Assembly: GCA_951812795.1 (NCBI GenBank)
Contig: OX638325.1
Span: 868,001-932,000, forward strand
Direction: 5' to 3'
Source of the DNA: an uncultured Dehalococcoidia bacterium
GTDB lineage: Bacteria; Chloroflexota; Dehalococcoidia; Lucifugimonadales; Lucifugimonadaceae
DNA length: 64,000 bases
In this document: positions 1 to 64,000 of the stretch, piece after piece
How positions within the stretch are numbered: position 1 is the stretch's first letter
How the letters are laid out: every line of letters starts with the position of its first letter
Made by a program: the position numbers and the translations under genes
Notes under the pieces: model-generated
What the model was told of the DNA's origin: nothing
The model's database searches: none
The model's input: the letters and a program-made list of their open reading frames with translations, nothing else

Positions 1-1
1 C

Positions 2-1057
2 GGGCCGTCGGATACAGACCTGCGACGTCGCTTTCCTCAGGTTGATCTGTGGGCGCGCCCACAGGACTTCAATCCGATTCTCGAAACCGTTGCGTTTCGG
101 CATGGGATTGAGAATGGCGACCTAGATGGCTGCTTGGCAAATCTGGTTCCGAATGACCCCAAGGTAGCAACGTTCGTCCCAATCACTCACGGGTGCGACA
201 AGTTCTGCACGTTTTGCATCATTCCCTATCGGCGCGGTCGCGAAACTAGCCGATTGCTTCCAGAACTCGTCGACGAAGCCAAGATGCTCGTTCAGCGCGG
301 GGTTAAAGAGATTACGTTACTGGGCCAGAACGTCGATTCTTACGGTCACGATCTCGACGACCGCAAAGACTTGGCCGACCTCATGGAAGCCATTCAAGAC
401 GTTGACGGCATCGAACGGATCCGCTTCCTCACGTCCCATCCCAACGACATGTCTACACGGATCATCCAGTCGATCGCCGACCTTCCGAAGGTTTGCGAAA
501 CCGTAAATCTCCCCTTCCAAGCGGGCGACGATGTGGTTCTCGCCAACATGCGACGCGGCTACACCAGGGACCAATATTTGGAGAAGATCGACGAGATACG
601 CGACATTCTCGGTGACGACATCACCTTGACTACCGATGTCATCGTGGGATTTCCGGGCGAAGACGAGGAGCAGTTCGAGAACACAATCGACATCGTTGAG
701 CGGGTCCGTTTCGACAAGGTTCACTCCGCGGCTTATAGCGAACGACCAGGGACAGTTGCATCCCGACGTTTGCCGGATACCGTGACTCAAAGCGAGAAAA
801 AGCGACGACATCAGCGACTCGACGCTGTACAATGTGCGATTCAAGCGGAGAAACACGCAGGGTTAGTGGGAACGTCGACCGACATTCTTTTGGAGGGACG
901 CAAACGTGGCAGGATGTTTGGAAGAAACCGCAACGACAAGATCGTCTACGTCGACGATGGCGCGCATGTCGATTGCAATGTCCGAACCGGGGAGACTATA
1001 ACCGTCGAAGTAACCGAGGCGACACCGTGGTCGCTAGTCGGCCAGCCGACAATCTAA
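2..1057 (+). CDS. miaB: MiaB-type tRNA methylthiotransferase, 5' end outside window
   Basis: Radical-SAM enzyme that methylthiolates i6A37 in tRNAs reading UNN codons. The frame is open from the first bases, and the N-terminal methylthiotransferase domain is already under way (residues [14 protein letters not shown]), so the true start lies left of the window. The radical-SAM cluster motif GCDKFCTFC (CxxxCxxC) follows, then the conserved PYRRGRE and LLGQNV blocks, the [10 protein letters not shown] motif and a C-terminal TRAM-like region ending [12 protein letters not shown]. An internal TTG at 134 would remove part of the N-terminal domain and is not a credible start. nadA follows after 25 bases, probably cotranscribed. 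MiaB rather than RimO or MtaB is favoured by the PYRRGRE motif; that subfamily choice is inference. Confidence 0.9.
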
Positions 1058-1071
1058 ACGGCTGCAAACTC

Positions 1072-1078
1072 GAGGAGG
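1072..1078 (+). promoter_or_regulatory. Strong ribosome binding site of nadA
   Basis: GAGGAGG lies four bases before the ATG at 1083. It is a near-perfect anti-SD match that fixes the nadA start. Confidence 0.8.
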
Positions 1079-1082
1079 CACC

Positions 1083-2312
1083 ATGATCTCCATCAATTCA
1101 ACACCTAAGACCATCATCCCGGTCACTGAACTCGAACAATCGGCGTTCTGTCAGACCGAAGGGAATCTCCGCACGAAAACGCTTGAGCAAGAGTTCCAGT
1201 CCGGCGTGCGTTGGCAGAAGGTTCCGACGCGCTATCTCAAAATGACGCCCGAACAGGTCGAAGCTGGCATCCGATACGCTCGCAAAGAGATCGGGACCAA
1301 AGCCGTGGTCCTCGGCCACCATTACCAGCGCGACGATGTCATTCAATTCGCCGATTTCCGTGGCGACTCATATCTGCTCTCGAAACAGGCAGCGGCCGCG
1401 AAGGAAGCGAAGTGGATCATCTTCTGCGGCGTCCACTTCATGGCCGAAACTGCGGACCTGCTCAGCGATGAAGATCAGAACGTGATCCTCCCCAACATGG
1501 CGGCCGGATGCTCGATGGCCGACATGGCGGCGACCGACGATGTGGAGGACGCGTGGGACGATCTTATGGACGTTCTCGGCGAAGGCAATGACGGGTCGGC
1601 GGAGATCATTCCAATCACGTATATGAACTCCACCGCGTCAATAAAGTCGCTTTGCGGGCGCAATGGAGGATTGGTTTGCACGTCGTCTAACGCCGACGCG
1701 GCCTACGATTGGGCGCTCGAACGCGGCAAGCGCATCCTGTTCCTCCCCGACCAACATCTCGGACGAAACACCGGATTGGCCAAGGGCATCCCGGCCGACG
1801 ATATGGTGGTGTGGAATCCCTTCAAACCAATGGGCGGCCTGACCGAATCGGAAATACACAGTAGCAAAGTCATCCTCTGGCAGGGCCACTGCTCAGTGCA
1901 CACCCGATTTACGGTGCGACAGATCGAAGACGCGCGACGCGACGATCCCGACGTCAATGTCGTGGTCCATCCGGAATGTGTGCGCGAGGTCGTGGACGCC
2001 GCCGATTATTATGGATCAACCGAGTTTATTCGCAAGACGGTCGAAAACGCTCCTTCCGGTACCTCTTGGGGCATCGGCACCGAGATCAACATGGTGAATC
2101 GCCTCCGTGACGATAACCCGGACAAGCGGGTCTTCTGTCTCGACCCGGTCGTCTGCCCTTGCGCGACGATGTATCGCATTCACCCTGCTTACGTGCTGTG
2201 GGTACTCGAAGGGATCATGGCTGGCGTCGGCATAAACGTCATCCAAGTTGACGCAGATACCAAACGTCATGCCCTAGTTGCCTTGGAACGCATGCTGGAA
2301 GTTGGCGGTTAA
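1083..2312 (+). CDS. nadA: Quinolinate synthase NadA
   Basis: Condenses iminoaspartate with dihydroxyacetone phosphate to quinolinate, the second step of de novo NAD synthesis, using an oxygen-sensitive 4Fe-4S cluster. The 409-residue protein carries the family hallmarks VVLGHHYQRDDV, GDSYLLS, FCGVHFMAETA, MNSTASIKSLCG, the VCTSSNA block and the VCPCATMYRI block. The likely cluster cysteines are C115, C199 and C358 or C360. It is somewhat longer than many NadA proteins because of about 50 extra N-terminal residues; the strong SD before ATG 1083 supports that start. No nadB or nadC is in the window, so the rest of the pathway must be elsewhere. Confidence 0.95.
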   Translation: MISINSTPKTIIPVTELEQSAFCQTEGNLRTKTLEQEFQSGVRWQKVPTRYLKMTPEQVEAGIRYARKEIGTKAVVLGHHYQRDDVIQFADFRGDSYLLSKQAAAAKEAKWIIFCGVHFMAETADLLSDEDQNVILPNMAAGCSMADMAATDDVEDAWDDLMDVLGEGNDGSAEIIPITYMNSTASIKSLCGRNGGLVCTSSNADAAYDWALERGKRILFLPDQHLGRNTGLAKGIPADDMVVWNPFKPMGGLTESEIHSSKVILWQGHCSVHTRFTVRQIEDARRDDPDVNVVVHPECVREVVDAADYYGSTEFIRKTVENAPSGTSWGIGTEINMVNRLRDDNPDKRVFCLDPVVCPCATMYRIHPAYVLWVLEGIMAGVGINVIQVDADTKRHALVALERMLEVGG

Positions 2313-2348
2313 CCCCGGCCTGCATACGCAATCAACGCGACGCATCCA

Positions 2349-3257
2349 ATGCAAGGCAACGGACAACCAGCGATTCAGCTGGAGAACCTGACCAAGCATT
2401 ACGGGGATGTAGTAGGCATCGAAAAGCTCAATCTCGATGTCAACGAAGGGGAGGTCTTCGGACTCCTGGGTCCAAACGGCGCCGGTAAGACCACCACCAT
2501 CCGCCTGATCCTCGACTTCATTCGCCCCACATCTGGCAAAGCTACGGTCTTCGGTATGTCGCCACGAAACGATGGCATCGATATCCGCCGCCGCGTCGGC
2601 TACCTTCCGGGCGACTTTGTGACGTATGACCACATGACGGGTGCCACGGTCACCGAGTACTTCACCAAGCTCCGACAAGGCAACCCGGTCAAACTTGAAG
2701 CGCTGTGCGATCGGTACAAACTCGACCTCTCCCGCAAAATCGGCCAACTCTCAAAAGGCAACAAACAGAAGATCGGCCTCGTCCAAGCCTTTATGACCGA
2801 CCCTGACCTCCTAATCCTCGACGAACCCACGGCAGGCTTAGACCCCCTCCTCCAGTACGAATTCCAAAAGATGATTCACGAGGAAAAGGATCAAGGCAAA
2901 ACCATCTTCATGTCCTCGCATGTCATGTCGGAAGTTGAAGCCACCTGCGATCGAGTCGGCATCATCCGAGACGGCGAATTGGTGACCATCGACACGGTGG
3001 CCCACCTTACCGAATTAAGCCTTTGGACCGTCAAAATCACCTTCACTCAACCCGTCTCATCCGACACCTTCGACAACCTCCTCGGCGTAGCCGTAACTGA
3101 CAACGTTGACAACCGCACCTTCAATCTTTCAGTCAGCGGCGAGGGGGCGATGGATTCGCTGATCAAAACCGCCGCCAAATATCCCGTTCAAACCTTCGAG
3201 AGCCAACACGCCTCATTAGAAGACGCTTTCTTGAAGTACTACTCAGTCGACGAATAA
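2349..3257 (+). CDS. ABC-2 type exporter, ATP-binding protein
   Basis: Nucleotide-binding subunit of an ABC-2 (drug/lipid/antibiotic class) exporter acting at the inner face of the membrane. The 302 residues show Walker A GPNGAGKTT (41-49), a non-canonical signature LSKGNKQK (about 134-141) replacing LSGGQ, Walker B LLILDEP (154-160) and the switch-histidine region IFMSSHVMSE. The C-terminal 80 residues form the accessory domain usual in this class. Its expected permease partner begins at 3935, but a hicAB pair on the opposite strand sits between them. A second ATPase at 23339 shares the unusual LSxGNxQK signature, so the two are probably paralogues. The substrate cannot be read from sequence. 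Confidence 0.9.
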   Translation: MQGNGQPAIQLENLTKHYGDVVGIEKLNLDVNEGEVFGLLGPNGAGKTTTIRLILDFIRPTSGKATVFGMSPRNDGIDIRRRVGYLPGDFVTYDHMTGATVTEYFTKLRQGNPVKLEALCDRYKLDLSRKIGQLSKGNKQKIGLVQAFMTDPDLLILDEPTAGLDPLLQYEFQKMIHEEKDQGKTIFMSSHVMSEVEATCDRVGIIRDGELVTIDTVAHLTELSLWTVKITFTQPVSSDTFDNLLGVAVTDNVDNRTFNLSVSGEGAMDSLIKTAAKYPVQTFESQHASLEDAFLKYYSVDE

Positions 3258-3349
3258 CGAACCCGGTAGCGGCTACTCGGCGAGATCCACCATGGACCTG
3301 ATCGGTGCGAGTCTGTGACCCGCGCTTGCACAATACAGGACGACAGCCC

Positions 3350-3583
3350 TTATACCAACTGAAACTCTTCTTCTGAGACTTCAGCAGGCAAGGGAATCTC
3401 TTCGCCGTCCTCGACCATCGAGCGCAGATGCGATTTCGCGGCTTCGTGGATACGACGTATAACTTCCTCTCGTGTCGGCGCGACCGCGAAACATCCTGGC
3501 AACTCCACGATTTGAGCACCAAACGAAGTCGGTCCCTCCTCGATTTGCACGTGGTAGGTCACACTTTTAGGCATTTCCATCAT
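3350..3583 (-). CDS. hicB: HicB-family antitoxin
   Basis: Probable antitoxin that neutralises the adjacent HicA. The 77-residue product has the compact HicB fold signature: YHVQIEEGPTSFGAQIVELPGCFAVAPTREE compares with the family pattern of an N-terminal strand, a central LPGC turn and an EEVIRRIHEA helix. It is shorter than HicB proteins that carry a C-terminal ribbon-helix-helix or HTH domain, so it may bind operator DNA weakly or not at all. Its ATG overlaps the hicA stop by four bases, which implies translational coupling. Two adjacent ATGs (3583 and 3580) are possible starts. Confidence 0.82.
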   Translation of the reverse strand: MMEMPKSVTYHVQIEEGPTSFGAQIVELPGCFAVAPTREEVIRRIHEAAKSHLRSMVEDGEEIPLPAEVSEEEFQLV

Positions 3584-3774
3584 CTAAGTCCCAGTTGCCT
3601 CAAGATGCTGTTCCAAGTTTTGGGGGGAATGTCATCACGTGGATGTCCAGCGATAGTAACTCTGCCCGGTTTGTCCGGATGCTTGAATTGACGGTGGCTC
3701 CCGCCTGACGTCCGAATTTCGTACCAACCTTCGTCACGAGCCAACCTCAACGCTTCACGGACCTTATTCGGCAT
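3580..3774 (-). CDS. hicA: HicA-family mRNA interferase toxin
   Basis: Small basic toxin of the HicAB type; known HicA proteins have a double-stranded-RNA-binding-like fold and cleave mRNA in a ribosome-independent way. The 64 residues contain the catalytic signature GGSHRQFKHP with the histidine at about residue 27, followed by TIAGHPRDDIPPKTWNSILRQLGL, a typical HicA C-terminus. It is transcribed first, with hicB overlapping its end. The pair lies antisense between the ATPase (ends 3257) and permease (starts 3935) of one ABC transporter, suggesting insertion into an existing operon. Confidence 0.88.
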   Translation of the reverse strand: MPNKVREALRLARDEGWYEIRTSGGSHRQFKHPDKPGRVTIAGHPRDDIPPKTWNSILRQLGLR

Positions 3775-3934
3775 ATCGCAACCATCTTTCTGTCACTATC
3801 CCCCTTTGTTGACGTAACCATCTTGGTTCTCGATATGCGGTCTTCGTGACCTGTCGGGGCGGGGCTACAACTCGACACGCCGTGCCGATGTGTAGTATGA
3901 AAGTCAGTATATTAGGCGTTGCTTGAATCCGTCC

Positions 3935-4726
3935 ATGTACAACAACATCTTCCTCAAAACGCTGCGGGACGGCCGTCGCTCGATGCTCCTTTACTCGCTC
4001 GGTCAATTCATCATCGGCATCTACGTCGCCCTCTTGTTCCCTGACGTCGCGACCAGCTTCGCCGGCATGATCGAAGAACTCCCAGAGTTCATACAAGGCT
4101 TCATCGGCAGCGCGGAAGAGTTCGCGACGCCAGAAGGATTCTTCACCGCCGACCCTTACGGCATCATCACTCCCGTCTTGATTATCGCCCTCGCCGTTAA
4201 CCGAGGCATGGGAGCCGTCGCTGGTGAAGAACATGCTCACACCCTTGATCAGCTCCTCGGAAATCCCATCAGCCGGACCACCGTCTACATCCACAAGAGC
4301 TTCGCCTTAATCATCGACTGCGTTCTCCCAGTGGCCGCCATCGCCATCGCCATCATCCTCGGCGCCGTGATAATGGACTACTCGGTATCCCTCTCCGGAC
4401 TCTTTTTCATGTCGCTCAGCCTCTTGCTGCTCGGCTACGCCACTGGTTTCATGGCTCTCAGCCTAGGCGCCGCAACCGGCAGTAAGACCCTCGCCATTGC
4501 GATACCTGCCGCCATCGTCGGAATCGGTTACCTCATTAATATCCTCGTTCCGATAGTCGAATCTCTCTCCGACCTCAAATACATCTCCATCCTCCACTAC
4601 TACATCGGCGACAAACCGTTCATCAACGGCATCACACCTTGGCACGCCTTGGTACTCATAGCCATTGCAGCCATATCCTTCGCCGTGGGTTTACAGCGCT
4701 TCAACAGCCGCGACCTACGCGGTTGA
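3935..4726 (+). CDS. ABC-2 type exporter, permease (single-domain)
   Basis: Membrane subunit likely paired with the ATPase at 2349. The 263 residues contain about six hydrophobic segments (near residues 18-38, 85-105, 125-150, 155-180, 190-210 and 235-258) and the cytoplasmic motif VAGEEHAHTLDQLLGNPISR, which is the coupling helix seen in ABC-2 permeases. ATG 3935 is preferred to a TTG at 3923 that would add four residues. It resembles the C-terminal half of the 553-residue permease at 24271, sharing the AGEE...L..PISR block, the YY.G..P.(I/V)NG motif and the ..RRDIR/SRDLR end. Substrate unknown. Confidence 0.85.
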   Translation: MYNNIFLKTLRDGRRSMLLYSLGQFIIGIYVALLFPDVATSFAGMIEELPEFIQGFIGSAEEFATPEGFFTADPYGIITPVLIIALAVNRGMGAVAGEEHAHTLDQLLGNPISRTTVYIHKSFALIIDCVLPVAAIAIAIILGAVIMDYSVSLSGLFFMSLSLLLLGYATGFMALSLGAATGSKTLAIAIPAAIVGIGYLINILVPIVESLSDLKYISILHYYIGDKPFINGITPWHALVLIAIAAISFAVGLQRFNSRDLRG

Positions 4727-4735
4727 GTTTTTGGC

Positions 4736-4924
4736 ATGTGCCGGTTGTCTTCTGAAGTGTTCGCGGTCGCCGGTGGAGGTGGCGCGCTGGCAACCGCAGC
4801 GACGTTCTTCAAAGCCCATTGGGACGCTATCAAAGATCGCAGAGCGTTTAGGGCCGCGAAGGACCGCGAACGCCGCGGTGAAAAGCCGCCGTCAGACGTC
4901 CAGGGAACCAGCGGTTCAGATTAG
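4736..4924 (+). CDS. Possible small protein of 62 residues
   Basis: Starts nine bases after the permease stop. It has a short glycine/alanine-rich hydrophobic stretch (VAGGGGALATAATFF) followed by a charged tail rich in Arg, Lys and Asp. No family is recognised and no convincing SD is visible, so it may be a non-coding tail of the operon. Confidence 0.25.
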   Translation: MCRLSSEVFAVAGGGGALATAATFFKAHWDAIKDRRAFRAAKDRERRGEKPPSDVQGTSGSD

Positions 4925-5110
4925 GAGATCGACTTTATCGGATGAGATTTTTACAATAATGAATACATACGATCCTAGCTACGCGTGGCTGGCCTGAGTA
5001 GTGGTGTGAATATCGGTTCCGATCAAGTCTGATCGATGCTCAGTGCGTATTTCAAAATAAAACAACCAAATCTAATGGTCCAACGGGCGGTTCAGGTAAG
5101 GACGAAATCA
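4925..5110. other. AT-richer spacer before the HEPN gene
   Basis: No gene recognised. Base composition is visibly more AT-rich than the flanks, and in-frame ATG codons at 5036 and 5075 lack an SD. Confidence 0.4.
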
Positions 5111-6577
5111 ATGGTTAAAATACCCACCTTTCATCAAAAACACGTCAATGATTTTTGGCGCGGTGCCAACGGCATCACACCACAGACACCGTACGATGCC
5201 GAGGTTGAAGTGGAAGACGGTGAAGTGTTTCCTGGCAAGGCTGTATTTTCAATGTCTGAAAGAGGCATGATCGCCGAATGTTCGCTAGACAGCGACGACG
5301 AGTTATTGCCTCACAAACTTCAAGCAGACAGCAATACTACGCTACGAGTTCCGCAATTCGGTTTCGAAGGGAGTGTCCACGTCTATCGCGTTCCCGGGAT
5401 CACGTGGACACAAAATCGCCCATCCGGTAATCCGCAAATCGGTTTTGTCGTCGACAAGGTTGACCTGCCTTGGACAAGCGATGAACTATCTCACTTCGTG
5501 GTTGGCGCGTCGGGAATACCGGATTTCTGGTACGACGATGCGATGTTCAAATATGGGACAACGGATCGTGGGAAAGATGTCGATAAAGCAAGGTTGGGGA
5601 GTTCAATGATTCCGCGCATGACCATTGAATCCGATGAATGGTGGATTCGCGTTGCTAAATTGAATCCAATCGAGACTGATGACGAAAGCGACGACACTCA
5701 TCGAATCACGATTCAGATGAAGGACGGTGGCTCCGACCGCTCGGAATACGATCGATTCTTCGAACAATTCTCCCCGTTGCTGAAATTCATATTCGGTTCG
5801 ACTCCGGCACTGTCCATTGGAGTTGGTTACGCGTCAGGCGGCGGTGCGAGTTGGGGACAGGTCTACAACTCGAAACCATTAGCCGGCACTCGAAACAATT
5901 GGTTTTCGAAACTCGGCTCCTCGCAGCGAGAATTCGATTTGGACCAGATGTTGACTGGGTATCTCAACCTGATTCACAGTGATCCAAACAACGATTCGGT
6001 TTTCAGAAAGCTGTTTCACCATTACGCGGTCAGCGAGCATTTCCTGTCGCTTGGATTGGTGGAAATGGCATTCAACGCCAGTTTCGCCGCACTCGAGGGA
6101 ATGTGTAAATTCATACTGTCTACACCGTCGTTCAAGGGCGACCAAGCGAAATTCATCACCTTGGATCAAGGCGATGCAATCGGCAGGTTCAAGAGTCAGC
6201 AAACCGAGAAAGGAATGCGCCACGTCGTAGACGCAATGGTCAGTGCAATCACGAACGGAGAGAGCAACCAACTCACAATCCCTGAGAAGAACAAAAACCC
6301 ACATGTAATCGACGTACTGAATAGTCGCCGAAACGAAACCGTACATCTAGAACTGGACGAGAGAGCCGGTGCAACTTCAATCCGTGACTATCAGTTGTGG
6401 AACGCATCGCAGTACGTCTTCGAGTTGCTCGCGCTTTCGATCCTCAATCCGACAGGTAAGTTTCTTCTCCCAGATCGGACCAATCCGGGCAAGCACGAGA
6501 TCATGGGCAAAGATATGCTCGCCCACCTGAGATCAGGGCAAGTCAAATTCTCGTCCAGACCTGCCAAGAAAACATGA
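5111..6577 (+). CDS. Large protein with C-terminal HEPN-type RNxxxH motif, ApeA-like architecture
   Basis: Stand-alone protein of about 488 residues (513 if ATG 5036 is used). ATG 5111 is preferred because an AAGGA lies upstream of it, whereas 5036 and 5075 have no SD. The N-terminal 300 residues look beta-rich and mixed, with an early FPGKAVFS strand pattern. The C-terminal 180 residues are helical and contain MAFNASFAALEGMCKF followed by SRRNETVHLELD. R-N-x-x-x-H is the catalytic signature of HEPN ribonucleases. This two-part layout recalls ApeA-type antiphage proteins, known in the literature as abortive-infection HEPN nucleases; membership here is inferred. Codon use is more AT-rich than that of its neighbours, and it lies next to hicAB, consistent with transferred defence material. 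Confidence 0.6.
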   Translation: MVKIPTFHQKHVNDFWRGANGITPQTPYDAEVEVEDGEVFPGKAVFSMSERGMIAECSLDSDDELLPHKLQADSNTTLRVPQFGFEGSVHVYRVPGITWTQNRPSGNPQIGFVVDKVDLPWTSDELSHFVVGASGIPDFWYDDAMFKYGTTDRGKDVDKARLGSSMIPRMTIESDEWWIRVAKLNPIETDDESDDTHRITIQMKDGGSDRSEYDRFFEQFSPLLKFIFGSTPALSIGVGYASGGGASWGQVYNSKPLAGTRNNWFSKLGSSQREFDLDQMLTGYLNLIHSDPNNDSVFRKLFHHYAVSEHFLSLGLVEMAFNASFAALEGMCKFILSTPSFKGDQAKFITLDQGDAIGRFKSQQTEKGMRHVVDAMVSAITNGESNQLTIPEKNKNPHVIDVLNSRRNETVHLELDERAGATSIRDYQLWNASQYVFELLALSILNPTGKFLLPDRTNPGKHEIMGKDMLAHLRSGQVKFSSRPAKKT

Positions 6578-6635
6578 GCGTCTGGGATCGTATGTAGTTA
6601 CTTCTGCAAAACTGGTGATCGGGTTCGCGTGACCC

Positions 6636-7211
<576 letters not shown>

Positions 7212-7272
7212 GATCGTCTCCTCGCAGACGGAGATTTGGTAGTGCTGATAGATCGCAGCTTTTGATGGCGAC

Positions 7273-8073
7273 TCATGGAGTTGGTCCGACGAGCCAGACT
7301 TGCGGGCTGCCGGTTTCCGGGTCGCGTTGGACGGTCGTCTCGACGCCAAAAACGCGCCGTAGGTTGTCGGTCGTTAGCACATCGCTGGGATCGCCGATTG
7401 AATCAATGACACCATCGGACATCAATGCCAATCGGTCGCAGTATCGACCGGCGAGGAATACGTCGTGGAGGGCGACGACTACAGTGACTTGACGCAATTC
7501 GATCTCTCTTCGCAACGTCTCCATAATCGACAACCGATAGCGCAAATCGAGACTTGACGACGGCTCATCGAGGAGAAATACGTCCGCCTGTTGCGCCAAT
7601 GCGCGGGCTAGAACGACACGTTGCCGTTCGCCGCCCGAAAGTCGATCCAATTGGCGACCTTCGAATCTGACGGTTTCGGTCCGCTCCATGGCGGCGCGTG
7701 CTATTTTGCGGTCTCGACGACCTTCTAATTCAAAGCGGCCGAGATGCGGATATCTTCCCATGAGCACCGTTTCCAGAGCGGTGAAGGAATGATTGGCGTC
7801 GTGTTGGGGCATGTACGCGATTCGGCGAGCTCGTTCTCCAGCGTTCATCCGTCGCAGTGGCGCATTGCCAAGTCTTACAGAGCCGGAGTCGGGTTGGGTC
7901 AACCCGGCAAGCACCCGAAGTAACGTACTCTTGCCGGCACCGTTAGGTCCGATCAGACCCAGTATCCCGCCGGGTTCAGCATCGATCGAGACCGAGTCCA
8001 AAGCCTGGGTTTCACCCAGTCGTACGCTCACTTCATCGGCGATGATCGGTACTGTGTCAGCGCTTACTGCCAT
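7273..8073 (-). CDS. btuD: Cobalamin/iron-chelate type ABC importer ATPase (BtuD-like)
   Basis: ATP-binding subunit of a type II (BtuCD/FecCD family) importer. The 266 residues carry Walker [11 protein letters not shown]-loop [10 protein letters not shown], signature LSGGERQRV, Walker B VFLLDEP and the H-loop VVALHD. The start MAVSADTV at 8073 lies four bases after the binding-protein stop; a longer reading upstream is antisense-like and rejected. Position between btuF-like and cobO genes under a B12 riboswitch indicates a corrinoid substrate, although the subfamily alone could also carry siderophores or heme. Confidence 0.9.
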
Positions 8074-8077
8074 CGTG

Positions 8078-9214
8078 TCACTCCCCGCTATACGGCTCGA
8101 AATCGACAAAATCCACGTCGCCGAACTGGTCTGGGTAAAGCAACAGTGCCGTCTGCTCGATGCCCCGTACATTCCAGTGTGAAAGCGTGGTGTATTTCCG
8201 TGAATCGACAACGTGCACTTCGTTGTTGGCGATCGCCGGCACGTCCACAAGCGCCGGATGGGCCAGCAGTTCGTCGCGGTATTCATTCGCTCCGTACTCG
8301 ACCGGTTGGGCAATTAGGATCACGTCGGGACTCATCGCCGCGATTGATTCGATGCTGACGGTCTGGTGGCTTACTATTCCGTCTCGGGCGGCTGCGTTGA
8401 TCCCGCCACCGGCCTCGACAATGCCACCCTCGGTTGTGTCGCTTCCCGCGACGTAGATCGAGTCGGCGTATTTGGTGGTTGCGATGACCGACGGTCGCTC
8501 CGCGTCTCCAAGCGGCGGAACGCGTTCGGCGACGAAATCTAACTTGCCTTGGATTTCCGCCACCAATTCGAGCGCTCGCTCCTCAACGCCCAGCATGTAG
8601 CCGATCAGAAGGATGTTGGCGATGTTTCCAGATGCCGAACCGTCAAGCACGGTGCGCGCCACGGCAACGCCAGCTTCCTTGATGAGGTCGACGACGTCAG
8701 CGTCCGTGTACCGAGAGACTAAAACCAGATCGGGATTAGCTGCCAAGACGTTTTCGACTCCAGACTCAAACGTTGCTAAACCTGCCGCCAAGTCGGCGAC
8801 GTTGGAATAAGCCGGGTCGCCGGTAAACGGCCCAACGGCCGCGAACCTCTCGGCGTTCATCAGCGCGAGGAGAATTTCGTCATGACCAAGCGAATACGCC
8901 AGTACGCGCATCGGAGGTTCCTCGATCGAAACTACCTCATCCGCCAACTCGACTTCCCGCGGCCAACCACGGTTATTCGGGTCTACGATGCCGGGCACCG
9001 TAGGATACGGAACTGCGGTGGGTTCAGGCACGGGAGTAGCCGTCGGTTCCGGAGTTGCAGTAGGTTGTGGAGTCGCCGTTGGTTCGGGCGTTGGTTCGGG
9101 GGTTGCAGTCGGTTGCGGTGTAGGTTCCGGATCTGCGCTACACGCGACCAGAGCTGTGACCACAAAGATTGCGATCAGGATCGCGATGGATCCGGCTTTC
9201 CAAACTGATTTCAA
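8078..9214 (-). CDS. btuF: Corrinoid-binding lipoprotein (BtuF-like) with Thr/Pro stalk
   Basis: Extracytoplasmic binding protein feeding the BtuCD-like importer. The 378 residues begin with a lipoprotein signal peptide (hydrophobic 8-21) and lipobox ALVAC with Cys25 as the anchor. Residues 30-72 are a repetitive Pro/Thr/Glu stalk (PTPQPTATPEPTPEPTATP pattern), a design common in Chloroflexota lipoproteins. The remainder is a periplasmic-binding fold of the TroA/BtuF class, with VVSIEEPPMRVLAYSLGHDEILLAL at its start. Gene order permease, binding protein, ATPase and cobO, plus the riboswitch, support a corrinoid ligand; the ligand residues themselves cannot be checked here. Confidence 0.88.
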   Translation of the reverse strand: MKSVWKAGSIAILIAIFVVTALVACSADPEPTPQPTATPEPTPEPTATPQPTATPEPTATPVPEPTAVPYPTVPGIVDPNNRGWPREVELADEVVSIEEPPMRVLAYSLGHDEILLALMNAERFAAVGPFTGDPAYSNVADLAAGLATFESGVENVLAANPDLVLVSRYTDADVVDLIKEAGVAVARTVLDGSASGNIANILLIGYMLGVEERALELVAEIQGKLDFVAERVPPLGDAERPSVIATTKYADSIYVAGSDTTEGGIVEAGGGINAAARDGIVSHQTVSIESIAAMSPDVILIAQPVEYGANEYRDELLAHPALVDVPAIANNEVHVVDSRKYTTLSHWNVRGIEQTALLLYPDQFGDVDFVDFEPYSGE

Positions 9215-9232
9215 TTCATCACCTTTCGGGTT

Positions 9233-10366
9233 TCAGAGCATTGATGCGCGAGATTTGTTGCGGGCCAACAACAGAATGAAGAATGGAGCGCCAACCAGAG
9301 CGGTGACGACGCCGACGGGGATTTCTGCGGGGGCTACGGCAACTCTGGCGAGCGTGTCGGCGGCGAGCAGGAATAATCCTCCGCCAATGGCGCTCAACGG
9401 GACCAACGCGCGATGATCGGCGCCGATGATTAGTCGTAGCGTGTGAGGTGCTATCAGACCGACGAAGGCAATCGCTCCAGAGAACGCGACCGCGGCCCCA
9501 GTGATTAGCGATGCGGCCAACAACAGCACGTTGCGGGTAAGGACTACTCGTACGCCGAGCGCTTTAGCTTCGTCCTCGCTGACCATGAGCAGGTTCAGAT
9601 CTCGTGACAGCAGGATCGCGATCGCGATTCCTAAAAGCACCAAGGGTGTTGAGATTCGGATGTCGGTCCAAGTAGACGCGCCGAGTCCCCCGGCGAGCCA
9701 GAAGAGCATCTCCCGTTGTGCTTGAAGATCTGAGGTGAAGAGGATGATCGCGGAGATGATTGCGGCGATAAAGGCGCTGATCGCGACACCGGACAAGAGG
9801 AGGGCGGCCATGGAGAATCGTCCGCCTAGCGAGGCCACGACGTAAACGAGTGCGAGCGCGCCCGCGGCTCCGGCGAATGCCATTGCGGGCAGAGCCAAGG
9901 CAATCACGGCGTGGAGGCCGAGGGTGATCGCGATGACCGCGCCGAGCGCACCACCCGCGGATACGCCGATGATTCCCGGATCGGCCATCGGATTGCGAAA
10001 AAGTCCCTGCATCACTGCACCAGAAACACCGAGGGCGGCGCCGACGACCAACGCAAGCAGGATGCGTGGCAATCTGATCGTCGTGATGATGGCTCGTTCG
10101 GCGTCTGAAGCGGTGGTCTCGGCTAACCCGAGATGTTCGAGCAATATGCCGATGGTCAGAGACGGGGGTATGGTGAAGGGACCGACTGCGGCGGCGACTA
10201 TCACCAGCACCATTCCGGCGACCGCCAGTACCGCCGATCCGAGGCCTAGCTTCACCAACACCGGCGTGTTGCTGAATTCCGAGACGGCGCGTAGCCATCC
10301 CGCGCGGCGACGTACCGACCATCTGCCGGCACGCGATTTTCGTCGTTCAGAGCGCAGGTGCGGCAC
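9233..10366 (-). CDS. btuC: FecCD/BtuC-family importer permease
   Basis: Membrane channel of the corrinoid importer. It has about ten transmembrane helices and the family motifs RLPRILLALVVGAALGVSGAVMQGLFRNPMADPGIIGVSAGGALG and GAIAFVGLIAPH. The frame opens to an ATG at 10408, but that codon sits inside the hairpin that looks like the riboswitch terminator (10394-10423), so a downstream start is more likely. GTG 10366 is the first available and gives 377 residues with a basic N-terminus; another GTG lies nearer the first helix. First gene of the leftward B12 operon. Start uncertain, function secure. Confidence 0.88.
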   Translation of the reverse strand: MPHLRSERRKSRAGRWSVRRRAGWLRAVSEFSNTPVLVKLGLGSAVLAVAGMVLVIVAAAVGPFTIPPSLTIGILLEHLGLAETTASDAERAIITTIRLPRILLALVVGAALGVSGAVMQGLFRNPMADPGIIGVSAGGALGAVIAITLGLHAVIALALPAMAFAGAAGALALVYVVASLGGRFSMAALLLSGVAISAFIAAIISAIILFTSDLQAQREMLFWLAGGLGASTWTDIRISTPLVLLGIAIAILLSRDLNLLMVSEDEAKALGVRVVLTRNVLLLAASLITGAAVAFSGAIAFVGLIAPHTLRLIIGADHRALVPLSAIGGGLFLLAADTLARVAVAPAEIPVGVVTALVGAPFFILLLARNKSRASML

Positions 10367-10393
10367 TCTGGAACTTGCGGATCCCAAAAGAAA

Positions 10394-10423
10394 AATCCCC
10401 GTCGCCATTACGCGACAGGGATT
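10394..10423 (-). terminator. Putative intrinsic terminator (riboswitch expression platform)
   Basis: On the minus strand AATCCCTGTCGC and GCGACGGGGATT pair around a short TAATG loop, followed by TTTTCTTTT. It lies between the B12 aptamer and the permease gene, where a transcription-terminating expression platform is expected. Confidence 0.7.
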
Positions 10424-10489
10424 GCACCGGATAGATCTTGGGTTCTCGTTTGAGACCCAGCCTTAACCTGAGACGCTCCCTATGGCGAA

Positions 10490-10668
10490 GAGCGACTGCT
10501 CAGCCAAATCCGGCAGGTCTCCTGGCTTTCGGATCATCACCCATCTCGCGCCTTCCCATCCATCGTGGACAGTGGCTCTAGCGAGGGGCTACCCGATTAC
10601 AGTGGCGCCTCCGCAGCGGATTCTCACCGCTTTCCCTATCTGTGCTCGATCGTCGAGCACCACCAGTT
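10490..10668 (-). ncRNA. Cobalamin riboswitch
   Basis: The minus strand contains a clear B12 box, AGCCAGGAGACCTGCC (10512-10528), and upstream the classic core with GGGAAAGCGGTGAGAATCC, then GCTGCGG and CGCCACTGTAA. These are the conserved segments of the adenosylcobalamin aptamer. It precedes the leftward btuC-btuF-btuD-cobO operon by about 120 bases with an intrinsic terminator between, so coenzyme B12 is expected to shut down uptake and adenosylation. Confidence 0.95.
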
Positions 10669-10800
10669 TTGGTTGGCTTTCTCGGTTCACGTTACCAGCA
10701 GTTGCCGATGTTGTCAACGGTACAAGCAGGTCATTTGCATAATCCCACTTGCGATGGGTTTAAGGTCAGGTCACCTGCGCCTCCCCGCTGCCCGGCACCT

Positions 10801-10830
10801 CTGGATTCCGGCTTTCGCCGGAATGACGGT
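10801..10830. repeat. R1 palindromic repeat, short form
   Basis: CTGG + ATTCCGGC-TTTC-GCCGGAAT + GACGG. This short interspersed palindrome recurs through the window; this copy lies between the riboswitch promoter region and cobQ. Confidence 0.9.
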
Positions 10831-10859
10831 ATTTTTGCACAGCGACGTACGATGGACTC

Positions 10860-12392
10860 ATGACGGGTATTCACGACACTGGCTCACAACCGCTTGGTCG
10901 GGTTGTGATGTTGCAGGGAACCGGGTCTTCCGTGGGGAAAAGCCTGCTTGTGACCGGGTTATGCAGGGTGTTCGCACAGGACGGTTATCGGGTCGCTCCG
11001 TTCAAGGCTCAAAACATGTCCCGCAATTCAGGGGTAACGCCGGACGGCCTCGAAATCGGCCGAGCGCAGGTTGTGCAGGCTGAGGCAGCGGGCATCGAGC
11101 CGACTGTCGAGATGAATCCGGTGCTGTTAAAACCGGAAGCGAATGCGACCTCGCAGCTAATTTCGATGGGCAAGATGAACGGCACGTTACAGGCGAGAGA
11201 TTTCCTTACGCGGCGCGAAATGCTTTGGACAACCATCAAGGAGTCGCTCGATTCACTGCGTGCGCAGTATGACATCGTGGTGGTGGAAGGTGCGGGCAGC
11301 CCGGCGGAGATCAACCTTCGGGCGGGAGATATCGTCAACATGGCGGTGGCGTTGTATGCCAACGCGCCGGTCTTCATCATTGGGGATATCGACAAGGGAG
11401 GGGTGTTTGCTTCGCTTTATGGGACGAATGCTTTGATTAGCGCGGAGGAGCGGGAACTGGTCAAGGGATTCATCATTAATAAGTTCCGCGGCGACCCGAG
11501 TCTTTTGGGGGATGGTCTCGACCGGTTGAAGGCTTTGACGGGTGTCGATGTGATCGGGGTGGTGCCGTATCTGTCAGATTTGTATGTCCCTGAGGAGGAT
11601 TCGCCTCGGGAGGCGCGCTGGTCAAACACCGAAGCAGCTGACGATCACGTTGAGATAGCGGTCGTGGCGTTGCCTCGAATCGCGAATTTCGACGAGTTCG
11701 ATACACTCGCTCTGCGGTCCGGTGTGCATCTTCGATACATCCGACGAGTGAGCGATTTCGGCGAGCCTGACCTCGTGATATTGCCGGGCTCGAAAGTGAC
11801 GGTGGCGGACTTGGATTTCATCAGACGATCCGGCATAGAGTCGAAGATCCGGGAGCACATCTGGAATGGGCGCGCACTCGTTGGGATTTGCGGCGGGTTG
11901 CAGATGCTTGGCAACTCGATACATGATCCGGAAGGAATTGAGTCAGACCGGCCATTGGTTGATGGTCTCGGAATCCTCGATATTGAGACGGCGTTTGCTG
12001 GCGACAAGCTGACGTCGCGCACCGAAGCCAAGATTTTGGCGGACCGTGGACTTCTCGCCGGTGCTCGCGAATTGAAGGTGTCCGGGTACGAGATTCACGT
12101 CGGGATGAGCGATGGACCAACGGGTACGTCGGTGGCGATGGAGTCGCTAAATGGTGGCAACGCAGTCGGGTTCTTGGACAGCACAGGTCGAGTCTTTGGG
12201 ACGTACCTGCATGACTTATTCAAGAACGACGCATTCACGCAGACCGTTGTCACTAATCTGGCGCGCATGAAAGGTCTCGATCCTCCCGACGAGGTAGAAC
12301 CGTTTTCGCAAGAGGCGGAGTTCGATAAGCTTGCGGCGCATCTGCGCCGCCATTTGGACATCGGGTGGGTTTATCGTTCGATGGGGTTGTGA
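10860..12392 (+). CDS. cobQ: Cobyric acid synthase CobQ
   Basis: Glutamine-dependent amidation of the b, d, e and g carboxylates of adenosyl-cobyrinic diamide to give cobyric acid. The 510-residue protein has the N-terminal dethiobiotin-synthetase-like ATPase (MLQGTGSSVGKSLLVTGLCR, then FKAQNMSRNSGVT and the VVEGAGSPAEINL block) and a C-terminal class I glutamine amidotransferase with nucleophile Cys in GICGGLQMLG and catalytic histidine in GTYLHDLF. Length matches the family. It is transcribed away from the riboswitch operon and has no visible aptamer of its own, so it may be regulated separately. Confidence 0.95.
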   Translation: MTGIHDTGSQPLGRVVMLQGTGSSVGKSLLVTGLCRVFAQDGYRVAPFKAQNMSRNSGVTPDGLEIGRAQVVQAEAAGIEPTVEMNPVLLKPEANATSQLISMGKMNGTLQARDFLTRREMLWTTIKESLDSLRAQYDIVVVEGAGSPAEINLRAGDIVNMAVALYANAPVFIIGDIDKGGVFASLYGTNALISAEERELVKGFIINKFRGDPSLLGDGLDRLKALTGVDVIGVVPYLSDLYVPEEDSPREARWSNTEAADDHVEIAVVALPRIANFDEFDTLALRSGVHLRYIRRVSDFGEPDLVILPGSKVTVADLDFIRRSGIESKIREHIWNGRALVGICGGLQMLGNSIHDPEGIESDRPLVDGLGILDIETAFAGDKLTSRTEAKILADRGLLAGARELKVSGYEIHVGMSDGPTGTSVAMESLNGGNAVGFLDSTGRVFGTYLHDLFKNDAFTQTVVTNLARMKGLDPPDEVEPFSQEAEFDKLAAHLRRHLDIGWVYRSMGL

Positions 12393-12411
12393 TTCTTTGG
12401 GTTGGCGGGTT

Positions 12412-12534
12412 TCAGGCGCTGGAATTCCGTTCGGTGAATGCGATGAGGCTATCGGCGGCCTGGTCTAGGAGCGTGTCGACTTCCGGGTCGGTGATGTTGC
12501 CGGATGCATCCATGTAGTTTGCGATGAGGGGGAC
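12412..12534 (-). pseudogene. Truncated second copy of an FMN-reductase C-terminus
   Basis: Minus-strand translation gives IANYMDASGNITDPEVDTLL and DQAADSLIAFTERNSSA then stop, closely matching VANFMDDSGNITDPEVDTLL and DQAAETLVDYTKRL at the end of the FMN reductase gene at 13988. DNA identity is high across about 12450-12530. Only the last 40 residues remain and no start or flavin motif is present, so it is a remnant of a duplicate gene. Confidence 0.75.
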
Positions 12535-12680
12535 GTGGCCGCACCTTTGGTCGCAGTGAAGCGTTCCTTTCAGGCTTCGCAGCCTGGAGGTTGGGTACTC
12601 GGTGGCATCGCTCTTGGTCAGTTAACGGATTTGCGCGGTGTGACACGGAGTGATGGTGCAGGTTTGAAATCTGCTCCCAC
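12535..12680. other. Short unexplained spacer
   Basis: Follows the FMN-reductase remnant. No family is recognised in either strand; a 63-residue plus-strand frame here has no supporting signals. Confidence 0.3.
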
Positions 12681-13664
12681 CTATGCTGACGACTGGGGCC
12701 TGTTGAGTGAACCAAATGAGGCCTGAATTCCGTTTGAACTCATCTCCATGAGTTGCTCAGTGCCGATGCCGAGTCGCGCGGCAATTTCGTACTCTCGGCC
12801 GATGCTTGTACAGAGACGCAAGGGATCGTCGGACGCAAGCGTCACGGAGACCCCACACTCGATCAATTTTCTGATCGGGTGGTCATGAAGGGAAGGCACA
12901 GCGCCAAGGACCACGTTGGAGGTCAGGCAAAACTCGAGGGTTGTGTCTTTTTCTAGAAGGATATCGATCAACCGGGGATCTGCCACTGCGTATGTTCCGT
13001 GACCTATTCGCTTAACCGTCGGGAGCATCAGCGCGGCTTCGATATTCGCGATACTAAACTCTCCGGCATGGGCCGTGATGCCTAGGCCAGTGTCTGCGGC
13101 TTGTTGTGCCCAGATGTAGGCTTCGCTCCAGTCGGCTTCTCGGTCGTACGGAATGGGTATGAAATCAATTCCTCCGAGACCATCTTCGGCCGCTTGGAGT
13201 GCGGATGCGAACGCGGCCGATGCGCCGCCTCTGCCGGGCCAGACTCCTGTCACCAGTGCTTCGGCGTGAAATGAGGGATATGTCTCTCTGACCTTGGATT
13301 CGGCTTCGCGAAACAGCGACATGAACCCTTGACGAAGCTTCCCACCGAAGCGCATCTCGACGAGAATCGCGCCATCGTTTGCCGATTCGAAGAGTGCGTC
13401 TGTCAGCCATTGGACGAATATCGCATCGTCATCATTCAAAGCAAGGAGTTGATCGTTGTCAGAGGAGCGTTGGCGGGCCGAAAGTCCGTGTTCGAGCCGA
13501 GGCATCCCAGGCGGCAGATAGGCAAGTGCCGTTACATCTTTTGCCCAATCGTGGGGTGGGACGCCGTTACGGCTTGAAACTAGGCGATCCAAGCGCGCCA
13601 AAGTTTCGGCGTGCATGTGGAGGTCGACTTTAGGAATGTCGTCTATGTTGGCCGGGGGTTCCAT
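12681..13664 (-). CDS. Adenosine deaminase-family hydrolase
   Basis: Metal-dependent amidohydrolase that deaminates adenosine or a related purine/aminodeoxyfutalosine. The 327 residues show the complete metal and catalytic set: KVDLHMHAE (two histidines), TAHAGE (metal histidine and catalytic glutamate), RIGHGT and SDDPL (metal aspartate). Length is typical of bacterial Ada. The exact substrate is uncertain because adenosine, adenine and cyclic analogues share these motifs. The last residues (NRPQSSA) run into the region next to the FMN-reductase remnant. Confidence 0.88.
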   Translation of the reverse strand: MEPPANIDDIPKVDLHMHAETLARLDRLVSSRNGVPPHDWAKDVTALAYLPPGMPRLEHGLSARQRSSDNDQLLALNDDDAIFVQWLTDALFESANDGAILVEMRFGGKLRQGFMSLFREAESKVRETYPSFHAEALVTGVWPGRGGASAAFASALQAAEDGLGGIDFIPIPYDREADWSEAYIWAQQAADTGLGITAHAGEFSIANIEAALMLPTVKRIGHGTYAVADPRLIDILLEKDTTLEFCLTSNVVLGAVPSLHDHPIRKLIECGVSVTLASDDPLRLCTSIGREYEIAARLGIGTEQLMEMSSNGIQASFGSLNRPQSSA

Positions 13665-13709
13665 CGCCGATACCGCTGGTGCGGCGATTAATGCTTGGAT
13701 GAGGGTAGA

Positions 13710-13967
13710 TTAGGTTCGGCGGCTTGGTGGGTGGTCCATCCGCATGTATACGCCGCCGGCGCGTAGCTCGTCGATCATCTGGTTCAGTCTTTTGAGTTTC
13801 GTTTCGGGACGTTTGGCGCGTTTTATCCAGCCGATATAGTCATTCTGTTGGTAAGCGGGTCGGGATTGATAGGAATCTATGAGTCCGTGCTTGGTGAGTG
13901 CGTCCACGACAAAGTCTGGCATGGCGTGGATCGGCCTAGTGAGGTTTCCCTTTGCTCGTACGGTCAT
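13710..13967 (-). CDS. YdeI/OmpD-associated (OmdA-like) family protein
   Basis: The 85-residue protein matches the C-terminal module of the YdeI/OmdA family, with MPDFVVDALTKHGLIDSYQS, then QQNDYIGWIKRAKRPETKLKRLNQMIDELRAGG. The WI..AKR.ETK..R motif is diagnostic. Members have been tied to bacteriocin or envelope stress tolerance in some bacteria, but biochemical function is unknown. It lies between the deaminase and FMN reductase genes on the same strand. Confidence 0.75.
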   Translation of the reverse strand: MTVRAKGNLTRPIHAMPDFVVDALTKHGLIDSYQSRPAYQQNDYIGWIKRAKRPETKLKRLNQMIDELRAGGVYMRMDHPPSRRT

Positions 13968-13987
13968 GTTTTTCGACGTTTTGGTGG

Positions 13988-14539
13988 TTATCCTGCGTCG
14001 GTTAGGCGTTTGGTGTAGTCGACTAGGGTTTCAGCGGCCTGGTCTAGGAGCGTGTCGACTTCCGGGTCGGTGATGTTTCCGGAATCATCCATGAAGTTTG
14101 CGACTTGGGGTAGGAGGACTCGGGGTTGGTGGAGGACGTGGCCGCCTTCCGACTCGATGCTGTAGGAGGCGTGCATGTGCATCCGCGGGCATCCGGGACG
14201 TCCTGGTCCGGTGCCGATGATGAAGAATATTTTGTTGGTTAGCAGGTTGCCGCGTCTCGAAAGCCACTCGATGGCGTTCTTGAGGGTGGCAGTCATCGAG
14301 CCGTTGTATTCGGGGCAGGCGATGATGATGGCATCGGCTCCTCGGACGGCGTCACGGAAGGCCTCGGCGTCGGCCGGTATGCCTTGAGCTTCGATATCGG
14401 GGTGAAACATGGGGACGGTGTTCAAGTCGAAAATTGTCGACTCCACTCCCCTATCCGCGGTTTTGGCGATCATGTTTTTCAGGAGCTTGAGATTCCAAGA
14501 CTCTTTCCGTAGGCTTCCGCATATGCCGAGGATTTTCAT
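13988..14539 (-). CDS. NADPH-dependent FMN reductase
   Basis: Flavodoxin-fold oxidoreductase reducing FMN or quinone-like acceptors with NAD(P)H. The 183 residues include the phosphate-binding motif GICGSLRKESWNLKLL at the N-terminus and PEYNGSMTATLKNAIEWLSR, the family signature, near residue 77. AAGGAAA precedes the ATG. Its C-terminus has a truncated copy at 12412, so this locus has undergone partial duplication. Confidence 0.88.
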   Translation of the reverse strand: MKILGICGSLRKESWNLKLLKNMIAKTADRGVESTIFDLNTVPMFHPDIEAQGIPADAEAFRDAVRGADAIIIACPEYNGSMTATLKNAIEWLSRRGNLLTNKIFFIIGTGPGRPGCPRMHMHASYSIESEGGHVLHQPRVLLPQVANFMDDSGNITDPEVDTLLDQAAETLVDYTKRLTDAG

Positions 14540-14601
14540 GGTTTTCCTTGGGTTGTTTTCGTTCTAGTTCGAATGGACGTTCGTAGTGTATATTCGGCGA
14601 C

Positions 14602-15291
14602 ATGATTCCTGCGATTGACCCAGAGGCAGATTACCGGTCGCTGGTTAGGCGAAGCTACGACGCGTGTGCGGAGGCGTATGAAGAGTCGCGTCGGACCGAA
14701 CCGGGAATTGAGATACAGGGTCTGGTGGATCGACTCGAAGACGGTTCTGCGGTGCTCGATATCGGTTGTGGGTCTGGGGTGCCGATCGCCAAGGCGTTGG
14801 CCGAGCGATACCGGGTCACGGGAGTGGATGTTTCGCAGGAGATGGTGCGTCGGGCCCGGGAGAATGTGCCGTCTGGCGAGTTCATTTGCAATGACGTGAT
14901 GTCGGCGGATTTCGAACCGTCCAGCTTTGATGCGGTGGTTGCGTTTTACTCGGTGTTCCATCTTCCCCGAGCGGAGCAACCGGCGCTGTTTCGGAGGATT
15001 CACAAATGGCTCAGGCCGGGCGGGTATCTGCTTTGCACCCTGAGTCACGGAAGCGAGGAGGGCTATACGGAGCCTGACTTCCATGGCGTGACGATGTATT
15101 GGAGCAATTTTGGGTTGGGAGAATACTTGGAGATTCTGCCTGCAGCGGGGTTTGAGGTGCTCGAAACATCGTCGACCGGCGCGGGATGGAGGGATCCAGT
15201 GCTGGCCGAGAGTGAGGATCATCCTTTGGTGCTGGCATCCCCTGGGTGCTTCGCACGCGTCCCCTTCGCTTCGCGAAGGGGAGGATTTTGA
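14602..15291 (+). CDS. Class I SAM-dependent methyltransferase with repeat-derived C-terminus
   Basis: Rossmann-fold methyltransferase of 229 residues. Motif I VLDIGCGSGVPIAKAL binds SAM, followed by VTGVDVSQEMV, DVMSADFEPSSFDAVVAF and LRPGGYLLCTL. The substrate is unknown. The last 18 residues (SPGCFARVPFASRRGGF) are encoded by an R2 palindromic repeat (15234-15284), so the ancestral stop has been replaced by repeat sequence. The gene diverges from the FMN reductase gene. Confidence 0.85.
   Translation: MIPAIDPEADYRSLVRRSYDACAEAYEESRRTEPGIEIQGLVDRLEDGSAVLDIGCGSGVPIAKALAERYRVTGVDVSQEMVRRARENVPSGEFICNDVMSADFEPSSFDAVVAFYSVFHLPRAEQPALFRRIHKWLRPGGYLLCTLSHGSEEGYTEPDFHGVTMYWSNFGLGEYLEILPAAGFEVLETSSTGAGWRDPVLAESEDHPLVLASPGCFARVPFASRRGGF
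15234..15284. repeat. R2 repeat copy forming the methyltransferase C-terminus
   Basis: GGCATCCCCT, then hairpin GTGC-TTC-GCAC, GCGTC and hairpin CCCCTTCGC-TTC-GCGAAGGGG. This copy is read through in frame by the methyltransferase gene. Confidence 0.9.
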
Positions 15292-15381
15292 ACTAGGATG
15301 TGAAGGATTTTGAAGGATGGAAAGGATGGGGTGTTGTGTGGTTTGGGAACTGTGGTGATGGTGGGGTGTTGTTGGATTTCG

Positions 15382-15432
15382 GGCATCCCCTGCGTGCTTC
15401 GCACGCGTCCCCTTCGCTTTGCGAAGGGGAGG
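15382..15432. repeat. R2 palindromic repeat
   Basis: Full copy with both hairpins (CGTGC-TTC-GCACG and CCCCTTCGC-TTT-GCGAAGGGG), preceded by GGATTTCG like the copy at 16690. Confidence 0.9.
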
Positions 15433-15530
15433 AGGCGCGTTAAAGCGCCTGCGGATGGGGTTGGCAGGTCGGGGTTGCTTGGGATTTGGGATTTGGTTTT
15501 GTTGTTCAGGTCTTTGTCATTGAGGTGTTT

Positions 15531-16205
15531 TTACGACTGTTGTCGAGTCACCGCCGCGTCGTCGGGGTTGCGGCCGGAATTTGGTTGTAGGTGGATCATA
15601 GGGTCCAGCGCCGCCGACGTCGCCAGCCCGTCGGCCCTCCGTGCGGCGCTTCGATGTCGCCGCCCGTCATCACTTGGTTCTTCAACCCCGCGTTGACACT
15701 GTGGCCATCCCCGCACGACGATGTGGAGACGACGTATTCGGATAGGAGGAACGATCGTTCGGATCTTGATCGGGAGCCCCTCTCTTGCCCATCCCCCTCT
15801 GGATTCCGGCTTTCGCCGGAATGACGGAGGGCCCGTCTGGAACGACGGGGCCTCGCCGGAAATGGCGGGATGCTCGTCGGTAATGACGGAGTACCCGTCG
15901 GTAATGACGGGATGCTCGTCGGTAATGACGGGGTACCCGCCGGAAATGGCGGGATGCTCGTCGGTAGTGACGGGGTACCCGCCGGTAATGGCGGGATCGG
16001 CAAGGGGAGGGAGTTCTCGACTGGCTTGCGAGGCGGAGTCCGCATTACTACTCCGCACCCGAACACTGCAGCACAGGCTCCCCCGTGACCGGTTTTGGTC
16101 GGCGTTGCGCATGACATCGATAAAGCTTGTGACGGGCACCGTCGCGGTGGGCCATGAGCAGTCGCTTTCACCTTTCGGCTTGGGCTGTCGCTTGTGGCTC
16201 GCCAT
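15531..16205 (-). CDS. Doubtful 224-residue frame crossing the tandem array
   Basis: ATG 16205 has GGGAG five bases upstream, and a TTGACA-N18-CATAAT promoter-like motif lies at 16352-16381, so the 5' end looks expressible. The first 70 residues (MASHKRQPKPKGESD start) match no family known to me. The middle is a 7-residue repeat (GYPVITDEHPAISG type) that simply follows the 21-bp DNA array, and the rest crosses an R1 copy. It may be a short real gene whose 3' part has been replaced by repeats. Confidence 0.25.
   Translation of the reverse strand: MASHKRQPKPKGESDCSWPTATVPVTSFIDVMRNADQNRSRGSLCCSVRVRSSNADSASQASRELPPLADPAITGGYPVTTDEHPAISGGYPVITDEHPVITDGYSVITDEHPAISGEAPSFQTGPPSFRRKPESRGGWAREGLPIKIRTIVPPIRIRRLHIVVRGWPQCQRGVEEPSDDGRRHRSAARRADGLATSAALDPMIHLQPNSGRNPDDAAVTRQQS
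15799..15827. repeat. R1 palindromic repeat next to tandem array
   Basis: Perfect short-form R1. Its tail GCCGGAATGACGG resembles the unit of the adjoining 21-bp array. Confidence 0.9.
15855..16001. repeat. 21-bp tandem repeat, seven units
   Basis: Seven contiguous 21-base units of the form G(T/C)CGGTAATGACGG followed by alternating GATGCTC and GGTACCC ends, giving a weak 42-base higher-order period. An 18-base partial unit precedes it. The unit resembles the 3' half of the R1 repeat that lies just upstream. Confidence 0.92.
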
Positions 16206-16351
16206 GTGTACTCCCGTCCGCAGACCTGGTTGTTTGTATGTGGGTTATTGCAGCATCGAAAAGAGTTGTGGCCACAACCCGGTTCGACGCGGCGATGTCT
16301 CTGGGCGCCTAGGCCGCGGTGAGGCTTCTCGGCCTTCGGCGCTTAGTTGTT

Positions 16352-16381
16352 ATTATGATACATGTGTTGGGGCAATGTCAA
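16352..16381 (-). promoter_or_regulatory. Promoter-like motif reading leftwards
   Basis: On the minus strand TTGACA (16376-16381) and CATAAT (16352-16357) are separated by 18 bases. It points into the doubtful frame at 15531-16205. Confidence 0.45.
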
Positions 16382-16495
16382 GTCTGATATAGGAACAATT
16401 GGCATTTTTGAACTATGATTTGAAAGATTGGGAAGGTTGGGAATGAGGGGGAACTGCTACGAGCGTGATTCGGGCATCCTACGCTCGCGTCCCCT

Positions 16496-16524
16496 CTGGA
16501 TTCCGGCTTTCGCCGGAATGACGG
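16496..16524. repeat. R1 repeat fused to a partial R2
   Basis: A truncated R2 start (GGGCATCCTACGCTCGCGTCCCC, about 16471-16493) runs directly into a full R1, making a hybrid element. Confidence 0.8.
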
Positions 16525-16689
16525 TTGCTCCGCGGGAATAACGGTTGGTCCGCGGGAATGACTGATGCCCCTCGCCGCCCCGGTCCCTCACCCGCAACCC
16601 CCTCTTGATCTCCCCTGGGAAGGGGTGGGGTGCTTGCTCTCGGGAGAGGGGACGGTTGTTGTGGGTTCGGGGCGGTGCGGTGGATTTCG

Positions 16690-16740
16690 GGCATCCCCTG
16701 CGTGCTTTGCACGCGTCCCCTTCACTTTGCGAAGGGGAGG
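16690..16740. repeat. R2 palindromic repeat
   Basis: Full copy with hairpins CGTGC-TTT-GCACG and CCCCTTC.C-TTT-GCGAAGGGG; ends 16 bases before the GNAT stop codon. Confidence 0.88.
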
Positions 16741-16756
16741 AAAGTGTTGAGGAGGG

Positions 16757-17269
16757 TTAGTCGAGTTTTAACGCCATCAGGTGTTCGTCGAGGTATTGGC
16801 CATTTACGAACATGGCGCGTGGTGCTGTGCCGTAGATCTGGAAGCCTAAGGATGTGTAGAGCGAGATTGCAGGTATGTTTGTGGTTGTAACTGTCAGGTG
16901 AATCATTGAAAGGCCGGGCGTGCGACGTGCCCGTTCCAGAGCGGCGTTGACGAGGCGGCGGCCGTATCCCTTGCCCTGATGCTCGGCGGCGACGTGCATG
17001 CCGACGATCATGCCCAAGTGCTTGCTCTTTGGTTCATCTTGTCGGAAGAATCCTATCGAGCCGACGAGGTTGCCTTCAACGAAACAGCCGAGGAGGAAGG
17101 AGTCGGTTGAGCCGGGGGTGTCGGGTAGTCGCTCGGCGAAGGCCGCAAGAGGCCAGTCTTTTTGCTGTTCGTAGGAGGAGGAGAAGGCGGTCGGGTGTTC
17201 TTTGAGGGCGCGAAGTCGGAGGAGGCGGTAGATGGGGGCGTCGGGTTTTGTTGGTTCGCGGATTTGCAT
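16757..17269 (-). CDS. GNAT-family N-acetyltransferase
   Basis: Acetyl-CoA dependent acyltransferase of 170 residues. It has the GNAT core: motif A VAAEHQGKGYGRRLVNAALERAR with the (Q/R)xxGxG/A pyrophosphate-binding turn, and motif B AISLYTSLGFQIYG. Substrate unknown; RimI-like or small-molecule acetylation are both possible. Confidence 0.88.
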   Translation of the reverse strand: MQIREPTKPDAPIYRLLRLRALKEHPTAFSSSYEQQKDWPLAAFAERLPDTPGSTDSFLLGCFVEGNLVGSIGFFRQDEPKSKHLGMIVGMHVAAEHQGKGYGRRLVNAALERARRTPGLSMIHLTVTTTNIPAISLYTSLGFQIYGTAPRAMFVNGQYLDEHLMALKLD

Positions 17270-17412
17270 GGGAGGGGGTCAACCGCGGATTACGCAGATG
17301 GGTTGCGAATTTGGGTGATTGGTGATGTTGGAATCGTTGGTTTGTATGATTCTTAGTTGGGCCGTATGGATTGTATGAGAAACCGTGTCCGAGTTCGATG
17401 TAGAAGGCGATT

Positions 17413-18774
17413 TTGGCAAAACTTCAAGCAGTCAAGGCTCCTGAGCCACCGAAGTCTCCGGCGTACCTCGTCAACGCGGTCCGCAAGCCGATTCAGGACT
17501 TCATCCACACTCAACAGATCGGTGCGATCATCCTTTTGTTGGGCGCGGTGGCGGCTCTCGGTTGGGTCAACTCGCCGTGGGCACACACTTACGAGGATTT
17601 TTGGCACACGCACATCGCGTTCGATATCCACATCTTTGGGATTTCGGAGGATCTAAAGCATCTAGTCAACGATGGGTTGATGGCGGTGTTCTTCTTCCTC
17701 GTGGGGCTGGAGATTCGACGGGAACTTAGGCACGGGGAGCTTTCGACGTTCAGGAAAGCGGCTCTGCCGGCGTTCGCGGCGATCGGCGGGATGGTGGTGC
17801 CGGCGGCGGTCTACCTGCTCTTCAACCGTTCGGGCGACGGTGCGATTGGCTGGGGAATTCCGATGGCGACGGATATCGCATTTGCGCTCGGGGTGCTTGC
17901 ACTGGTGGGGAAGCATATTCCTGCCGAGTTGCGGGTTTTTCTACTCGGGTTGGCGGTGGTCGATGACCTGGGTGCAATCGCCGTGATCGCGACGTTTTAC
18001 ACGGATACGATCGACTGGTTACATCTGGGCCTCGCGGTCGGGATGTTCGTCGTGATTTGGGGATTCATTCGCTTGGGAATTCGTTCACTTGGTTTCTACA
18101 TCATCCTGTTTGTTTTGATGTGGCAGTACTTGCTCGAATCGGGGATACACGCCACCCTTGCCGGCGTCGCGGTGGCGGCGATCGTGCCTGATCAGCCGGA
18201 TCTGGAGCGCAAGGACTACCGAAAAGCGGTGGAATTGCTGTTGCACGATTTCGAGCTAGCGTTGGAACGGGGCGACACCGAGAAGGCGGAGTCGATCACG
18301 CAGCAGGTGGAGAAACTTAGCCGGGGCACCGAAGGGCCGTTGGTGCGTCTCGAGCACATGGTGCATCCGTGGGTGAGTTTCTTGATCCTGCCGCTCTTCG
18401 CGCTCGCCAACGCGGGAATCGTCTTCACGTCCGACACGCTATTCGAAGCGGTCAACAGTCCCGTCACGATTGGAGTAGCGTCGGGGCTGCTGGTCGGAAA
18501 GGTAATTGGGATACTCGGCTTTTCGTGGCTGGCGGTCCGGTTGGGTCTGGGTCAACTGCCCTCGACGGTACGCTGGGGGCACGTTCTCGGTGTCGCATTG
18601 ATTGCGGGCATCGGCTTCACGGTCGCCATCTTCGTGTCGGGGATCGCGTTCGATGATCTCGCCTTGATCGATCAGAGCAAAATAGGGATATTTGGGGCTT
18701 CGCTCGTTGCAGGGGTTATGGGTTACTTGATCCTGCGCTTTGTTTCGCCGCGATCGTCCAAGCAGCGCGCATGA
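17413..18774 (+). CDS. nhaA: Na+/H+ antiporter NhaA
   Basis: Electrogenic sodium/proton exchanger in the cytoplasmic membrane for pH and sodium homeostasis. The 453 residues hold about twelve transmembrane helices and the transport core PMATDIAFALGVLALVG and AVVDDLGAIAVIATFY, with the paired aspartates (VDD) that bind Na+ and H+. A roughly 60-residue cytoplasmic loop (PDQPDLERKDY to EGPLVRLEHM) links the two halves and makes it longer than E. coli NhaA. The start is TTG 17413 with AGAAGG upstream. Confidence 0.95.
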   Translation: MAKLQAVKAPEPPKSPAYLVNAVRKPIQDFIHTQQIGAIILLLGAVAALGWVNSPWAHTYEDFWHTHIAFDIHIFGISEDLKHLVNDGLMAVFFFLVGLEIRRELRHGELSTFRKAALPAFAAIGGMVVPAAVYLLFNRSGDGAIGWGIPMATDIAFALGVLALVGKHIPAELRVFLLGLAVVDDLGAIAVIATFYTDTIDWLHLGLAVGMFVVIWGFIRLGIRSLGFYIILFVLMWQYLLESGIHATLAGVAVAAIVPDQPDLERKDYRKAVELLLHDFELALERGDTEKAESITQQVEKLSRGTEGPLVRLEHMVHPWVSFLILPLFALANAGIVFTSDTLFEAVNSPVTIGVASGLLVGKVIGILGFSWLAVRLGLGQLPSTVRWGHVLGVALIAGIGFTVAIFVSGIAFDDLALIDQSKIGIFGASLVAGVMGYLILRFVSPRSSKQRA

Positions 18775-18806
18775 GGGTGTCAGTTGGTTGTGGTCTAGCG
18801 TCTGGT

Positions 18807-18870
18807 GACGGCGTGCTTTGTTTTTCTCTGGTTTCCCGCGTACGCGGGAATGACGAGGGTGGCGGGAGTG
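18807..18870. repeat. Left copy of a 64-bp direct repeat flanking the GH172 gene
   Basis: Contains GACGGCGTGCTTTGTTT and the palindrome TTCCCGCGTACGCGGGAA, then TGACGAGGGTGGCGGGA. The copy at 20117-20180 differs at three positions. Confidence 0.92.
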
Positions 18871-18899
18871 ACGGGGGCAGACGACCCGCCCGGTCCCGT

Positions 18900-18949
18900 G
18901 CATCCCCTGCGTGCTGCGCACGCGTCCCCTTCGCTCAAGCGAAGGGGAT
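18900..18949. repeat. R2 palindromic repeat
   Basis: Variant with hairpins CGTGC-TGC-GCACG and CCCCTTCGCT-CA-AGCGAAGGGG. Confidence 0.88.
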
Positions 18950-19012
18950 GTTTCCACTGCATAGTAGAGTACCGTCAAATTCCGAATTGACCACCAAACG
19001 AGGAGCAGTCAA

Positions 19013-20101
19013 GTGGACTCTCTAACGAATTTGAACATGGGCCTTGGTGCCCTCCCGCTTATGACGAACGCCCGCACTCGCTCCGTCTCCGCCGAGAATC
19101 CTACGGGGGCGAAGGGAATGGGTGGGATGGCGGTGCCGGTGCCGGAGGGTGGTGAGTGGTCGATAGCCTCGCCGGCCAGAGCTCTCGGTCAGGGGTGGAA
19201 GGTGCGGCCTTATGTTTGGTTGAGGTCGGGTGAGTCGACTACTTTGATGGATGTTGGTGGGCCGGGGGTGATTCAGCATATTTGGATGACGACGCAGCGG
19301 GAGTGGCGAGGTAGTGGGCGTGGGTGTGTGTTGCGGTTTTATTGGGATGGTGAGGAGTCTCCGTCGGTGGAGGTGCCGTTGACGGATTTCTTTGCAGTGG
19401 GGCACGATCTTTATGCGCCGGTGAATTCATTGGCGGTGATCGTCAATCCAACGTCAGCGTTGAACTGCTACTGGCCGATGCCGTTTCGGGGTCACGCTAG
19501 GGTGACGATTACGAACGAGTGGGAGGAGGATGTTCGGCTCTTCTACCAGATCACGTACGCGGAGAGTGAGGTGTCGGAGAATGCGGGGTATTTCCACGCG
19601 CAGTGGCGGCGGGCGGTGACGGAGAGGTCAAACCCTGATTACACGATCCTTGACGGGGTGAAGGGTCAGGGTCAGTATGTGGGGACGTTCTTGGCTTGGA
19701 CGCAGTTGTCGGACGGCTGGTTCGGCGAGGGTGAGATCAAGTTCTATATGGATGGTGATGACGAATTTCCGACGATATGCGGGACGGGGACGGAGGACTA
19801 TTTCCTAGGGAGTTACGGTTTCCCTGAGGTTTATACGACGGCGTATGTTGGGAATACGTTGAAGCATCCGGGGAGTGAGGGTCCGCCGAAGTGGAGCTTG
19901 TATCGGTGGCACATCCTCGATCCGATTCGGTTTGAGGAAGATTTGCGGGTGACGATTCAGGCGTTGGGATGGTGGCCGGAGCCGAATAGTCGGTATCAGC
20001 CGCTGGCGGATGACATTGCGTCGGTGGCGTATTGGTATCAGGTCGCGCCGCACGCGCCGTTTCCGGAGTTGCCGGCGTTGGAGGCGCGGTATCCGAGGTA
20101 G
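19013..20101 (+). CDS. DUF2961 / GH172-family glycoside hydrolase-like protein
   Basis: The 362-residue protein matches the DUF2961 family (glycoside hydrolase family 172), whose characterised members act on fructofuranosides or arabinans. Hallmarks are GPGVIQHIWMT near residue 83, the LRFYWDGEESPSVEVPLTDFFA segment, and ICGTGTEDYFLGSYGF, which carries the catalytic acidic residue. No signal peptide is seen, so action is probably cytoplasmic. GTG 19013 is preceded by AGGAG. The gene is bracketed by nearly identical 64-bp direct repeats, suggesting gain or loss by recombination. Substrate is not deducible. Confidence 0.85.
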   Translation: MDSLTNLNMGLGALPLMTNARTRSVSAENPTGAKGMGGMAVPVPEGGEWSIASPARALGQGWKVRPYVWLRSGESTTLMDVGGPGVIQHIWMTTQREWRGSGRGCVLRFYWDGEESPSVEVPLTDFFAVGHDLYAPVNSLAVIVNPTSALNCYWPMPFRGHARVTITNEWEEDVRLFYQITYAESEVSENAGYFHAQWRRAVTERSNPDYTILDGVKGQGQYVGTFLAWTQLSDGWFGEGEIKFYMDGDDEFPTICGTGTEDYFLGSYGFPEVYTTAYVGNTLKHPGSEGPPKWSLYRWHILDPIRFEEDLRVTIQALGWWPEPNSRYQPLADDIASVAYWYQVAPHAPFPELPALEARYPR

Positions 20102-20116
20102 GGCTGGGCGCGAGGG

Positions 20117-20180
20117 GACGGCGTGCTTTGTTTGTCTCTGGGTTCCCGCGTACGCGGGAATGACGAGGGTGGCGGGAATG
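20117..20180. repeat. Right copy of the 64-bp direct repeat
   Basis: Matches 18807-18870 at 61 of 64 positions by eye; begins 15 bases after the GH172 stop. Confidence 0.92.
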
Positions 20181-20210
20181 GTATTGATGCGGGCACCGCG
20201 CCGGCCTGGG

Positions 20211-20252
20211 CCCTCACCCTAGCCCTCTCCCGCTCGGCGGGAGAGGGGATTG
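20211..20252. repeat. R3 palindromic repeat
   Basis: CCCTCACCCTAGCC, then CTCTCCCGC-TCG-GCGGGAGAG and GGGATT. The same family occurs three times between rplL and rplJ. Confidence 0.88.
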
Positions 20253-20316
20253 GTTGTTTTGGGCGCGACGTGCCCCCTTTGTCCTTCGGACATTTCCCCC
20301 GTAAACGGGGGAAACC

Positions 20317-20949
20317 CTAGATCGGAACGCCGGTGTAGAAGGCGGTGGTTTGGTTGACGGCGGTTTGGGCGGTTTGGGGATCGGTGCCGGATGCGATTGC
20401 TGCTTGGCCCCATCGTTCGCTGCTGCTGGTGATGAAGGCGATTCCCTCGGAGGAGGTGACGAACTCCATCTCATCGGGTTTGGGGTCGGAGGGGTGTTCG
20501 ATGTGGTGGACGAGTCCGAGGAAGGCCGTCTCCCAGCCGACGCCGACAGCGCCGGGACCATAGGTGTCCCAATGCGGCGAGATGTGGGCGGTGTGGGTCA
20601 AGGTCAGGCGTGTTTGGTCGGGTGCTTCGCTGGCGAATTTGAACTCTACCCAGCTGGTGTCTCCGGCGAATTCCCATGTCAAGGCGATGCGGGAATGCGG
20701 TTCGCACTCGATGATGGTGCCGCTTGCGTTGTCTTGGATTTGGAAGCGGCCGTTGAGTTGGAGGTCGCCGGTTACGTTGGTGGCCCAAAGGGGGATGCGG
20801 TCGGGATTTGTGACAGCGTCCCAGAGGTCGCCGATATTGGTGTCGAAAGTGCGGGAAAGGGTAACCGCGGACGCGGGTTGATCGTCGCGTTCGAAGAGCT
20901 TTACGCGGCGGTCCATGGGCGCTAGGTGATCTTGTGGGTTGAAATTCAT
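20317..20949 (-). CDS. SRPBCC (AHSA1-like) domain protein
   Basis: The 210-residue protein has a START/Bet v1-like ligand-binding fold of the AHSA1 class. AVTLSRTFDTNIGDLWDAVTNPDRIPLWATNV, the FQIQDNASGTIIECEPHSRIALTWEF block and TRLTLTHTAHI are characteristic. The last 60 residues extend beyond the usual domain and are unassigned. Proteins of this class bind hydrophobic ligands or act as Hsp90 co-factors; the role here is unknown. Confidence 0.82.
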   Translation of the reverse strand: MNFNPQDHLAPMDRRVKLFERDDQPASAVTLSRTFDTNIGDLWDAVTNPDRIPLWATNVTGDLQLNGRFQIQDNASGTIIECEPHSRIALTWEFAGDTSWVEFKFASEAPDQTRLTLTHTAHISPHWDTYGPGAVGVGWETAFLGLVHHIEHPSDPKPDEMEFVTSSEGIAFITSSSERWGQAAIASGTDPQTAQTAVNQTTAFYTGVPI

Positions 20950-21125
20950 GGTTCTTGCTGGGTTGATAGTTTGGATTTTTGCTAGGTAATTCTAGTCGAT
21001 GTCCGGAAGGGGAATTTGCGTGTGTGGCATTCACCCCTTGTGCTACGATTCCCAATCGTAGCCATCTTGTCGAGTAATTGATCGGTTCATCTGATGGCAC
21101 CAACCAGCGGCGAACGGAGCGGCGA

Positions 21126-21890
21126 TTGAGTTACGAGCATCTGCTTATTGACATCCGAGACCATGTCGGCGTCGTCACGCTCAATCGGCCGGAGGTTCTT
21201 AACGCTATGAACCGGAAGCTGTCGAGCGAGATCAATGCGGCCGTCGGGCAGCTCGACGACGACGATGACGTTCATGCGATCATCTTCACTGGGTCGGGCG
21301 AACGGGCTTTCTCGGCGGGCGCGGATATCCACGAGATGGCGGAGTTGGCGAAGATGGATAGTCCGCCGCCATCGGATCCGGTGAGGGCTGAATTTGCGTG
21401 GAACATTGCGGCGTCTAGGAAACCGACGATCGGCGCGCTCAACGGCCTGGCTTATGGCGGCGGCGCGGTGCTCGCATCGAGCTTGGACATGCGTATCGGT
21501 TGCGAGGCGACTCGCTTCCGCTTCTTGGCGGTGCAGTATGGTCGGGTCAACTCCACCTGGAGCCTTCCGCAGCAGGTCGGTTGGCCGATGGCTAAAGAAC
21601 TGCTCTTCACGGCACGCGTCGTAGGAGCCGAGGATGCGTTGCGGATTGGGCTGTTGAATCACCTCGTGCCGCGCGAGCAGCTGATGGAGAAGGCGATGGA
21701 GTTGGCGGGTTTGATCGCGGCGAACGATCCGCGTATGGTTCAGGGTGTGAAGCGGCTGCTGATTCGAGATATCGGTGAGGGCTGGCGCTCGCACTACGAG
21801 AACGAGTTGGATGCCCAGAAAGATGAACTGGCACCGACGCCGGTACTGGAGGGATTCAAGCCGTTCTTGGACCGGAAGGGTAGGTCATAG
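21126..21890 (+). CDS. Enoyl-CoA hydratase/isomerase-family protein (crotonase fold)
   Basis: Acyl-CoA-binding crotonase-fold enzyme of 254 residues. TTG 21126 with GGAG upstream places the start at MSYEHLLIDIRDHVGVVTLNRP; an upstream TTG at 21078 is possible. The oxyanion-hole segment ERAFSAGADIHEMA and GLAYGGGAVLASSLDMRI are present. The two catalytic glutamates of classical hydratases are absent (the GGGCEL position reads GGGAVL, and the second glutamate region reads VQYGRVN), so it may catalyse another crotonase reaction such as isomerisation or hydrolysis. The CaiB gene follows after two bases. Confidence 0.85.
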   Translation: MSYEHLLIDIRDHVGVVTLNRPEVLNAMNRKLSSEINAAVGQLDDDDDVHAIIFTGSGERAFSAGADIHEMAELAKMDSPPPSDPVRAEFAWNIAASRKPTIGALNGLAYGGGAVLASSLDMRIGCEATRFRFLAVQYGRVNSTWSLPQQVGWPMAKELLFTARVVGAEDALRIGLLNHLVPREQLMEKAMELAGLIAANDPRMVQGVKRLLIRDIGEGWRSHYENELDAQKDELAPTPVLEGFKPFLDRKGRS

Positions 21891-21892
21891 AT

Positions 21893-23110
21893 TTGAAGGA
21901 TTTGAAGACACCGCTCGAGGGACTCAGACTCCTCGACTTGGGACGTTACCAGGCCGGGCCGCGTTGTGCGCTGATGTTTGCGCGGCTGGGTGCCGAGGTG
22001 ATCAAGATAGAGTCACTGAGCGGCGACGAAAGCCGTCGGAACGGCCCGCGCGTCCGCGGCCAGAGCGCGTACTGGGTGCAGTACAACTCGGGCAAAAAGA
22101 GCCTGGCGATTAACCTGCGGACCGACGAAGGGAAGGACGTGCTGCGCGACCTCGTCAAGGAGTCGGACTTTTTCCTCCAGAACTTCAGGCCCGGCACGAT
22201 CGAGGTGATGGGATTCGGATACGAAGAGCTCAAGAAGCTGAACCCGCGGATCATCATGATCAACGCGTCGGCGTACGGGCAGTACGGCCCGTACAAGGAG
22301 CGAGTGGGATTCGATCCGATAGGTCAGGCGATGGGCGGACTGATGTCACTGACCGGCTTTCCGGACGATCCGCCAATCCGCACGTTCTTCCCGCTCATCG
22401 ACCGCATCACGTCGCTTCACGCCACGATTGGTGCGCTGGCCGCGCTGCGGGAGCGTGAATTCTCGGGAATCGGTCAGGAGATCGAAGTCTGTCTCGCCGA
22501 CACGGGATACACGGTGAATGAAATTCCGATTTCTGCTTATTTGGGCGATGGTTACGAGCAGCCGCGTGAGGGTAATGGTCGAGGCACGGGCGGTACTTAC
22601 CAGACTCAAGACGGTTGGATAGTGATCGCGGCGACCAACGATGCCATGTGGGTGCGGCTGTGCGAGGCGACGGAGAAGCGCGAATGGCTGACAGATGCGC
22701 GCTTCGCGACCCGTGCGCTGCGCTCGGAGAATGCAGAGGCCTTAGAGGCTGGATTGAGTGAGTGGTTTGCGCAACGAGAGGATATGCAGGATACGGCAGA
22801 TCACCTCGCCGCTCACGGTGTGCCCTGCTCTCCCGTGAACAGCACTGCGCAGGCGGCACGCGACCCGCACTTGACTGAGCGCGAGATCATGATGGAGGTC
22901 CCTGATCCGGTCGCCGGCACCATGTGGGTGACCGGCAAGGCCATCAAGTTCAACCGTACGCCGATGGTGGTTGGTTCGACACCGCTCGTCGGGGAACATA
23001 CTCAAGAGGTTTTGCGCGACATCCTTGGATATGGCGACGACAAAATCCAAGCGTTACACGATGCCGAGGTCGTAATTTCGGCTGAGAACGTGCCCTTAGC
23101 CGCTGGATAA
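21893..23110 (+). CDS. CaiB/BaiF-family (class III) CoA transferase
   Basis: Transfers CoA between carboxylic acids via an aspartyl-CoA intermediate. The 405 residues include LRLLDLGRYQAGPRCALMFARLGAEVIKIE, NSGKKSLAINLRTDEG, the FFLQNFRPGTIE block, INASAYGQYGPYKERVGFD and the mid-protein RGTGGTYQTQDGWIVIAA. Start is TTG 21893. The tight spacing after the crotonase gene implies one operon that activates and processes an unknown organic acid as a CoA thioester. Confidence 0.92.
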   Translation: MKDLKTPLEGLRLLDLGRYQAGPRCALMFARLGAEVIKIESLSGDESRRNGPRVRGQSAYWVQYNSGKKSLAINLRTDEGKDVLRDLVKESDFFLQNFRPGTIEVMGFGYEELKKLNPRIIMINASAYGQYGPYKERVGFDPIGQAMGGLMSLTGFPDDPPIRTFFPLIDRITSLHATIGALAALREREFSGIGQEIEVCLADTGYTVNEIPISAYLGDGYEQPREGNGRGTGGTYQTQDGWIVIAATNDAMWVRLCEATEKREWLTDARFATRALRSENAEALEAGLSEWFAQREDMQDTADHLAAHGVPCSPVNSTAQAARDPHLTEREIMMEVPDPVAGTMWVTGKAIKFNRTPMVVGSTPLVGEHTQEVLRDILGYGDDKIQALHDAEVVISAENVPLAAG

Positions 23111-23238
23111 GCGCTGAAGTGACGCTTTCGGTTTTGCTTCGCCCGCTTAACTCGGTCCACGCCTTCGGGTTCGATGCAGAACTGATGCCGCGCCAGTTTA
23201 GAGCGCGAATCTGTGGTGCTTCCCCGTTGCCCTTCCCC

Positions 23239-23267
23239 TCTGGATTTCGGCTTTCGCCGGAATGACG
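23239..23267. repeat. R1 palindromic repeat
   Basis: One mismatch (GGATTTCGGC) to the common form. It lies in the gap before the ABC ATPase gene, where a longer open reading frame would wrongly include it. Confidence 0.88.
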
Positions 23268-23338
23268 GTAGTTGTGCACAGATCCCCTTCGAGGGAATCA
23301 TGTGGCGTATGCTAAGTTCTCATCAGGAGGCTGGAGAA

Positions 23339-24274
23339 ATGATGTCGGAATCAGGCTCGGAAAAGTCTGCGATACACACTGTAGGATTGACGAAGTATTA
23401 CGGCCGTCATCTGGGCATGGAAGACGTCAATCTTGACGTCCAGAAGGGTGAGGTCTTCGGTTTTCTAGGTCCGAACGGTGCTGGTAAGTCGACAACGATC
23501 AGGACGTTGTTGGATGAGATTCGACCGACTTCGGGGAGTGCGACGATTCTTGGTATGGATACGCACCGTGACGCGGTCACGATACGTCGGCACATCGGGT
23601 ACATTCCGGGTGACCTCGCGCTGTATCCAAACCTCACGGGTATGGATACACTGACCTTTTTTGGGAATATGCGCGGTGGCGTGGACTGGTCGTATGTCGA
23701 TGAACTAGCCGACCGCCTAGATTCAGATTTGACGAGGAAGGTGGGCGATCTTTCGACGGGCAACAGGCAGAAGGTGGGAGTGATACAGGCGTTTATGCAT
23801 CGTCCAGACTTGCTGATCATGGACGAACCGACTTCGGGTCTCGATCCGCTGGTGCAACGTGAGTTTCAAAAGATGGTTGGCGAGGTGTCGGCGGAGGGCA
23901 GGACGGTGTTCTTGTCGAGCCACACGCTGTCGGAAGTACAACGCGTTGCAGACCGCGTTGGAATCATTCGGAATGGTCGGCTGATAACTGTGGAATCGGT
24001 CGCAGAGTTGAGGTCAAAGGCGACGCGTCAGGTCGAGTTCGTGCTTGATGCGGAAGCTGACGTCGCGGCATTTGAGGCGGTGGATGGTGTTCGGAACGTA
24101 ATGGTTGAGGGAAACCATGTCGAGATGTCTTTTGGTGGTGACATGGGAGATTTGCTGACGATGGCGACTGAACGCTACGGGATCGATGATATCAAGACGA
24201 GCGAGGCGGATCTGGAGGAGATTTTCCTGACGTACTACCACGATGGCGAGGAGGAAATGGAGGTTCCGGGATGA
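23339..24274 (+). CDS. ABC-2 type exporter, ATP-binding protein
   Basis: Nucleotide-binding subunit of the second ABC-2 exporter. AGGAGG (23325-23330) fixes ATG 23339; the frame upstream merely reads through an R1 repeat. The 311 residues contain Walker [10 protein letters not shown], signature LSTGNRQKVG (again LSxGNxQ instead of LSGGQ), Walker B LLIMDEP and VFLSSHTLSE. The stop overlaps the permease ATG by four bases, indicating translational coupling. The unusual signature shared with the protein at 2349 indicates common ancestry. Confidence 0.92.
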   Translation: MMSESGSEKSAIHTVGLTKYYGRHLGMEDVNLDVQKGEVFGFLGPNGAGKSTTIRTLLDEIRPTSGSATILGMDTHRDAVTIRRHIGYIPGDLALYPNLTGMDTLTFFGNMRGGVDWSYVDELADRLDSDLTRKVGDLSTGNRQKVGVIQAFMHRPDLLIMDEPTSGLDPLVQREFQKMVGEVSAEGRTVFLSSHTLSEVQRVADRVGIIRNGRLITVESVAELRSKATRQVEFVLDAEADVAAFEAVDGVRNVMVEGNHVEMSFGGDMGDLLTMATERYGIDDIKTSEADLEEIFLTYYHDGEEEMEVPG

Positions 24275-25932
24275 CGCTGGCGAACGTATTTTCGAAGACG
24301 ATACGTGATCGTTGGATGGGATGGGCGATCACGGCGGTCTCGTTGACGCTGTTTCTGCTCTTCGGGATGTCGGTTTATCGCGAGATCGATCTGACGATTT
24401 ATACCTCGTTGCCGGAGGCGTTTCGGTCGCTGGTGGGGATCGGTGACGACATCGACGTGGGTGGTTTGGCGATAAACGTGGTGTTTGGGACTTGGGGCGG
24501 GTTGGTCGTGGCGGCCATCGCGTTGGTGATGGGTGCCTCGGCGATCGCGGGTGAGGAGCGGGACGGGACGATGGGGATATTGCTGTCGAATCCGAAGAGT
24601 CGTACGTTCGTGTTGTTGTCGAAGGCGGGTTCGCTGTTGATGCTGGTGGCGGTGGCGACAGTAGCGGTTTGGGCGACGGTTCATCCGATAGCCGCGGTTC
24701 TCGGGGTCGAGATCGCGGGTTTGGACGTCGAGGCGTTGTCGCTGCACCTGTTCGTGAATGCGCTGTTTTATGGCATGTTGGCTACAGCCATAGGTGCGAT
24801 GACCGGCAATCGTGGGATGGCTACGGGTGTGACGACGGCGATCATGGCGGTGTCGTTCTTTGCGGTTGGATTCTTGCCGTTGGTTGAGGGAGGTGACGGG
24901 CTGCTGAAGTTCCTGCCTTGGTACTATTTCGACGGTAGCGATCCGGCGACGAATGGCGTGGCTTGGGGTCACATTGCGTTGTTGGTTTCGGCTTCGGTGA
25001 TTCTGTTGGTGGCGTCGATTATCGGGTTCAACCGTCGAGATTTGAAGGGGCAGTCGGTCGGGACGACGATGTTGGACAGGGTTCGTGGCAATCCGGTGTT
25101 GAACCGATTGATTGGTCGGCTTGCAGGTTCGGCGCGGGTGTCGTCGATCTGGGTGAAGACGATGTCTGACTATCAGACTTTGCTGTTGATCACGTCGGTG
25201 GTGATGTTCCTGATGATGGGAGTTATGATGGGTCCGATGTATGCGTCGATTCCTGAGGAGACGCTTACGGCGTTTGATCAGTTGCCGGAGCAGTTGATAG
25301 CGCTTTTCGGTGGCGGGGATTTGAGCACGCCGGAGGGTTGGTACACGTTTGAGACGTTTGGTTTTATGGCGCCGGTGGCGGTGATTGTCGTGACGGTTGT
25401 GATGGGAGGGGGAGCGTTGGCGGGTGAGGAGTCTCGCCGAACGATGAGCTTGTTGCTTGCGTGTCCGATCAGCCGGAATCGGATCGTGATTGAGAAGGCG
25501 GTGCCGATGGTTCTGTTCGCGTTTGCCGTCGGGTTTGCGACATTCGCGGGGGTCGCCTTGGGGTCGTTGGCGGCGGGGCTCGGGATGTCGGTCGGGAATA
25601 TTGCTGCGACGGCGGTATTGCAGTCGCTTATCGGTCTGGTATTCGGGTCGCTTGCGCTTGCGTTGAGTGCGGCGACGGGGCGGACGTCGATCTCGATCTA
25701 TGGTGCGATCGGGGCGGCTCTTTTCTTCCACCTCTTCAACTCGTTCGGTGAGTTGAACGACGGCTTGGCGGATTTGGGTTGGTTGACGCCGTTCAGTTAT
25801 TACCTAGGCAATGAGCCGTTGGTCAACGGGATGGATTGGGCGAATGCGGCGGTTTTAGCGGCGTTGTCGGTGGTTCTCATCGGCCTGTCGTTCGTTTTGT
25901 TCGAGCGACGCGATATCAGGCAGCAGGGTTAG
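24271..25932 (+). CDS. ABC-2 type exporter, double-length permease
   Basis: The 553-residue membrane protein is built of two similar halves, each with about six hydrophobic helices and a coupling-helix motif: first AGEERDGTMGILLSNPKSR, then AGEESRRTMSLLLACPISR. Each half ends in a YY...(D/E)P..NG...(N)RRD motif, so it is an internal duplication-fusion forming a full transmembrane pair in one chain. The exporter at 2349/3935 has only a single-half permease. Substrate unknown. Confidence 0.9.
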   Translation: MTLANVFSKTIRDRWMGWAITAVSLTLFLLFGMSVYREIDLTIYTSLPEAFRSLVGIGDDIDVGGLAINVVFGTWGGLVVAAIALVMGASAIAGEERDGTMGILLSNPKSRTFVLLSKAGSLLMLVAVATVAVWATVHPIAAVLGVEIAGLDVEALSLHLFVNALFYGMLATAIGAMTGNRGMATGVTTAIMAVSFFAVGFLPLVEGGDGLLKFLPWYYFDGSDPATNGVAWGHIALLVSASVILLVASIIGFNRRDLKGQSVGTTMLDRVRGNPVLNRLIGRLAGSARVSSIWVKTMSDYQTLLLITSVVMFLMMGVMMGPMYASIPEETLTAFDQLPEQLIALFGGGDLSTPEGWYTFETFGFMAPVAVIVVTVVMGGGALAGEESRRTMSLLLACPISRNRIVIEKAVPMVLFAFAVGFATFAGVALGSLAAGLGMSVGNIAATAVLQSLIGLVFGSLALALSAATGRTSISIYGAIGAALFFHLFNSFGELNDGLADLGWLTPFSYYLGNEPLVNGMDWANAAVLAALSVVLIGLSFVLFERRDIRQQG

Positions 25933-25985
25933 GTTTGCCCTCCCCCGTTCTCATCGAGGAAGATGGCGAGATTTTGCGTGCGGGT

Positions 25986-26438
25986 TCATTTCCGCCGGCC
26001 CTCGCGAGAGCGTTTGTAAACCTCGACGAATTCATCAATCGGGGTTTTGGCAATGGCTTCGCCGACGAGTTCTAGGGGCAGGTCGTCGAGTTTGCGGAAT
26101 CGAACGCATGATTTGCCCATGTCGAGCCTTTTGCCCGTGGCGAGGTAACGCTCCCGGAACCAATTCTCGACCGATTCATCGCCGTAGACATTCGTCAGAT
26201 ACACGGCCATGTGGCGTTTCTGTGAAGCCAGGGCGGCGTACATGAGGGGTTGCTTGTTGTAGGTTTCGGCCAGCACGCTGAAAGGGACGACGTAGGAGAT
26301 CATGCCCCAACGCATTTCTTCCTCATAACCTTCGGGCAGGTTTTCGAGGACGACATTGCGGACGATGGAGAGTTGTTCTCGACGGTCGTCGTCAAGCTCG
26401 GCTAGGTATTCTTCTGCGGTTTTTGCTTTGGATTGCAT
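25986..26438 (-). CDS. DUF1801 (YdhG-like) protein
   Basis: The 150-residue protein matches DUF1801: TAEEYLAELDDDRREQLSIVRNVV, then PEGYEEEMRWGMISYVVP, YAALASQKRHMAVYL and GKSCVRFRKLDDLPLELVGEAI. Some homologues act as frataxin-like iron chaperones in Bacillus; whether that holds here is unknown. Confidence 0.85.
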   Translation of the reverse strand: MQSKAKTAEEYLAELDDDRREQLSIVRNVVLENLPEGYEEEMRWGMISYVVPFSVLAETYNKQPLMYAALASQKRHMAVYLTNVYGDESVENWFRERYLATGKRLDMGKSCVRFRKLDDLPLELVGEAIAKTPIDEFVEVYKRSREGRRK

Positions 26439-26530
26439 TGTTTGGGCTGCTGATTTGGTGTGTGTTGATGGTGATTCTTCGACGCTGGATTTAACTCGAC
26501 GTCCGCCTTCCGGTGTGGCGAAGGCGTCTC

Positions 26531-27727
26531 TTACGGGTTTGGTGGCTTGACCGAAATCTCGACATCTGCGACCGTTGTCGACACTGTAACCGATGCTCGC
26601 AATTCTATTGCCTGTCGCGTTCGGTCAAGTTCCTCAGCCAGGAGGTCCTCGTCGGGCAAGGTGACACGGTATTCCGCAGCCATCACGGTATTTGGGAGCC
26701 CTTCTAAGGCATACTGAGCTATTGCCTCGTCTTTTTCGGAGCAGAGAATGAGTCCTACAGGTGGGTTCTCGTCCTCTCGCATCCAATGTTCTCGGGCGTA
26801 GTTTAGATAGAAGTGCATCTGGCCTGCATCGGCGTGATTGAAACTACCGATCTTTAAGTCGACGATCACCAAGCTTCGCAATCGGCGGTGAAAGAACAAC
26901 AGATCCACTCGGTACCATTGGTCGCCGACCCGCAGGCGTTTTTGCCTACCGATAAAACAAAATTCATCGCCCAATTCCAATAGGAATGTCTCCAAATGGC
27001 GGATGAGGGCTTCCTCAAGATCGCTTTCTGAATATTCGTCCTTTAGGTCGAGAAATTCGAGGACGAACGGGTCTTTGATCTCGTCCTCTGGCAGTACTAG
27101 GTCTTCGGTACGGGGTTTCTCTCCCTTCTCCAATACCGCGACCTTGTTCTTCGACAGAGCGGTGCGCTCGTAGAACTGTGAATTGATCTGGCGGTCGAGT
27201 TGACGGATTGACCATCCGCCCCTGATGGCCTCGGATTCGTAGAACTCGCGAGCTCGCGAGTTCTTGATCGACGACAGTCGTACGTATGCGGACCAAGGCA
27301 GTGGAAAGGCAGAAATAAGGTCACTGGGGGCCATGTCGCCGACGTTAATCTCCGATTCGCCAGACGGTGTCTGGTGAATCGGGGATCGCGAGGTCAGGGT
27401 GAAATCGCCAGACGGTGTCTGGCGAATCTGCTCCAGAGGATATGAGAGGTAGAACAGGCGCATATTTCGGATGTTCTGGCGCGAGAAGCCGCGACCAAAT
27501 CGACGGGTTAAATCCGTCGCCAGCCGTTCGATCAATGCCGTGCCGTACTCCGCCCGTTCATCCCCCAATTGCTCTAACTCAACGATGCGGTGCCCGATCA
27601 ACCAATACGCGGCCGTCATTGCGGCGTTCACCGAGCGAGCGGCTGAAGCTCTGGCACCGTCGACGATCTTCGCCAAATCGCCAACGATGGCTCGGTACTG
27701 AGCGTTATGTGGTTCAAGTTCGTTCAT
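26531..27727 (-). CDS. YhcG-family PD-(D/E)XK nuclease domain protein
   Basis: The 398-residue protein has the DUF1016 N-terminal helical domain (AAYWLIGHRIVELEQLGDERAEYG and GFSRQNIRNMRLFYLSYP) and a C-terminal PD-(D/E)XK nuclease core, WYRVDLLFFHRRLRSLVIVDLKIGSF, with acidic Asp and DLK residues. Members are often found in accessory regions with restriction or mobile genes and are suspected nucleases. Residues about 100-125 contain two copies of a QTPSG segment encoded by a DNA palindrome. ATG 27727 is preferred to GTG 27736. Confidence 0.88.
   Translation of the reverse strand: MNELEPHNAQYRAIVGDLAKIVDGARASAARSVNAAMTAAYWLIGHRIVELEQLGDERAEYGTALIERLATDLTRRFGRGFSRQNIRNMRLFYLSYPLEQIRQTPSGDFTLTSRSPIHQTPSGESEINVGDMAPSDLISAFPLPWSAYVRLSSIKNSRAREFYESEAIRGGWSIRQLDRQINSQFYERTALSKNKVAVLEKGEKPRTEDLVLPEDEIKDPFVLEFLDLKDEYSESDLEEALIRHLETFLLELGDEFCFIGRQKRLRVGDQWYRVDLLFFHRRLRSLVIVDLKIGSFNHADAGQMHFYLNYAREHWMREDENPPVGLILCSEKDEAIAQYALEGLPNTVMAAEYRVTLPDEDLLAEELDRTRQAIELRASVTVSTTVADVEISVKPPNP
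27353..27425. repeat. Two palindromes inside the YhcG gene
   Basis: GCCAGAC-GGT-GTCTGG is present at about 27358-27373 and again, extended to a perfect GCCAGACGGTGTCTGGC, at 27407-27423, 49 bases apart. Both read as QTPSG in the protein. Confidence 0.85.
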
Positions 27728-27773
27728 ACTGACCACGAGATTTTACACACATCATGGTCGTAGCCGCGAGTGC

Positions 27774-28754
27774 TTATGTTTCGTTCACGGCTTGGATGAT
27801 GGCGTGGATATAGCCGTAGCAGTAGGCGAAGCCGACTTGGTTCGCTTCATCGCCGGCGATGCCGGGGACGTGGTCGGGCATGAGCATGTAGGGGTAGCCG
27901 ACTTCTTTGTAGGTGCGGGCGGCTTTTAGCATGTCGACGTCGCCTTCGTCGGGGAAGACTTCCACGAAGTCGAGGACGCCGCCTTTGATGTTGCGGAAGT
28001 GGACGTTGAAGATCTTCTTGCGGCTTCCGAAGTATCGGATGACGTCGTAGATCTCTTCGCCCGGTTTCTCCAGCATCTCGGAGACGGTGCCTTGGCAGAA
28101 GTTGAAGCCGTGGTAGGGGTTTGCGTGCATCGCCTCGAACTTCTTTAGACCCTCGACGGTACCCATGACGCGGGCGACACCACGGTACTCGTTGTCCTTG
28201 ATGCCGGGGTCTTGTGGGTGACATGCCATTTGGACTTTGTACTCTTCGGCCACTGGCATGATGCGGGACAGGAAGTAATCGATGCGCTCCCACATCGTGT
28301 CGGCGTCCGCTGCCCCGCCTTCGAACTCCGGCAACGACTGGTCTAGATCGGCGTAATTGAACGATGAGAGAGTTGCTCCGCCTCGGCCGTATCGCGGTGG
28401 CGTTCGGAGGTGACCGAGGATGGTGATGTTGTAGAGCAGTCCTCTGAGTCCGGCTTGGGAGGCCATGCGGATTATCTCGCATAGGCTGTCCAACTCGCGC
28501 TCCTTCTCGTCGCTGGGGCCGAGGAAGAGATAGGTCATGTCGTTGGTGAAGGCATCTCTGGAGCCGAGGGGCGAGTGTACGGTCTCGACGTTGATCCCAT
28601 ACTTGGCGTATTTCTCGCGGTACGACACAAGGAGGTCGACGGTCCACTGTTTCCAATGCTCCTTGAGTGGTACGTCAACGTGCTCGACGCCTAGCTGCGC
28701 GAGCTGCCGGATATCCGTCTCATGACGAGCTCCGAATTGCGTTCCCACGTACAT
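27774..28754 (-). CDS. uxuA: Mannonate dehydratase-like (UxuA family) TIM-barrel enzyme
   Basis: Likely dehydrates D-mannonate (or a related sugar acid) to 2-keto-3-deoxygluconate. The 326 residues contain the conserved metal and substrate blocks MACHPQDPG, GFNFCQGTVSEM, FNVHFRNIKGG, DFVEVFPDEGDVDM and MLMPDHVPG. It is shorter than the roughly 390-residue E. coli enzyme. ATG 28754 with GGGAG upstream is preferred to ATG 28784. Divergent to a xylulokinase gene, suggesting a shared sugar or sugar-acid pathway. Confidence 0.82.
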   Translation of the reverse strand: MYVGTQFGARHETDIRQLAQLGVEHVDVPLKEHWKQWTVDLLVSYREKYAKYGINVETVHSPLGSRDAFTNDMTYLFLGPSDEKERELDSLCEIIRMASQAGLRGLLYNITILGHLRTPPRYGRGGATLSSFNYADLDQSLPEFEGGAADADTMWERIDYFLSRIMPVAEEYKVQMACHPQDPGIKDNEYRGVARVMGTVEGLKKFEAMHANPYHGFNFCQGTVSEMLEKPGEEIYDVIRYFGSRKKIFNVHFRNIKGGVLDFVEVFPDEGDVDMLKAARTYKEVGYPYMLMPDHVPGIAGDEANQVGFAYCYGYIHAIIQAVNET

Positions 28755-28850
28755 CACGTAACTCCCTTGTTTGTTGGAGACCATTGCAAACCCGTGATCG
28801 GGGTGAAGAAGCGACCGTTACGGCGACCTGGCCCCGATTGCACCGCTCCT

Positions 28851-28879
28851 CTGGATTCCGGCTTTCGCCGGAATGACGG
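28851..28879. repeat. R1 palindromic repeat
   Basis: Perfect short-form copy in the divergent uxuA/xylB intergenic space. Confidence 0.9.
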
Positions 28880-28959
28880 AGTTTTGCAACGGTCTTGTTT
28901 GTTGTGCCTCCTCCGCGTGCGGTCTATGATATGCCGTAGCCTTCGGATAGGAGAGAATC

Positions 28960-30471
28960 ATGCCGCAGCACTACCTTGGAATAGATGTCGGCACCACCGC
29001 GATCAAAGCATTGATCGTCGATGAGTCCGGTACGGTTGTCAGCGAGGCCGAAGCTCCGCAAGAAGTATCGGTCCCACAGCCTGGATGGTCGGAGCAGAAT
29101 CCGTCGGATTGGTGGCGCGGCACCATCGATGCGGTCCGCGCGGCGTGCGCGCAGGTTGGCGTTCGGGATGTCAAGGCGATCGGGTTGTCGGGCCAGATGC
29201 ATAGCTCAGTGTTGCTGGATGATGCGGACGAGGTCATTAGGCCGGCGATACTGTGGAATGACGTTCGCACGACCGATCAATGTCGTTTCATTGGTGACCG
29301 AGTGGGCAAGACGGGATTGCGCCGGTTCGTGGGTAATCCGGCTCTAGAGGGCTTTACGGCTCCAAAACTGCTGTGGGTGCGTGACGAGGAGCCCGGTCTG
29401 TTCGACTCGGTGCGCACAGTATTGTTGCCCAAGGATTATGTGCGGTTGTTGATGACTGGGATCCGGGCTACTGAACCGTCGGATGCAGCGGGCACGTTGC
29501 TGTTCGACGTCCGACGGAATCGCTGGTCGGAGGAGATGGTGGACGCGCTGGAAATTGACCCGGCGATTCTTCCGCCAGTCAGAGGTTCAGCGAGCGTGAC
29601 AGGCGGACTCACCGCAAACGCCGCGGATGAATTGGGTTTGCGAGCTGGTACGCCAGTCGTTGGCGGAGGAGCTGACAACGCCGCGGCCGCGGTCGGATCT
29701 GGTGTCGTGGAGCAAGGCACCATGCAGACCTCCATCGGCACATCCGGTGCGGTAGTTGCGCCGATCAAACGTCCGAGTGTCGATCCTGGAATGCGCATAC
29801 ATTCTTTCAACCACGCCATTGACGATACTTGGTATCTGATGGGCGTCGTACTGTCCGCTGGCGCGGCTCTAGCGTGGTTTAGTCGTTCGTTGGTTGGGCC
29901 GCAAAGCAGACCACCCGCATATGACGAGTTGGTAGCCGAATCTGCTGGCGTTGCGCCGGGGGCGGACGGACTAACGTTCTTGCCCTACTTGACCGGTGAA
30001 CGCACACCTCATGCTGACGCGAATGCACGAGGAGTATTTGTCGGTTTGCACGCCGGGCATGAGCGTGGGCATCTTGTGCGTGCGGTTATGGAGGGAGTGA
30101 CGTTTGCACTGCGCGATTCACTTGAGTTGATGCGGCGTTTGGGCATCGATGCTTCAGAGTCGGTGGCTGTCGGCGGCGGCGCGCGCAGTCAGGTCTGGCG
30201 TCAGATGCAGGCCGATGTACTTGGAGTTCCGGTTGTGCGGGTAGGACCGTCGGGCGGAGCGCCGTATGGAGCGGCGATACTTGCAGCCGTCGGCGGTGAC
30301 CAGTTTGATTCGGTTGAGGAGGCGTGCCGGGCATGGATACGACCGCTTGATCGCCTTGAACCCGATGCCGGAGCGGCCGACGTATACGCCGTAGCCTACG
30401 GGCGATACCGCAAGCTGTATCCGCGCTTGAAGCGTCACTTCGCGGAGCAGGCCGAGAACGCGTCATCCTGA
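28960..30471 (+). CDS. xylB: Xylulokinase
   Basis: FGGY-family carbohydrate kinase phosphorylating D-xylulose. The 503 residues include the N-terminal phosphate motif GIDVGTTAIKALIVDESG, GWSEQNPSDWW, GLSGQMHSSVLLDD, GGADNAAAAVGSG, and the C-terminal VAVGGGARSQVWRQMQADVLGVPV with the adenosine-binding glycines. Length and motifs fit XylB closely. AGGAGAG precedes the ATG. No xylose isomerase is in the window. Confidence 0.93.
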   Translation: MPQHYLGIDVGTTAIKALIVDESGTVVSEAEAPQEVSVPQPGWSEQNPSDWWRGTIDAVRAACAQVGVRDVKAIGLSGQMHSSVLLDDADEVIRPAILWNDVRTTDQCRFIGDRVGKTGLRRFVGNPALEGFTAPKLLWVRDEEPGLFDSVRTVLLPKDYVRLLMTGIRATEPSDAAGTLLFDVRRNRWSEEMVDALEIDPAILPPVRGSASVTGGLTANAADELGLRAGTPVVGGGADNAAAAVGSGVVEQGTMQTSIGTSGAVVAPIKRPSVDPGMRIHSFNHAIDDTWYLMGVVLSAGAALAWFSRSLVGPQSRPPAYDELVAESAGVAPGADGLTFLPYLTGERTPHADANARGVFVGLHAGHERGHLVRAVMEGVTFALRDSLELMRRLGIDASESVAVGGGARSQVWRQMQADVLGVPVVRVGPSGGAPYGAAILAAVGGDQFDSVEEACRAWIRPLDRLEPDAGAADVYAVAYGRYRKLYPRLKRHFAEQAENASS

Positions 30472-30507
30472 ATGGGACTGATTGTCCTCAATGGGTAGGA
30501 GGATTCG

Positions 30508-31287
30508 ATGGGTCTCTCGAATTTGCGAAATGACCACGATCTCGTAGCAGATGCAATCGGTGATTCGCCGGAGTCCGCGATCCCAACCCACCTCCTGAGG
30601 CGTGGTCTCGCGTCAGCGTACGTGGATGGTTCGTTGGCGTGGTTCGACGGCGTAATCGTCCAGTCACATTCTTTGCCGCAAGAACCTTGGTGCTTTGGAC
30701 GCAGCCCTGATTCGGTTTGGAGATTGCTGTGCGAACTCAAGGAGTGGGGTAGGCAACCTATCTCTCCGAACGTATCTGCCGAACTGGCTGTCCCGCTGTC
30801 TGATCTCATTGAGCAGAACGCAAACGTCCGGGTCAATCACTATGGCGACGTTTACCACACGTTGACCGGTCGCATAATCGGGTTTTCGACACCCGAGGTC
30901 CGACAGCTTGTGCTAGCAGATTCTGACCTACTTGCTGCGCATGAAAGCAATCCGCACAGGATGGGGTTCTCGACTTTCGAAGAGTTGCTGACGGATGGTG
31001 TGGTTGCCGGCGCCGTGGTGGAGAACAAGCTGGTTGCCGTGGCCCACACGAATGCCGTGACGACGGGATATGGCGATATCGGCGTGTTCACCGAGGAAGG
31101 ATGGCGTGGCAGAGGATTCGCCACCGCCGCGGCGTGCATCGTGGCTCACCGCATTCGAGAAATGGATCGGACTCCCGTTTGGAGCGCCGGGGAAGACAAC
31201 GCCGCTTCGCTGCGCGTGGCCGCGAAGCTCGGCTTTGTCGAAGTATCGCGGCGCGTCTACCTTAACGTCGGAGTTCTTGCAGCATGA
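30508..31287 (+). CDS. GNAT-family acetyltransferase with extra N-terminal domain
   Basis: The 259-residue protein has its acetyltransferase core in the last 100 residues: VENKLVAVAHTNAV, DIGVFTEEGWRGRGFATAAACIVAHRI with the RGRGFA acetyl-CoA turn, and NAASLRVAAKLGFVEVSR. The N-terminal 130 residues are a partner domain that resembles the two-domain GNAT_acetyltr_2-like layout. AGGAGG upstream of ATG 30508. It overlaps the convergent esterase gene by about 26 bases. Confidence 0.85.
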   Translation: MGLSNLRNDHDLVADAIGDSPESAIPTHLLRRGLASAYVDGSLAWFDGVIVQSHSLPQEPWCFGRSPDSVWRLLCELKEWGRQPISPNVSAELAVPLSDLIEQNANVRVNHYGDVYHTLTGRIIGFSTPEVRQLVLADSDLLAAHESNPHRMGFSTFEELLTDGVVAGAVVENKLVAVAHTNAVTTGYGDIGVFTEEGWRGRGFATAAACIVAHRIREMDRTPVWSAGEDNAASLRVAAKLGFVEVSRRVYLNVGVLAA

Positions 31288-32296
31288 CGGGCCAGGCGTC
31301 GGCGGCGTAGAACCGGTGGCCGCCCTGTCCTACGATCAGGTGACAACGATCGGCGGCGCCAGCTGCACGGTAGATCTTCTGCAGATCTGAGAAAGCCCTG
31401 CGCGTGGCATCGACCGGGAATATCGGATCCTCTGCGCCGCAAACGATAACGACAGGACGAGGGGCGAAAAGTCCCATCACGTCGGCCATTTCGGCATATC
31501 GGAGTAGTCCGGGAACATAGTTGTCGGCGCAGTGATAGATCGACATGATGGAATCGCGGAATGTGTTGAAGTAGCAGGAAGGCATGGCGTGAGTGATCCG
31601 GGGTAGGAGAGCAGCCGAAAAGAGGCTGATGGTGCCGCCGCCAGAGTTGCCCATGACACCGATGCGAGACCAGTCGACGTCGTTCCGCGTCTCGAGAAAA
31701 TCGAGACCGCGATCAACATCGAACACGCGCTCGCCGATCAATGTTCGTCCGAGCATGAAAGCATGCATCGCTGCGTCGTGGCATCCATGCGTAGATACCT
31801 GCTCTTGAACACGCTCGCGGCGTTCACCGAACGAGCGCTGTTCTATGCAGAGTGCGCCGATGCCTCTCGCCATGCACTGCAATCCGAAGTCTCGGTCGCC
31901 GGCAACCTCCATCGATACGCGGTTGTCGTCGCGCTCGACCGCGATCGAGTGGTGCATCCCCGTGGTGTGGCCCTGAACGCAGATGAAGAAGGGATAAGGG
32001 GGAGTTGCATTTGCAGGCAGGCAGAGGAAGGCGACGGCATCTGAACCCGGTTCGCTGGCGAGCACGATCTTTTCGATCGAACCGTGGGCATGTTCTCGTT
32101 TCCAAATAGAGACCGGGTTGAGCGGTATTCGATCATCATCCGATAGGCCGACAAGCTCGCGCACCTTAGGCCGTAGCCGAGCCTGCCATTCCCAGACATC
32201 GCCGCCGTCGAAGGCCATCGAAGGCTGCGTAGCATCCATGATTCGGCGATGGTAGAGCGATGGGGATAGGGCGGGTTCGGTACTGGGCACAGTCAT
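31262..32296 (-). CDS. Alpha/beta hydrolase (acetyl xylan esterase/dienelactone hydrolase-like)
   Basis: The 344-residue protein has an alpha/beta hydrolase fold with nucleophile elbow GVMGNSGGG, the oxyanion segment FFICVQGHTTG, FAPRPVVIVCGAEDPIFPV as the acid strand and a late catalytic histidine GQGGHRFY. This resembles the acetyl-esterase-like family with a long N-terminus. Start MTVPSTEP at 32296 is preferred; the longer frame overlaps the start of the divergent HAD gene. Substrate unknown. Confidence 0.82.
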   Translation of the reverse strand: MTVPSTEPALSPSLYHRRIMDATQPSMAFDGGDVWEWQARLRPKVRELVGLSDDDRIPLNPVSIWKREHAHGSIEKIVLASEPGSDAVAFLCLPANATPPYPFFICVQGHTTGMHHSIAVERDDNRVSMEVAGDRDFGLQCMARGIGALCIEQRSFGERRERVQEQVSTHGCHDAAMHAFMLGRTLIGERVFDVDRGLDFLETRNDVDWSRIGVMGNSGGGTISLFSAALLPRITHAMPSCYFNTFRDSIMSIYHCADNYVPGLLRYAEMADVMGLFAPRPVVIVCGAEDPIFPVDATRRAFSDLQKIYRAAGAADRCHLIVGQGGHRFYAADAWPVMLQELRR

Positions 32297-32382
32297 GTTG
32301 ACGGACTCTCGTTCAAAGGTCGTCCCCGAATTATGCCATTGGATGCGACGATTAATGGATACCTGAAAATCGGAGGAAAACA

Positions 32383-33078
32383 TTGGCTGAAACGGTCCAA
32401 GGCGTACTTTTCGACCTAGACAACACCCTCATAGACCGTGAAGCGGCCTTCATCCGCTTCGCTTCTCACTTCTACAACTCACGTCTTCGCAACGCAACAT
32501 CGATTACACGAGACGAAGCCGTCGCCAAGATGGTGTGTTGGGATCAAGACGGCTATGTCGACCGCCATGCGATGTTCTCACGGTGGGTCAACGAGTGGCC
32601 TGAAGCGGGACTTGAACCGGAACTGTTGCTGCCCTGGTACCGCTCTGAGATGAAGCAACACGTTCGACCAGATCCGGACAATAACCGTCTCCTCGCGGAC
32701 CTTAATCGGCGAAGAGTGCCGTGGGGAATCGTCACCAACGGAACCACCGCCACTCAGCACATTACCTGTGAGGCGGCAGGTATTGACAAACTCGCCCCTT
32801 TCATCATCGTTTCAGAAACAGCTGGTTACAAGAAACCCGATCCGAGAATTTTCCGCGACGCATTGAACATGACAGGTCTCACGTCTCCCGGTCAAGTCCT
32901 GTTCGTCGGCGACAACCCCCGAGCCGACATTGACGGAGCCAAACGGTTCGGGATGCAAACTGCATGGGTAAGGCGTGGCCTCCAATTCCCGGACGACCTC
33001 CAACCGCCGGATTACGTCATTGATCACGTGTCCGAATTGACCATCAGCCCCTTTCGCGAAGCGAACGAGATGGGGTAA
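32383..33078 (+). CDS. HAD-superfamily hydrolase
   Basis: The 231-residue phosphatase has the HAD motifs: I DLDNTLIDRE, II VTNGT, III KKPDPRIF and IV VGDNPRADIDGA, with a helical C1 cap between I and II. Start is TTG 32383 with GGAGG upstream. The substrate may be a phosphorylated sugar or nucleotide (Gph/YjjG-like). Confidence 0.9.
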   Translation: MAETVQGVLFDLDNTLIDREAAFIRFASHFYNSRLRNATSITRDEAVAKMVCWDQDGYVDRHAMFSRWVNEWPEAGLEPELLLPWYRSEMKQHVRPDPDNNRLLADLNRRRVPWGIVTNGTTATQHITCEAAGIDKLAPFIIVSETAGYKKPDPRIFRDALNMTGLTSPGQVLFVGDNPRADIDGAKRFGMQTAWVRRGLQFPDDLQPPDYVIDHVSELTISPFREANEMG

Positions 33079-33112
33079 AGGCAAGGTTTCAGACCTGCCC
33101 TTCCACCGAGAG

Positions 33113-33622
33113 ATGCCTAAACAGCCCGGCATAGACGCGGACGCGCTAGAAATCCGAATCGCGGCGGAAAGCGACTTGGAATCATTGGCCGAGTCTTTTG
33201 CCTATGGGACTTCCGCCGCACAACTCCAACGGCGGCTGGAGGAAAGCAAATGCGGACTTCGCACCATGCTGGTGGCTGTTTTAAAGGGTCGGGCGGTCGG
33301 CGCCGTCAGCATTGGAGGGTGGGGTCATCAAAGGGTGGGATCACTGCGTCTTTTCGCTTTAGATGTCGGCCCTGCGTTCCAAGGCATCGGTGTGGGCACC
33401 GCCCTGATAAATGCCGTAGAAACCATCGCCGCCGAAAGAAATCTGGACGAAGTCAACCTTGAAGTAGAGATCGACAACGACGACGCGATCCGGTTATATC
33501 GCAGGCTGGGATACCGGATATGCGGCGACCCAGTTATGGACCGTTGGACGCTGTTGCGAGACGATGGCACCGTCGAAACGATCGAGGTGCCAGTATTTGT
33601 GATGGTGAAGAAGTTGGATTGA
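33113..33622 (+). CDS. GNAT-family acetyltransferase
   Basis: The 169-residue protein has a full GNAT core: FALDVGPAFQGIGVGTALINAVETIAAER (QGIGVG motif), and NDDAIRLYRRLGYRICG. It is 34 bases after the HAD gene and may be cotranscribed. Substrate unknown. Confidence 0.88.
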   Translation: MPKQPGIDADALEIRIAAESDLESLAESFAYGTSAAQLQRRLEESKCGLRTMLVAVLKGRAVGAVSIGGWGHQRVGSLRLFALDVGPAFQGIGVGTALINAVETIAAERNLDEVNLEVEIDNDDAIRLYRRLGYRICGDPVMDRWTLLRDDGTVETIEVPVFVMVKKLD

Positions 33623-33685
33623 ACAGGGCAACAACTGTGAGTTTATGGGTATCCTGAAGTTGGCAAGTCGGTATTATGAAGCTTC

Positions 33686-34441
33686 ATGTATTCCCACAAA
33701 GACAAAGTAGCTCTTGTCACTGGCGGTGGCAAAGGAATCGGACGGGCAATCTCGGTGGCGTTGGCGCGCGAAGGATACGACCTAGCTTTGGTCGCACGCG
33801 ATCGAGAAGCGTTAAACGATACCAAATTACGAATTGAGACCGAGACTGGACGGCGAGTGCTGGTAAGTCAAACAGACGTAACCAAACCCGATGAAATCAA
33901 GCGATTGCGGCGGATAGTCGAGAAAGAGTTCAACCGAGTCGATGTGTTGATCAACAATGCGGCGGGGTGGCTCTCAGGGACGTTGGTCGACGCGAATGTG
34001 GACGAGATCCACGGCGCGATCGACACGACAGTGAAAGGCCCGATCTGGATGTGCCGAGAATTTTGGAGCCATTTAAAGTCGGCCGAACCCGGAATTATCG
34101 TAAACATCACGACGCTGGGTGCCCGTCCTGGCAGAAGCAACGCGACACCTGTTTACGTCGCGGCGAAATTCGGGCTGGCAGGCTTTACTGATGCAGTCCG
34201 TCGGTTGGGAATAAAAGACGGGATACTCGTCACCGAGATACTCCCGGGTAGCGTGGCAAGTGACTTCGATATCGATGATCCGATCGACGCTGTGATGCAA
34301 AAATATGGTCAAAGCAAGGCACACCCGCGCGATGTCGCAGAGGCAGTGATCTTCTCTCTGTCGCGCTCTAAAACAAGCATGGTTGAAGAAGTTGGCTTAC
34401 CGTCGGTTGGCGATTGGTTCGAGGATTTCTCGCGGTACTGA
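33686..34441 (+). CDS. Short-chain dehydrogenase/reductase
   Basis: NAD(P)-dependent oxidoreductase of 251 residues. The cofactor motif VTGGGKGIGRAI and the NNAAGW structural motif are present, as is catalytic YVAAK. The usual catalytic serine position (IVNISS) reads IVNITTLGA, so threonine may substitute or the enzyme may have altered activity. Substrate unknown. Confidence 0.9.
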   Translation: MYSHKDKVALVTGGGKGIGRAISVALAREGYDLALVARDREALNDTKLRIETETGRRVLVSQTDVTKPDEIKRLRRIVEKEFNRVDVLINNAAGWLSGTLVDANVDEIHGAIDTTVKGPIWMCREFWSHLKSAEPGIIVNITTLGARPGRSNATPVYVAAKFGLAGFTDAVRRLGIKDGILVTEILPGSVASDFDIDDPIDAVMQKYGQSKAHPRDVAEAVIFSLSRSKTSMVEEVGLPSVGDWFEDFSRY

Positions 34442-34532
34442 GGGAGTGATACGCATCAAAGGGAGTCAAAGGGGCCGAATGTAATCGGAAGGCGGTGGTT
34501 CGTCGAAACTTTATGAGCGTTTTCCGCCTACC

Positions 34533-35651
34533 CTATTCGAGCATCAACGACACTGCTGGCACCTCGCGTTCGCTGATGGTGAATGCGTCATCTGGTGCCC
34601 CCCTCTTAATCTCCCCCTGCAAGGGGGAGGGGGTTGGGCGGAAGCCGAGTGTCTCGAATTTCGCTTGCTTCTCTTCATCTTCAACCGAAAGCCTCGCGGC
34701 GAACTGAACGGAGTTTTGCCATTCGCCCCACTTGATGGCTGCACCGATCAGAGGTTCATAGGAATCGTTGAATCGTTTATGGATGAATCCATCGACGTTG
34801 CATACATTTTCCGCGTCGACGAACGCGGTCGCGATACCGACGAGCCGTCCATCATCAGTTTTCGCCGCGAACCACTCGGCGAGCATCCCCCTGCGCTCTC
34901 GCTGCGCTCGTTCGCGTCCCCCTTCGCTTTGCGAAGAGGGGGCGAGTAGGTATTGGTACTTGCGGTAAAGTCCCATGCAGGAGTTCTGCTCCGCGTAACG
35001 AGTAGAGATCATCGGCGTGGGCAGATTGCCGTCAAGAACTTGCCAGTCATGCGGCGTCAACAACAGAGGAATCATGGGCACTCTGATAGAGGCGTCACCG
35101 GGCGCGATGTTGACGGTTGACGGTGTGCGGAAGTAGTCCGCCAAGTATTCTTCGGGTGAATCGTCATTCGTCACGTTGGCATACACGGTCGAGTTTGCGA
35201 TTCGTCGCCAGCCGAGGCGATGGTAGATCCGCGCCGCAGCCGGATTTTCGGTGCCGAGAAAAACCACTTCGCCGTCTTGTTCGGCGAACTCGTCGAGGGA
35301 TTGTTGGCAAAGGCGGTTTGCGATGCCGCGGCCTCGATACTCCGGCCGCGTTGCGACCTCGCCGATGCCTGCGAAGTTAGGATTGGCGCGAGGCATCATG
35401 ATGCCGCATGTGCCTGTGAGCACATCGCCGTCTCGTTCTAAGAGGACGACGTGACGATTGTGATCGGCCTCTTCACCGAGGAATACCCCGATGGGTATGT
35501 CAGGGTCTTCAGGTCCGAAGATTTCTTCCCAAAAGTTGAAGAGCTCGCGGGCAAGGTCTTTGTTGATGGGGGTGTCGTATCGGTGCCGGGTCAATGCTGT
35601 AAAAGCCCTTCGTGCATACGCATGATACTCATCAGTATCTGGTTCGGCCAA
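34533..35651 (-). CDS. GNAT-family acetyltransferase with two repeat insertions
   Basis: The 372-residue protein has an N-terminal GNAT core (GIGEVATRPEYRGRGIANRLC and NPAAARIYHRLGWRRI) and a second, degenerate half. Two in-frame insertions come from interspersed repeats: residues about 236-257 (SSQSEGGRERAQRERRGMLA) from an R2 copy at 34882-34946, and residues about 338-350 (PSPLQGEIKRGAP) from a hairpin repeat near 34609-34640. Start is TTG 35651, with other choices possible. The frame survives both insertions, suggesting surface loops that tolerate them. Confidence 0.8.
   Translation of the reverse strand: MAEPDTDEYHAYARRAFTALTRHRYDTPINKDLARELFNFWEEIFGPEDPDIPIGVFLGEEADHNRHVVLLERDGDVLTGTCGIMMPRANPNFAGIGEVATRPEYRGRGIANRLCQQSLDEFAEQDGEVVFLGTENPAAARIYHRLGWRRIANSTVYANVTNDDSPEEYLADYFRTPSTVNIAPGDASIRVPMIPLLLTPHDWQVLDGNLPTPMISTRYAEQNSCMGLYRKYQYLLAPSSQSEGGRERAQRERRGMLAEWFAAKTDDGRLVGIATAFVDAENVCNVDGFIHKRFNDSYEPLIGAAIKWGEWQNSVQFAARLSVEDEEKQAKFETLGFRPTPSPLQGEIKRGAPDDAFTISEREVPAVSLMLE
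34882..34946. repeat. R2 repeat within coding sequence
   Basis: Expanded R2 variant: the first hairpin reads CTGCGCTCTCGC...TGCGCTCG and the second CCCCCTTCGC-TTT-GCGAAGAGGGGG. It is read in frame by the GNAT gene. Confidence 0.85.
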
Positions 35652-35801
35652 GGTGTCGCATGCACCGACAGTGTGACACTTCGAGAGTTTCGGGGAATCT
35701 AATGGTCTTGAATGGGGGCAGCTGCGTTAGATTCTTCACTCCGCTACGCTTCGTTCAGAATGACATGACCGGGGCACGGGTTGCATCAAGGGGGATCTGT
35801 T
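35652..35801. repeat. Intergenic gap with another palindrome-like element
   Basis: Contains TTCACTCCGCTACGCTTCGT followed by TCAGAATGACA, resembling a separate short interspersed repeat type; only one copy is seen here. Confidence 0.4.
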
Positions 35802-37226
35802 TCACGAAACTGGTGGCCTGAGGTGCGCCCATGGCCTAGCTTTCTCGAATGCCGCAGAGGCGGCCAGGACCGTCTCCTCATCGCCGGGTTTGCCGACGAT
35901 GTGGAGACCAACTGGCATCCCGTCGGAGTCGAAACCACACGGGACGCTGGCGGCGGTGAAGCCGATGGTGTTGATCGGATGCGTGTGCGGTAGGTAGCCC
36001 CACCAGGGAATACATGTCGCAGGTTCCCCGCCGATCTCTTCAGGATATTTTTCGTGTTCGAATGCGGTCGTCGCCATAGTTGGCGAGAGAAGGAGGTCGA
36101 ATTTGTCGAACTGGTCCCAGAACTGCTGGATCATCCGGTCTCGTTCACCAAGAGCACGTCCGAAATCGACGACGCTCAGTTTGCGTCCGTACTCCAATCC
36201 GTAGTTGACGTACCAAGTCAACTGATCCTCGGGCAGATGGCCGTTCACGGCGATGGCGCTAGATGTCGACAGTACGTACCAGGTGTCGAAAGGTGCATTG
36301 AGGACGATGTCAGACTCGTCAACCGTGCATCCGAGTTCTTCGAAGACCTTGGCACCGGCTTCCGCGGCTACGGCTACGTCAGGATCGACGGCCGCGTAGC
36401 CCCATCCGAGGCTCCATCCGAGTTTCAGCCCTTCGATTTCCCGACCTACAGCGGCGACAAAGTCAGGCACTGGTGCGCGCATCGAACTTGCGTCACGAGG
36501 ATCGTATCCCGACATAACTTGGAGGAGCATCGCGGAGTCGGCGACGGTGCGCGACATCGGCCCTTGCTGGCTGAATAGGTTCGCCGCTGGCGCACCGTCA
36601 GTTCCGGCATAGCTAGAGACGCGCCCTTGCGTTGGTTTGATCCCGTAGATGCCGTTGAAGCTCGCAGGTATACGAATGGATCCGCCGCCATCTCCACCAG
36701 TAGCAAGGGCGCAGAGTCCCGCGGCTAAGGACGAACCGGCCCCTCCGCTTGAGCCACCGGAGGTTCGGTCTGGATTCCACGGGTTGCCACATGGCGGTCC
36801 AAGCCGGTTGTCACTCGTGCCGAGATGACCAAACTCAGGAGTGTTCGTCTTGCCGAGCATTACCGCGCCGGCATCGAAGATGTTATCGATGTAGGCCGCG
36901 TTCGCGTCCGGCACCCGGTCTTTGTAAGCCAACGAACCGCCTGTTGTGCGAACCCCCTTCGTCATTTGAAGGTCCTTGATCGATATCGGAAGACCGTGCA
37001 GGGGGCCGAGGCTTTCGCCGCGTGCGGTCGCCGCATCGGCCTTCGCGGCCTGTTCGAGTGCGATCTCGCGCGTCACGGTCAAAAACGCATGGAGTTGGTC
37101 ATCGAGCTTATCGATCCGTGACAGATATAGCTCGGTGAGTTCAGTGGAAGTAATCTCTCCATCGGCGATCAGTGCTCGCAGCTCCGTCGCGGAAGCGAAG
37201 GCGAGGTTTTCATCTAGATTTGGCAT
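35802..37226 (-). CDS. Amidase (amidase-signature family)
   Basis: Ser-cisSer-Lys amide hydrolase of 474 residues. The catalytic lysine is in GLPISIKDLQMTKG, and the serine pair is in the glycine-rich signature TSGGSSGGAGSSLAAGLCALATGGDGGGS. Length and motifs match the GatA-like amidase superfamily, but no gatB or gatC is adjacent, so it is likely a stand-alone amidase. Gamma-glutamyltransferase lies upstream on the same strand, 13 bases away, which points to joint amide or peptide catabolism. Confidence 0.92.
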   Translation of the reverse strand: MPNLDENLAFASATELRALIADGEITSTELTELYLSRIDKLDDQLHAFLTVTREIALEQAAKADAATARGESLGPLHGLPISIKDLQMTKGVRTTGGSLAYKDRVPDANAAYIDNIFDAGAVMLGKTNTPEFGHLGTSDNRLGPPCGNPWNPDRTSGGSSGGAGSSLAAGLCALATGGDGGGSIRIPASFNGIYGIKPTQGRVSSYAGTDGAPAANLFSQQGPMSRTVADSAMLLQVMSGYDPRDASSMRAPVPDFVAAVGREIEGLKLGWSLGWGYAAVDPDVAVAAEAGAKVFEELGCTVDESDIVLNAPFDTWYVLSTSSAIAVNGHLPEDQLTWYVNYGLEYGRKLSVVDFGRALGERDRMIQQFWDQFDKFDLLLSPTMATTAFEHEKYPEEIGGEPATCIPWWGYLPHTHPINTIGFTAASVPCGFDSDGMPVGLHIVGKPGDEETVLAASAAFEKARPWAHLRPPVS

Positions 37227-37238
37227 TTTTTGGTTTCG

Positions 37239-38987
37239 TTACCTTCCAATGGCGTAGCTGTCTCGGCGCGGGTCTGCACCGCCCGACATCACGCCCGATT
37301 CTTGATCAACTCTGATTGCGGTCATCGCTCCGCCGGTCGGTGTCCAGTCGTCCAGCACATGAACATCATGCCCCATGCCTACCAACTCTGTGGCCGTGCC
37401 TGCATCGATCCGTCCCTCGAGGTCCAACCGACCCGGAAAATAGGTATGAGGCCAGAAGGAGTTTGGGAAGTTCCACGTCGCAAAACGCGGCTCTTCGATG
37501 GCCTGCTGCGGATCCATACCGTGAACCGCGACATTGAGGAATAGTTGGACCATCGACGTGCATTGCGTATCGCCGCCGGGTGTACCGAATGGCATAAAGA
37601 GTTTGCCGTCTTTGAATGCGATAGCCGGGTTCGGCGTTAGCCGCGGTCGCTTCCAAGGCTGGAGAGCTGATGGATGTTCGGGGTCGAGCCATGTCTGTGA
37701 ACCTCGTGACGACATCTGAATGCCGAGCCCCGGAACGATTGGACTTGGCGCAATCGGATCACTTGGTGTCGCCGAGAACGCGTTCCCCCACCGGTCCACC
37801 GCGCACACGTAACTCGTGTCCTGCATCCTTCCCCCGGTAGCCGCCGCCATCGCCACAGAAGCACTACCGTTTCTAGAAACTCCCTGATACGGCCAAGGGT
37901 TGCCTGGCTCAGGCATCGCACGATATGCGTTCGTCATATCTACATCCGCCCGTCTCGACCGCGTGTATCCCTTGGACAATAGACCGTCGATTGGCACATC
38001 GACGAGATCGGGGTCTCCGTAATACGCGTGACGATCCGCGTAAGCCAGGTCGAGAGCCTGCGTCACCAGATGGATGTATTCCGTTGAGTTATGCCCCATT
38101 GCGGCCAGATCATCGTCTTCGAGTATCTGGAGCGTCTGGGCGACTACCGGACCTTGACACCACGCGTTGCATGTGTACACGGTGTAGTCGCGAAACTCGC
38201 CCGACACCGGAGGTTCAACTTTCACCGAGAACTCCGCCAAGTCCTCCATAGTGATCCATCCACCCTCGCTATCGGAAAAGGCAATCATCTCCTCGGCGAT
38301 ATCACCAAGATAGAACCGATCGCGCGCGGCCCGCAACGCCGCTTCTCTGCCAAGATGCGACGCCCCTTGTTCGGCCTCAATCAACCGCCTGAACGTCCGC
38401 GCTAAATCCTTTTGCACCAAAATCTCACCGGCACGCGGTGTCCGCCCACTCGGCAAATAGATTTCGCGGGTCGATGGCCACATCGCCACTCCGCCTTCGT
38501 GATCGTCCTCCGTCGTCTGCAACCCCTCGCTCAAATAGGCCGACACCGGAAAACCGTTCTCGGCCAGATCCAGCGCTGGTGCGATGACCTGCTCGAAAGT
38601 CATCGTCCCGTATTCCTCGATCGCCGTCAGCCACGCATCGGGCGCGGCCGGCACCACCGTCCGCAACACTCCCGGTGGAATCTGTCCGCCGTAGTGTTCG
38701 TTGAAGTGCTCGATATTCGCTGCCCTAGGCCAGCGACCGAGTCCGCTGATGGTCACGACTTCGTCGGACGCGGCATCGTAGATTGCGATGGGCGCCACGC
38801 CTCCGAAATTCGTTGCGCTTGGCAGCGTCACGTTGATGGCAATACCAGCAGCAACACCGGCATCCACCGCATTCCCACCGTCCTCCAAAATCCGATACCC
38901 AGCGGCAGCCGCGAGATAGTGACCGGCGGAGACCATATGGGTCGTACCCATGATCGGCGGTCGGTATGTATTCATTCTTCCGGGCAT
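37239..38987 (-). CDS. Gamma-glutamyltransferase family protein
   Basis: N-terminal nucleophile hydrolase that self-cleaves into two chains and hydrolyses or transfers gamma-glutamyl groups. The 582 residues include GGNAVDAGVAAGIAINVTLP, the FGGVAPIAIYD segment, and DTSYVCAVDRWGNAFSATPSD around the predicted nucleophile Thr, then the small-subunit end GGAMTAIRVDQESGVMSGGADPRRDSYAIG. The classical TTH motif reads DTSY. No signal peptide, so it may be cytoplasmic, and the substrate may not be glutathione. Confidence 0.9.
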   Translation of the reverse strand: MPGRMNTYRPPIMGTTHMVSAGHYLAAAAGYRILEDGGNAVDAGVAAGIAINVTLPSATNFGGVAPIAIYDAASDEVVTISGLGRWPRAANIEHFNEHYGGQIPPGVLRTVVPAAPDAWLTAIEEYGTMTFEQVIAPALDLAENGFPVSAYLSEGLQTTEDDHEGGVAMWPSTREIYLPSGRTPRAGEILVQKDLARTFRRLIEAEQGASHLGREAALRAARDRFYLGDIAEEMIAFSDSEGGWITMEDLAEFSVKVEPPVSGEFRDYTVYTCNAWCQGPVVAQTLQILEDDDLAAMGHNSTEYIHLVTQALDLAYADRHAYYGDPDLVDVPIDGLLSKGYTRSRRADVDMTNAYRAMPEPGNPWPYQGVSRNGSASVAMAAATGGRMQDTSYVCAVDRWGNAFSATPSDPIAPSPIVPGLGIQMSSRGSQTWLDPEHPSALQPWKRPRLTPNPAIAFKDGKLFMPFGTPGGDTQCTSMVQLFLNVAVHGMDPQQAIEEPRFATWNFPNSFWPHTYFPGRLDLEGRIDAGTATELVGMGHDVHVLDDWTPTGGAMTAIRVDQESGVMSGGADPRRDSYAIGR

Positions 38988-39107
38988 CCCAGTTCCCCAA
39001 CACGTTCAACAGGTTGCGAGACACACGCCATATCAGGCGGTTACGGCCCGAATTATACGCCGATTACGCCGTCTACAGGACCCCGAGAGACACGAAGAAT
39101 AGAATGG

Positions 39108-40316
39108 TTGCCCGTGCCAAGAAAATATCCAGAATCCGTTGTCGTGGTCGGAGCCGGTGTAACCGGCCTCAGCACGGCTTTCCACCTCGTCGAGAAGGGC
39201 GTTGAGCGCGTCACCGTGATCGACAAAGGTCGTGTGGGTGGCGGGTCCAGCCTCCAGTCTGGCGGCATCATCACGATGTTGATGGCCACGCAAACCGAGG
39301 TCCGGGCCCGCGCAATCGCCCTCGATATCTTCGAACGCTTCAGCAATATTCTCGACGGATACCACTTCCACCAAGTCGGATGCCTCAATCTCTTCACCGA
39401 AAAAGTGTTCGCCGCGGGTGCCGATTTGCGCGAAATGTGGCGCCGGAACGGGGGACAGTTCGACATCATCCGCGGTTCCGAGATTAGCGAGCGATTCCCC
39501 GACCTCCGATCAGCAGACAACGAATTTGGCATTCTCGATCACCGATCCGGGTTTTCAGAACCGCTCCACTACGTCTCTGCCCTCAAGGCCAAGCTAGTGG
39601 ACATGGGTGTAGAAATCAGGGAAAACGAAACCGTGAATGGGTTTGAAATCCGCGACGATGCGGTGCGCGAGGTCACTACCACCAGCGGCTCCATCCTATC
39701 GGACGCAGTTGTCTGCGCGGTCAACGCTTGGACGAACCACGTCCTCGCCGACGCAGGATTCCAAATCCCATACAAAAACTTTGTCCACGAGCGGTTCGTC
39801 ACGAAGCCATTCCAAAATCCGCCACGCCTTCCCGCGGTCAACGATCACATCCTCAACGGGTACGTCCGACCCACAGATGACAACCGCTTGCTCGTAGGGA
39901 CCTCAGTCGACCACCAGGCCTACGAGATGCGCGGACGCGACTTTGACGTCTCAGAACTAGATCCGCACCCAGAAGCGCTTCCGTTCATCAAAGGAAATCT
40001 AATAAACCGGACCGCCCTGTTGGAGGGCGCTGAATGGGACTACCATACGGTGGGATTGATCAGCTTGGCGCACGACGTGAAGCCGGTCATCGGACCGGTG
40101 CCGGGCGTGAATGGTCTCTACGTCGGGGCGCATTTCCACTCCGGCGGATTTGCCTACAATCCGGTTTCCGGGTTGCTGCTTGCCGAGCATGTGGTTGATG
40201 GAGGGACTAGGATCGACACAGAAATGTACAGTCCAGCTCGGTTTGGGAGCATCGACACGGATGCGTTTTTGTCGACGCCGATAATGCACAGCGAGATGGG
40301 CGTGACGCGGCATTAG
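39108..40316 (+). CDS. FAD-dependent oxidoreductase (DAO family)
   Basis: Flavin amine/amino-acid oxidase-like enzyme of about 402 residues. The N-terminal FAD motif VVVVGAGVTGLSTAFHLVEKGVERVTVIDK starts at about residue 11, with GGGSSLQSGGI after it; the C-terminal HDVKPVIGPVPGVNGLYVGAHFHSGGFAYNPVSG is the usual FAD closure. It resembles glycine/sarcosine oxidase-like proteins. The start is TTG 39108 or GTG 39114; a much longer open frame upstream is antisense to the gamma-glutamyltransferase gene and is rejected. Confidence 0.88.
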   Translation: MPVPRKYPESVVVVGAGVTGLSTAFHLVEKGVERVTVIDKGRVGGGSSLQSGGIITMLMATQTEVRARAIALDIFERFSNILDGYHFHQVGCLNLFTEKVFAAGADLREMWRRNGGQFDIIRGSEISERFPDLRSADNEFGILDHRSGFSEPLHYVSALKAKLVDMGVEIRENETVNGFEIRDDAVREVTTTSGSILSDAVVCAVNAWTNHVLADAGFQIPYKNFVHERFVTKPFQNPPRLPAVNDHILNGYVRPTDDNRLLVGTSVDHQAYEMRGRDFDVSELDPHPEALPFIKGNLINRTALLEGAEWDYHTVGLISLAHDVKPVIGPVPGVNGLYVGAHFHSGGFAYNPVSGLLLAEHVVDGGTRIDTEMYSPARFGSIDTDAFLSTPIMHSEMGVTRH

Positions 40317-40353
40317 GTTGCGGAATCGTGGGGTCGGTGCGTGATTTTCGCGG

Positions 40354-40728
40354 TTAGAAGACCTTACCGATTCGGAAGCCCAAAAACACCGCGGCCAACG
40401 CAGCGGCGTTGCTGATGAGCAGGTTGGCGACGAAGATCGCCCAACTGCCGCTGCGGAAGAACATTGCTTCGTCGAACGCGAATGTCGAAAACGTCGTGAA
40501 AGACCCCAAGAATCCCGTCAACACCAGCAATCGCATGTTCTCAGACACCCAATCACGATCTTCAGCGTATGCCCAGACCAAGCCGAAGAGTAACGAACCG
40601 AGCACGTTCACCGTGAGGATCGCCATTGGAAACGTTGTCGGCGAATATCTTTGGTAGATGACGACCGTGCCGTAACGGGCCAATGCACCTGCGGCACCAC
40701 CGATCGCGACGCTGAGCAGCTTTTCCAT
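40354..40728 (-). CDS. crcB: Fluoride exporter CrcB/Fluc
   Basis: Small four-helix membrane protein forming a dual-topology fluoride channel. The 124 residues show GGAAGALARYG near the start, NVLGSLLFGLVWA, and the hallmark GFLGSFTTFSTFAFD. Only one crcB is present, consistent with a homodimer. No fluoride riboswitch is visible upstream. Confidence 0.93.
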   Translation of the reverse strand: MEKLLSVAIGGAAGALARYGTVVIYQRYSPTTFPMAILTVNVLGSLLFGLVWAYAEDRDWVSENMRLLVLTGFLGSFTTFSTFAFDEAMFFRSGSWAIFVANLLISNAAALAAVFLGFRIGKVF

Positions 40729-40801
40729 GTGCTAAACCTTATTCCATGAGAATTCGGAAGAGCTTCGGCAGATTGCACCCGACCTGAGGAGGAATAACAC
40801 G

Positions 40802-41473
40802 ATGGCAGGTTCGATGATCACATATCCGAGCAACGGCGGCGAAACTAAGGGTTATCTAGCGTTGCCTGAGTCCGGCTCTGGACCCGGTTTGCTTGTAATT
40901 CAGGAGTGGTGGGGGCTTGTCCAGCACATCAAGAATATGGCTGACCGTTATGCGGCCCGTGGTTTCGTCGCCCTCGCTCCAGACCTGTATCACGGCGAGG
41001 CCGCGACGGAACCCGATCATGCGATGACTCTCATGCACGAGCTCGAGATTCCGCAAGCGTCGAAAGACCTTGTTGGCGCAGCGGAGTATCTCCGGTCCCA
41101 TGAAGCAAACTCCACGGGCAAGGTCGGATGCCTAGGATACTGCATGGGCGGTGGTATGACCCTTCTTCTGGCGTCCCTCGGCGCAATCCAAGCCGGCGCT
41201 CCGTTCTACGGCGTTCTGCCGACGGGTCTCCCTGATGCCGCATCGATCCAGTGCCCTATCCAAGGCCACTTCGCCGAGCACGACGACGCCACCGATGCCG
41301 TTCCTGGCCTCAGGTCAGGATTGACCGCCGCCGGCGTCGAAAACGAATTCTTCATCTACGAAGGTACTCAGCACGCGTTCTGCAACGATGATCGACCCGA
41401 GGTTTACGACGAAGGCGCGGCGACAACCTCGATGGCTCGAACGGTTGAATTCATGATGGCTCACCTGTCGTGA
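40802..41473 (+). CDS. Dienelactone hydrolase family protein
   Basis: Alpha/beta hydrolase of 223 residues with a cysteine nucleophile in GYCMGGG, acid residue in GHFAEHDDAT and histidine in EGTQHAF, the dienelactone hydrolase triad. GLLVIQEWWGL near residue 35 matches the family. It has a very strong SD (GAGGAGGAA) and overlaps the methyltransferase start by four bases. Confidence 0.93.
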   Translation: MAGSMITYPSNGGETKGYLALPESGSGPGLLVIQEWWGLVQHIKNMADRYAARGFVALAPDLYHGEAATEPDHAMTLMHELEIPQASKDLVGAAEYLRSHEANSTGKVGCLGYCMGGGMTLLLASLGAIQAGAPFYGVLPTGLPDAASIQCPIQGHFAEHDDATDAVPGLRSGLTAAGVENEFFIYEGTQHAFCNDDRPEVYDEGAATTSMARTVEFMMAHLS

Positions 41474-42243
41474 GTGCGGAACCCGCAGACGCTCAAGAAC
41501 AGTTCAACCGCCAGGCGGCAAATTACGCCGTCAGCGTTCCGCACGCGACGAGCGACAGCTTGGGGATCATATCCGAGTTGGCGGCCATGGGCCGGTACCA
41601 TTTGGCGCTCGACATCGCAACCGGGCCCGGTTTTACGGCGTTTGCCATCGCCGAGTTCTGCAACACGGTCATCGCCTCCGACTTCGCCGAAGGAATGCTC
41701 GACCAAGCCCGGAAGATCGCCGATGACCGCGAGATCCACAACGTACGCTTCGAAATCATCGAAGCCCACGACATCCCCTACCCTGACGAATCGATCGATC
41801 TCGTAACCTGCCGAACTGCTGCCCATCATTTCCACGACATCCCTCAATTTCTGTCGGAAGTCCATCGCGTCCTGAAACCCGCCGGCGTCTTCCTCCTCTG
41901 CGACACCACTACTTCCGAAAACCACGAACTCGCCCAATGGCACCAACGAGTGGAAGCCGAGCGCGACCCTTCCCATGTTGCCGCGCCCTCCCCGTCCAAA
42001 TGGTCAACACTGATCACAGACGCCAGGTTCAAAATAACTCACAACCAAGCAACTCAAGTCAACATGACCTTCAACCACTGGGTGAAACGGTCGGGCACCT
42101 CCGAACAAACCTCTCAATCCCTCCACCGAGATTTCATCACCGCATCCGACCAACTGAAGCGAGAATATGGCATCGAAGAAATATCCGACGACGACATCGC
42201 CTTCCACTGGCCAGTCGTAGTCTGCCGCGCCGTCAAGGATTAG
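41470..42243 (+). CDS. Class I SAM-dependent methyltransferase
   Basis: The 257-residue Rossmann methyltransferase starts at GTG 41470, overlapping the previous stop in a GTGA. ALDIATGPGFTAFAIAEF is motif I, followed by ASDFAEGMLDQARKIA, IPYPDESIDLVTCRTAAHHF and VLKPAGVFLLCDTT. It resembles UbiE/Methyltransf_11 proteins. Substrate unknown; coupling with the hydrolase suggests a common pathway. Confidence 0.9.
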   Translation: MSAEPADAQEQFNRQAANYAVSVPHATSDSLGIISELAAMGRYHLALDIATGPGFTAFAIAEFCNTVIASDFAEGMLDQARKIADDREIHNVRFEIIEAHDIPYPDESIDLVTCRTAAHHFHDIPQFLSEVHRVLKPAGVFLLCDTTTSENHELAQWHQRVEAERDPSHVAAPSPSKWSTLITDARFKITHNQATQVNMTFNHWVKRSGTSEQTSQSLHRDFITASDQLKREYGIEEISDDDIAFHWPVVVCRAVKD

Positions 42244-42438
42244 CATCCGACTCCCCCGTTTCCTTGAAACTTAGACGGGCGCTGATCGCAAACACCCCGA
42301 TTTATACTTTCGTTTAGTCGTCAGCCTAGTTTGACGCGGGCAAACTGAACCGGATTCTTGTGCGTATCAGTTACGGTCACCAGTCGCCAAACATTGCACA
42401 TTTAACGTTCTTGAGCAGGAATTTTGAGGAGCCCTCCC

Positions 42439-43182
42439 ATGGAAACGCAACCCATCATTGAGGCGCACGGCGTCACGAAGGTTTACCGTACGCGAGATGT
42501 CGAAGTGCGGGCGTTGGACGGGGTTGACATGAAGGTCGACAAGGGTGAAATGGTTTCCGTAATGGGGCCGAGCGGTTCTGGCAAGACCACTCTGTTGAAC
42601 TGCCTGTCTGGTCTTGATACCGTCGAAAGCGGAGACGTATCTGTTGCGGGCAATGTGATCGCAGAAATGTCCGACAACGACTTGAGCGAATACCGCGCCC
42701 GAATGATGGGTTTTATCTTCCAGTCTTACAACCTACTCCCCGTTCTTACGGCTCAAGAAAATGTTGAACTGCCCCTCGTACTGACCGGTGTCAAGCAGGC
42801 AAAGGCGTCAAAAAAGGCGATGGAAAAGCTAGACCTCGTCGGATTGGCAGACCGCGCCGATCACACTCCATCAGAACTTTCGGGTGGGCAGCAACAACGC
42901 GTAACGATTGCGCGGGCTTTGGCAAATGATCCCGCCCTCGTCTGGGCCGACGAGCCGACCGGCAACCTAGATTCCTCTAACGAAGACGAGATCATGGAGC
43001 TGCTTAGAAAGCTGAATTTGGAGCAGAGTCAGACATTCGTCATCGTCACGCACTCCCAGCACGTCGGCTTGCTTACGGATCGAACGATTCGGATGTTCGA
43101 CGGCAAGATAACCGACCACGGATTCCAAGACGAGATCAGACAGTCCGAACTGCCATCGACCGCATCCGGCGACAACGAATAA
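42439..43182 (+). CDS. LolD/MacB-type ABC transporter ATPase
   Basis: ATP-binding subunit of a type VII (MacB/LolCDE/FtsEX) mechanotransmission ABC system. The 247 residues carry Walker A GPSGSGKTT, the Q-loop FIFQSYNLLPVLTAQENVELP, LSGGQQQRV, LVWADEPTGNLD and the H-loop IVTHSQH. GAGGAG before ATG 42439 fixes the start. It pairs with the FtsX-like permease 49 bases downstream. Confidence 0.95.
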   Translation: METQPIIEAHGVTKVYRTRDVEVRALDGVDMKVDKGEMVSVMGPSGSGKTTLLNCLSGLDTVESGDVSVAGNVIAEMSDNDLSEYRARMMGFIFQSYNLLPVLTAQENVELPLVLTGVKQAKASKKAMEKLDLVGLADRADHTPSELSGGQQQRVTIARALANDPALVWADEPTGNLDSSNEDEIMELLRKLNLEQSQTFVIVTHSQHVGLLTDRTIRMFDGKITDHGFQDEIRQSELPSTASGDNE

Positions 43183-43231
43183 TGACGATCCTTCTTTCGT
43201 TGCATTTTCGGGAAGACATTTAAGGAAAATC

Positions 43232-46200
43232 ATGGAAACGCTATTTGGTCTGGAAATGCAGTACCTGGCCGCCGGGTTGTCGGCGACGCTGTTGATACTA
43301 GTGCTGGTGATCGCGATAATCGCGGTTCGAAATCAATTCCTGATCAAGCTTTCGCTGCGCAACATTCCTCGACGCCGGACTCAAAGCATCCTCATCATCG
43401 TCGGATTGATGCTGTCCTCGACTATCGTTGCTGCCTCCCTCGCCATCGGGGATACGATCACGGCCAGCATCCGCAATGCGGTGTTGGAAGGCGTCGGCGA
43501 CACCGACTTGAGGATCACCAAACCTGTATTCGGCGATCTCGGTGACCCCACTATCTCTTCACAAGAGATCGAAGAGATCGCGGTCAATCTCTATTCCGAT
43601 CCGCGCGTTGACGGCATCATGCCGATCAACTCTGAAGTAGCGCCGGTTCTTAACCAACGAACTCGATTAACCGAAGCGCGAGCGGAGGTAAGAGGCTTCG
43701 ACGTCGATGGCGCCATCGGCAACTTCAAACCACAAGCAGACGGCGGGCCTAACGCCGACAGCAGACTTTCGCCGTTTTTGCTCAATCCTTCGATCGATGG
43801 ACAGGAGATCGACTTCGCATCGCTAGCCGACGATGAGGTATTGATGAACGAGGTTCTCGCCAACCAACTTGACGCCCAGGTTGGCGACATACTGACCATC
43901 GTTTCACCACTGGGACGTTTCGATTTCAAACTACGAGCAGTCATGCAGCGAGGCGGTATGGCGGCCAACGACAGGCGCGTCCTCATGTCAATCGCCACGA
44001 TCAACCGCATCTACGACAAACCTACTGGCTCCGCGGACCGGGTCGACGTTTCATTGGATCTCGACAACTACGACTTGGAAACCGAATCGGAAGCGATCGT
44101 CGATGATCTGACGTTGGTGTTCACCGACGCTGAATTGGCGGCTGAACTGCACGCCGGAATGAAGCCGTTCAGAGACACCATAATCGCCGAAATCCAAAAT
44201 TACATCGATGAAAAGAGCGGAACCAACGAACTCAGCTCTGAGAACGAAGATGATCTCCAGGAATTCATTACGGAACTTAAGCGCGACGAACCGACTGAGC
44301 GTTTCCGAGTTCTTCTTGGCGGTGACACCTTCTTAGTTCTTTTATTCGGAGTATTGAGTGGTGCCGATGTGGGAGCGCTTTCCGAGGGACTTCCGCAATT
44401 GGCGTTTGCGATCGGTCAGTTGGAACGCCTTTCGACCTCTGATTACAAGGTCTTCTTAACCAACATCGCGGAGCAAGTCGGCAACCTTTTCTTCACCTTT
44501 TTCACGTTCTTCGGTTCCTTCTCGGTGATCGTTGGTCTGCTCCTCATATTCCTGATATTCGTCTTGCTGGCATCGGAGCGGCAGCAAGAGATGGGCATTG
44601 CGCGCGCGGTCGGTACTAAGCGTGGGCACCTGGTTCAGATGTTTACTTTTGAGGGCCTCGCTTATGCGATCGGGGCCGCAGCGGTTGGAACCGCGGTTGG
44701 CGTTTTGGTCAGTCGTGCGCTCGTCGTCGTGATGGCCAATGCTTTTGGTACGGCAGACGACGAATCTTTCTCGATTGACTTCACCGTCACAATTTACTCG
44801 ATATTGGTTGCGTTCTCGATCGGTCTCATTCTCACGTTGCTGACAGTGATATTTTCTGCGTACCGAGTCAGCAAGCTGAACATCGTCGTTGCAATACGCA
44901 ACCTTCCAGAGGAGTTCGTCGCGTCGACAACAAAGCCGATACTTCGACGGTTGCTTGAATTCGTGTTCTGGGTATTTGGGCCGATATACGTGATTATTGG
45001 TCTCGTCCAGTCTGTGCGCCGCCATGAGGATGTTGGGATAGCGATCCTGAAGCTGGTGTTTACGCTGCTGGTCGTCGGTTGGATTGTCGGTTTGCTCGCG
45101 GCCTTCTTCCGCATATTTGCCCCTTACTTCAAGCAGGGTTGGCCATACGCGATTGTCGGCATCGCGCTCACCGCGCTCGGTTTTGCCAACGAGAGTGCGT
45201 GGCAGGCTTACATCGGAGCAAGCCTGGCAATCTACGGTTTGGCGATGCTCTCGCTCGTCATCATGGTTCGGGTCCGCATTCGAGAAGCGATCGCTTCCCG
45301 GATCGCATACACCACCGCCGGAGTGTTGATCCTCGTTATTTGGGCGTTACCGCAACGGATCACCAAGTTCATTACCGAAGACTTGGAAGCCAACGTCGAA
45401 ATGTTCATATTTGCCGGTTTCTTCATGGTCGCGTCCTCGGTTTGGATCATCATGTTCAACTCGGACATCATCGTGAAAGGGCTCCAGACGACATTTGGCC
45501 GGTTTACGGTTGTTCGCCCAATCATGAAACCGGCAGTGGCGTACGCAGTGGCGAATCGATTCCGAACCGGGTTGACGGTCTCGATGTTTGCGCTCGTGAT
45601 CTTCGTGTTGATGTCGTTCTCGATCCTGAATCAAAGTTTCAGCGCTCTGTTGCAGACTCCGGAAAACGTGACCGGCGGTTTCGATGTCCGTGCGGAGATC
45701 AGCGATGATCTTCCGATTGAAGACATAGATGCGGCGATCGCCGCATCGCCCGACTTGAACATTGGCGATTTCACATTTGTCGGTGGCCAAGCCAACATAA
45801 CGGCAGCCGCACGCGAAATCGATGGCGAGGAAGCGCGATTCTTGGAGTTGAATGTACGCGGTACGGAGCCTGAATACTTCGAAGAAACCGCGCTGAAGAT
45901 TACCGCCGCGGATAAGTCGTTTTTGCCCGACGGGATCGACACGGAGGATGCGGATGCTTTAGCCCGTGCGGTGTGGGACGCGCTTGCGCAAGACCCAACG
46001 CTGGCCGTGATTGCGAGCGAACACGTGATCGATATCCAAGGGCCCGGCGTGCCTTCGAATGACCATTTGTTGAAGTTAGAGGATCCGGGAGCCATCACCT
46101 CCGGCGAATTCAATGCGGCAGAAATCGAGATAATTGGCGGCGGCGAGGCCGATACATCCAGGCGTGCCAAGCGAACAGTGATCGCGGTAATTGACGATAT

Positions 46201-46849
46201 CGCGGAAAGCATTGAAGGTCAATCAGATGGAGGTCCGCCACCGGGTTTTGAAGGGATATACACGGACTACCAGATTTTCGGCGAGTTGACAGACGAGCCG
46301 GTGCCGTTCACTATCTATCGCATAAACGTCGCTGAGGGAGTTGATCCCTCGCGAATGGCTGCGACGTTACAGACGGTGTTCCTGGATCACAGCATGTTGG
46401 CGGTTGACACTGATCAGGAACTTCGGACAAACGTCGCGCAGAACGAACAGTTCAGTTTGCTGTTCCAGGGTTTCATGGGACTTGGGTTGGTTGTCGGAGT
46501 TGCGGCGCTTGGTGTGCTCTCGCTGCGGGCAGTGAACGAACGGCGGATGCAGATCGCGATTATGCGATGCATCGGTTATCGTGCAAGGATGATCCGAATC
46601 CAGTTCATGATGGAATCGATCTTCATCACGGTGATTGGGACTGGGCTCGGGTTGGCTCTGGGCGCGCTGATTTCGTGGTCGTTCTTGGACGACATATCTG
46701 GGAGCAACCAAGGATTGGCGTTCAACATTCCCTGGATGTCAATTCTGGTAGTCGTGGGCATTACGGTTGCGGCCGCGTTAATCACGACGTACGTACCGGC
46801 CCGACAAGCCTCGCAGGTGTTCCCCGCCGAAGCTCTGCGGTACGAGTAG
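43232..46849 (+). CDS. Large FtsX-like ABC permease
   Basis: The 1205-residue membrane protein partners the MacB-type ATPase. It has two FtsX repeats. After an N-terminal helix, SLRNIPRRRTQSILIIVGLMLSST leads into an extracytoplasmic domain and then helices near residues 410-560, including LASERQQEMGIARAVGTKRGHLVQMFTFEG. A set of extra helices (about 580-770) is followed by the second external domain and the C-terminal core ERRMQIAIMRCIGYRARMIRIQFMMESIF, ending ARQASQVFPAEALRYE. The extra central helices make it far larger than LolC/MacB. Role may be lipoprotein, peptide or lipid extraction. Confidence 0.93.
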   Translation: METLFGLEMQYLAAGLSATLLILVLVIAIIAVRNQFLIKLSLRNIPRRRTQSILIIVGLMLSSTIVAASLAIGDTITASIRNAVLEGVGDTDLRITKPVFGDLGDPTISSQEIEEIAVNLYSDPRVDGIMPINSEVAPVLNQRTRLTEARAEVRGFDVDGAIGNFKPQADGGPNADSRLSPFLLNPSIDGQEIDFASLADDEVLMNEVLANQLDAQVGDILTIVSPLGRFDFKLRAVMQRGGMAANDRRVLMSIATINRIYDKPTGSADRVDVSLDLDNYDLETESEAIVDDLTLVFTDAELAAELHAGMKPFRDTIIAEIQNYIDEKSGTNELSSENEDDLQEFITELKRDEPTERFRVLLGGDTFLVLLFGVLSGADVGALSEGLPQLAFAIGQLERLSTSDYKVFLTNIAEQVGNLFFTFFTFFGSFSVIVGLLLIFLIFVLLASERQQEMGIARAVGTKRGHLVQMFTFEGLAYAIGAAAVGTAVGVLVSRALVVVMANAFGTADDESFSIDFTVTIYSILVAFSIGLILTLLTVIFSAYRVSKLNIVVAIRNLPEEFVASTTKPILRRLLEFVFWVFGPIYVIIGLVQSVRRHEDVGIAILKLVFTLLVVGWIVGLLAAFFRIFAPYFKQGWPYAIVGIALTALGFANESAWQAYIGASLAIYGLAMLSLVIMVRVRIREAIASRIAYTTAGVLILVIWALPQRITKFITEDLEANVEMFIFAGFFMVASSVWIIMFNSDIIVKGLQTTFGRFTVVRPIMKPAVAYAVANRFRTGLTVSMFALVIFVLMSFSILNQSFSALLQTPENVTGGFDVRAEISDDLPIEDIDAAIAASPDLNIGDFTFVGGQANITAAAREIDGEEARFLELNVRGTEPEYFEETALKITAADKSFLPDGIDTEDADALARAVWDALAQDPTLAVIASEHVIDIQGPGVPSNDHLLKLEDPGAITSGEFNAAEIEIIGGGEADTSRRAKRTVIAVIDDIAESIEGQSDGGPPPGFEGIYTDYQIFGELTDEPVPFTIYRINVAEGVDPSRMAATLQTVFLDHSMLAVDTDQELRTNVAQNEQFSLLFQGFMGLGLVVGVAALGVLSLRAVNERRMQIAIMRCIGYRARMIRIQFMMESIFITVIGTGLGLALGALISWSFLDDISGSNQGLAFNIPWMSILVVVGITVAAALITTYVPARQASQVFPAEALRYE

Positions 46850-46875
46850 AGCGCGATCGCGGGCCGGCCAGTGGT

Positions 46876-47247
46876 TTATGCCCGTTCGATACGAATCTCC
46901 CCACCGTACGGTGCTTTGCCCAACGCGGTCGGATCGCCCTCGATCATGCCGCACACATTGACCGCGCTCGCCGGCCGAATTTCGTCGCCGCGGCTAGCTG
47001 GTGTTGGACCCCAGAAAAGGCATAGAGCGTTGCCGGGAGGCCAGTAGGCTACTGCGCCTTTATCCACTACCTCGGCCGCGGTCTCATCGTTCGATGCCGA
47101 GACCGGTATCGGGAAGTAGATCTCGTCGCCCCAGGTTTGGACGGTACCGACGATCGGGAGCGCGTCCCAGATCAGATCTGCGGTATGAGAGTCGTTGAGG
47201 GATGCGGTCAGCGACACATCGCCGGATGTGATTCGGATTTTGTGCAT
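46876..47247 (-). CDS. Cyclophilin-like (TM1367-type) protein
   Basis: The 123-residue protein matches the cyclophilin-like fold family known from Thermotoga TM1367: PIVGTVQTWGDEIYFPIPV, AYWPPGNALCLFWGPTPAS and ASAVNVCGMIEGD are diagnostic. ATG 47247 (MHKIRITSG) is preferred to a longer frame. These proteins lack known prolyl isomerase activity; the role is unknown. Confidence 0.85.
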   Translation of the reverse strand: MHKIRITSGDVSLTASLNDSHTADLIWDALPIVGTVQTWGDEIYFPIPVSASNDETAAEVVDKGAVAYWPPGNALCLFWGPTPASRGDEIRPASAVNVCGMIEGDPTALGKAPYGGEIRIERA

Positions 47248-47266
47248 GGTTGGTGTCAGGATCGCG

Positions 47267-48010
47267 TTACTTGGTTTGTCGTGATTTCCATTCTTGGTGA
47301 ATGCGCTCGGTTTCTTCGTTGAAGGGATAGAAATGTTTGGGCGAGATACGTTCTCTTTGGGTGTAGTCGAGGACTGCTTCTTCGACTTCGTCGTGGTGTT
47401 CACACTCGTCGATAATCTCGGCAGCCAATGCCGACGGAAGAACGACGATGCCGTCGTCGTCACCGAGAATGATGTCGCCGGGCCAGACTAGAACGCCGCC
47501 GCATTGGATTGGTTCGTTGACCTGGTACGGGAGGATGTTTGGTTCGCCGACGGTTGGGGTGCTGCCTCCGGCGAATACTGGGTAGCCGTAGCGAATGACT
47601 TTGTGTCCGTCGCGGACGGCACCGTCAGTGACGAGACCTTCGGCGTCTTGGGTGAGGATGCGGGAGAAGACGACGTCGCCGCCGGTTGAGGTCTTGGCCA
47701 TTCCCATGGCGTCGGCGACTAGAACGTCGCCTTTTGCTAGTGCTTCAAGCGCTTGCCAGCGGGGGGTCTCGTTGAATCCTTCGCCGTGTTCGCCGGTAGC
47801 GATGATCTCGGCGAGGTCTGGACGGGATGGGAGATATTGGAGCGTAACGGCCCGACCGACTAATCGACGACCCTTGGCTAGACATTCGACGCCGTGCATG
47901 TAGACCTTTTCGTAACCGCGTCGGAGCAATTGTCCGAGGACGGTAGCGTTGGAGACAGCGCGATAGCGGTCTAAGAGTTCATCAGACACGGTTGCTAGTG
48001 GAGAGGCCAT
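47267..48010 (-). CDS. RraA/HMG-aldolase family protein
   Basis: The 247-residue protein belongs to the RraA-like family (4-hydroxy-4-methyl-2-oxoglutarate aldolase/oxaloacetate decarboxylase or RNase E regulator). The metal/substrate core DAEGLVTDGAVRDGHKV and the GDIILGDDDGIVVLP motif are clear. ATG 48010 is preferred. With no RNase E in view, an aldolase/decarboxylase role is the simpler guess. Confidence 0.88.
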   Translation of the reverse strand: MASPLATVSDELLDRYRAVSNATVLGQLLRRGYEKVYMHGVECLAKGRRLVGRAVTLQYLPSRPDLAEIIATGEHGEGFNETPRWQALEALAKGDVLVADAMGMAKTSTGGDVVFSRILTQDAEGLVTDGAVRDGHKVIRYGYPVFAGGSTPTVGEPNILPYQVNEPIQCGGVLVWPGDIILGDDDGIVVLPSALAAEIIDECEHHDEVEEAVLDYTQRERISPKHFYPFNEETERIHQEWKSRQTK

Positions 48011-48105
48011 CGAGGGATCCTTGAATTCGGGACGGGAGTGAATCGGTTTGGAAGTATATCCGACTAGAATCTTGTTAGTCCTGTCCATCATCGATCCGAG
48101 CAAGC

Positions 48106-49419
48106 ATGTCTGCAACGGTAAGTCTCATCAAGCAAGTTTTAGAGTGGTTCAATCTGCGTCTGGTCAGGTTGGAGCCGAAGGTGCGCGCGGCTACGGTGTT
48201 TTTTGGTGTCGCGCTTGTTTTGTATCCGCTCGTGATTCAGGTTTACGGGTTGTTATGGGGAATCTTGTGGTCGGCTTGGTTGGCCGCGTTTGCTCTGTAT
48301 TTCGCGTTCAGGTCAGGATACTTTGCGAGGCGGGTGACTTTGCAGTTGCCCGGGAGGACGCACCCGTATCCGGAGAAGATTCGCTCGATCCAAGGCGGGG
48401 TGCGTTTCAAGACTTGGGATGATGTTGCGTATTTGGATGCCGACGAAGCTGATGATGCGGTGCCAAAGGATGACCGTGTGATTGGGTTGGAGATTGGTGG
48501 GGATGCGATTGCGTATCCGTTGTCGGCTATGGCGCTGCGGGAGGTGGCGAACGAGGAGTTCGGCGAGTTGCCGGTTTCGGTGACGTGGTCGCCGATCACG
48601 TATGCGGCGCGGGTGTATGTGAGCGTGGGGCCGGATGGTGACCCATTTACGTTGGCGCCGACGGACCAGATGGTGTTGAACAGCCCGTTGCTTGAGGCCG
48701 AGAACGGGAGTCTGTATTTGCAGTTCACGGGTGAGGCGATTATGGGTCCGGACGCCGGGCATCAATTGAAGCGGATTCCTTGCTTGAACACGACTTGGGG
48801 TGCGTGGTCGAGCGCGTGGCCGAATTCGGAGATGCTCTCGCCTGCCGAGACGCCGGAGACGGATGTTTTCGAGGGATACTACGCATCGACGAGGGCTGGT
48901 TTGTTTACGCAACCGGTTAGGGACAAGCGTTTGCCGGATAAGGATGTGGTTATGGGGGTTGCGGATCTGGAAGCAGGTGGTAGCGGTTCGGGGGAAATCA
49001 AGGTGTTTTCGGCGCATATGATGCAGCGGGAACCGTTGTTAAACACCGAGCTGGGTCGCGTGCCGGTTGTCGTTTTGAACGAACGATCTTCGGCCTCGTA
49101 TGTGGCGTTTGAGCGCGTTGTTGACGGACAAAGGTTGACGTTTGAAGGCGAGACTAAAAACTCATTCCGGCCTAATCGGGTGGTTGAGAAGAAGACTTTG
49201 GAGGAAGGTGGAGAGGAAGTTGGCGATGACGCGGTGCCGCATTCGGAGTATGAGCCGTGGCTGGTGAGGGATGAGCAGACGGGGAGTCTTTGGCATGCGG
49301 TGAAGGGGGAGTGTGTTGAGGGCGAATTTGCGGGGACTCGGTTGCGGATGCTGGATGGGCAGCTGGCGTTTTGGTTTGCGTGGTCGAAGTTCCACGGTGA
49401 TGTGGAGTTGGTGCTGTGA
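48106..49419 (+). CDS. DUF3179-family membrane-anchored protein lacking CPLC motif
   Basis: The 437-residue protein has two N-terminal hydrophobic segments (about 28-50 and 52-68), then a DUF3179 domain: DDRVIGLEIGGDAIAYPLSAMALREVANEEFGELPVSVTW and, at the end, WHAVKGECVEGEFAGTRLRMLDGQLAFWFAWSKFH. The usual VTYCPLCGTA block with two cysteines reads VTWSPITYAARVY, so the conserved cysteines are missing. Function of the family is unknown. Confidence 0.8.
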   Translation: MSATVSLIKQVLEWFNLRLVRLEPKVRAATVFFGVALVLYPLVIQVYGLLWGILWSAWLAAFALYFAFRSGYFARRVTLQLPGRTHPYPEKIRSIQGGVRFKTWDDVAYLDADEADDAVPKDDRVIGLEIGGDAIAYPLSAMALREVANEEFGELPVSVTWSPITYAARVYVSVGPDGDPFTLAPTDQMVLNSPLLEAENGSLYLQFTGEAIMGPDAGHQLKRIPCLNTTWGAWSSAWPNSEMLSPAETPETDVFEGYYASTRAGLFTQPVRDKRLPDKDVVMGVADLEAGGSGSGEIKVFSAHMMQREPLLNTELGRVPVVVLNERSSASYVAFERVVDGQRLTFEGETKNSFRPNRVVEKKTLEEGGEEVGDDAVPHSEYEPWLVRDEQTGSLWHAVKGECVEGEFAGTRLRMLDGQLAFWFAWSKFHGDVELVL

Positions 49420-49454
49420 GGCATGTGGGCGTTTTCGTGGGCGGCAGTTGAGGT

Positions 49455-50159
49455 ATGTTTAATCCGGCATCGCTGACGGGCATCGTGCTCGCGGGTGGGC
49501 ATTCGGAGCGGCTGGGGATGGCGTTGCCTAAACCGCTGATCGGTCTGGGTGGCAAGTTGTTGCTGGCACGGGTGGCGGACACGTTGAAGTCTTTGTGCAA
49601 GGAGTTGATCGTGGTGGTACGTCGGGATCAGGGCGATGATGTGCCGGATTTGGGGATCGCTTTGGGGATGCATGTGGTGACGGATGTTGAGGGATCGGCG
49701 GGGCCATTGTCGGCGATATCGGCTGGGTTGGCGCAGGCGACGACGCCGTTGGCCTTCGTGGTGGGTGCTGATTATCCGTTTCTTTCGCGGGCGTTGATTA
49801 TCGAGATGATGAGGATGGCGCAGGTTGAGCGGCATGGTCGCGATTCTGCGGTTTTCGTTCGGCATGGAAACCGGTTGAATCCGCTTCATGCGGTTTATCC
49901 GGTGGACAGTTGGCGGGAGTTGACTGCGGATGCTTTGGGCGAGGGTCTGCGCTCCCCTACTGCGCTGATGCATCGGGTGTTGGAGGAGGGGATTCATCCG
50001 ATTCAGATCATGACGGAGGATGAGGTGGAGCGGGTTGACCCGCGGTTGTTGAGTTTGTTCGATGTCGACACTTTGGATGATCTTGGAGTTGCGAAGCGGA
50101 TCATCGATACTCGGAATTACCATCGGGTTCGACCTGATTTGAGGCGCGGAGGGATTTAG
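49455..50159 (+). CDS. MobA-like NTP transferase
   Basis: Nucleotidyltransferase of 234 residues with the signature LAGGHSERLG near the N-terminus and a GADYPFLSRALI metal aspartate. It resembles molybdenum cofactor guanylyltransferase, but the typical MGxDKAL segment reads GMALPKPL. Guanylyl transfer to cobinamide phosphate is also possible in this fold. RLNPLHAVYPVDSW matches the MobA core. Confidence 0.82.
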   Translation: MFNPASLTGIVLAGGHSERLGMALPKPLIGLGGKLLLARVADTLKSLCKELIVVVRRDQGDDVPDLGIALGMHVVTDVEGSAGPLSAISAGLAQATTPLAFVVGADYPFLSRALIIEMMRMAQVERHGRDSAVFVRHGNRLNPLHAVYPVDSWRELTADALGEGLRSPTALMHRVLEEGIHPIQIMTEDEVERVDPRLLSLFDVDTLDDLGVAKRIIDTRNYHRVRPDLRRGGI

Positions 50160-50190
50160 ATGGAGGTGATTGGTTCATTTGCCCCACCCC

Positions 50191-50310
50191 TGGATGGACG
50201 TTCCGTCCGCTGAAGCGCCGGCTTTCGCCGGAATGACGAAGGGATTGAAATGACGAAGAAGTTGGATGGACGTTCCGTCCGTTGGATTCCGGATTTCGCC
50301 GGAATGACGA
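50191..50310. repeat. R1 long-form copy plus a composite copy
   Basis: The long form (50191-50240) replaces the first R1 arm by TGGACG-TTC-CGTCC plus GCTGAAGC before GCCGGC-TTTC-GCCGGAAT. The second copy (50262-50309) has the GGACGTTCCGTCC hairpin directly followed by a full short form, showing the elements are modular. Confidence 0.88.
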
Positions 50311-50354
50311 AGGGGCCGGAATGACGAAGGAATTGAAATGACTAAGGAGTTGCG

Positions 50355-50960
50355 ATGAGTAGGATAGTTATGATTCGGCATGGTGAGACGCAGTGGAATG
50401 CGGATCGTCGGTCGCAGGGTTGGATGGATCCGCCGTTGAATGAAAAGGGGATGCGGCAGGCTGAGTTGGTTGGTGCGCATGTTCGGAAGCACTATGAGTT
50501 TGCGCGGGTGATTTCGAGCGATCTGGCGCGGTGCACGATGACGGCGGATGCTTTGGGTCGTGAGTATTCGAAGGAACCGTTGCTGCGGGAGATCAACACG
50601 GGTAAGTTTGGGGGGTTGAAGATTGTGGAGATTCGGGAGCGGTTTCCGGATGTTGTCGACGCTTGGGACCGGGATTACGGGAGGGCTCCGGAGGGGGAGT
50701 CGTGGCTTGATTTGGTGGCGCGGGTTGGACGGTTCGTTGCGGAGTCGGGGATTTTGGAGATTGATGGCGATGTTTGTTTGGTTGCGCATGGGGGGACGAT
50801 TCGGGCTTTGCTGTCGGTTTTCTTGTCGCTGCATATCGATGCGATGAGGCATTTTGCGCAGAGCAATACGGGGATCACGGTGGTTTCGCGGGAGACGATT
50901 GATGGTGCGCCGAGTTTTGGGTTGGATTTGATGAACAGCACGGAGCATTTGCGGGGTTGA
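50355..50960 (+). CDS. Histidine phosphatase family protein (CobC/GpmB-like)
   Basis: The 201-residue phosphatase has the phosphohistidine motif RHGETQWN near the N-terminus, then SSDLARCTMTADAL and catalytic VAHGGTIRALL. AAGGAG precedes ATG 50355. Broad-specificity phosphatase or alpha-ribazole phosphatase are both possible; the neighbouring MobA-like gene is compatible with nucleotide-loop assembly but does not prove it. Confidence 0.9.
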   Translation: MSRIVMIRHGETQWNADRRSQGWMDPPLNEKGMRQAELVGAHVRKHYEFARVISSDLARCTMTADALGREYSKEPLLREINTGKFGGLKIVEIRERFPDVVDAWDRDYGRAPEGESWLDLVARVGRFVAESGILEIDGDVCLVAHGGTIRALLSVFLSLHIDAMRHFAQSNTGITVVSRETIDGAPSFGLDLMNSTEHLRG

Positions 50961-51057
50961 GTGGTTGAACCACGGATTGCGCGTACGCCCGCCTGCGTTC
51001 TCATTGCGCTGCCAACTCTCAATCTCCCCCTGCGAGGAGACCTTTGCAAAACTCCAT

Positions 51058-51086
51058 CATTCCGGCGAAAGCCGGAACCCAGAGGG
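51058..51086. repeat. R1 palindromic repeat in inverse orientation
   Basis: Reads CATTCCGGC-GAAA-GCCGGAA, the opposite orientation to most copies. Confidence 0.85.
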
Positions 51087-51213
51087 GTGGTGCAATCGGA
51101 ACCCGGTCGCCGAAACAGTCGCTTCGTGACCCCAATTACCAGTTCTGCAAATGTCTCTTGGTGCCAAGCGAGCATGCCCACCCCTCCCCGGAGACGCCAA
51201 CCGGGAGTCCAAA

Positions 51214-51264
51214 CCTCCCCTTCGCGGAGCGAAGGGGACGCGTGCGAAGCACGCAGGGGATGCC
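51214..51264. repeat. R2 palindromic repeat in inverse orientation
   Basis: CCTCCCCTTCGC-GGA-GCGAAGGGG, then CGTGC-GAA-GCACG and AGGGGATGCC; reverse of the 15-19 kb copies. Confidence 0.88.
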
Positions 51265-51376
51265 CGAAAACAACCAGCATCCAAAACCCCTTCAGTTCCC
51301 CCTACACTACCAAACAGGAACCAAAGAACCCCCGACGCGCGAAATTCCCTATCGCCACTCAAAAACACACCTCGAT

Positions 51377-51408
51377 TTGACACAAACATACCGATACATG
51401 TGTACAAT
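51377..51408 (+). promoter_or_regulatory. Promoter-like motif before the candidate RNA
   Basis: TTGACA at 51377-51382 and TACAAT at 51403-51408, with a rather long 20-base spacer, in an AT-rich patch. Confidence 0.35.
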
Positions 51409-51419
51409 TAAGAATTGAA

Positions 51420-51965
51420 GACTTCAGGCAGAGCCGTGCCGACGGGTGCGGACACCAATCTAGCCACTGGAAAGGGAACAAGCGTTAGATCGTGAAAGCG
51501 CAACACACCATCAGCGAGTACACGGGGTCCTGCAAGGGTAACCCGGATTCGCGTGTTCGTGGAAGCCATCTCTGGCGACGCCCCTCAACCGAGTTAGAGC
51601 CGGTTGCAACCTCCAGCGGTTCCGTTCGAAGCGATCGATGTAACAAGTCCCGGTCGCCGAGGGCTAATGCACCCTCGGCAACACGAGCCAGCAAGACATT
51701 CAAACAATGTCGCGCCAAGGGCCGGGTAAGCGGTCGTGAATTCGGCAGACGTCGGACCCTTGTCGCCAACGGGTCGCGGCTACGGCACGAGGATGTGCAA
51801 AACTACCCGATGGGAAGCGGCCGAGCTCATACTCCAGGCCGTAACCCGGGCCCACGGTCTGGCAACGTGGGCAGTGACCGGACGAGGGAAGCTAGCAGTC
51901 CAATATCTCGCACAAAGCGGCAACGCCTGATGGATTGGCACCTCACGCGAAAGGTGCCAATCCCC
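51420..51965 (+). ncRNA. Candidate structured non-coding RNA (unidentified)
   Basis: About 550 bases with no convincing protein but many strong local hairpins and A-rich junction-like segments: ATCTA/TAGAT around GGAAAGGGAACAAGCG, GCCGAGGG-CTAATGCA-CCCTCGGC (51656-51679), ACATT-CAAAC-AATGT, and a final 12-bp stem GGATTGGCACCT/AGGTGCCAATCC (51932-51963) that could close or terminate a transcript. A promoter-like motif lies just upstream. The GTGCG near 51447 could be a group II intron 5' boundary, but no domain V is found. It is not recognisable as RNase P, tmRNA or SRP RNA. Confidence 0.35.
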
Positions 51966-52142
51966 TTCAACGGCAGAAACAAAACCACTGCCCCCAACCA
52001 CTAAACCAGGGCAGCCCACCAACCAAAACCAGCGGAAAACACCTCCGCCTTTTGAACACGCCCATCCCCCTTGATGTCCAAGGGGGAATTAAAGGCGGTT
52101 TAGACTTGGCGTTTCGCTTTGCACTCCGTTGCCCGGCCCTTA

Positions 52143-52170
52143 TGGATTCCGGCTTTCGCCGGAATGACGG
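52143..52170. repeat. R1 palindromic repeat
   Basis: Short-form copy upstream of the cupin gene. Confidence 0.88.
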
Positions 52171-52334
52171 AAATTTGCAATGGTTTCGGCATCTAAGGGG
52201 AGGGGTTGGGTGTCTAGGGGGAGCGGTGGGCGTAGGGGCCTTGGGAGTGGAAGGGTAATCGTGGTTCGCAATGGGCGTGGGGTTTTAAGATTGTTCGCGT
52301 TCGTTGTTGTTTGAACACTGAAAGGACTGTTGAG

Positions 52335-53075
52335 ATGGGTATCAATCGCCGAGGGGCTCAGGAGATAAGTTCTCCGTGTTCGGATGTTGAGATTCGGGTG
52401 ATGTCGGATAGCTCGACGGGGTCGGAGATGATGACGGTGTTGGAGATTGGGTTGCAGCCGGGAGGATCGACGCCGTATCAGGCGAATGTTTCGCATGAGG
52501 AGTCTTGGTTCATCTATTCGGGGGATGTGACGTTTGTCGAGGGTTCGGTGCGTTATGCGTTGACGTCTGGGGATTGTGTGTTGGTGGCGAAGGGGATTGG
52601 GACGTCGGTGGAGAACAGGGGTTCGGCACCGGCGCGGATTGTGACGATGAGTCCGGATCCGTCGGTGGTTCGTGAGGAGGTTGAGATGGGTGAGGTGGTT
52701 GATGGATTGCCGGGGGAGAATGTTTTGATTCGTTCGGAGTATGAGGCGTTTGAGTTTGCGCCGGGGGTGATGCGTGTGGATATGGTTGACGACAGCCGGG
52801 GGGCACGGAGTTCGTATTTTTCGGAGTTGAGTTTTTCGCCGGGGACGCATACGCCGAATCATTACCATCCGGCGCATGAGGAGACGATGTTTTGCATCGA
52901 GGGATCGATGACGGCGGTATATGGGGAGGACGATGGGATTCCGTTGCCGGCGGGCGACGTCTTTTTGTGCGAGCCGTTGGTGCGCCATGCTACGAATAAT
53001 CCGTCATCGGAGCCGAGCAAGTTGCTGGCGATTCACCCGGTGTTGAACCCGCCGCCGCGCGTGATGTGCGATTGA
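52335..53075 (+). CDS. Double cupin protein
   Basis: The 246-residue protein has two cupin barrels. The first has [29 protein letters not shown]; the second has [31 protein letters not shown], with a complete H-x-H-x4-E metal-binding motif only in the second. This matches the bicupin (ureidoglycine aminohydrolase-like or oxalate-type) layout. ATG 52335 with AAGGA upstream is preferred to TTG 52311. The 3' end overlaps the convergent surface-protein gene by 86 bases. Confidence 0.85.
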
Positions 53076-56000
53076 GTAATTTGGAACCGGCGAGGATTAG
53101 CAAGGGTCCGACGACGAATAGGAATAGAGATGACGCGAATGCGGATCTGGGACGTCGTATGTCATTACCGACTATCCCATGAATATCACTTGGCGATTTC
53201 ATCACGGCAACGAACGAGTTGATTTCGTTTATCACGAGTTCAGACACGTCTGCGCATATCTTGGTGAGGCCATTTCTGTCATTTTGTACACTGTCGAATA
53301 TCGCTTCGGTTTGGTGTTCCCCACCGACCGCCATTTTAGCGACCGAGAAATTCGTGTGCGTGTCCGATGAATCAGTTGAATATGAAATACATATACGAAT
53401 TGAATCTGAGAAATTATATGTAGTGGCTGTATTGTCAAATCGTTTGCGACGTGATTCTATTCTAGGAGTGATTTCGAATACATCGGAAACAATTTCGAAG
53501 CCGTTACCAATCTTATAGTTTTCAGAACGATCGGGCATTGAAATCCGTTGAACCGCTAAAAACATTTGGTCGCCCCAGAACATTGACTGCGAGTCAGCTT
53601 GTATTTCGAACCCCGGAAGCTCGGTTTCATTCTGCAAGATCGTAGAGCGACCGTTGGCGATCGAACCAGTGAACGGATCGTAGCTGCGATAACTGACCAA
53701 CGTGTCTTGCAACTCGATCCTTTGGGCTGCTGGCATGCTGTCGTCCCTTCGATTGAACGCCCGCACGCGAACACGGTAGTTGACGCCGGATTTCATCCCC
53801 GGGATAAGTGTGGATCGTTTGGTTGGAGGAACGAATATCGGAAAAGTTGGCGGTTCAGGGTACCAATCCACGGAGTAGGCGAGAATGTCGGTGCCCCCGT
53901 CCCATCGTGGGTTGTCCCAGTAAGCGACAATACCATGACGTCCGTGGACGGCGTCGAATTCTTCTGGTGGATCGGGGTCGGCGTTGCGCCTAGCCCGTGA
54001 TGTAACTCTTGTCGTAGATCCAGGATTGGGTAGGACCGTTGGATTGGAATTGGGAACAGGAGTTGTGGTCGGTGTCGATGGAATCGGAGCTTGATCGGTT
54101 GTGACCGACATGATCAACGGTTCGCTTTGACCAAGTGGGTTCAGAGCGCGCAGCGCGATTTCATAATTGGTTTCTGGTTCCAAGTTTTGGATCGTGTACG
54201 AACGAGTGTCGCTAGGCAACTCAACCGTTTTGGCGGTTCCAGGTTGGTTGGTGCGTTGCCAAGAGAATAGGTATGACGAAACTGGTCGTCGTATCGTCCC
54301 TGATTCGTCCAAAGGCTCATCCCATTCGATGGTTACGCTAGTGTCCGTTGCGGGCACATCCTCTCCGTCGTTCATCCACGGTTGACGTGGGACATTCGCG
54401 ATAACGCTGATATTTTCAGAAATTCGATCGTTGTCGTCATAGACGGCTGTAACTTGAATCTCATATCGAATGTCGGCTTGAATGTCGGGGATCGCGTAAC
54501 TTGTGACGGATGGCGGCAATTGGATCGGGAAATCAGTCGAATCTGAGGGTGCGGGTGACCAACTGATCTCATATTGGGTGAGCAACGACGCGTCAGAGGG
54601 TTCTAGGTTCCATTCGACTTCGATACCGTCGGTGGTCAGATTCTTGAATCTGAGGACTAACCCCCGTGGTGACGGTGTCGGGGTAACGGTGGGAGTTAGA
54701 GTTGGAGTCGGTGTACTCGTGGCCGCGGGCTGCAGTGTTATAGCCGATTCAATGAAGGCCGCACTGTAACCGAGTGGGTTTTTCGCGCGAAGATCGAATA
54801 CGTAAGCGGTGCCGGGAGTCAGTTGCTCGACGTTGAAGGAAAAAACGTCAGGTCCAATCGTCGCTGTGCTGATAGCCGATCCAGGTTCTTCTTCTCTCCA
54901 AGACAGCTCATAGCTGTTGACTGGTCGTCGTATTGTGCCCGTCCCGATCTCCGGTACTTCCCAACCCACTCTGATGCTGGTTTCGGTGATCTCATCCACC
55001 TGAGCGGTGGGTTGCCGTGGGACGTTTAGCAACAACGCTGTATCTACGCTTGAGACGGTTCCGTCATCGAAAATTACGTCGATTTGTATCTCGTATCTGA
55101 CACCCGCCTCAACTTTCGGGATGGTGTACGAGGAGGCTGGAGGCAACAGGATCACCGGCATTATTGGAGCATCCGCCGTTAACGGATCCCAACTGATTTC
55201 AAATCTCAATGGCTCTCGGTCTCCCGACTGTGAGATATACCAGGTGATTGTCGCGCCTAGGTCCGTCAATTCATCGAAGGATGCAACAAGTTCAATCGGC
55301 ACGTGGGTTGGCGTCGGTGTTGATGATGGGGTGTGAATCGGCGTGGGTGTCGGCGTCGGCGATACGGTCGGGGTGAACGTCGGCGTCGGCGATGCGGTCG
55401 GAGTAGATGTCGGCGTAGCCGTCGAAGTCGGCGTAGCTGTTGGCGTGGGTGTAGCGGTAGGCGTCGGCGTCCGCGTAGCGGTTGGGGTTGGCGTGGGTGT
55501 AACCGTAGGGGTTGGTGTAGCCGTGGCAGTAGACGTAGCAGTCGGAGTCGGTGTGGAAGTCGGCGTAGCTGTTGGCGTGGGTGTAGGTGTATTCTGCAGT
55601 TCCGTTACCGCGACGGCCGCATTTGCGGTGAAGCGATTACCCGCGTATCGCAACTGCGCGGTGATTTGATCGACGCCTTGACCCGCCGATGTAGGTGCAG
55701 TGTAGTTGGCGATTGCGCCAGTCTCGGCGGTGATGGTGCCGTGAGTTGCCGTCCACGTGAGTTCGGCGTTGTCGGGGAGTTGATCCATTTCGTTGTTTTC
55801 GCCGTCGTATATCGTTAGCTCGACTTGGGTTGTGGAACCTGTAACCACTGAGATATCGATCGGTTCGATCTCGACGCTCGTGATACATGGATCGACGCTG
55901 GGCACGTTTAGCGAAAGGCCGTTTTGTGGGGAGACGGGTATGTCTGCGTGATCGTCGTTGAATCGGGCGGTGACGGTGATGGTGTGTTGTCTGGTGTTGC

Positions 56001-56817
56001 ATTGTTGACCTAGGGTTTGGTATGCGTAGAAGGTCTCTCGTGAGTTGTCAAAGGTCGAAATATGACAGGTGACGACGGAGTTTGATGCGGAACATCCCGT
56101 TGGCAGATTGTCGAAGCTTGTGCCGGGTTCAAATGAGATTTCGATACCGGGGTCGTCGTCTAGTCTGCGCCTGTCAACACGAGTGGACCAAGTTGCGACT
56201 GCGGATTCGGAGTCGTATTGAGGATCGGCAATGCGGATTGTTGGGCAGTTGAATTCTCGATGTGTGAGTATTCGGCTTGGATTCGAGGCGATGATCGATT
56301 GACCATCGATAGTGGCGTTGACCGTCATGCGAACGCGGTTGTTGCCGCAGATATATTGGATCGAAGTTGCGAATGTGATGGTGAGTTCGCTGTTAGCGGT
56401 CACGTCGCAGTCCCAACCTTCGTCCGTGGCGTCACACGCCCCGGTCGTTTCGGTGACGATGGTGCCGATGCTCGACGTTGCGACTACTGCCAATTTGCCG
56501 TCGGACTGACTGCGGTTTGTGAGGACAACATCCCAGTAACCGATATGGTTGTCGATGTCTTTGCGGGTTGCGCTCACGTTGACATCAAAATCGGCTGGGT
56601 CGCTCGAACGCTGGAATAGAGATCTGTCGCGCGGCAATGCGGGCAGCAACGCCGGAGTTACGCTCAGTTGTTGTTCATCATCCATAGCGTGGATGAATGA
56701 TGACTGTTCGTCATTGACTGGTGATCCGTAAGTGCCCCCGTATATCGACGCGAGCACATAGCCAAACAGTGCTATGGTGGCCAAGGCAGTGATTCCGGCG
56801 TTTCGTCGATTTCTCAC
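52990..56817 (-). CDS. Large secreted/anchored protein with fibronectin type III repeats and a Thr/Pro stalk
   Basis: The 1275-residue protein starts at GTG 56817 with a basic N-terminus and hydrophobic segment ([19 protein letters not shown]), a signal peptide or anchor. Residues about 60-400 are beta-rich, then a Thr/Pro/Ala/Ser stalk of about 95 residues ([15 protein letters not shown] type). Several fibronectin type III-like domains follow, marked by (T)YEIQVxAVYDD and [18 protein letters not shown] patterns; a short second T/P linker separates two of them, and another precedes the last ([11 protein letters not shown]). A C-terminal hydrophobic stretch ([14 protein letters not shown]) with a basic tail could anchor it. 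Probably an extracellular adhesin or matrix protein; partners unknown. Confidence 0.85.
55320..55592. repeat. Degenerate GGCGTNGGNGTNG array encoding the Thr/Pro stalk
   Basis: Roughly 270 bases built from 6-base GTCGGC/GTAGGC-like units, the coding DNA of the Thr/Pro/Ala stalk. Slippage in such DNA would vary stalk length between strains. Confidence 0.8.
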
Positions 56818-57352
56818 TATATGATTGCATCAGAGCACACTTTACCGGCGACCTCCCAGGTGCATGTTTACGAAAGCTACGCTCATTCCAACGACACTCG
56901 ACAGGTCACAGCTAGAGAATACATGGTATCAATAATCGCAGTTGCAAAGGTGTCACATTTACAGTAGAAGGTATAGTCCACTTCGTCGTCTGAATTGAGT
57001 CGTGGTCGGCTGACATGGTGGTCGGAATATTCGCATTGCATCAGTTTTGTTTACTCACACCGACGCACGAGCGAATTTGAGGCAGGAGACATGGGATGCG
57101 AACCGGCATCGAGTTGGCATGCACGGTTCAAAGACAGGCAACGGATAGTCAGAGAATGTCGTTGACGAGCGGGCCAAGGCTTGAGGAGATGCCGAGTAGC
57201 TGCCTGGCCGTAGAACGAAGGAAGCACGTTGTCGGTTGACGGCTGAGTTTAGGTTTGGGCGCGCGACTCCGACGCGGGTGTGCGTGTTCTGGGTCACGCT
57301 CGATGAATGGTGCGCTGATGATGGACTGGTGGCTAGTCGGAGAGCAAGGTAA
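56818..57352. other. Long intergenic region
   Basis: About 535 bases between the surface-protein start and the zinc-ribbon gene stop. No gene or strong repeat recognised. Promoter elements for the leftward surface-protein gene are presumably here, but none is clear. Confidence 0.4.
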
Positions 57353-57619
57353 CTAGCTGGTCTTGCGTGGTCGTCCTCGTCCGCGTCCACCGGCGGCTTT
57401 TGCGCCGTACCATGATGAGTATTCGAAGGAGTTTCTGAATTGTCGTTTGGTGCCGCATTTCCGGCAGACGCCGGTGGATTCGGGTCCGTTGGGGGATTCG
57501 ATTCTCCAGTGGCAGTTTGCGCCTTCGAGCTGGCAGGGGGTGGGCGGCTCCTCGACGATTTCATCTTCGTCGATTTTGACCTTGGGAGATTTGCGGGTGG
57601 TGGTTTTTTTGGTGGTCAT
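57353..57619 (-). CDS. Small zinc-ribbon protein with AT-hook-like tail
   Basis: The 88-residue protein has an N-terminal Lys/Thr-rich stretch (MTTKKTTTRKSPKVK), four cysteines in the arrangement CQLEGANCHWRIESPNGPES and then VCRKCGTKRQF (C29, C36, C52, C55), and a C-terminal RGRGRPRK that resembles an AT-hook. The CHW.I..PNGP...GVC..CG pattern looks like a conserved small Chloroflexota family, but no function is known to me. It occupies the position downstream of rplL, away from the ribosomal genes. Confidence 0.72.
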   Translation of the reverse strand: MTTKKTTTRKSPKVKIDEDEIVEEPPTPCQLEGANCHWRIESPNGPESTGVCRKCGTKRQFRNSFEYSSWYGAKAAGGRGRGRPRKTS

Positions 57620-57634
57620 GGGTTTTGTATACGG

Positions 57635-57661
57635 TGGTTCCCGGCTTTCGCCGGGATGACG
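57635..57661. repeat. R1 palindromic repeat variant
   Basis: GGTTCCCGGC-TTTC-GCCGGGATGACG, followed by degenerate GGCGGGATGACGTA-like units to about 57740. Confidence 0.82.
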
Positions 57662-58107
57662 TGAGGGGTGGCGGGATGACGTATGAGGTTGGCGGGATGA
57701 CGTATGGGGTTGGCGGGAATGACGTAAGGGGTCGGCGGGAGTGGCTTTTCGGTTAGGCGTTATGCGCGGGGTTGCCGGGATAGGGATGGTTGGTGGCGGG
57801 TCCGAGGTTGCTGTTGAGTTTGTGCGCCAGCGGGAGCGTCGGCGGGGACGTTGGGGGACCTGCTGTTTTTAAGTGTAGCGTAGTGTGGGGTTTCTCGTCG
57901 CGGGTAGGTCTTGGGGGCCTTTGGGGTTATTTGCAGGATCGTGGAGTCTAAACCCCCTTTAGTTCCCCCTTGGGCATCAAGGGGGAGGATTTGTCCATTG
58001 CACCCCTTGGGCATCAAGGGGGAGGTTTTGTGGGCGACGCACCCATTGGGCATCAAGGGGGAGGATTTGGGCGGAGATTTGTGGCGCTTCCCCGTTGCCC
58101 GTCCCTT

Positions 58108-58157
58108 CTGGATGGACGTTCCGTCCGCTGAAGCGCCGGCTTTCGCCGGAATGACGG
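58108..58157. repeat. R1 long-form copy
   Basis: CTGGATGGACGTTCCGTCC, then GCTGAAGC and GCCGGC-TTTC-GCCGGAATGACGG. Confidence 0.88.
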
Positions 58158-58277
58158 TAGTTGTGCACAGAACTCCTTGGGCATCAAGGGGGAGGATTTT
58201 TGGGCAAAGCACCCACTGGGCATCAAGGGGGAGAATTTCGTGCATACCTCACCTCTGGTTGGCCGTCCCGTCCGCTG

Positions 58278-58326
58278 TGGATGGACGTTCCGTCCGCTGA
58301 AGCGCCGGCTTTCGCCGGAATGACGG
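58278..58326. repeat. R1 long-form copy
   Basis: Same structure as 58108-58157; preceded by an extra GGCCGTCCCGTCCGCTG fragment. Confidence 0.88.
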
Positions 58327-58591
58327 TAGTTGTGCAAAGACCCGCTTGGGCATCAAGGGGTAGGATTTGTAGCTCTTTGGGATTATTTGCGCAATCGCGA
58401 AGTCTAAACCCCCTTTAGTTCCCCCTTGGGCATCAAGGGGGAGGATTTTGGAGAGGATCCGGACGGGTGGTGTTCGCTGCGTTTTGGGGCGGGCCTCGGT
58501 TGAGGGTCGCGTGGTGCCGGCGTACGTTGGTTTGACGAACGCCGGTGTTATGCGGGTTCTTGCCGGACGGGGTCTTGCCGGACGGGGTTGG

Positions 58592-58972
58592 TTAGACGAG
58601 GTCTACGGCGGCGCCGGCGGCTTCGAGTTTCTCTTTGGCTTCGTCGGCGGATTCTTTGCTGATCTGCTCGAGGACGACGACGGGGGCGGACTCGACGAGG
58701 TCTTTGGCTTCTTTGAGTCCGAGGGGGGTGACTTCGCGAACGGCTTTGATGACGTTGATCTTCTTGGCTCCGATGTCGGTGATTTTGACGTCGAATTCGG
58801 TCTGCTCTTCTTCGACGGCGGCTTCGGCGACGGCGACGCCTGGGGCCATAGCGACGGCTGCGGGTGCGGCGCTGACGCCGAACTCTTCTTCGATGGCCTT
58901 TACGATGTCGGCGAGGTCGAGAACGGACATCGATTTGATTTCGTCGATGAATTGTTCTTTGGTTAGGGTCAT
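58592..58972 (-). CDS. rplL: 50S ribosomal protein L7/L12
   Basis: Stalk protein that recruits translational GTPases. The 126 residues have an N-terminal dimerisation helix ([31 protein letters not shown]), an Ala-rich hinge and a C-terminal domain [46 protein letters not shown] precedes the ATG. Last gene of the leftward cluster; rpoB is not downstream. Confidence 0.95.
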
Positions 58973-59429
58973 TTTGTTTCTCCTGGCCCTTTCGGGCTTT
59001 TTGGTGCCCTCACCCTGGCCCTCTCCCGCCGAGCGGGAGAGGGGATTTGGGGTTTGGGCTGTCTTTGGTTGCTAGGTTGTGCCCCCTCTGGGTGGACGTT
59101 CCGTCCGCTGAAGCGCCGGCTTTCGCCGGAATGACGGCGGTTCGCAAAGTCCTCAGTGGGAGAGGGGAATTGGGGATTGGGTTGTCTTTGGTTGCTGGTT
59201 GGTGCCCTCACCCTAGCCCTCTCCCGCCGAGCGGGAGAGGGGATTTGGTTGCTGGGTTGTGCCCTCGTCCTGGCTCTCTCACGCTTAGTGGGAGAGGGGA
59301 TTTGGTGCTGGGTTGTGCGCCCTCTGGGTGGACGTTCCGTCCGCTGAAGCGTCGGCTTTCGCCGGAATGACGGCGGTTGACACAGTCCTCAGGGGGATTG
59401 GGGATTGGGCTTTGTTGGTTGGTTTTGGT
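58973..59429. repeat. Repeat-filled rplJ-rplL spacer
   Basis: About 457 bases between two genes that are normally adjacent. It contains R3 copies (59005-59050, 59203-59248, 59259-59304), long-form R1 copies (59088-59137, 59323-59373) and partial R3 fragments. No other gene is visible. Confidence 0.9.
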
Positions 59430-59969
59430 TTATGCGGCCTCGGATTCGGCGGATTGTCTTTGTTGTGCGATTTGTTCGAGCATGCTGGCGAGGTTTCGGA
59501 CGGGTGCGTTGAGGACGCGTGCGAAGGACATTAGGGGTCCGTTGAGGCTTGCGGCGAGCATGGCGATGAGTTGTTCGCGTGAGGGTAGGTCGGCGATTTG
59601 TTTGACTCGGTTGGCGTCGATGAGTTGTTGCTCCATGATGCCGCCGAGTATTTCGACGTTTATGTTTTGGTCTTTGATGGAGCCGTTGAGGGCTTTAACC
59701 ATGCCGGCGATGTCGTCTTCGGCGACGACGTATGCGGTGGGACCGTCGATGATGTCGTCGATGTTGTCGAATCCGAGTTCGGAAGCGGCGATTTTGACGA
59801 GGGTGTTTTTGGCGACGAATACTATTCCGCCGCTGTTGGTAACGGTGCGTCGGAGTTCGTCCATTTGGGAAGCGTTGACGTTGGAGAAGCGAGCGGTGAC
59901 GATGAGTGGTTTGTCACGCATCCGGTCGACGAGGTTGTCCTTCATCTTTGTGTTGCGTTGTGATGGCAT
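59430..59969 (-). CDS. rplJ: 50S ribosomal protein L10
   Basis: Base of the ribosomal stalk; binds L7/L12 dimers and 23S rRNA. The 179 residues include KPLIVTARFSNVNASQMDELRRTV, VFVAKNTLVKIAASE, GPTAYVVAEDD and a C-terminal L12-binding helix LNAPVRNLASMLEQIAQQRQ. The preceding 311 bases hold the leader segment. Confidence 0.95.
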   Translation of the reverse strand: MPSQRNTKMKDNLVDRMRDKPLIVTARFSNVNASQMDELRRTVTNSGGIVFVAKNTLVKIAASELGFDNIDDIIDGPTAYVVAEDDIAGMVKALNGSIKDQNINVEILGGIMEQQLIDANRVKQIADLPSREQLIAMLAASLNGPLMSFARVLNAPVRNLASMLEQIAQQRQSAESEAA

Positions 59970-60130
59970 GGGTTTATCTTTGCTCTTTCGGGGGTGTCTG
60001 TTGTGTTTGTATTTCGGTATTGGAGGAGGGAATCAAAAGGCCTCGGGCTGGCTGCGGGTTTCGAGTTTGTGCAGACTGCCGCGAGGCGGAGTGATTGAGT
60101 TGGCCGATGTATTTGGTTGTGGCCGTATTT

Positions 60131-60200
60131 CGATCAGCCTCGGCGGGCGACATCGTCTGTCTTTGGTCTCTGTGGAAGAGCTCCCGCGGTCTGCAGCTAG
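60131..60200 (-). ncRNA. Probable L10 leader
   Basis: On the minus strand, GAGACCAAAGACAGACGATG and CCCGCCGAGGCTGA match the conserved AAGACAG and CCGAGG segments of the ribosomal L10 leader that L10-L12 bind to repress rplJL. It lies in the correct place, upstream of rplJ after rplA. Boundaries are approximate. Confidence 0.45.
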
Positions 60201-60280
60201 CGATTGCGTTTTTTGCGTGGTTTGGTTTTGTGGGTTTGACTCCGTCAAATGATTCGTCGGTGACGATCTTCAATTTTACT

Positions 60281-61000
60281 TCAATCGGAAACTGTGAGGC
60301 TGTCCAAGCTGGGCAGGTTGACTTTGAATCCGGGTCCCATGGCTGAGCATAGGGTTGCGTTTTTGACGAACTGTCCTTTTACGCCTTCGGGTTTGGCTCT
60401 GGAGATGGTTTCGTAGACGGCGGCGAGGTTGTTGAGGAGCTGGTCGTCGGTGAATGATTTTCGTCCAATTCGTGCGTGGAGATTTGCGTGGCGGTCCATG
60501 CGGATCTCTTGTCGTCCTTGCCTTGCGCTGTTGATTGCGCTTTCGAGCTGGTTGGGCTGGACGACGGTGTTGTTGCGTGGGTTTGGCATGAGGCCACGGG
60601 GTCCGAGGACGCGTCCGAGTCGTCCGACTTTGGGCATCTGGTCGGGCGTGGCGAGTGAGACTTCCCAATCGGTCCATCCGCCTTGGATGCGGTCTAGCAT
60701 GTCGTCGTCGACGATGAAGTCGGCACCGGCTTCGGCTGCGATTCGTGCGGGTTCACCTTCGGCGAAGACGAGCACTCTGACGACGTCGCCGAGGGAGTGC
60801 GGGAGGGTTACGACTTCTCGCAGCTGCTGGTCGGCGTGGCGCGGGTCGGCGAGTGTAGCGAGGTGTATTTCGATGCTTTCGTCGAACTTCGCGGTGGCGG
60901 ATTCGCGCGTCAGCTTAACGGCGACGTTGGCGTCGACCGGTTCGGCCGGGAGGTCGGTTGTGATTTGGCGATAGCGTTTGCTTTTCTTCGACCGGGGCAT
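60281..61000 (-). CDS. rplA: 50S ribosomal protein L1
   Basis: L1 stalk protein that assists release of deacylated tRNA and autoregulates its operon. The 239 residues contain the signature block LGRVLGPRGLMPNPRNNTVV and GRKSFTDDQLLNNLAAVYETI; KGQFVKNATLCSAMGPGFKV is the typical C-terminus. It lies between rplK and the L10 leader. Confidence 0.95.
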   Translation of the reverse strand: MPRSKKSKRYRQITTDLPAEPVDANVAVKLTRESATAKFDESIEIHLATLADPRHADQQLREVVTLPHSLGDVVRVLVFAEGEPARIAAEAGADFIVDDDMLDRIQGGWTDWEVSLATPDQMPKVGRLGRVLGPRGLMPNPRNNTVVQPNQLESAINSARQGRQEIRMDRHANLHARIGRKSFTDDQLLNNLAAVYETISRAKPEGVKGQFVKNATLCSAMGPGFKVNLPSLDSLTVSD

Positions 61001-61038
61001 GTTGAGATACTTTCGTGGGCGTTTCGAATGATTCGCGG

Positions 61039-61464
61039 TTAGTCGGCGACGAGGATGCCCATGCTTCGGGCGGAGCCTTCGATGACCTTCATTGCGGCTT
61101 CGATGTCGTTGGCGTTGAGTTCTTCGATTTTGGTTTCGGCGATCTGCTTGAGTTGGTCGCGTGAGATAGTGCCGGCGACCAATGTGCTGGGAGTTGGTGA
61201 GCCACCTTCGACGCCGGCTGCTTGTTTGAGCAGTGCGGATGCGGGGGGCGATTTAACGACGAATGTGAAGGAGCGATCGGCGTAGACGTCGATGGCTGCC
61301 CGGACGATCATGCCTCGGTTGGACTGCGATCGTTCGTTGAACTCTTTGATGAAGAGCGGGATGTTGATGCCGTGTTGGCCTAACGCGGGTCCGACCGGCG
61401 GAGCAGGGGTTGCCTCTCCGGCGGCGAGTTGGAGGTTTACCTTTGCGACTACTTTCCTTGCCAC
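61039..61464 (-). CDS. rplK: 50S ribosomal protein L11
   Basis: GTPase-centre protein that binds 23S rRNA helix 43/44. The 141 residues show [38 protein letters not shown] and the C-terminal rRNA-binding domain ending [11 protein letters not shown], both diagnostic for L11. Downstream of nusG in the usual order. Confidence 0.96.
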
Positions 61465-61511
61465 GTGAAACTACTTCCGATGAGATTGTGAATTTGATCG
61501 ACTTTTGCGGG

Positions 61512-62090
61512 TCAGGCTTTTTCGACGGAGAGGAATGGCAGTTCGACTGGTGTGTCTTGTCCGAAGAATGAGACGGTGACGCGGAGGGTGCCGCGTTGGC
61601 CGAGGACTTCGTCGACGGTGCCGCTGAATTCTGCGAATGGGCCGTCTTTGATCATCACGACATCGCCGCGTTCGAAGCCGAAGTTGACCTGCGGGCTGTC
61701 GCTGGACGGTCCTTGGATCATTCGCTGCGCTTCGTCGTCGGTGAGAGGAGTTGGTTTCGCCCGGCCCTCTACGCCTTCTTCGACGGAGATGAAGTTGGTG
61801 ACGCCGGGGGTGTTGCGAACTACGTACCAGCTGTCATCGTTCATGACCATGTGGACGAGGAGATAACCGGGGTACATGGTTTTCTCGACGTGTTTGGTCT
61901 CACCGTCGGTCATTTGGACGACGGTTTGCTTCGGCACGACGGCGTCGAAGATCTGGTCTTCGAAGTCCATGGTGATGATGCGCTGTTTGAGGTTTTGACA
62001 GGTGCGGTCTTCTCGGCCGGAGTAGGTGTGTACCACGTACCAGTGGGCCGTGTTGGGGATCACACTTGTTGATGATGGAGCGGTAGTCAA
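61512..62090 (-). CDS. nusG: Transcription termination/antitermination factor NusG
   Basis: Binds RNA polymerase and couples transcription to Rho and ribosomes. The 192 residues have the NGN domain (HWYVVHTYSGREDRTCQNLKQRI, YPGYLLVHMVMNDDSWYVVRNTPGVTNF) and a C-terminal KOW motif (FERGDVVMIKDGPFAEFSGTVDEV). It is just downstream of secE with a three-base gap, the standard arrangement. Confidence 0.96.
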   Translation of the reverse strand: MTTAPSSTSVIPNTAHWYVVHTYSGREDRTCQNLKQRIITMDFEDQIFDAVVPKQTVVQMTDGETKHVEKTMYPGYLLVHMVMNDDSWYVVRNTPGVTNFISVEEGVEGRAKPTPLTDDEAQRMIQGPSSDSPQVNFGFERGDVVMIKDGPFAEFSGTVDEVLGQRGTLRVTVSFFGQDTPVELPFLSVEKA

Positions 62091-62093
62091 GGT

Positions 62094-62327
62094 TTAGGTA
62101 CCTGCGAGCAGTGCAAAGATGCGGGCGAATAGCCAGTCGAAGAATCCGAGGAATACACCCATCACGGCTGCGAGAGCAATGACGAGTAGCCAAAGTCGGG
62201 TGGCTTCTTCGCGTGAAGGCCAGGTGACCTTTCGGATTTCGCCGATGACGTCACCGAAGAATCCAATGATGGAAAAGCGCCGTGTCGGCGCCAATCGCAA
62301 TTCGGGTCTGGCTCGGTTCTGTGCCAT
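62094..62327 (-). CDS. secE: Preprotein translocase subunit SecE
   Basis: Essential clamp of the SecYEG channel. The 77-residue protein has GDVIGEIRKVTWPSREEATRL, the amphipathic and cytoplasmic motif of SecE, followed by one transmembrane helix. It lies between rpmG and nusG, as in most bacteria. Confidence 0.93.
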   Translation of the reverse strand: MAQNRARPELRLAPTRRFSIIGFFGDVIGEIRKVTWPSREEATRLWLLVIALAAVMGVFLGFFDWLFARIFALLAGT

Positions 62328-62351
62328 GTCGGATCCTGTTTTGTGTGAAGG

Positions 62352-62519
62352 TTAGCGACGTTGTTCGCGGAACAGTTTTGGTGCGCGGCACGGTGGGCAG
62401 TACTTGCGGAGTGTGATGCGGTCCGGTGTGTTCCGGCGGTTTTTCTCGGTGTGATACGTGTGCGAACCACATTCGCAAGTGAGTTGAACCAAGGTTCTGA
62501 CGGCGTTTTTTCTTGCCAT
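62352..62519 (-). CDS. rpmG: 50S ribosomal protein L33
   Basis: Short 55-residue protein. Translation gives MARKNAVRTLVQLTCECGSH, then YHTEKNRRNTPDRITLRKYC and PPCRAPKLFREQRR. It has the four-cysteine zinc ribbon (CECG and CPPC) of the C+ type L33. Start ATG 62519; stop TAA. It sits between tuf and secE, a common location. Confidence 0.93.
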   Translation of the reverse strand: MARKNAVRTLVQLTCECGSHTYHTEKNRRNTPDRITLRKYCPPCRAPKLFREQRR

Positions 62520-62576
62520 ATCAATCGCTCCGATGTGGGTTTACGTATCTGGGGAGTTGCGATGTGTCGCTAATCC

Positions 62577-62624
62577 CAAAAATCGCCTGTGGTGTTCGCG
62601 ATTGTATCGCGGGCACCACAGGCG
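62577..62624 (-). terminator. Rho-independent terminator after tuf
   Basis: CGCCTGTGGTG and CACCACAGGCG (62584-62594 and 62614-62624) form an 11-bp stem with a 19-base loop, followed on the minus strand by ATTTTTG. It lies 18 bases past the tuf stop and separates tuf transcripts from rpmG-secE-nusG. Confidence 0.8.
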
Positions 62625-62641
62625 ATGGGACGCTGGGTCGG

Positions 62642-63844
62642 TTATGCGGTGACCTCGGTGAAGACTCCGGAGCCTACGGTTCGGCCACCCTCGCGGATGG
62701 CGAATCGGAGGTTCTCTTCGAGAGCGACCGGGTAGATCAGTTGGATCTCCATCTCGGTGTTGTCGCCGGGCATGACCATCTCGATGCCATCGGGCAGTTT
62801 GATTTCGCCGGTGACGTCGGTGGTTCGGATGTAGAACTGCGGCTTGTATCCGGAGAAGAACGGGGTTCGTCGACCGCCTTCTTCCGCGGTGAGGACGTAG
62901 ACCTGTGCCTTGCCCTTGGTGTAGGGGGTGATAGTGCCGGGTTTGGCGAGCACTGCACCGCGGGAGACCTCTTCGCGGTCAATACCACGGAGGAGACAGC
63001 CGACTGCGTCGCCGGTGATGCCTTCGTTAAGGGTCTTTTGGAACATCTCTACGCCAGTTACGACGGTGGATTGCGTCTGACCAAAGCCGACGATTTCCAC
63101 GGACTCGCCGGTCTGAACTTTGCCACGTTCGATTCTGCCGGTAACGACGGTGCCGCGGCCTTTGATGCCGAAGACGTCTTCGATCGGCATGATGAAGGGC
63201 AGGTCGACGGGGCGGTCTGGGATCGGGATGTAGTCATCGACCGATTCCATGAGCTTGTAGATCTGCTGGACCCATTTGTTGGACGGGTCATCGGCGTGTT
63301 CGAGAGCGTCGAGGGCGCTGACCTGGATGACCGGGAGGTCGTCACCGGGGAAATCGTATGACGAGAGGAGTTCTCGGACTTCGAGTTCGACGAGTTCGAG
63401 CAGTTCTTCGTCATCCATCATGTCGCACTTGTTGAGGGCGACGACGAGTGCCGGGACGTTTACCTGTCGTGCGAGCAGGATGTGCTCACGCGTCTGTGGC
63501 ATGGGTCCGTCGGCCGCGGAGACGACGAGAATTGCGCCGTCCATCTGTGCGGCACCGGTAATCATGTTTTTGATGTAGTCCGCGTGGCCTGGGCAGTCGA
63601 CGTGAGCGTAGTGCCGGTTAGCGGTCTCGTATTCGGTGTGGGTAGTTGCGATCGTGACTCCGCGTTCGCGCTCTTCGGGCGCGTTGTCGATGTCTTCGAA
63701 GTTTTTGGCGGTAACGTTCAACTCGGGGTTGTTCGCCAAAACTTGCGTGATCGCCGCTGTGAGGGTCGTCTTCCCATGGTCGACGTGCCCAATCGTGCCG
63801 ACGTTAACGTGCGGCTTGGTCCTGTCAAAGACTTGCTTCGCCAT
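62642..63844 (-). CDS. tuf: Elongation factor Tu
   Basis: Delivers aminoacyl-tRNA to the ribosome. The 400 residues contain G1 GHVDHGKTT, switch I and II ([15 protein letters not shown] and DCPGHADYI), NKCDMM (G4) and SAL (G5), followed by domains 2 and 3. The switch I block is usually RGITINTAHVEY; here it reads [12 protein letters not shown], a mild departure. Confidence 0.97.
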
Positions 63845-63941
63845 TTTCCTCTATGCCTACCCTTTCCTCAAGGGATTTAATTTAATCCGATTTGCCGATA
63901 TCCGGCGTAGCAGGTTGTCTCAACGGTGGCTCCACAGTGAA

Positions 63942-64000
<59 letters not shown>

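Follow-up and report, generated by a model that had tools for sequence, protein, structure and literature searches.

What is the 488-residue orphan protein encoded roughly 5 kb into the window (the whole stretch of 64,000 nucleotides analysed here), and how did its gene come to lie beside cobO? The initial annotation regarded this protein, hereafter P0001, as a candidate ApeA-like HEPN effector standing beside a toxin-antitoxin pair. The parts of the gene that the discussion requires are as follows.

5111 to 6577, plus strand: P0001, 488-residue orphan protein and candidate stand-alone HEPN ribonuclease (reading frame and ribosome-binding site; no family match)
5098 to 5102, plus strand: AAGGA, located 8 nt ahead of the ATG at 5111 and likely its ribosome-binding site
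5036 to 5110, plus strand: upstream in-frame extension of 25 codons from an alternative ATG, judged less likely
5111 to 5905, plus strand: N-terminal half (residues 1-265), proposed as the sensor; rich in strands in a low-confidence model and without a family match
5939 to 6466, plus strand: helical C-terminal region spanning about residues 277-452; candidate HEPN domain by two low-confidence models and the motif-fixed test described below
6095 to 6097, plus strand: E329 of AALEG, 78 residues before R407
6329 to 6346, plus strand: R407-N-E-T-V-H412, putative RNase motif

The frame from 5111 to 6577 is not a product of chance, because the longest stop-free run among 2000 resampled sequences of equal composition (363 codons) was far shorter than its 488 codons. 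Translation from the ATG at 5036 would yield 513 residues without an AAGGA-type signal, and the start at 5111 is favoured because AAGGA precedes it. Thus, the gene as originally described, with SRRNETVH at residues 405-412, is real by its translation, ribosome-binding site and length. The gene was also said to be more AT-rich than its neighbours, and its GC content is indeed 50% against 57% around it; in the first 14 kb of the window, P0001 stands at approximately 0.50 and the remaining 500-base steps at 0.52-0.61.

The surroundings of the gene were compared with those in other genomes of the same genus, for which the following features are needed.

4941 to 6620, no strand: insert, approximate extent, absent from the outgroups G002 and G001 and from the sister genome G004
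4949 to 4984, plus strand: left arm of an inverted repeat framing the gene
6578 to 6611, minus strand: right arm of this repeat, immediately following the stop codon
6636 to 7214, minus strand: cobO, native right neighbour, convergent
3350 to 3774, minus strand: hicAB toxin-antitoxin pair, a separate insertion outside the P0001 unit

The gene order reads miaB, nadA, an ABC ATPase gene (2349-3257), hicAB, a permease-like frame (3923-4726; named by eye, with no NCBIfam match), a 62-codon frame (4736-4924), P0001, cobO, a corrinoid-type ABC transporter and cobQ. In both same-genus outgroups, G002 and G001, about 90 bp separate the stretch following the permease from cobO and the P0001 gene is absent; the loose alignment of their sequences with the window breaks off near 4940 and resumes near 6620. 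The sister G004, of which the DNA is 92-94% identical, joins window position 4887 to 6628. The gap in G004 also removes part of the 62-codon frame and ends at the cobO stop, and G004 may have lost the P0001 gene by a deletion of its own. We therefore regard the P0001 segment as an insertion because it is absent in G001 and G002, not on the grounds of G004. Among the other genomes, cobO of G005 is preceded by a different left neighbour, that of G003 lies close to a contig end, and no cobO match was found in G006. The 62-codon frame on the plus strand is kept in G004, G002 and G001 at the DNA level with a diverging end, and has no Pfam match. The insert comprises a single gene in about 1.7 kb, with a GC content of 49.5% against 56.8%. 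Altogether, the P0001 gene is a genus-internal, strain-specific one-gene insertion, which bears out its description as stand-alone and agrees with horizontal acquisition.

The toxin-antitoxin pair 1.3 kb away was correctly recognized, as HicA belongs to PF07927 (7e-20) and HicB to PF15919 (3e-10). The pair lies between the ABC ATPase gene and the permease-like neighbour, two genes that are adjacent in G002 and G001, both of which lack hicAB. On the other hand, G004 possesses hicAB without P0001. An association between hicAB and P0001 was rejected, as the two occupy different sites and were separate events; since the pair is a separate insertion shared with a genome lacking P0001, the neighbourhood initially put forward as support carries no weight for P0001. 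The arrival of hicAB is perhaps older than that of the P0001 insert. No defence gene was found beside P0001 by Pfam, NCBIfam and PADLOC searches of its neighbours. Elsewhere in the same genome, the locus L002 (G000:C1, about 1368717-1370969) contains a candidate IetAS defence system, composed of an AAA ATPase matching PADLOC IetA (L002 1060-2091; 5e-90) and a subtilase matching PADLOC IetS (2098-3312; 8.5e-50), the frame of the latter running off the locus.

The one-gene insert with its framing repeats is the new part of this locus. The two arms are 34-36 nt long, imperfect and only about 80% alike, and are best conserved on the gene side. When the comparison was restricted to the flanks, the pair scored 33 against a mean of 13.7, none of 2000 resampled flank pairs being as good, and none of the 474 flank pairs of other frames reached this score (maximum 27). 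The flanks of hicAB were unremarkable by the same measure (489 of 2000 resampled as good). The repeat had been noticed before the flank test, so that the test was not blind, while the ends of the insert come from separate data, and the arms sit at those ends as placed by the outgroups. It is a real possibility, albeit one we are inclined to doubt, that the arms are a chance or regulatory inverted repeat instead of the ends of a mobile unit. The low likeness of the arms and their better conservation on the gene side would suit such a repeat, and so would an ungapped search of the whole region, in which 37 of 100 resampled sequences were as good and the repeat was not unusual. Likewise, no third copy exists in the genome G000 and no target duplication was seen; a direct repeat of 5 bases immediately beyond the arms, spotted by eye, was dropped as expected by chance. 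The pair was not found in four same-genus genomes with up to 3 mismatches allowed. Matches to the repeat core in other genomes, those printed being confined to the core, were roughly no more frequent than those to a reversed control pattern. Against a chance or regulatory repeat stand the flank-restricted scores and the coincidence of the arms with the outgroup-defined ends.

Mobile insertion cassettes are passenger genes between inverted repeats that carry no transposase of their own. The P0001 insert has this organization, namely a passenger gene between terminal inverted repeats with no transposase gene between the arms, as do the MIC231-type cassettes of Bacillus in the passages of PMC6542083 that deal with them. 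By this analogy, the insert fits a non-autonomous one-gene mobile unit. It differs from the Bacillus cassettes in that no target duplication was seen and no insertion sequence sharing the P0001 ends was found in G000 or the four same-genus genomes; the donor may lie elsewhere.

P0001 itself had no match at E<=10 in Pfam, PADLOC, NCBIfam and PHROGs, nor did its fragments in Pfam. In protein searches, of which the genome sets overlap in part, P0001 was found only in its own genome (0 of 196 other relatives), and no real homologue was detected in 399 others of the phylum (a single chance match), 201 others of the class, 8 further genomes, and the phyla of a Poribacteria genome (84 genomes; a single chance match), a Bryobacterales genome (327) and a cyanobacterium (319). 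Nothing was found by pattern scans, which see close relatives only, in 84,980 species genomes and in viral contigs, or by tblastn against 72,556 plasmids and 50,697 phages. Four candidates were set aside as chance matches: L003 (36% over 70 residues; an unrelated 1010-residue frame takes up most of that contig region), L027 (41% over 51 residues, with an internal stop codon), L002 (E 0.19, within the region of the IetA-like gene) and PDB 8h8m (E 0.054, a ferritin). Targeted literature searches for the ApeA domain names and for phages and defence systems of SAR202, the presumed host group, found nothing.

The HEPN signature is judged here by the motif and what surrounds it. An R-x4-6-H motif with a polar residue after R is present in P0001 (R407-N-E-T-V-H412); the family-level model of HEPN, the definition of the motif and the RNase chemistry are taken from the portions of PMC3710099 that treat them. 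RN...H alone is weak evidence, as 3.2% of P0001 shuffles contain it and so do 10 of the 254 other long frames of the same genome. Requiring [AS][LFM]E 60-110 residues before it lowers these figures to 0.17% and to a single frame of the 254, this pattern having been picked after the sequence had been seen. We then held RN...H constant and scored the flanking residues for their likeness to 18 ApeA proteins (the motif-fixed test). P0001 received a z of 2.06, with 5 of 200 shuffles as good, while 12 chance RN...H segments from its own genome reached at most 1.15. A HEPN-like protein outside ApeA, encoded in L010, scored 2.56, and 16 of the 18 ApeA proteins, each left out in turn, scored 7.3 to 24.5 (the other two lack RN...H). 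The test has limited power because a protein adjoining an ApeA gene in L006, judged HEPN-like by eye, scored -0.25. Thus, the motif claimed initially is present and its surroundings look weakly HEPN-like, but no library match accompanies it.

We consider it somewhat unlikely that P0001 is no HEPN protein at all, but an orphan of another function carrying RN...H by chance. Such a reading draws on the 10 of 254 other frames with the same motif and on the lack of library or structure support for HEPN, the structure models being of low confidence; the surroundings and the spacing of RN...H in P0001 are nevertheless unlike those of the chance cases. The pLDDT averages 34 in the single-sequence model of P0001 and 44 in a model of residues 265-488 that was guided by ApeA and is partly circular by design. 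The mixed N-terminus and helical C-terminus described earlier agree with the secondary structure of these two low-confidence models only. Foldseek and VIA-align gave no HEPN match, and none of the 136 chains aligned to the models stood out as HEPN, which excludes nothing as the models are too poor for the result to bear meaning.

The protein of L010 (1414-2448, minus strand), from another genome of the phylum, comprises 344 residues, carries RNKIVH and weakly matches PF18735 (E 0.002, below the cut-off) and PADLOC DzbB (1.5e-4). The frame in L006 (22-1401, minus strand) directly adjoins the ApeA gene and bears a second RN...H of its own (RNHFAH), so that the two possibly form a two-gene unit.

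The layout of P0001 resembles that of ApeA, which in the set used is one protein with a length of 436-508 residues (PF18862, ApeA_NTD1, followed by PF18739, HEPN_Apea; PADLOC Cas13-ApeA, PDC-S58). In both, a front half is followed by a C-terminal RN...H, and E lies 53-100 residues before the motif R in ApeA proteins and 78 in P0001. In L005 (471 residues), a proline, E and R are located at 223, 325 and 406, respectively, compared with 222, 329 and 407 in P0001 (488 residues). Unlike the layout, neither half of P0001 is detectably homologous to ApeA by family models or profiles. PF18739 matched neither P0001, whole or in fragments, at E<=10 nor any protein of its genome, PF18862 matched neither P0001 nor its fragments, residues 1-265 included, at E<=10, and the PADLOC Cas13-ApeA models were blind to P0001, whereas the ApeA proteins of L006 and L025 matched PF18739, PF18862 and the PADLOC models. 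PF18739 is rare in the phylum, with matches in 7 of 301 genomes, 4 of them over the cut-off. The N-terminal domain, which the initial annotation could not name, likewise has no match in Pfam as a whole.

The profile comparison suggested at the outset placed P0001 within the background. Against a profile of 18 ApeA proteins, P0001 scored -0.8 bits, a value lying inside the spread of scores given by 254 genome frames and 200 shuffles. With a subset of the controls (160 of 254) and of the shuffles (100 of 200), hhalign ranked P0001 40th of 161 when set among genome proteins and 22nd of 101 when set among shuffles. In a joint alignment with the 18 ApeA proteins it was no better than the controls, here 60 shuffles and 90 of the 128 length-matched controls. 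By halves, 69 of 200 shuffles were as good as the N-terminal and 20 of 200 as the C-terminal half. A MAFFT alignment of 13 proteins placed E329, R407, N408 and H412 in ApeA columns, but the alignment of E329 was lost once 18 ApeA proteins were taken and controls scored equally; we rejected this co-linearity, persuasive as it looked, as proof of membership.

Could P0001 be a true ApeA of which both halves, homologous to ApeA_NTD1 and HEPN_Apea, have diverged beyond the reach of sequence comparison? The equal length and order, with the near-identical positions in L005, and the 13-protein alignment would speak for it, and, according to the relevant part of PMC3710099, the N-terminal domain of ApeA has about 300 residues, consists mostly of strands and shows poor conservation. 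We nevertheless regard such divergence as improbable, considering that the family models recover their positive controls but not P0001, that its z of 2.06 falls far from those of the 16 ApeA proteins, and that its N-terminal half fares no better than many shuffles. ApeA membership was thus rejected by Pfam, PADLOC, profiles, hhalign, shuffles and the motif-fixed test. As far as the sequence goes, P0001 is probably HEPN, is not ApeA by any test applied and has no link to hicAB; its likeliest reading, on thin evidence, is that it behaves like a HEPN protein outside the ApeA family.

The length, order and spacing of P0001 match those of stand-alone HEPN proteins. Among possible counterparts, PD-T4-2, PD-T4-5 and PD-T7-3 are single-gene systems. 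These are listed among defence systems with a HEPN domain, PF18735, in the relevant entries of PMC10952713, and P0001 differs from them in having no PF18735 match. A closer parallel in description is Tha of Staphylococcus aureus prophages, presented in the Tha sections of PMC11087260 as a prophage-borne, stand-alone HEPN antiphage RNase that has an unrecognisable N-terminus and is activated by phage tail proteins. Like Tha, P0001 is stand-alone with a C-terminal R-N-x3-H (R265NSIMH270 in Tha); unlike Tha (301 residues), it has 488 residues, and the two are likened by description, not by sequence (PMC11087260, same sections).

For a real gene on a strain-specific insert with framing repeats, encoding RN...H in weakly HEPN-like surroundings, we tentatively favour, at a little short of an even chance, a one-gene cassette, acquired horizontally, of which the product is a stand-alone HEPN ribonuclease outside ApeA that acts by abortive infection. 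Sensing and RNA cutting are proposed by analogy with Tha, and the HEPN fold, the dimer, the RNase activity, the sensing and the antiphage role are inferred. The N-terminal half would sense a phage product; two C-terminal domains would pair, with R407 and H412 of both chains forming a metal-independent RNase site in the cleft; cellular and phage RNA would be cut, and the infected cell would stop growing. Strain-specific acquisition of single genes is typical of defence genes. This speaks against a HEPN protein that serves no antiphage purpose, for instance an RNase of the stress response or a toxin kept in check by an unlinked antitoxin, which we deem very unlikely even though no defence neighbour and no partner gene inside the insert were found.

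More speculatively, and in our estimate rather unlikely, P0001 founds a family of HEPN RNases with an unrelated sensor half that has spread as a transposase-less, repeat-framed one-gene defence cassette. If so, it would be a mobile immune gene reduced to the minimum, lodged on its own among housekeeping genes and not in a defence island or prophage. Defence genes have mostly been found through the company they keep in defence islands. A lone HEPN-like gene that is invisible to the libraries and sits in a repeat-framed insertion points to genes missed by island-based searches, and the framed insert offers a search rule, namely one-gene inserts with paired repeats between housekeeping genes.

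Follow-up and report, generated by a model that had tools for sequence, protein, structure and literature searches.

Does a bacterium keep many copies of a structural RNA other than rRNA, or did a selfish element evolve around an ornate RNA? This question is raised by a stretch of DNA in the genome of an uncultured Dehalococcoidia bacterium (G000; one contig, 2.61 Mb), of which we analysed 64,000 nucleotides, positions 868001-932000, referred to here as the window. Among bacterial RNAs, few are large, structured and without an assigned function, and the known ones have repeatedly proved to be unusual machines. A preliminary description had taken window positions 51420-51965 for an unidentified large structured RNA that is poor in protein-coding sequence and has a promoter-like motif in front. 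A DNA search of G000 and of related genomes revealed that this stretch is repeated, which allowed copies to be compared.

The window copy and its surroundings

The RNA of the window is ~0.5 kb (~500 bases) long and lies on the plus strand; units in other species reach ~1.2 kb. Its conserved core spans 51425-51929, and with the promoter and the 3' hairpin it extends over ~51377-51963. The limits of 51420-51965 held only in part, since the true unit starts upstream, at the -35 box near 51377. The promoter-like motif in front was confirmed and consists of TTGACA (-35 box, 51377-51382) and TACAAT (-10 box, 51403-51408); its activity is inferred and its spacing of 20 nt is long. The core is closed by a long-range helix, P1, pairing 51425-51439 with 51917-51929, which reads CAGGC...GCCTG in the window's subfamily and ATCGCCGC...GCGGCGAT at the same place in many others. 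A 5' domain of many helices (51440-51691) includes the hairpin GCCGAGGG/CCCTCGGC at 51656-51679 and, at 51683-51691, ACGAGCCAG, which contains GCCAG, the 5' strand of a proposed pseudoknot. The variable arm (51695-51711) is a minimal hairpin of 17 nt, GACATT/AATGTC, in the window copy, and is lengthened in other copies of the same subfamily by up to 228 nt of GC-rich, REP-like units. The 3' domain (51714-51921) was described by the covariance model R1 and the wider models R2 and R3, and comprises 40 pairs in seven helices. Helix 7 of this domain is the hairpin GGGCCCACG-GTCTGGCAA-CGTGGGC at 51848-51872, with 96.6% of cells paired, and its loop CTGGC (51859-51863) would be the 3' partner of GCCAG in the pseudoknot.

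The motifs and stems quoted in the preliminary description were all present where it had placed them, including the A-rich junctions GGAAAGGGAACAAGC (51469-51483), GCAAGGGTAACCC (51532-51544) and GGGAAGC (51812-51818). The 12-bp stem GGATTGGCACCT/AGGTGCCAATCC at 51932-51963, which had been regarded as the end of the RNA, is present but is a separate 3' terminal hairpin rather than the closing helix, and no T run follows it. The proposal that a GTGCG marks the 5' end of a group II intron is not supported, as this GTGCG (51446) is within the RNA and no intron end was found there.

A plus-strand unit at 51373-52071 is ~94% common to the recent paralogues L031/L169 and L032/L165, with its left edge at the -35 box or slightly 5' of it and its right edge beyond the 3' hairpin. 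A larger block of 1317 bp (50968-52284), made up of the RNA unit and neighbouring dispersed repeats, is absent at the orthologous site of the genome G004. Dispersed REP-like intergenic repeats, which occur dozens of times in this genome and its relatives, were observed at 51037-51159, 51206-51269 and 52062-52180, and units similar to them fill the variable arm in some RNA copies. A second, diverged copy of the RNA was detected in the window on the minus strand at 15434-16382 (E 8.9e-16 with R1 and 6e-34 with R3). It has a promoter (TTGACA/CATAAT, 16382-16349), a core (~16299-15549) within which the model matches at 15567-15770, and a 3' hairpin (15434-15449). The window also contains, on the minus strand, a cobalamin riboswitch (10495-10682, 112 bits), a tRNA cut by the window end (63945-64000) and a 1275-aa open frame with long Pro-Thr repeats (52990-56817).

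Conserved structure and absence of coding constraint

Folding of the stretch was modestly better than that of shuffled sequences on either strand (z -2.87 for plus and -2.98 for minus). Since the z-scores were similar on both strands, the argument depends on comparison of copies. In a structure-blind alignment of nine copies, 11 of the 40 predicted pairs had changed on both sides with pairing kept. For 44 distinct copies the covariation was 0.377, compared to 0.144±0.007 after shuffling and at most 0.067 in slid registers. With 85 distinct copies it was 0.420, compared to 0.146±0.005 for shuffled and at most 0.063 for register-slid alignments, and double-sided changes were found in 33 of the 40 pairs of the 3' domain. 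The figures for 44 and 85 copies lean towards structure, because those alignments had been fitted to the model and shuffling takes no account of relatedness; the nine-copy alignment was unfitted. Wobble pairs are frequent in the plus orientation, helix 3 having U-G in 53 copies, which favours the plus strand as the RNA.

Compensatory change was not confined to the 3' domain. Among eight copies of subfamilies A and B, 10 of 71 predicted pairs in the 5' domain vary on both sides, and the hairpin GCCGAGGG/CCCTCGGC is replaced by GCCGGGG/CCCCGGC in subfamily B. The 3' hairpin of copy L032 is GGATTGGCACCC/GGGTGCCAATCC, again a compensatory change, and unrelated hairpins occupy this place in other subfamilies. 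The GCCAG just 5' of the variable arm is complementary to the helix 7 loop CUGGC in every copy in which both strands were located, suggesting that the RNA may be pseudoknotted. This is inferred from complementarity, and covariation cannot prove it because both strands are nearly constant.

The reading frame of 170 aa at 51492-52004 is open, but in none of the six frames did substitutions between subfamilies favour a codon position (e.g. 39/35/39), and the identity of the translations was at or slightly over the substitution-placement null. The stretch is thus protein-poor, as had been claimed, and the finding that would have refuted an RNA, a homologue encoding part of a protein, was not borne out, as the copies lack codon periodicity. 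Two checks named in the preliminary description were also run. Comparison with related genomes revealed compensatory changes, which support a structured RNA. The search of Rfam 15 (4227 models) with the window copy and 12 loci covering other subfamilies, at gathering and permissive thresholds, gave only chance matches and nothing near the gathering score. The claim of an unidentified large structured RNA is therefore supported: there is no Rfam match, homologues exist, compensatory change is strong and no coding signature was seen. Collectively, these results make it very likely that the stretch belongs to a real structured RNA family that is new to Rfam.

Copies, distribution and evolution of the family

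The model R1 detected 17 copies in G000, on both strands. Matches with R2 and R3 at E <= 0.001 numbered 17 in G000, 10 in G002, 25 in G005, ~35 in G006 and at least 6 in G004, and the copy number is ~10-35 dispersed copies per well-assembled genome of one marine SAR202 genus. The family was found in all seven genomes of the genus, the two most fragmented having only one or two matches. Most of these genomes are fragmented assemblies with contig breaks inside copies, which leaves counts and some copy identities uncertain; G000 is a single contig. The aligned copies split into subfamilies, with identity in the 3' domain down to ~45%. An exact-pattern scan named two records of the same genus, a Dehalococcoidia MAG and SAR202 cluster bacterium bin127, the latter being the genome of a symbiont of the sponge Aplysina aerophoba (PMC5649159).

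Outside the genus, R1 gave no convincing match in 147 genomes of the order, nor did R2 and R3 in 41 of the family, R3 in 393 of the class or R2 in 400 of the phylum, so that in the genomes sampled the family is restricted to the genus. Searches over more than 40 genomes used stricter filters that lose weak matches, and distant relatives are not excluded. A weak R2 match in another genus (G166, E 3.6e-4) lies in apparently protein-coding DNA and was taken as chance; other weak matches outside the genus were in G160 (E 0.004), G161, G008 and G018, with E values ranging from 0.004 to 0.6. Exact 20-base matches in Bordetella, a goat Bacillota MAG, an Ignavibacteriae MAG and a sponge thaumarchaeal contig were likewise taken as chance, R1 giving nothing beyond E 0.04.

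Promoter-like boxes lie at a fixed place in the family. Of 36 copies examined, 34 have a TTGAC box (TTGCC in two copies) 47-87 nt upstream of the core. A TATAAT-like -10 box usually follows after a spacer of 16-17 nt, or of 20 nt in the window's subfamily. That each copy is transcribed from its own promoter is inferred from sequence alone, without transcript data. A ACATNNGT-like motif is often present in the spacer between the boxes, in the window (51377-51408) and in other copies, and could be an operator or an extended -10 element. Only one of the 17 copies in G000 (L164) is 5'-truncated; the other 16 are full length, retaining promoter and core. A conserved end motif, TTAAACGCG, was seen in some copies only. 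In several recently duplicated pairs the similar part begins at about the -35 box and ends just beyond the 3' hairpin; other pairs are also alike in adjacent dispersed repeats. Common terminal repeats, target-site duplications or a linked transposase were not seen at the unit ends, by eye, at 20 paralogue-pair boundaries and in ORF lists. Neighbour genes and orientation differ from copy to copy with no constant neighbour, which argues against a cis-regulatory leader. DNA methylase or restriction-like genes were noted by eye beside copies L033, L037, L045, L049 and L074, without an enrichment statistic.

Comparison of flanks identified 13 species pairs at ten sites in which the copies share their orientation and lie at comparable distances (within ~250 nt) from downstream DNA that matches. 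The downstream flanks at these orthologous sites are ~72-87% identical, and at one of them (L161 of G000 and L233 of G006) both flanks match. Identity between the paired RNAs in the 3' domain is only 45-64%, and in 12 of the 13 pairs the resident RNAs are 93-100% identical to a paralogue in their own genome, the exception being L157, whose best paralogue is 57% identical. Orthologous sites thus hold differing subfamilies, with near-identical copies within a genome. In a tree of the copies, grouping was by species and subfamily, not by site, and orthologues of 93-100% identity were found only in the closely related pair G000 and G004. This pattern reflects either concerted evolution or the replacement of entire units, the sites staying fixed, and the process is undetermined. 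Misassembly may swap near-identical copies within a draft genome; alone it would not yield subfamilies specific to a species. The window copy itself is a recent gain, because G004 lacks the 1317-bp block and G002, G005 and G006 have no copy at this site. The L163 site is likewise a recent gain, as the matching place in G004 has no copy.

Host RNA gene or selfish element

In the open literature, where we searched it, this RNA is not described. RNase P RNA and tmRNA were excluded as identities, since the genome has its own at 1098279 and 636739, respectively, and ARAGORN detected no tRNA or tmRNA in the window search or at the 23 loci examined. For omega RNAs of the HEARO/IscB type there was no Rfam match, and no common ORF was seen beside the copies by inspection, the neighbours not having been searched against protein families. 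The nearest RNAs in kind are ROOL, GOLLD and OLE, to which no family relation was found. ROOL and GOLLD are bacterial noncoding RNAs of 600-800 nt or more, intricately folded and of unknown function, in which some parts are conserved and others variable (PMC12286853). The SAR202 RNA resembles them in being large, ornate, of unknown function and partly variable. In contrast to these RNAs, which are encoded by phages or prophages, often near tRNA islands, it is chromosomal and multicopy, and neither a tRNA or phage link nor a covariance-model match was found for it. OLE RNA is likewise a large (~600 nt) structured bacterial RNA (PMC9723947). It differs in belonging to Gram-positive extremophilic or anaerobic hosts and in forming a ribonucleoprotein; the SAR202 RNA has no Rfam match, a far higher copy number and no constant neighbour gene. 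rRNA operons are multicopy structured RNA genes whose copies within a genome are more alike than orthologues across species, and in this the SAR202 RNA resembles them. It differs in that it has no sequence relation to rRNA, the difference between species extends to whole subfamilies, and the way in which copies are homogenised is undetermined.

Several rival explanations can be set against a host RNA. The idea that the 170-aa frame is a short protein or a decayed gene draws on its being open in closely related copies and on arm-length differences of 96, 198 and 228 nt, all multiples of three; the even substitutions over codon positions, the near-null amino-acid identity and the strong RNA covariation all but exclude it. 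A group II or other self-splicing intron without an ORF would account for the large multidomain fold and for the GTGCG at 51446. It too is all but ruled out, since no domain V or intron boundary was identified, there is no match to an Rfam intron family even at E up to 10, the copies are intergenic with promoter-like boxes of their own, and the closing helix CAGGC...GCCTG (or ATCGCCGC...GCGGCGAT) is not a splice boundary. An ornate RNA borne by a phage or satellite, of the ROOL/GOLLD type, would fit the similar size and ornateness, and a terminase-like gene, identified by eye, adjoins copy L031. This is very unlikely, as no match to the family was found in viral contigs, phages or plasmids, no tRNA was found at the 23 loci and there is no Rfam match.

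The main rival is a non-autonomous selfish element of no benefit to the host, mobile via its structured transcript, whose repeated insertion at favoured sites swaps the subfamilies. Copies are dispersed, in both orientations and beside unrelated neighbours, and bursts of near-identical copies occur in each genome. In the criteria of a bacterial RNA survey, many-copy motifs of inconsistent orientation are mobile or repeat candidates, usually read as selfish (PMC11109978), and the SAR202 RNA meets this criterion. The recent gains at the window and L163 sites and the limitation to a single genus also fit such an element. The published example of a mobile or repeat candidate is a single long stem (PMC11109978), whereas the SAR202 RNA is a multi-helix RNA of ~500 nt with promoter-like boxes of its own. 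Against selfishness, inspection of the unit ends gave no terminal repeats, target-site duplications or linked transposase, and many sites are common to species whose flanks are only ~72-87% identical. Unlike a decaying repeat, all but one of the 17 copies in G000 are full length with a promoter, and promoter, 3' hairpin and fold are kept in nearly all. We therefore regard the selfish element as the weaker reading, though it remains a serious one.

On balance, and as a judgement, we favour a family of putative trans-acting RNA genes, of unknown function, maintained by the host. Against this reading are the lack of transcript data, the absence of a known binding partner or phenotype, and the 20-nt promoter spacing in the window's subfamily. 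In the favoured model, each copy would be transcribed from its own promoter, in quantity, as a large noncoding RNA with a conserved and probably pseudoknotted fold that acts in trans. The many copies may serve RNA dosage, and they may be homogenised by gene conversion between transcription units. The RNA would act as a scaffold or assembly, either an RNA-only oligomer or a ribonucleoprotein, and not as a cis-regulator of its neighbours. A bolder reading, which we advance tentatively and would not yet back, is that bacteria of this genus possess a host-functional, non-ribosomal RNA class with tens of dispersed, self-promoted copies per genome that evolve in concert. What is new is an RNA family absent from Rfam 15, found in every genome of the genus examined and at a copy number far above that expected. 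If the bolder reading is true, the need met by so many copies would perhaps be high abundance, or assembly with identical copies.
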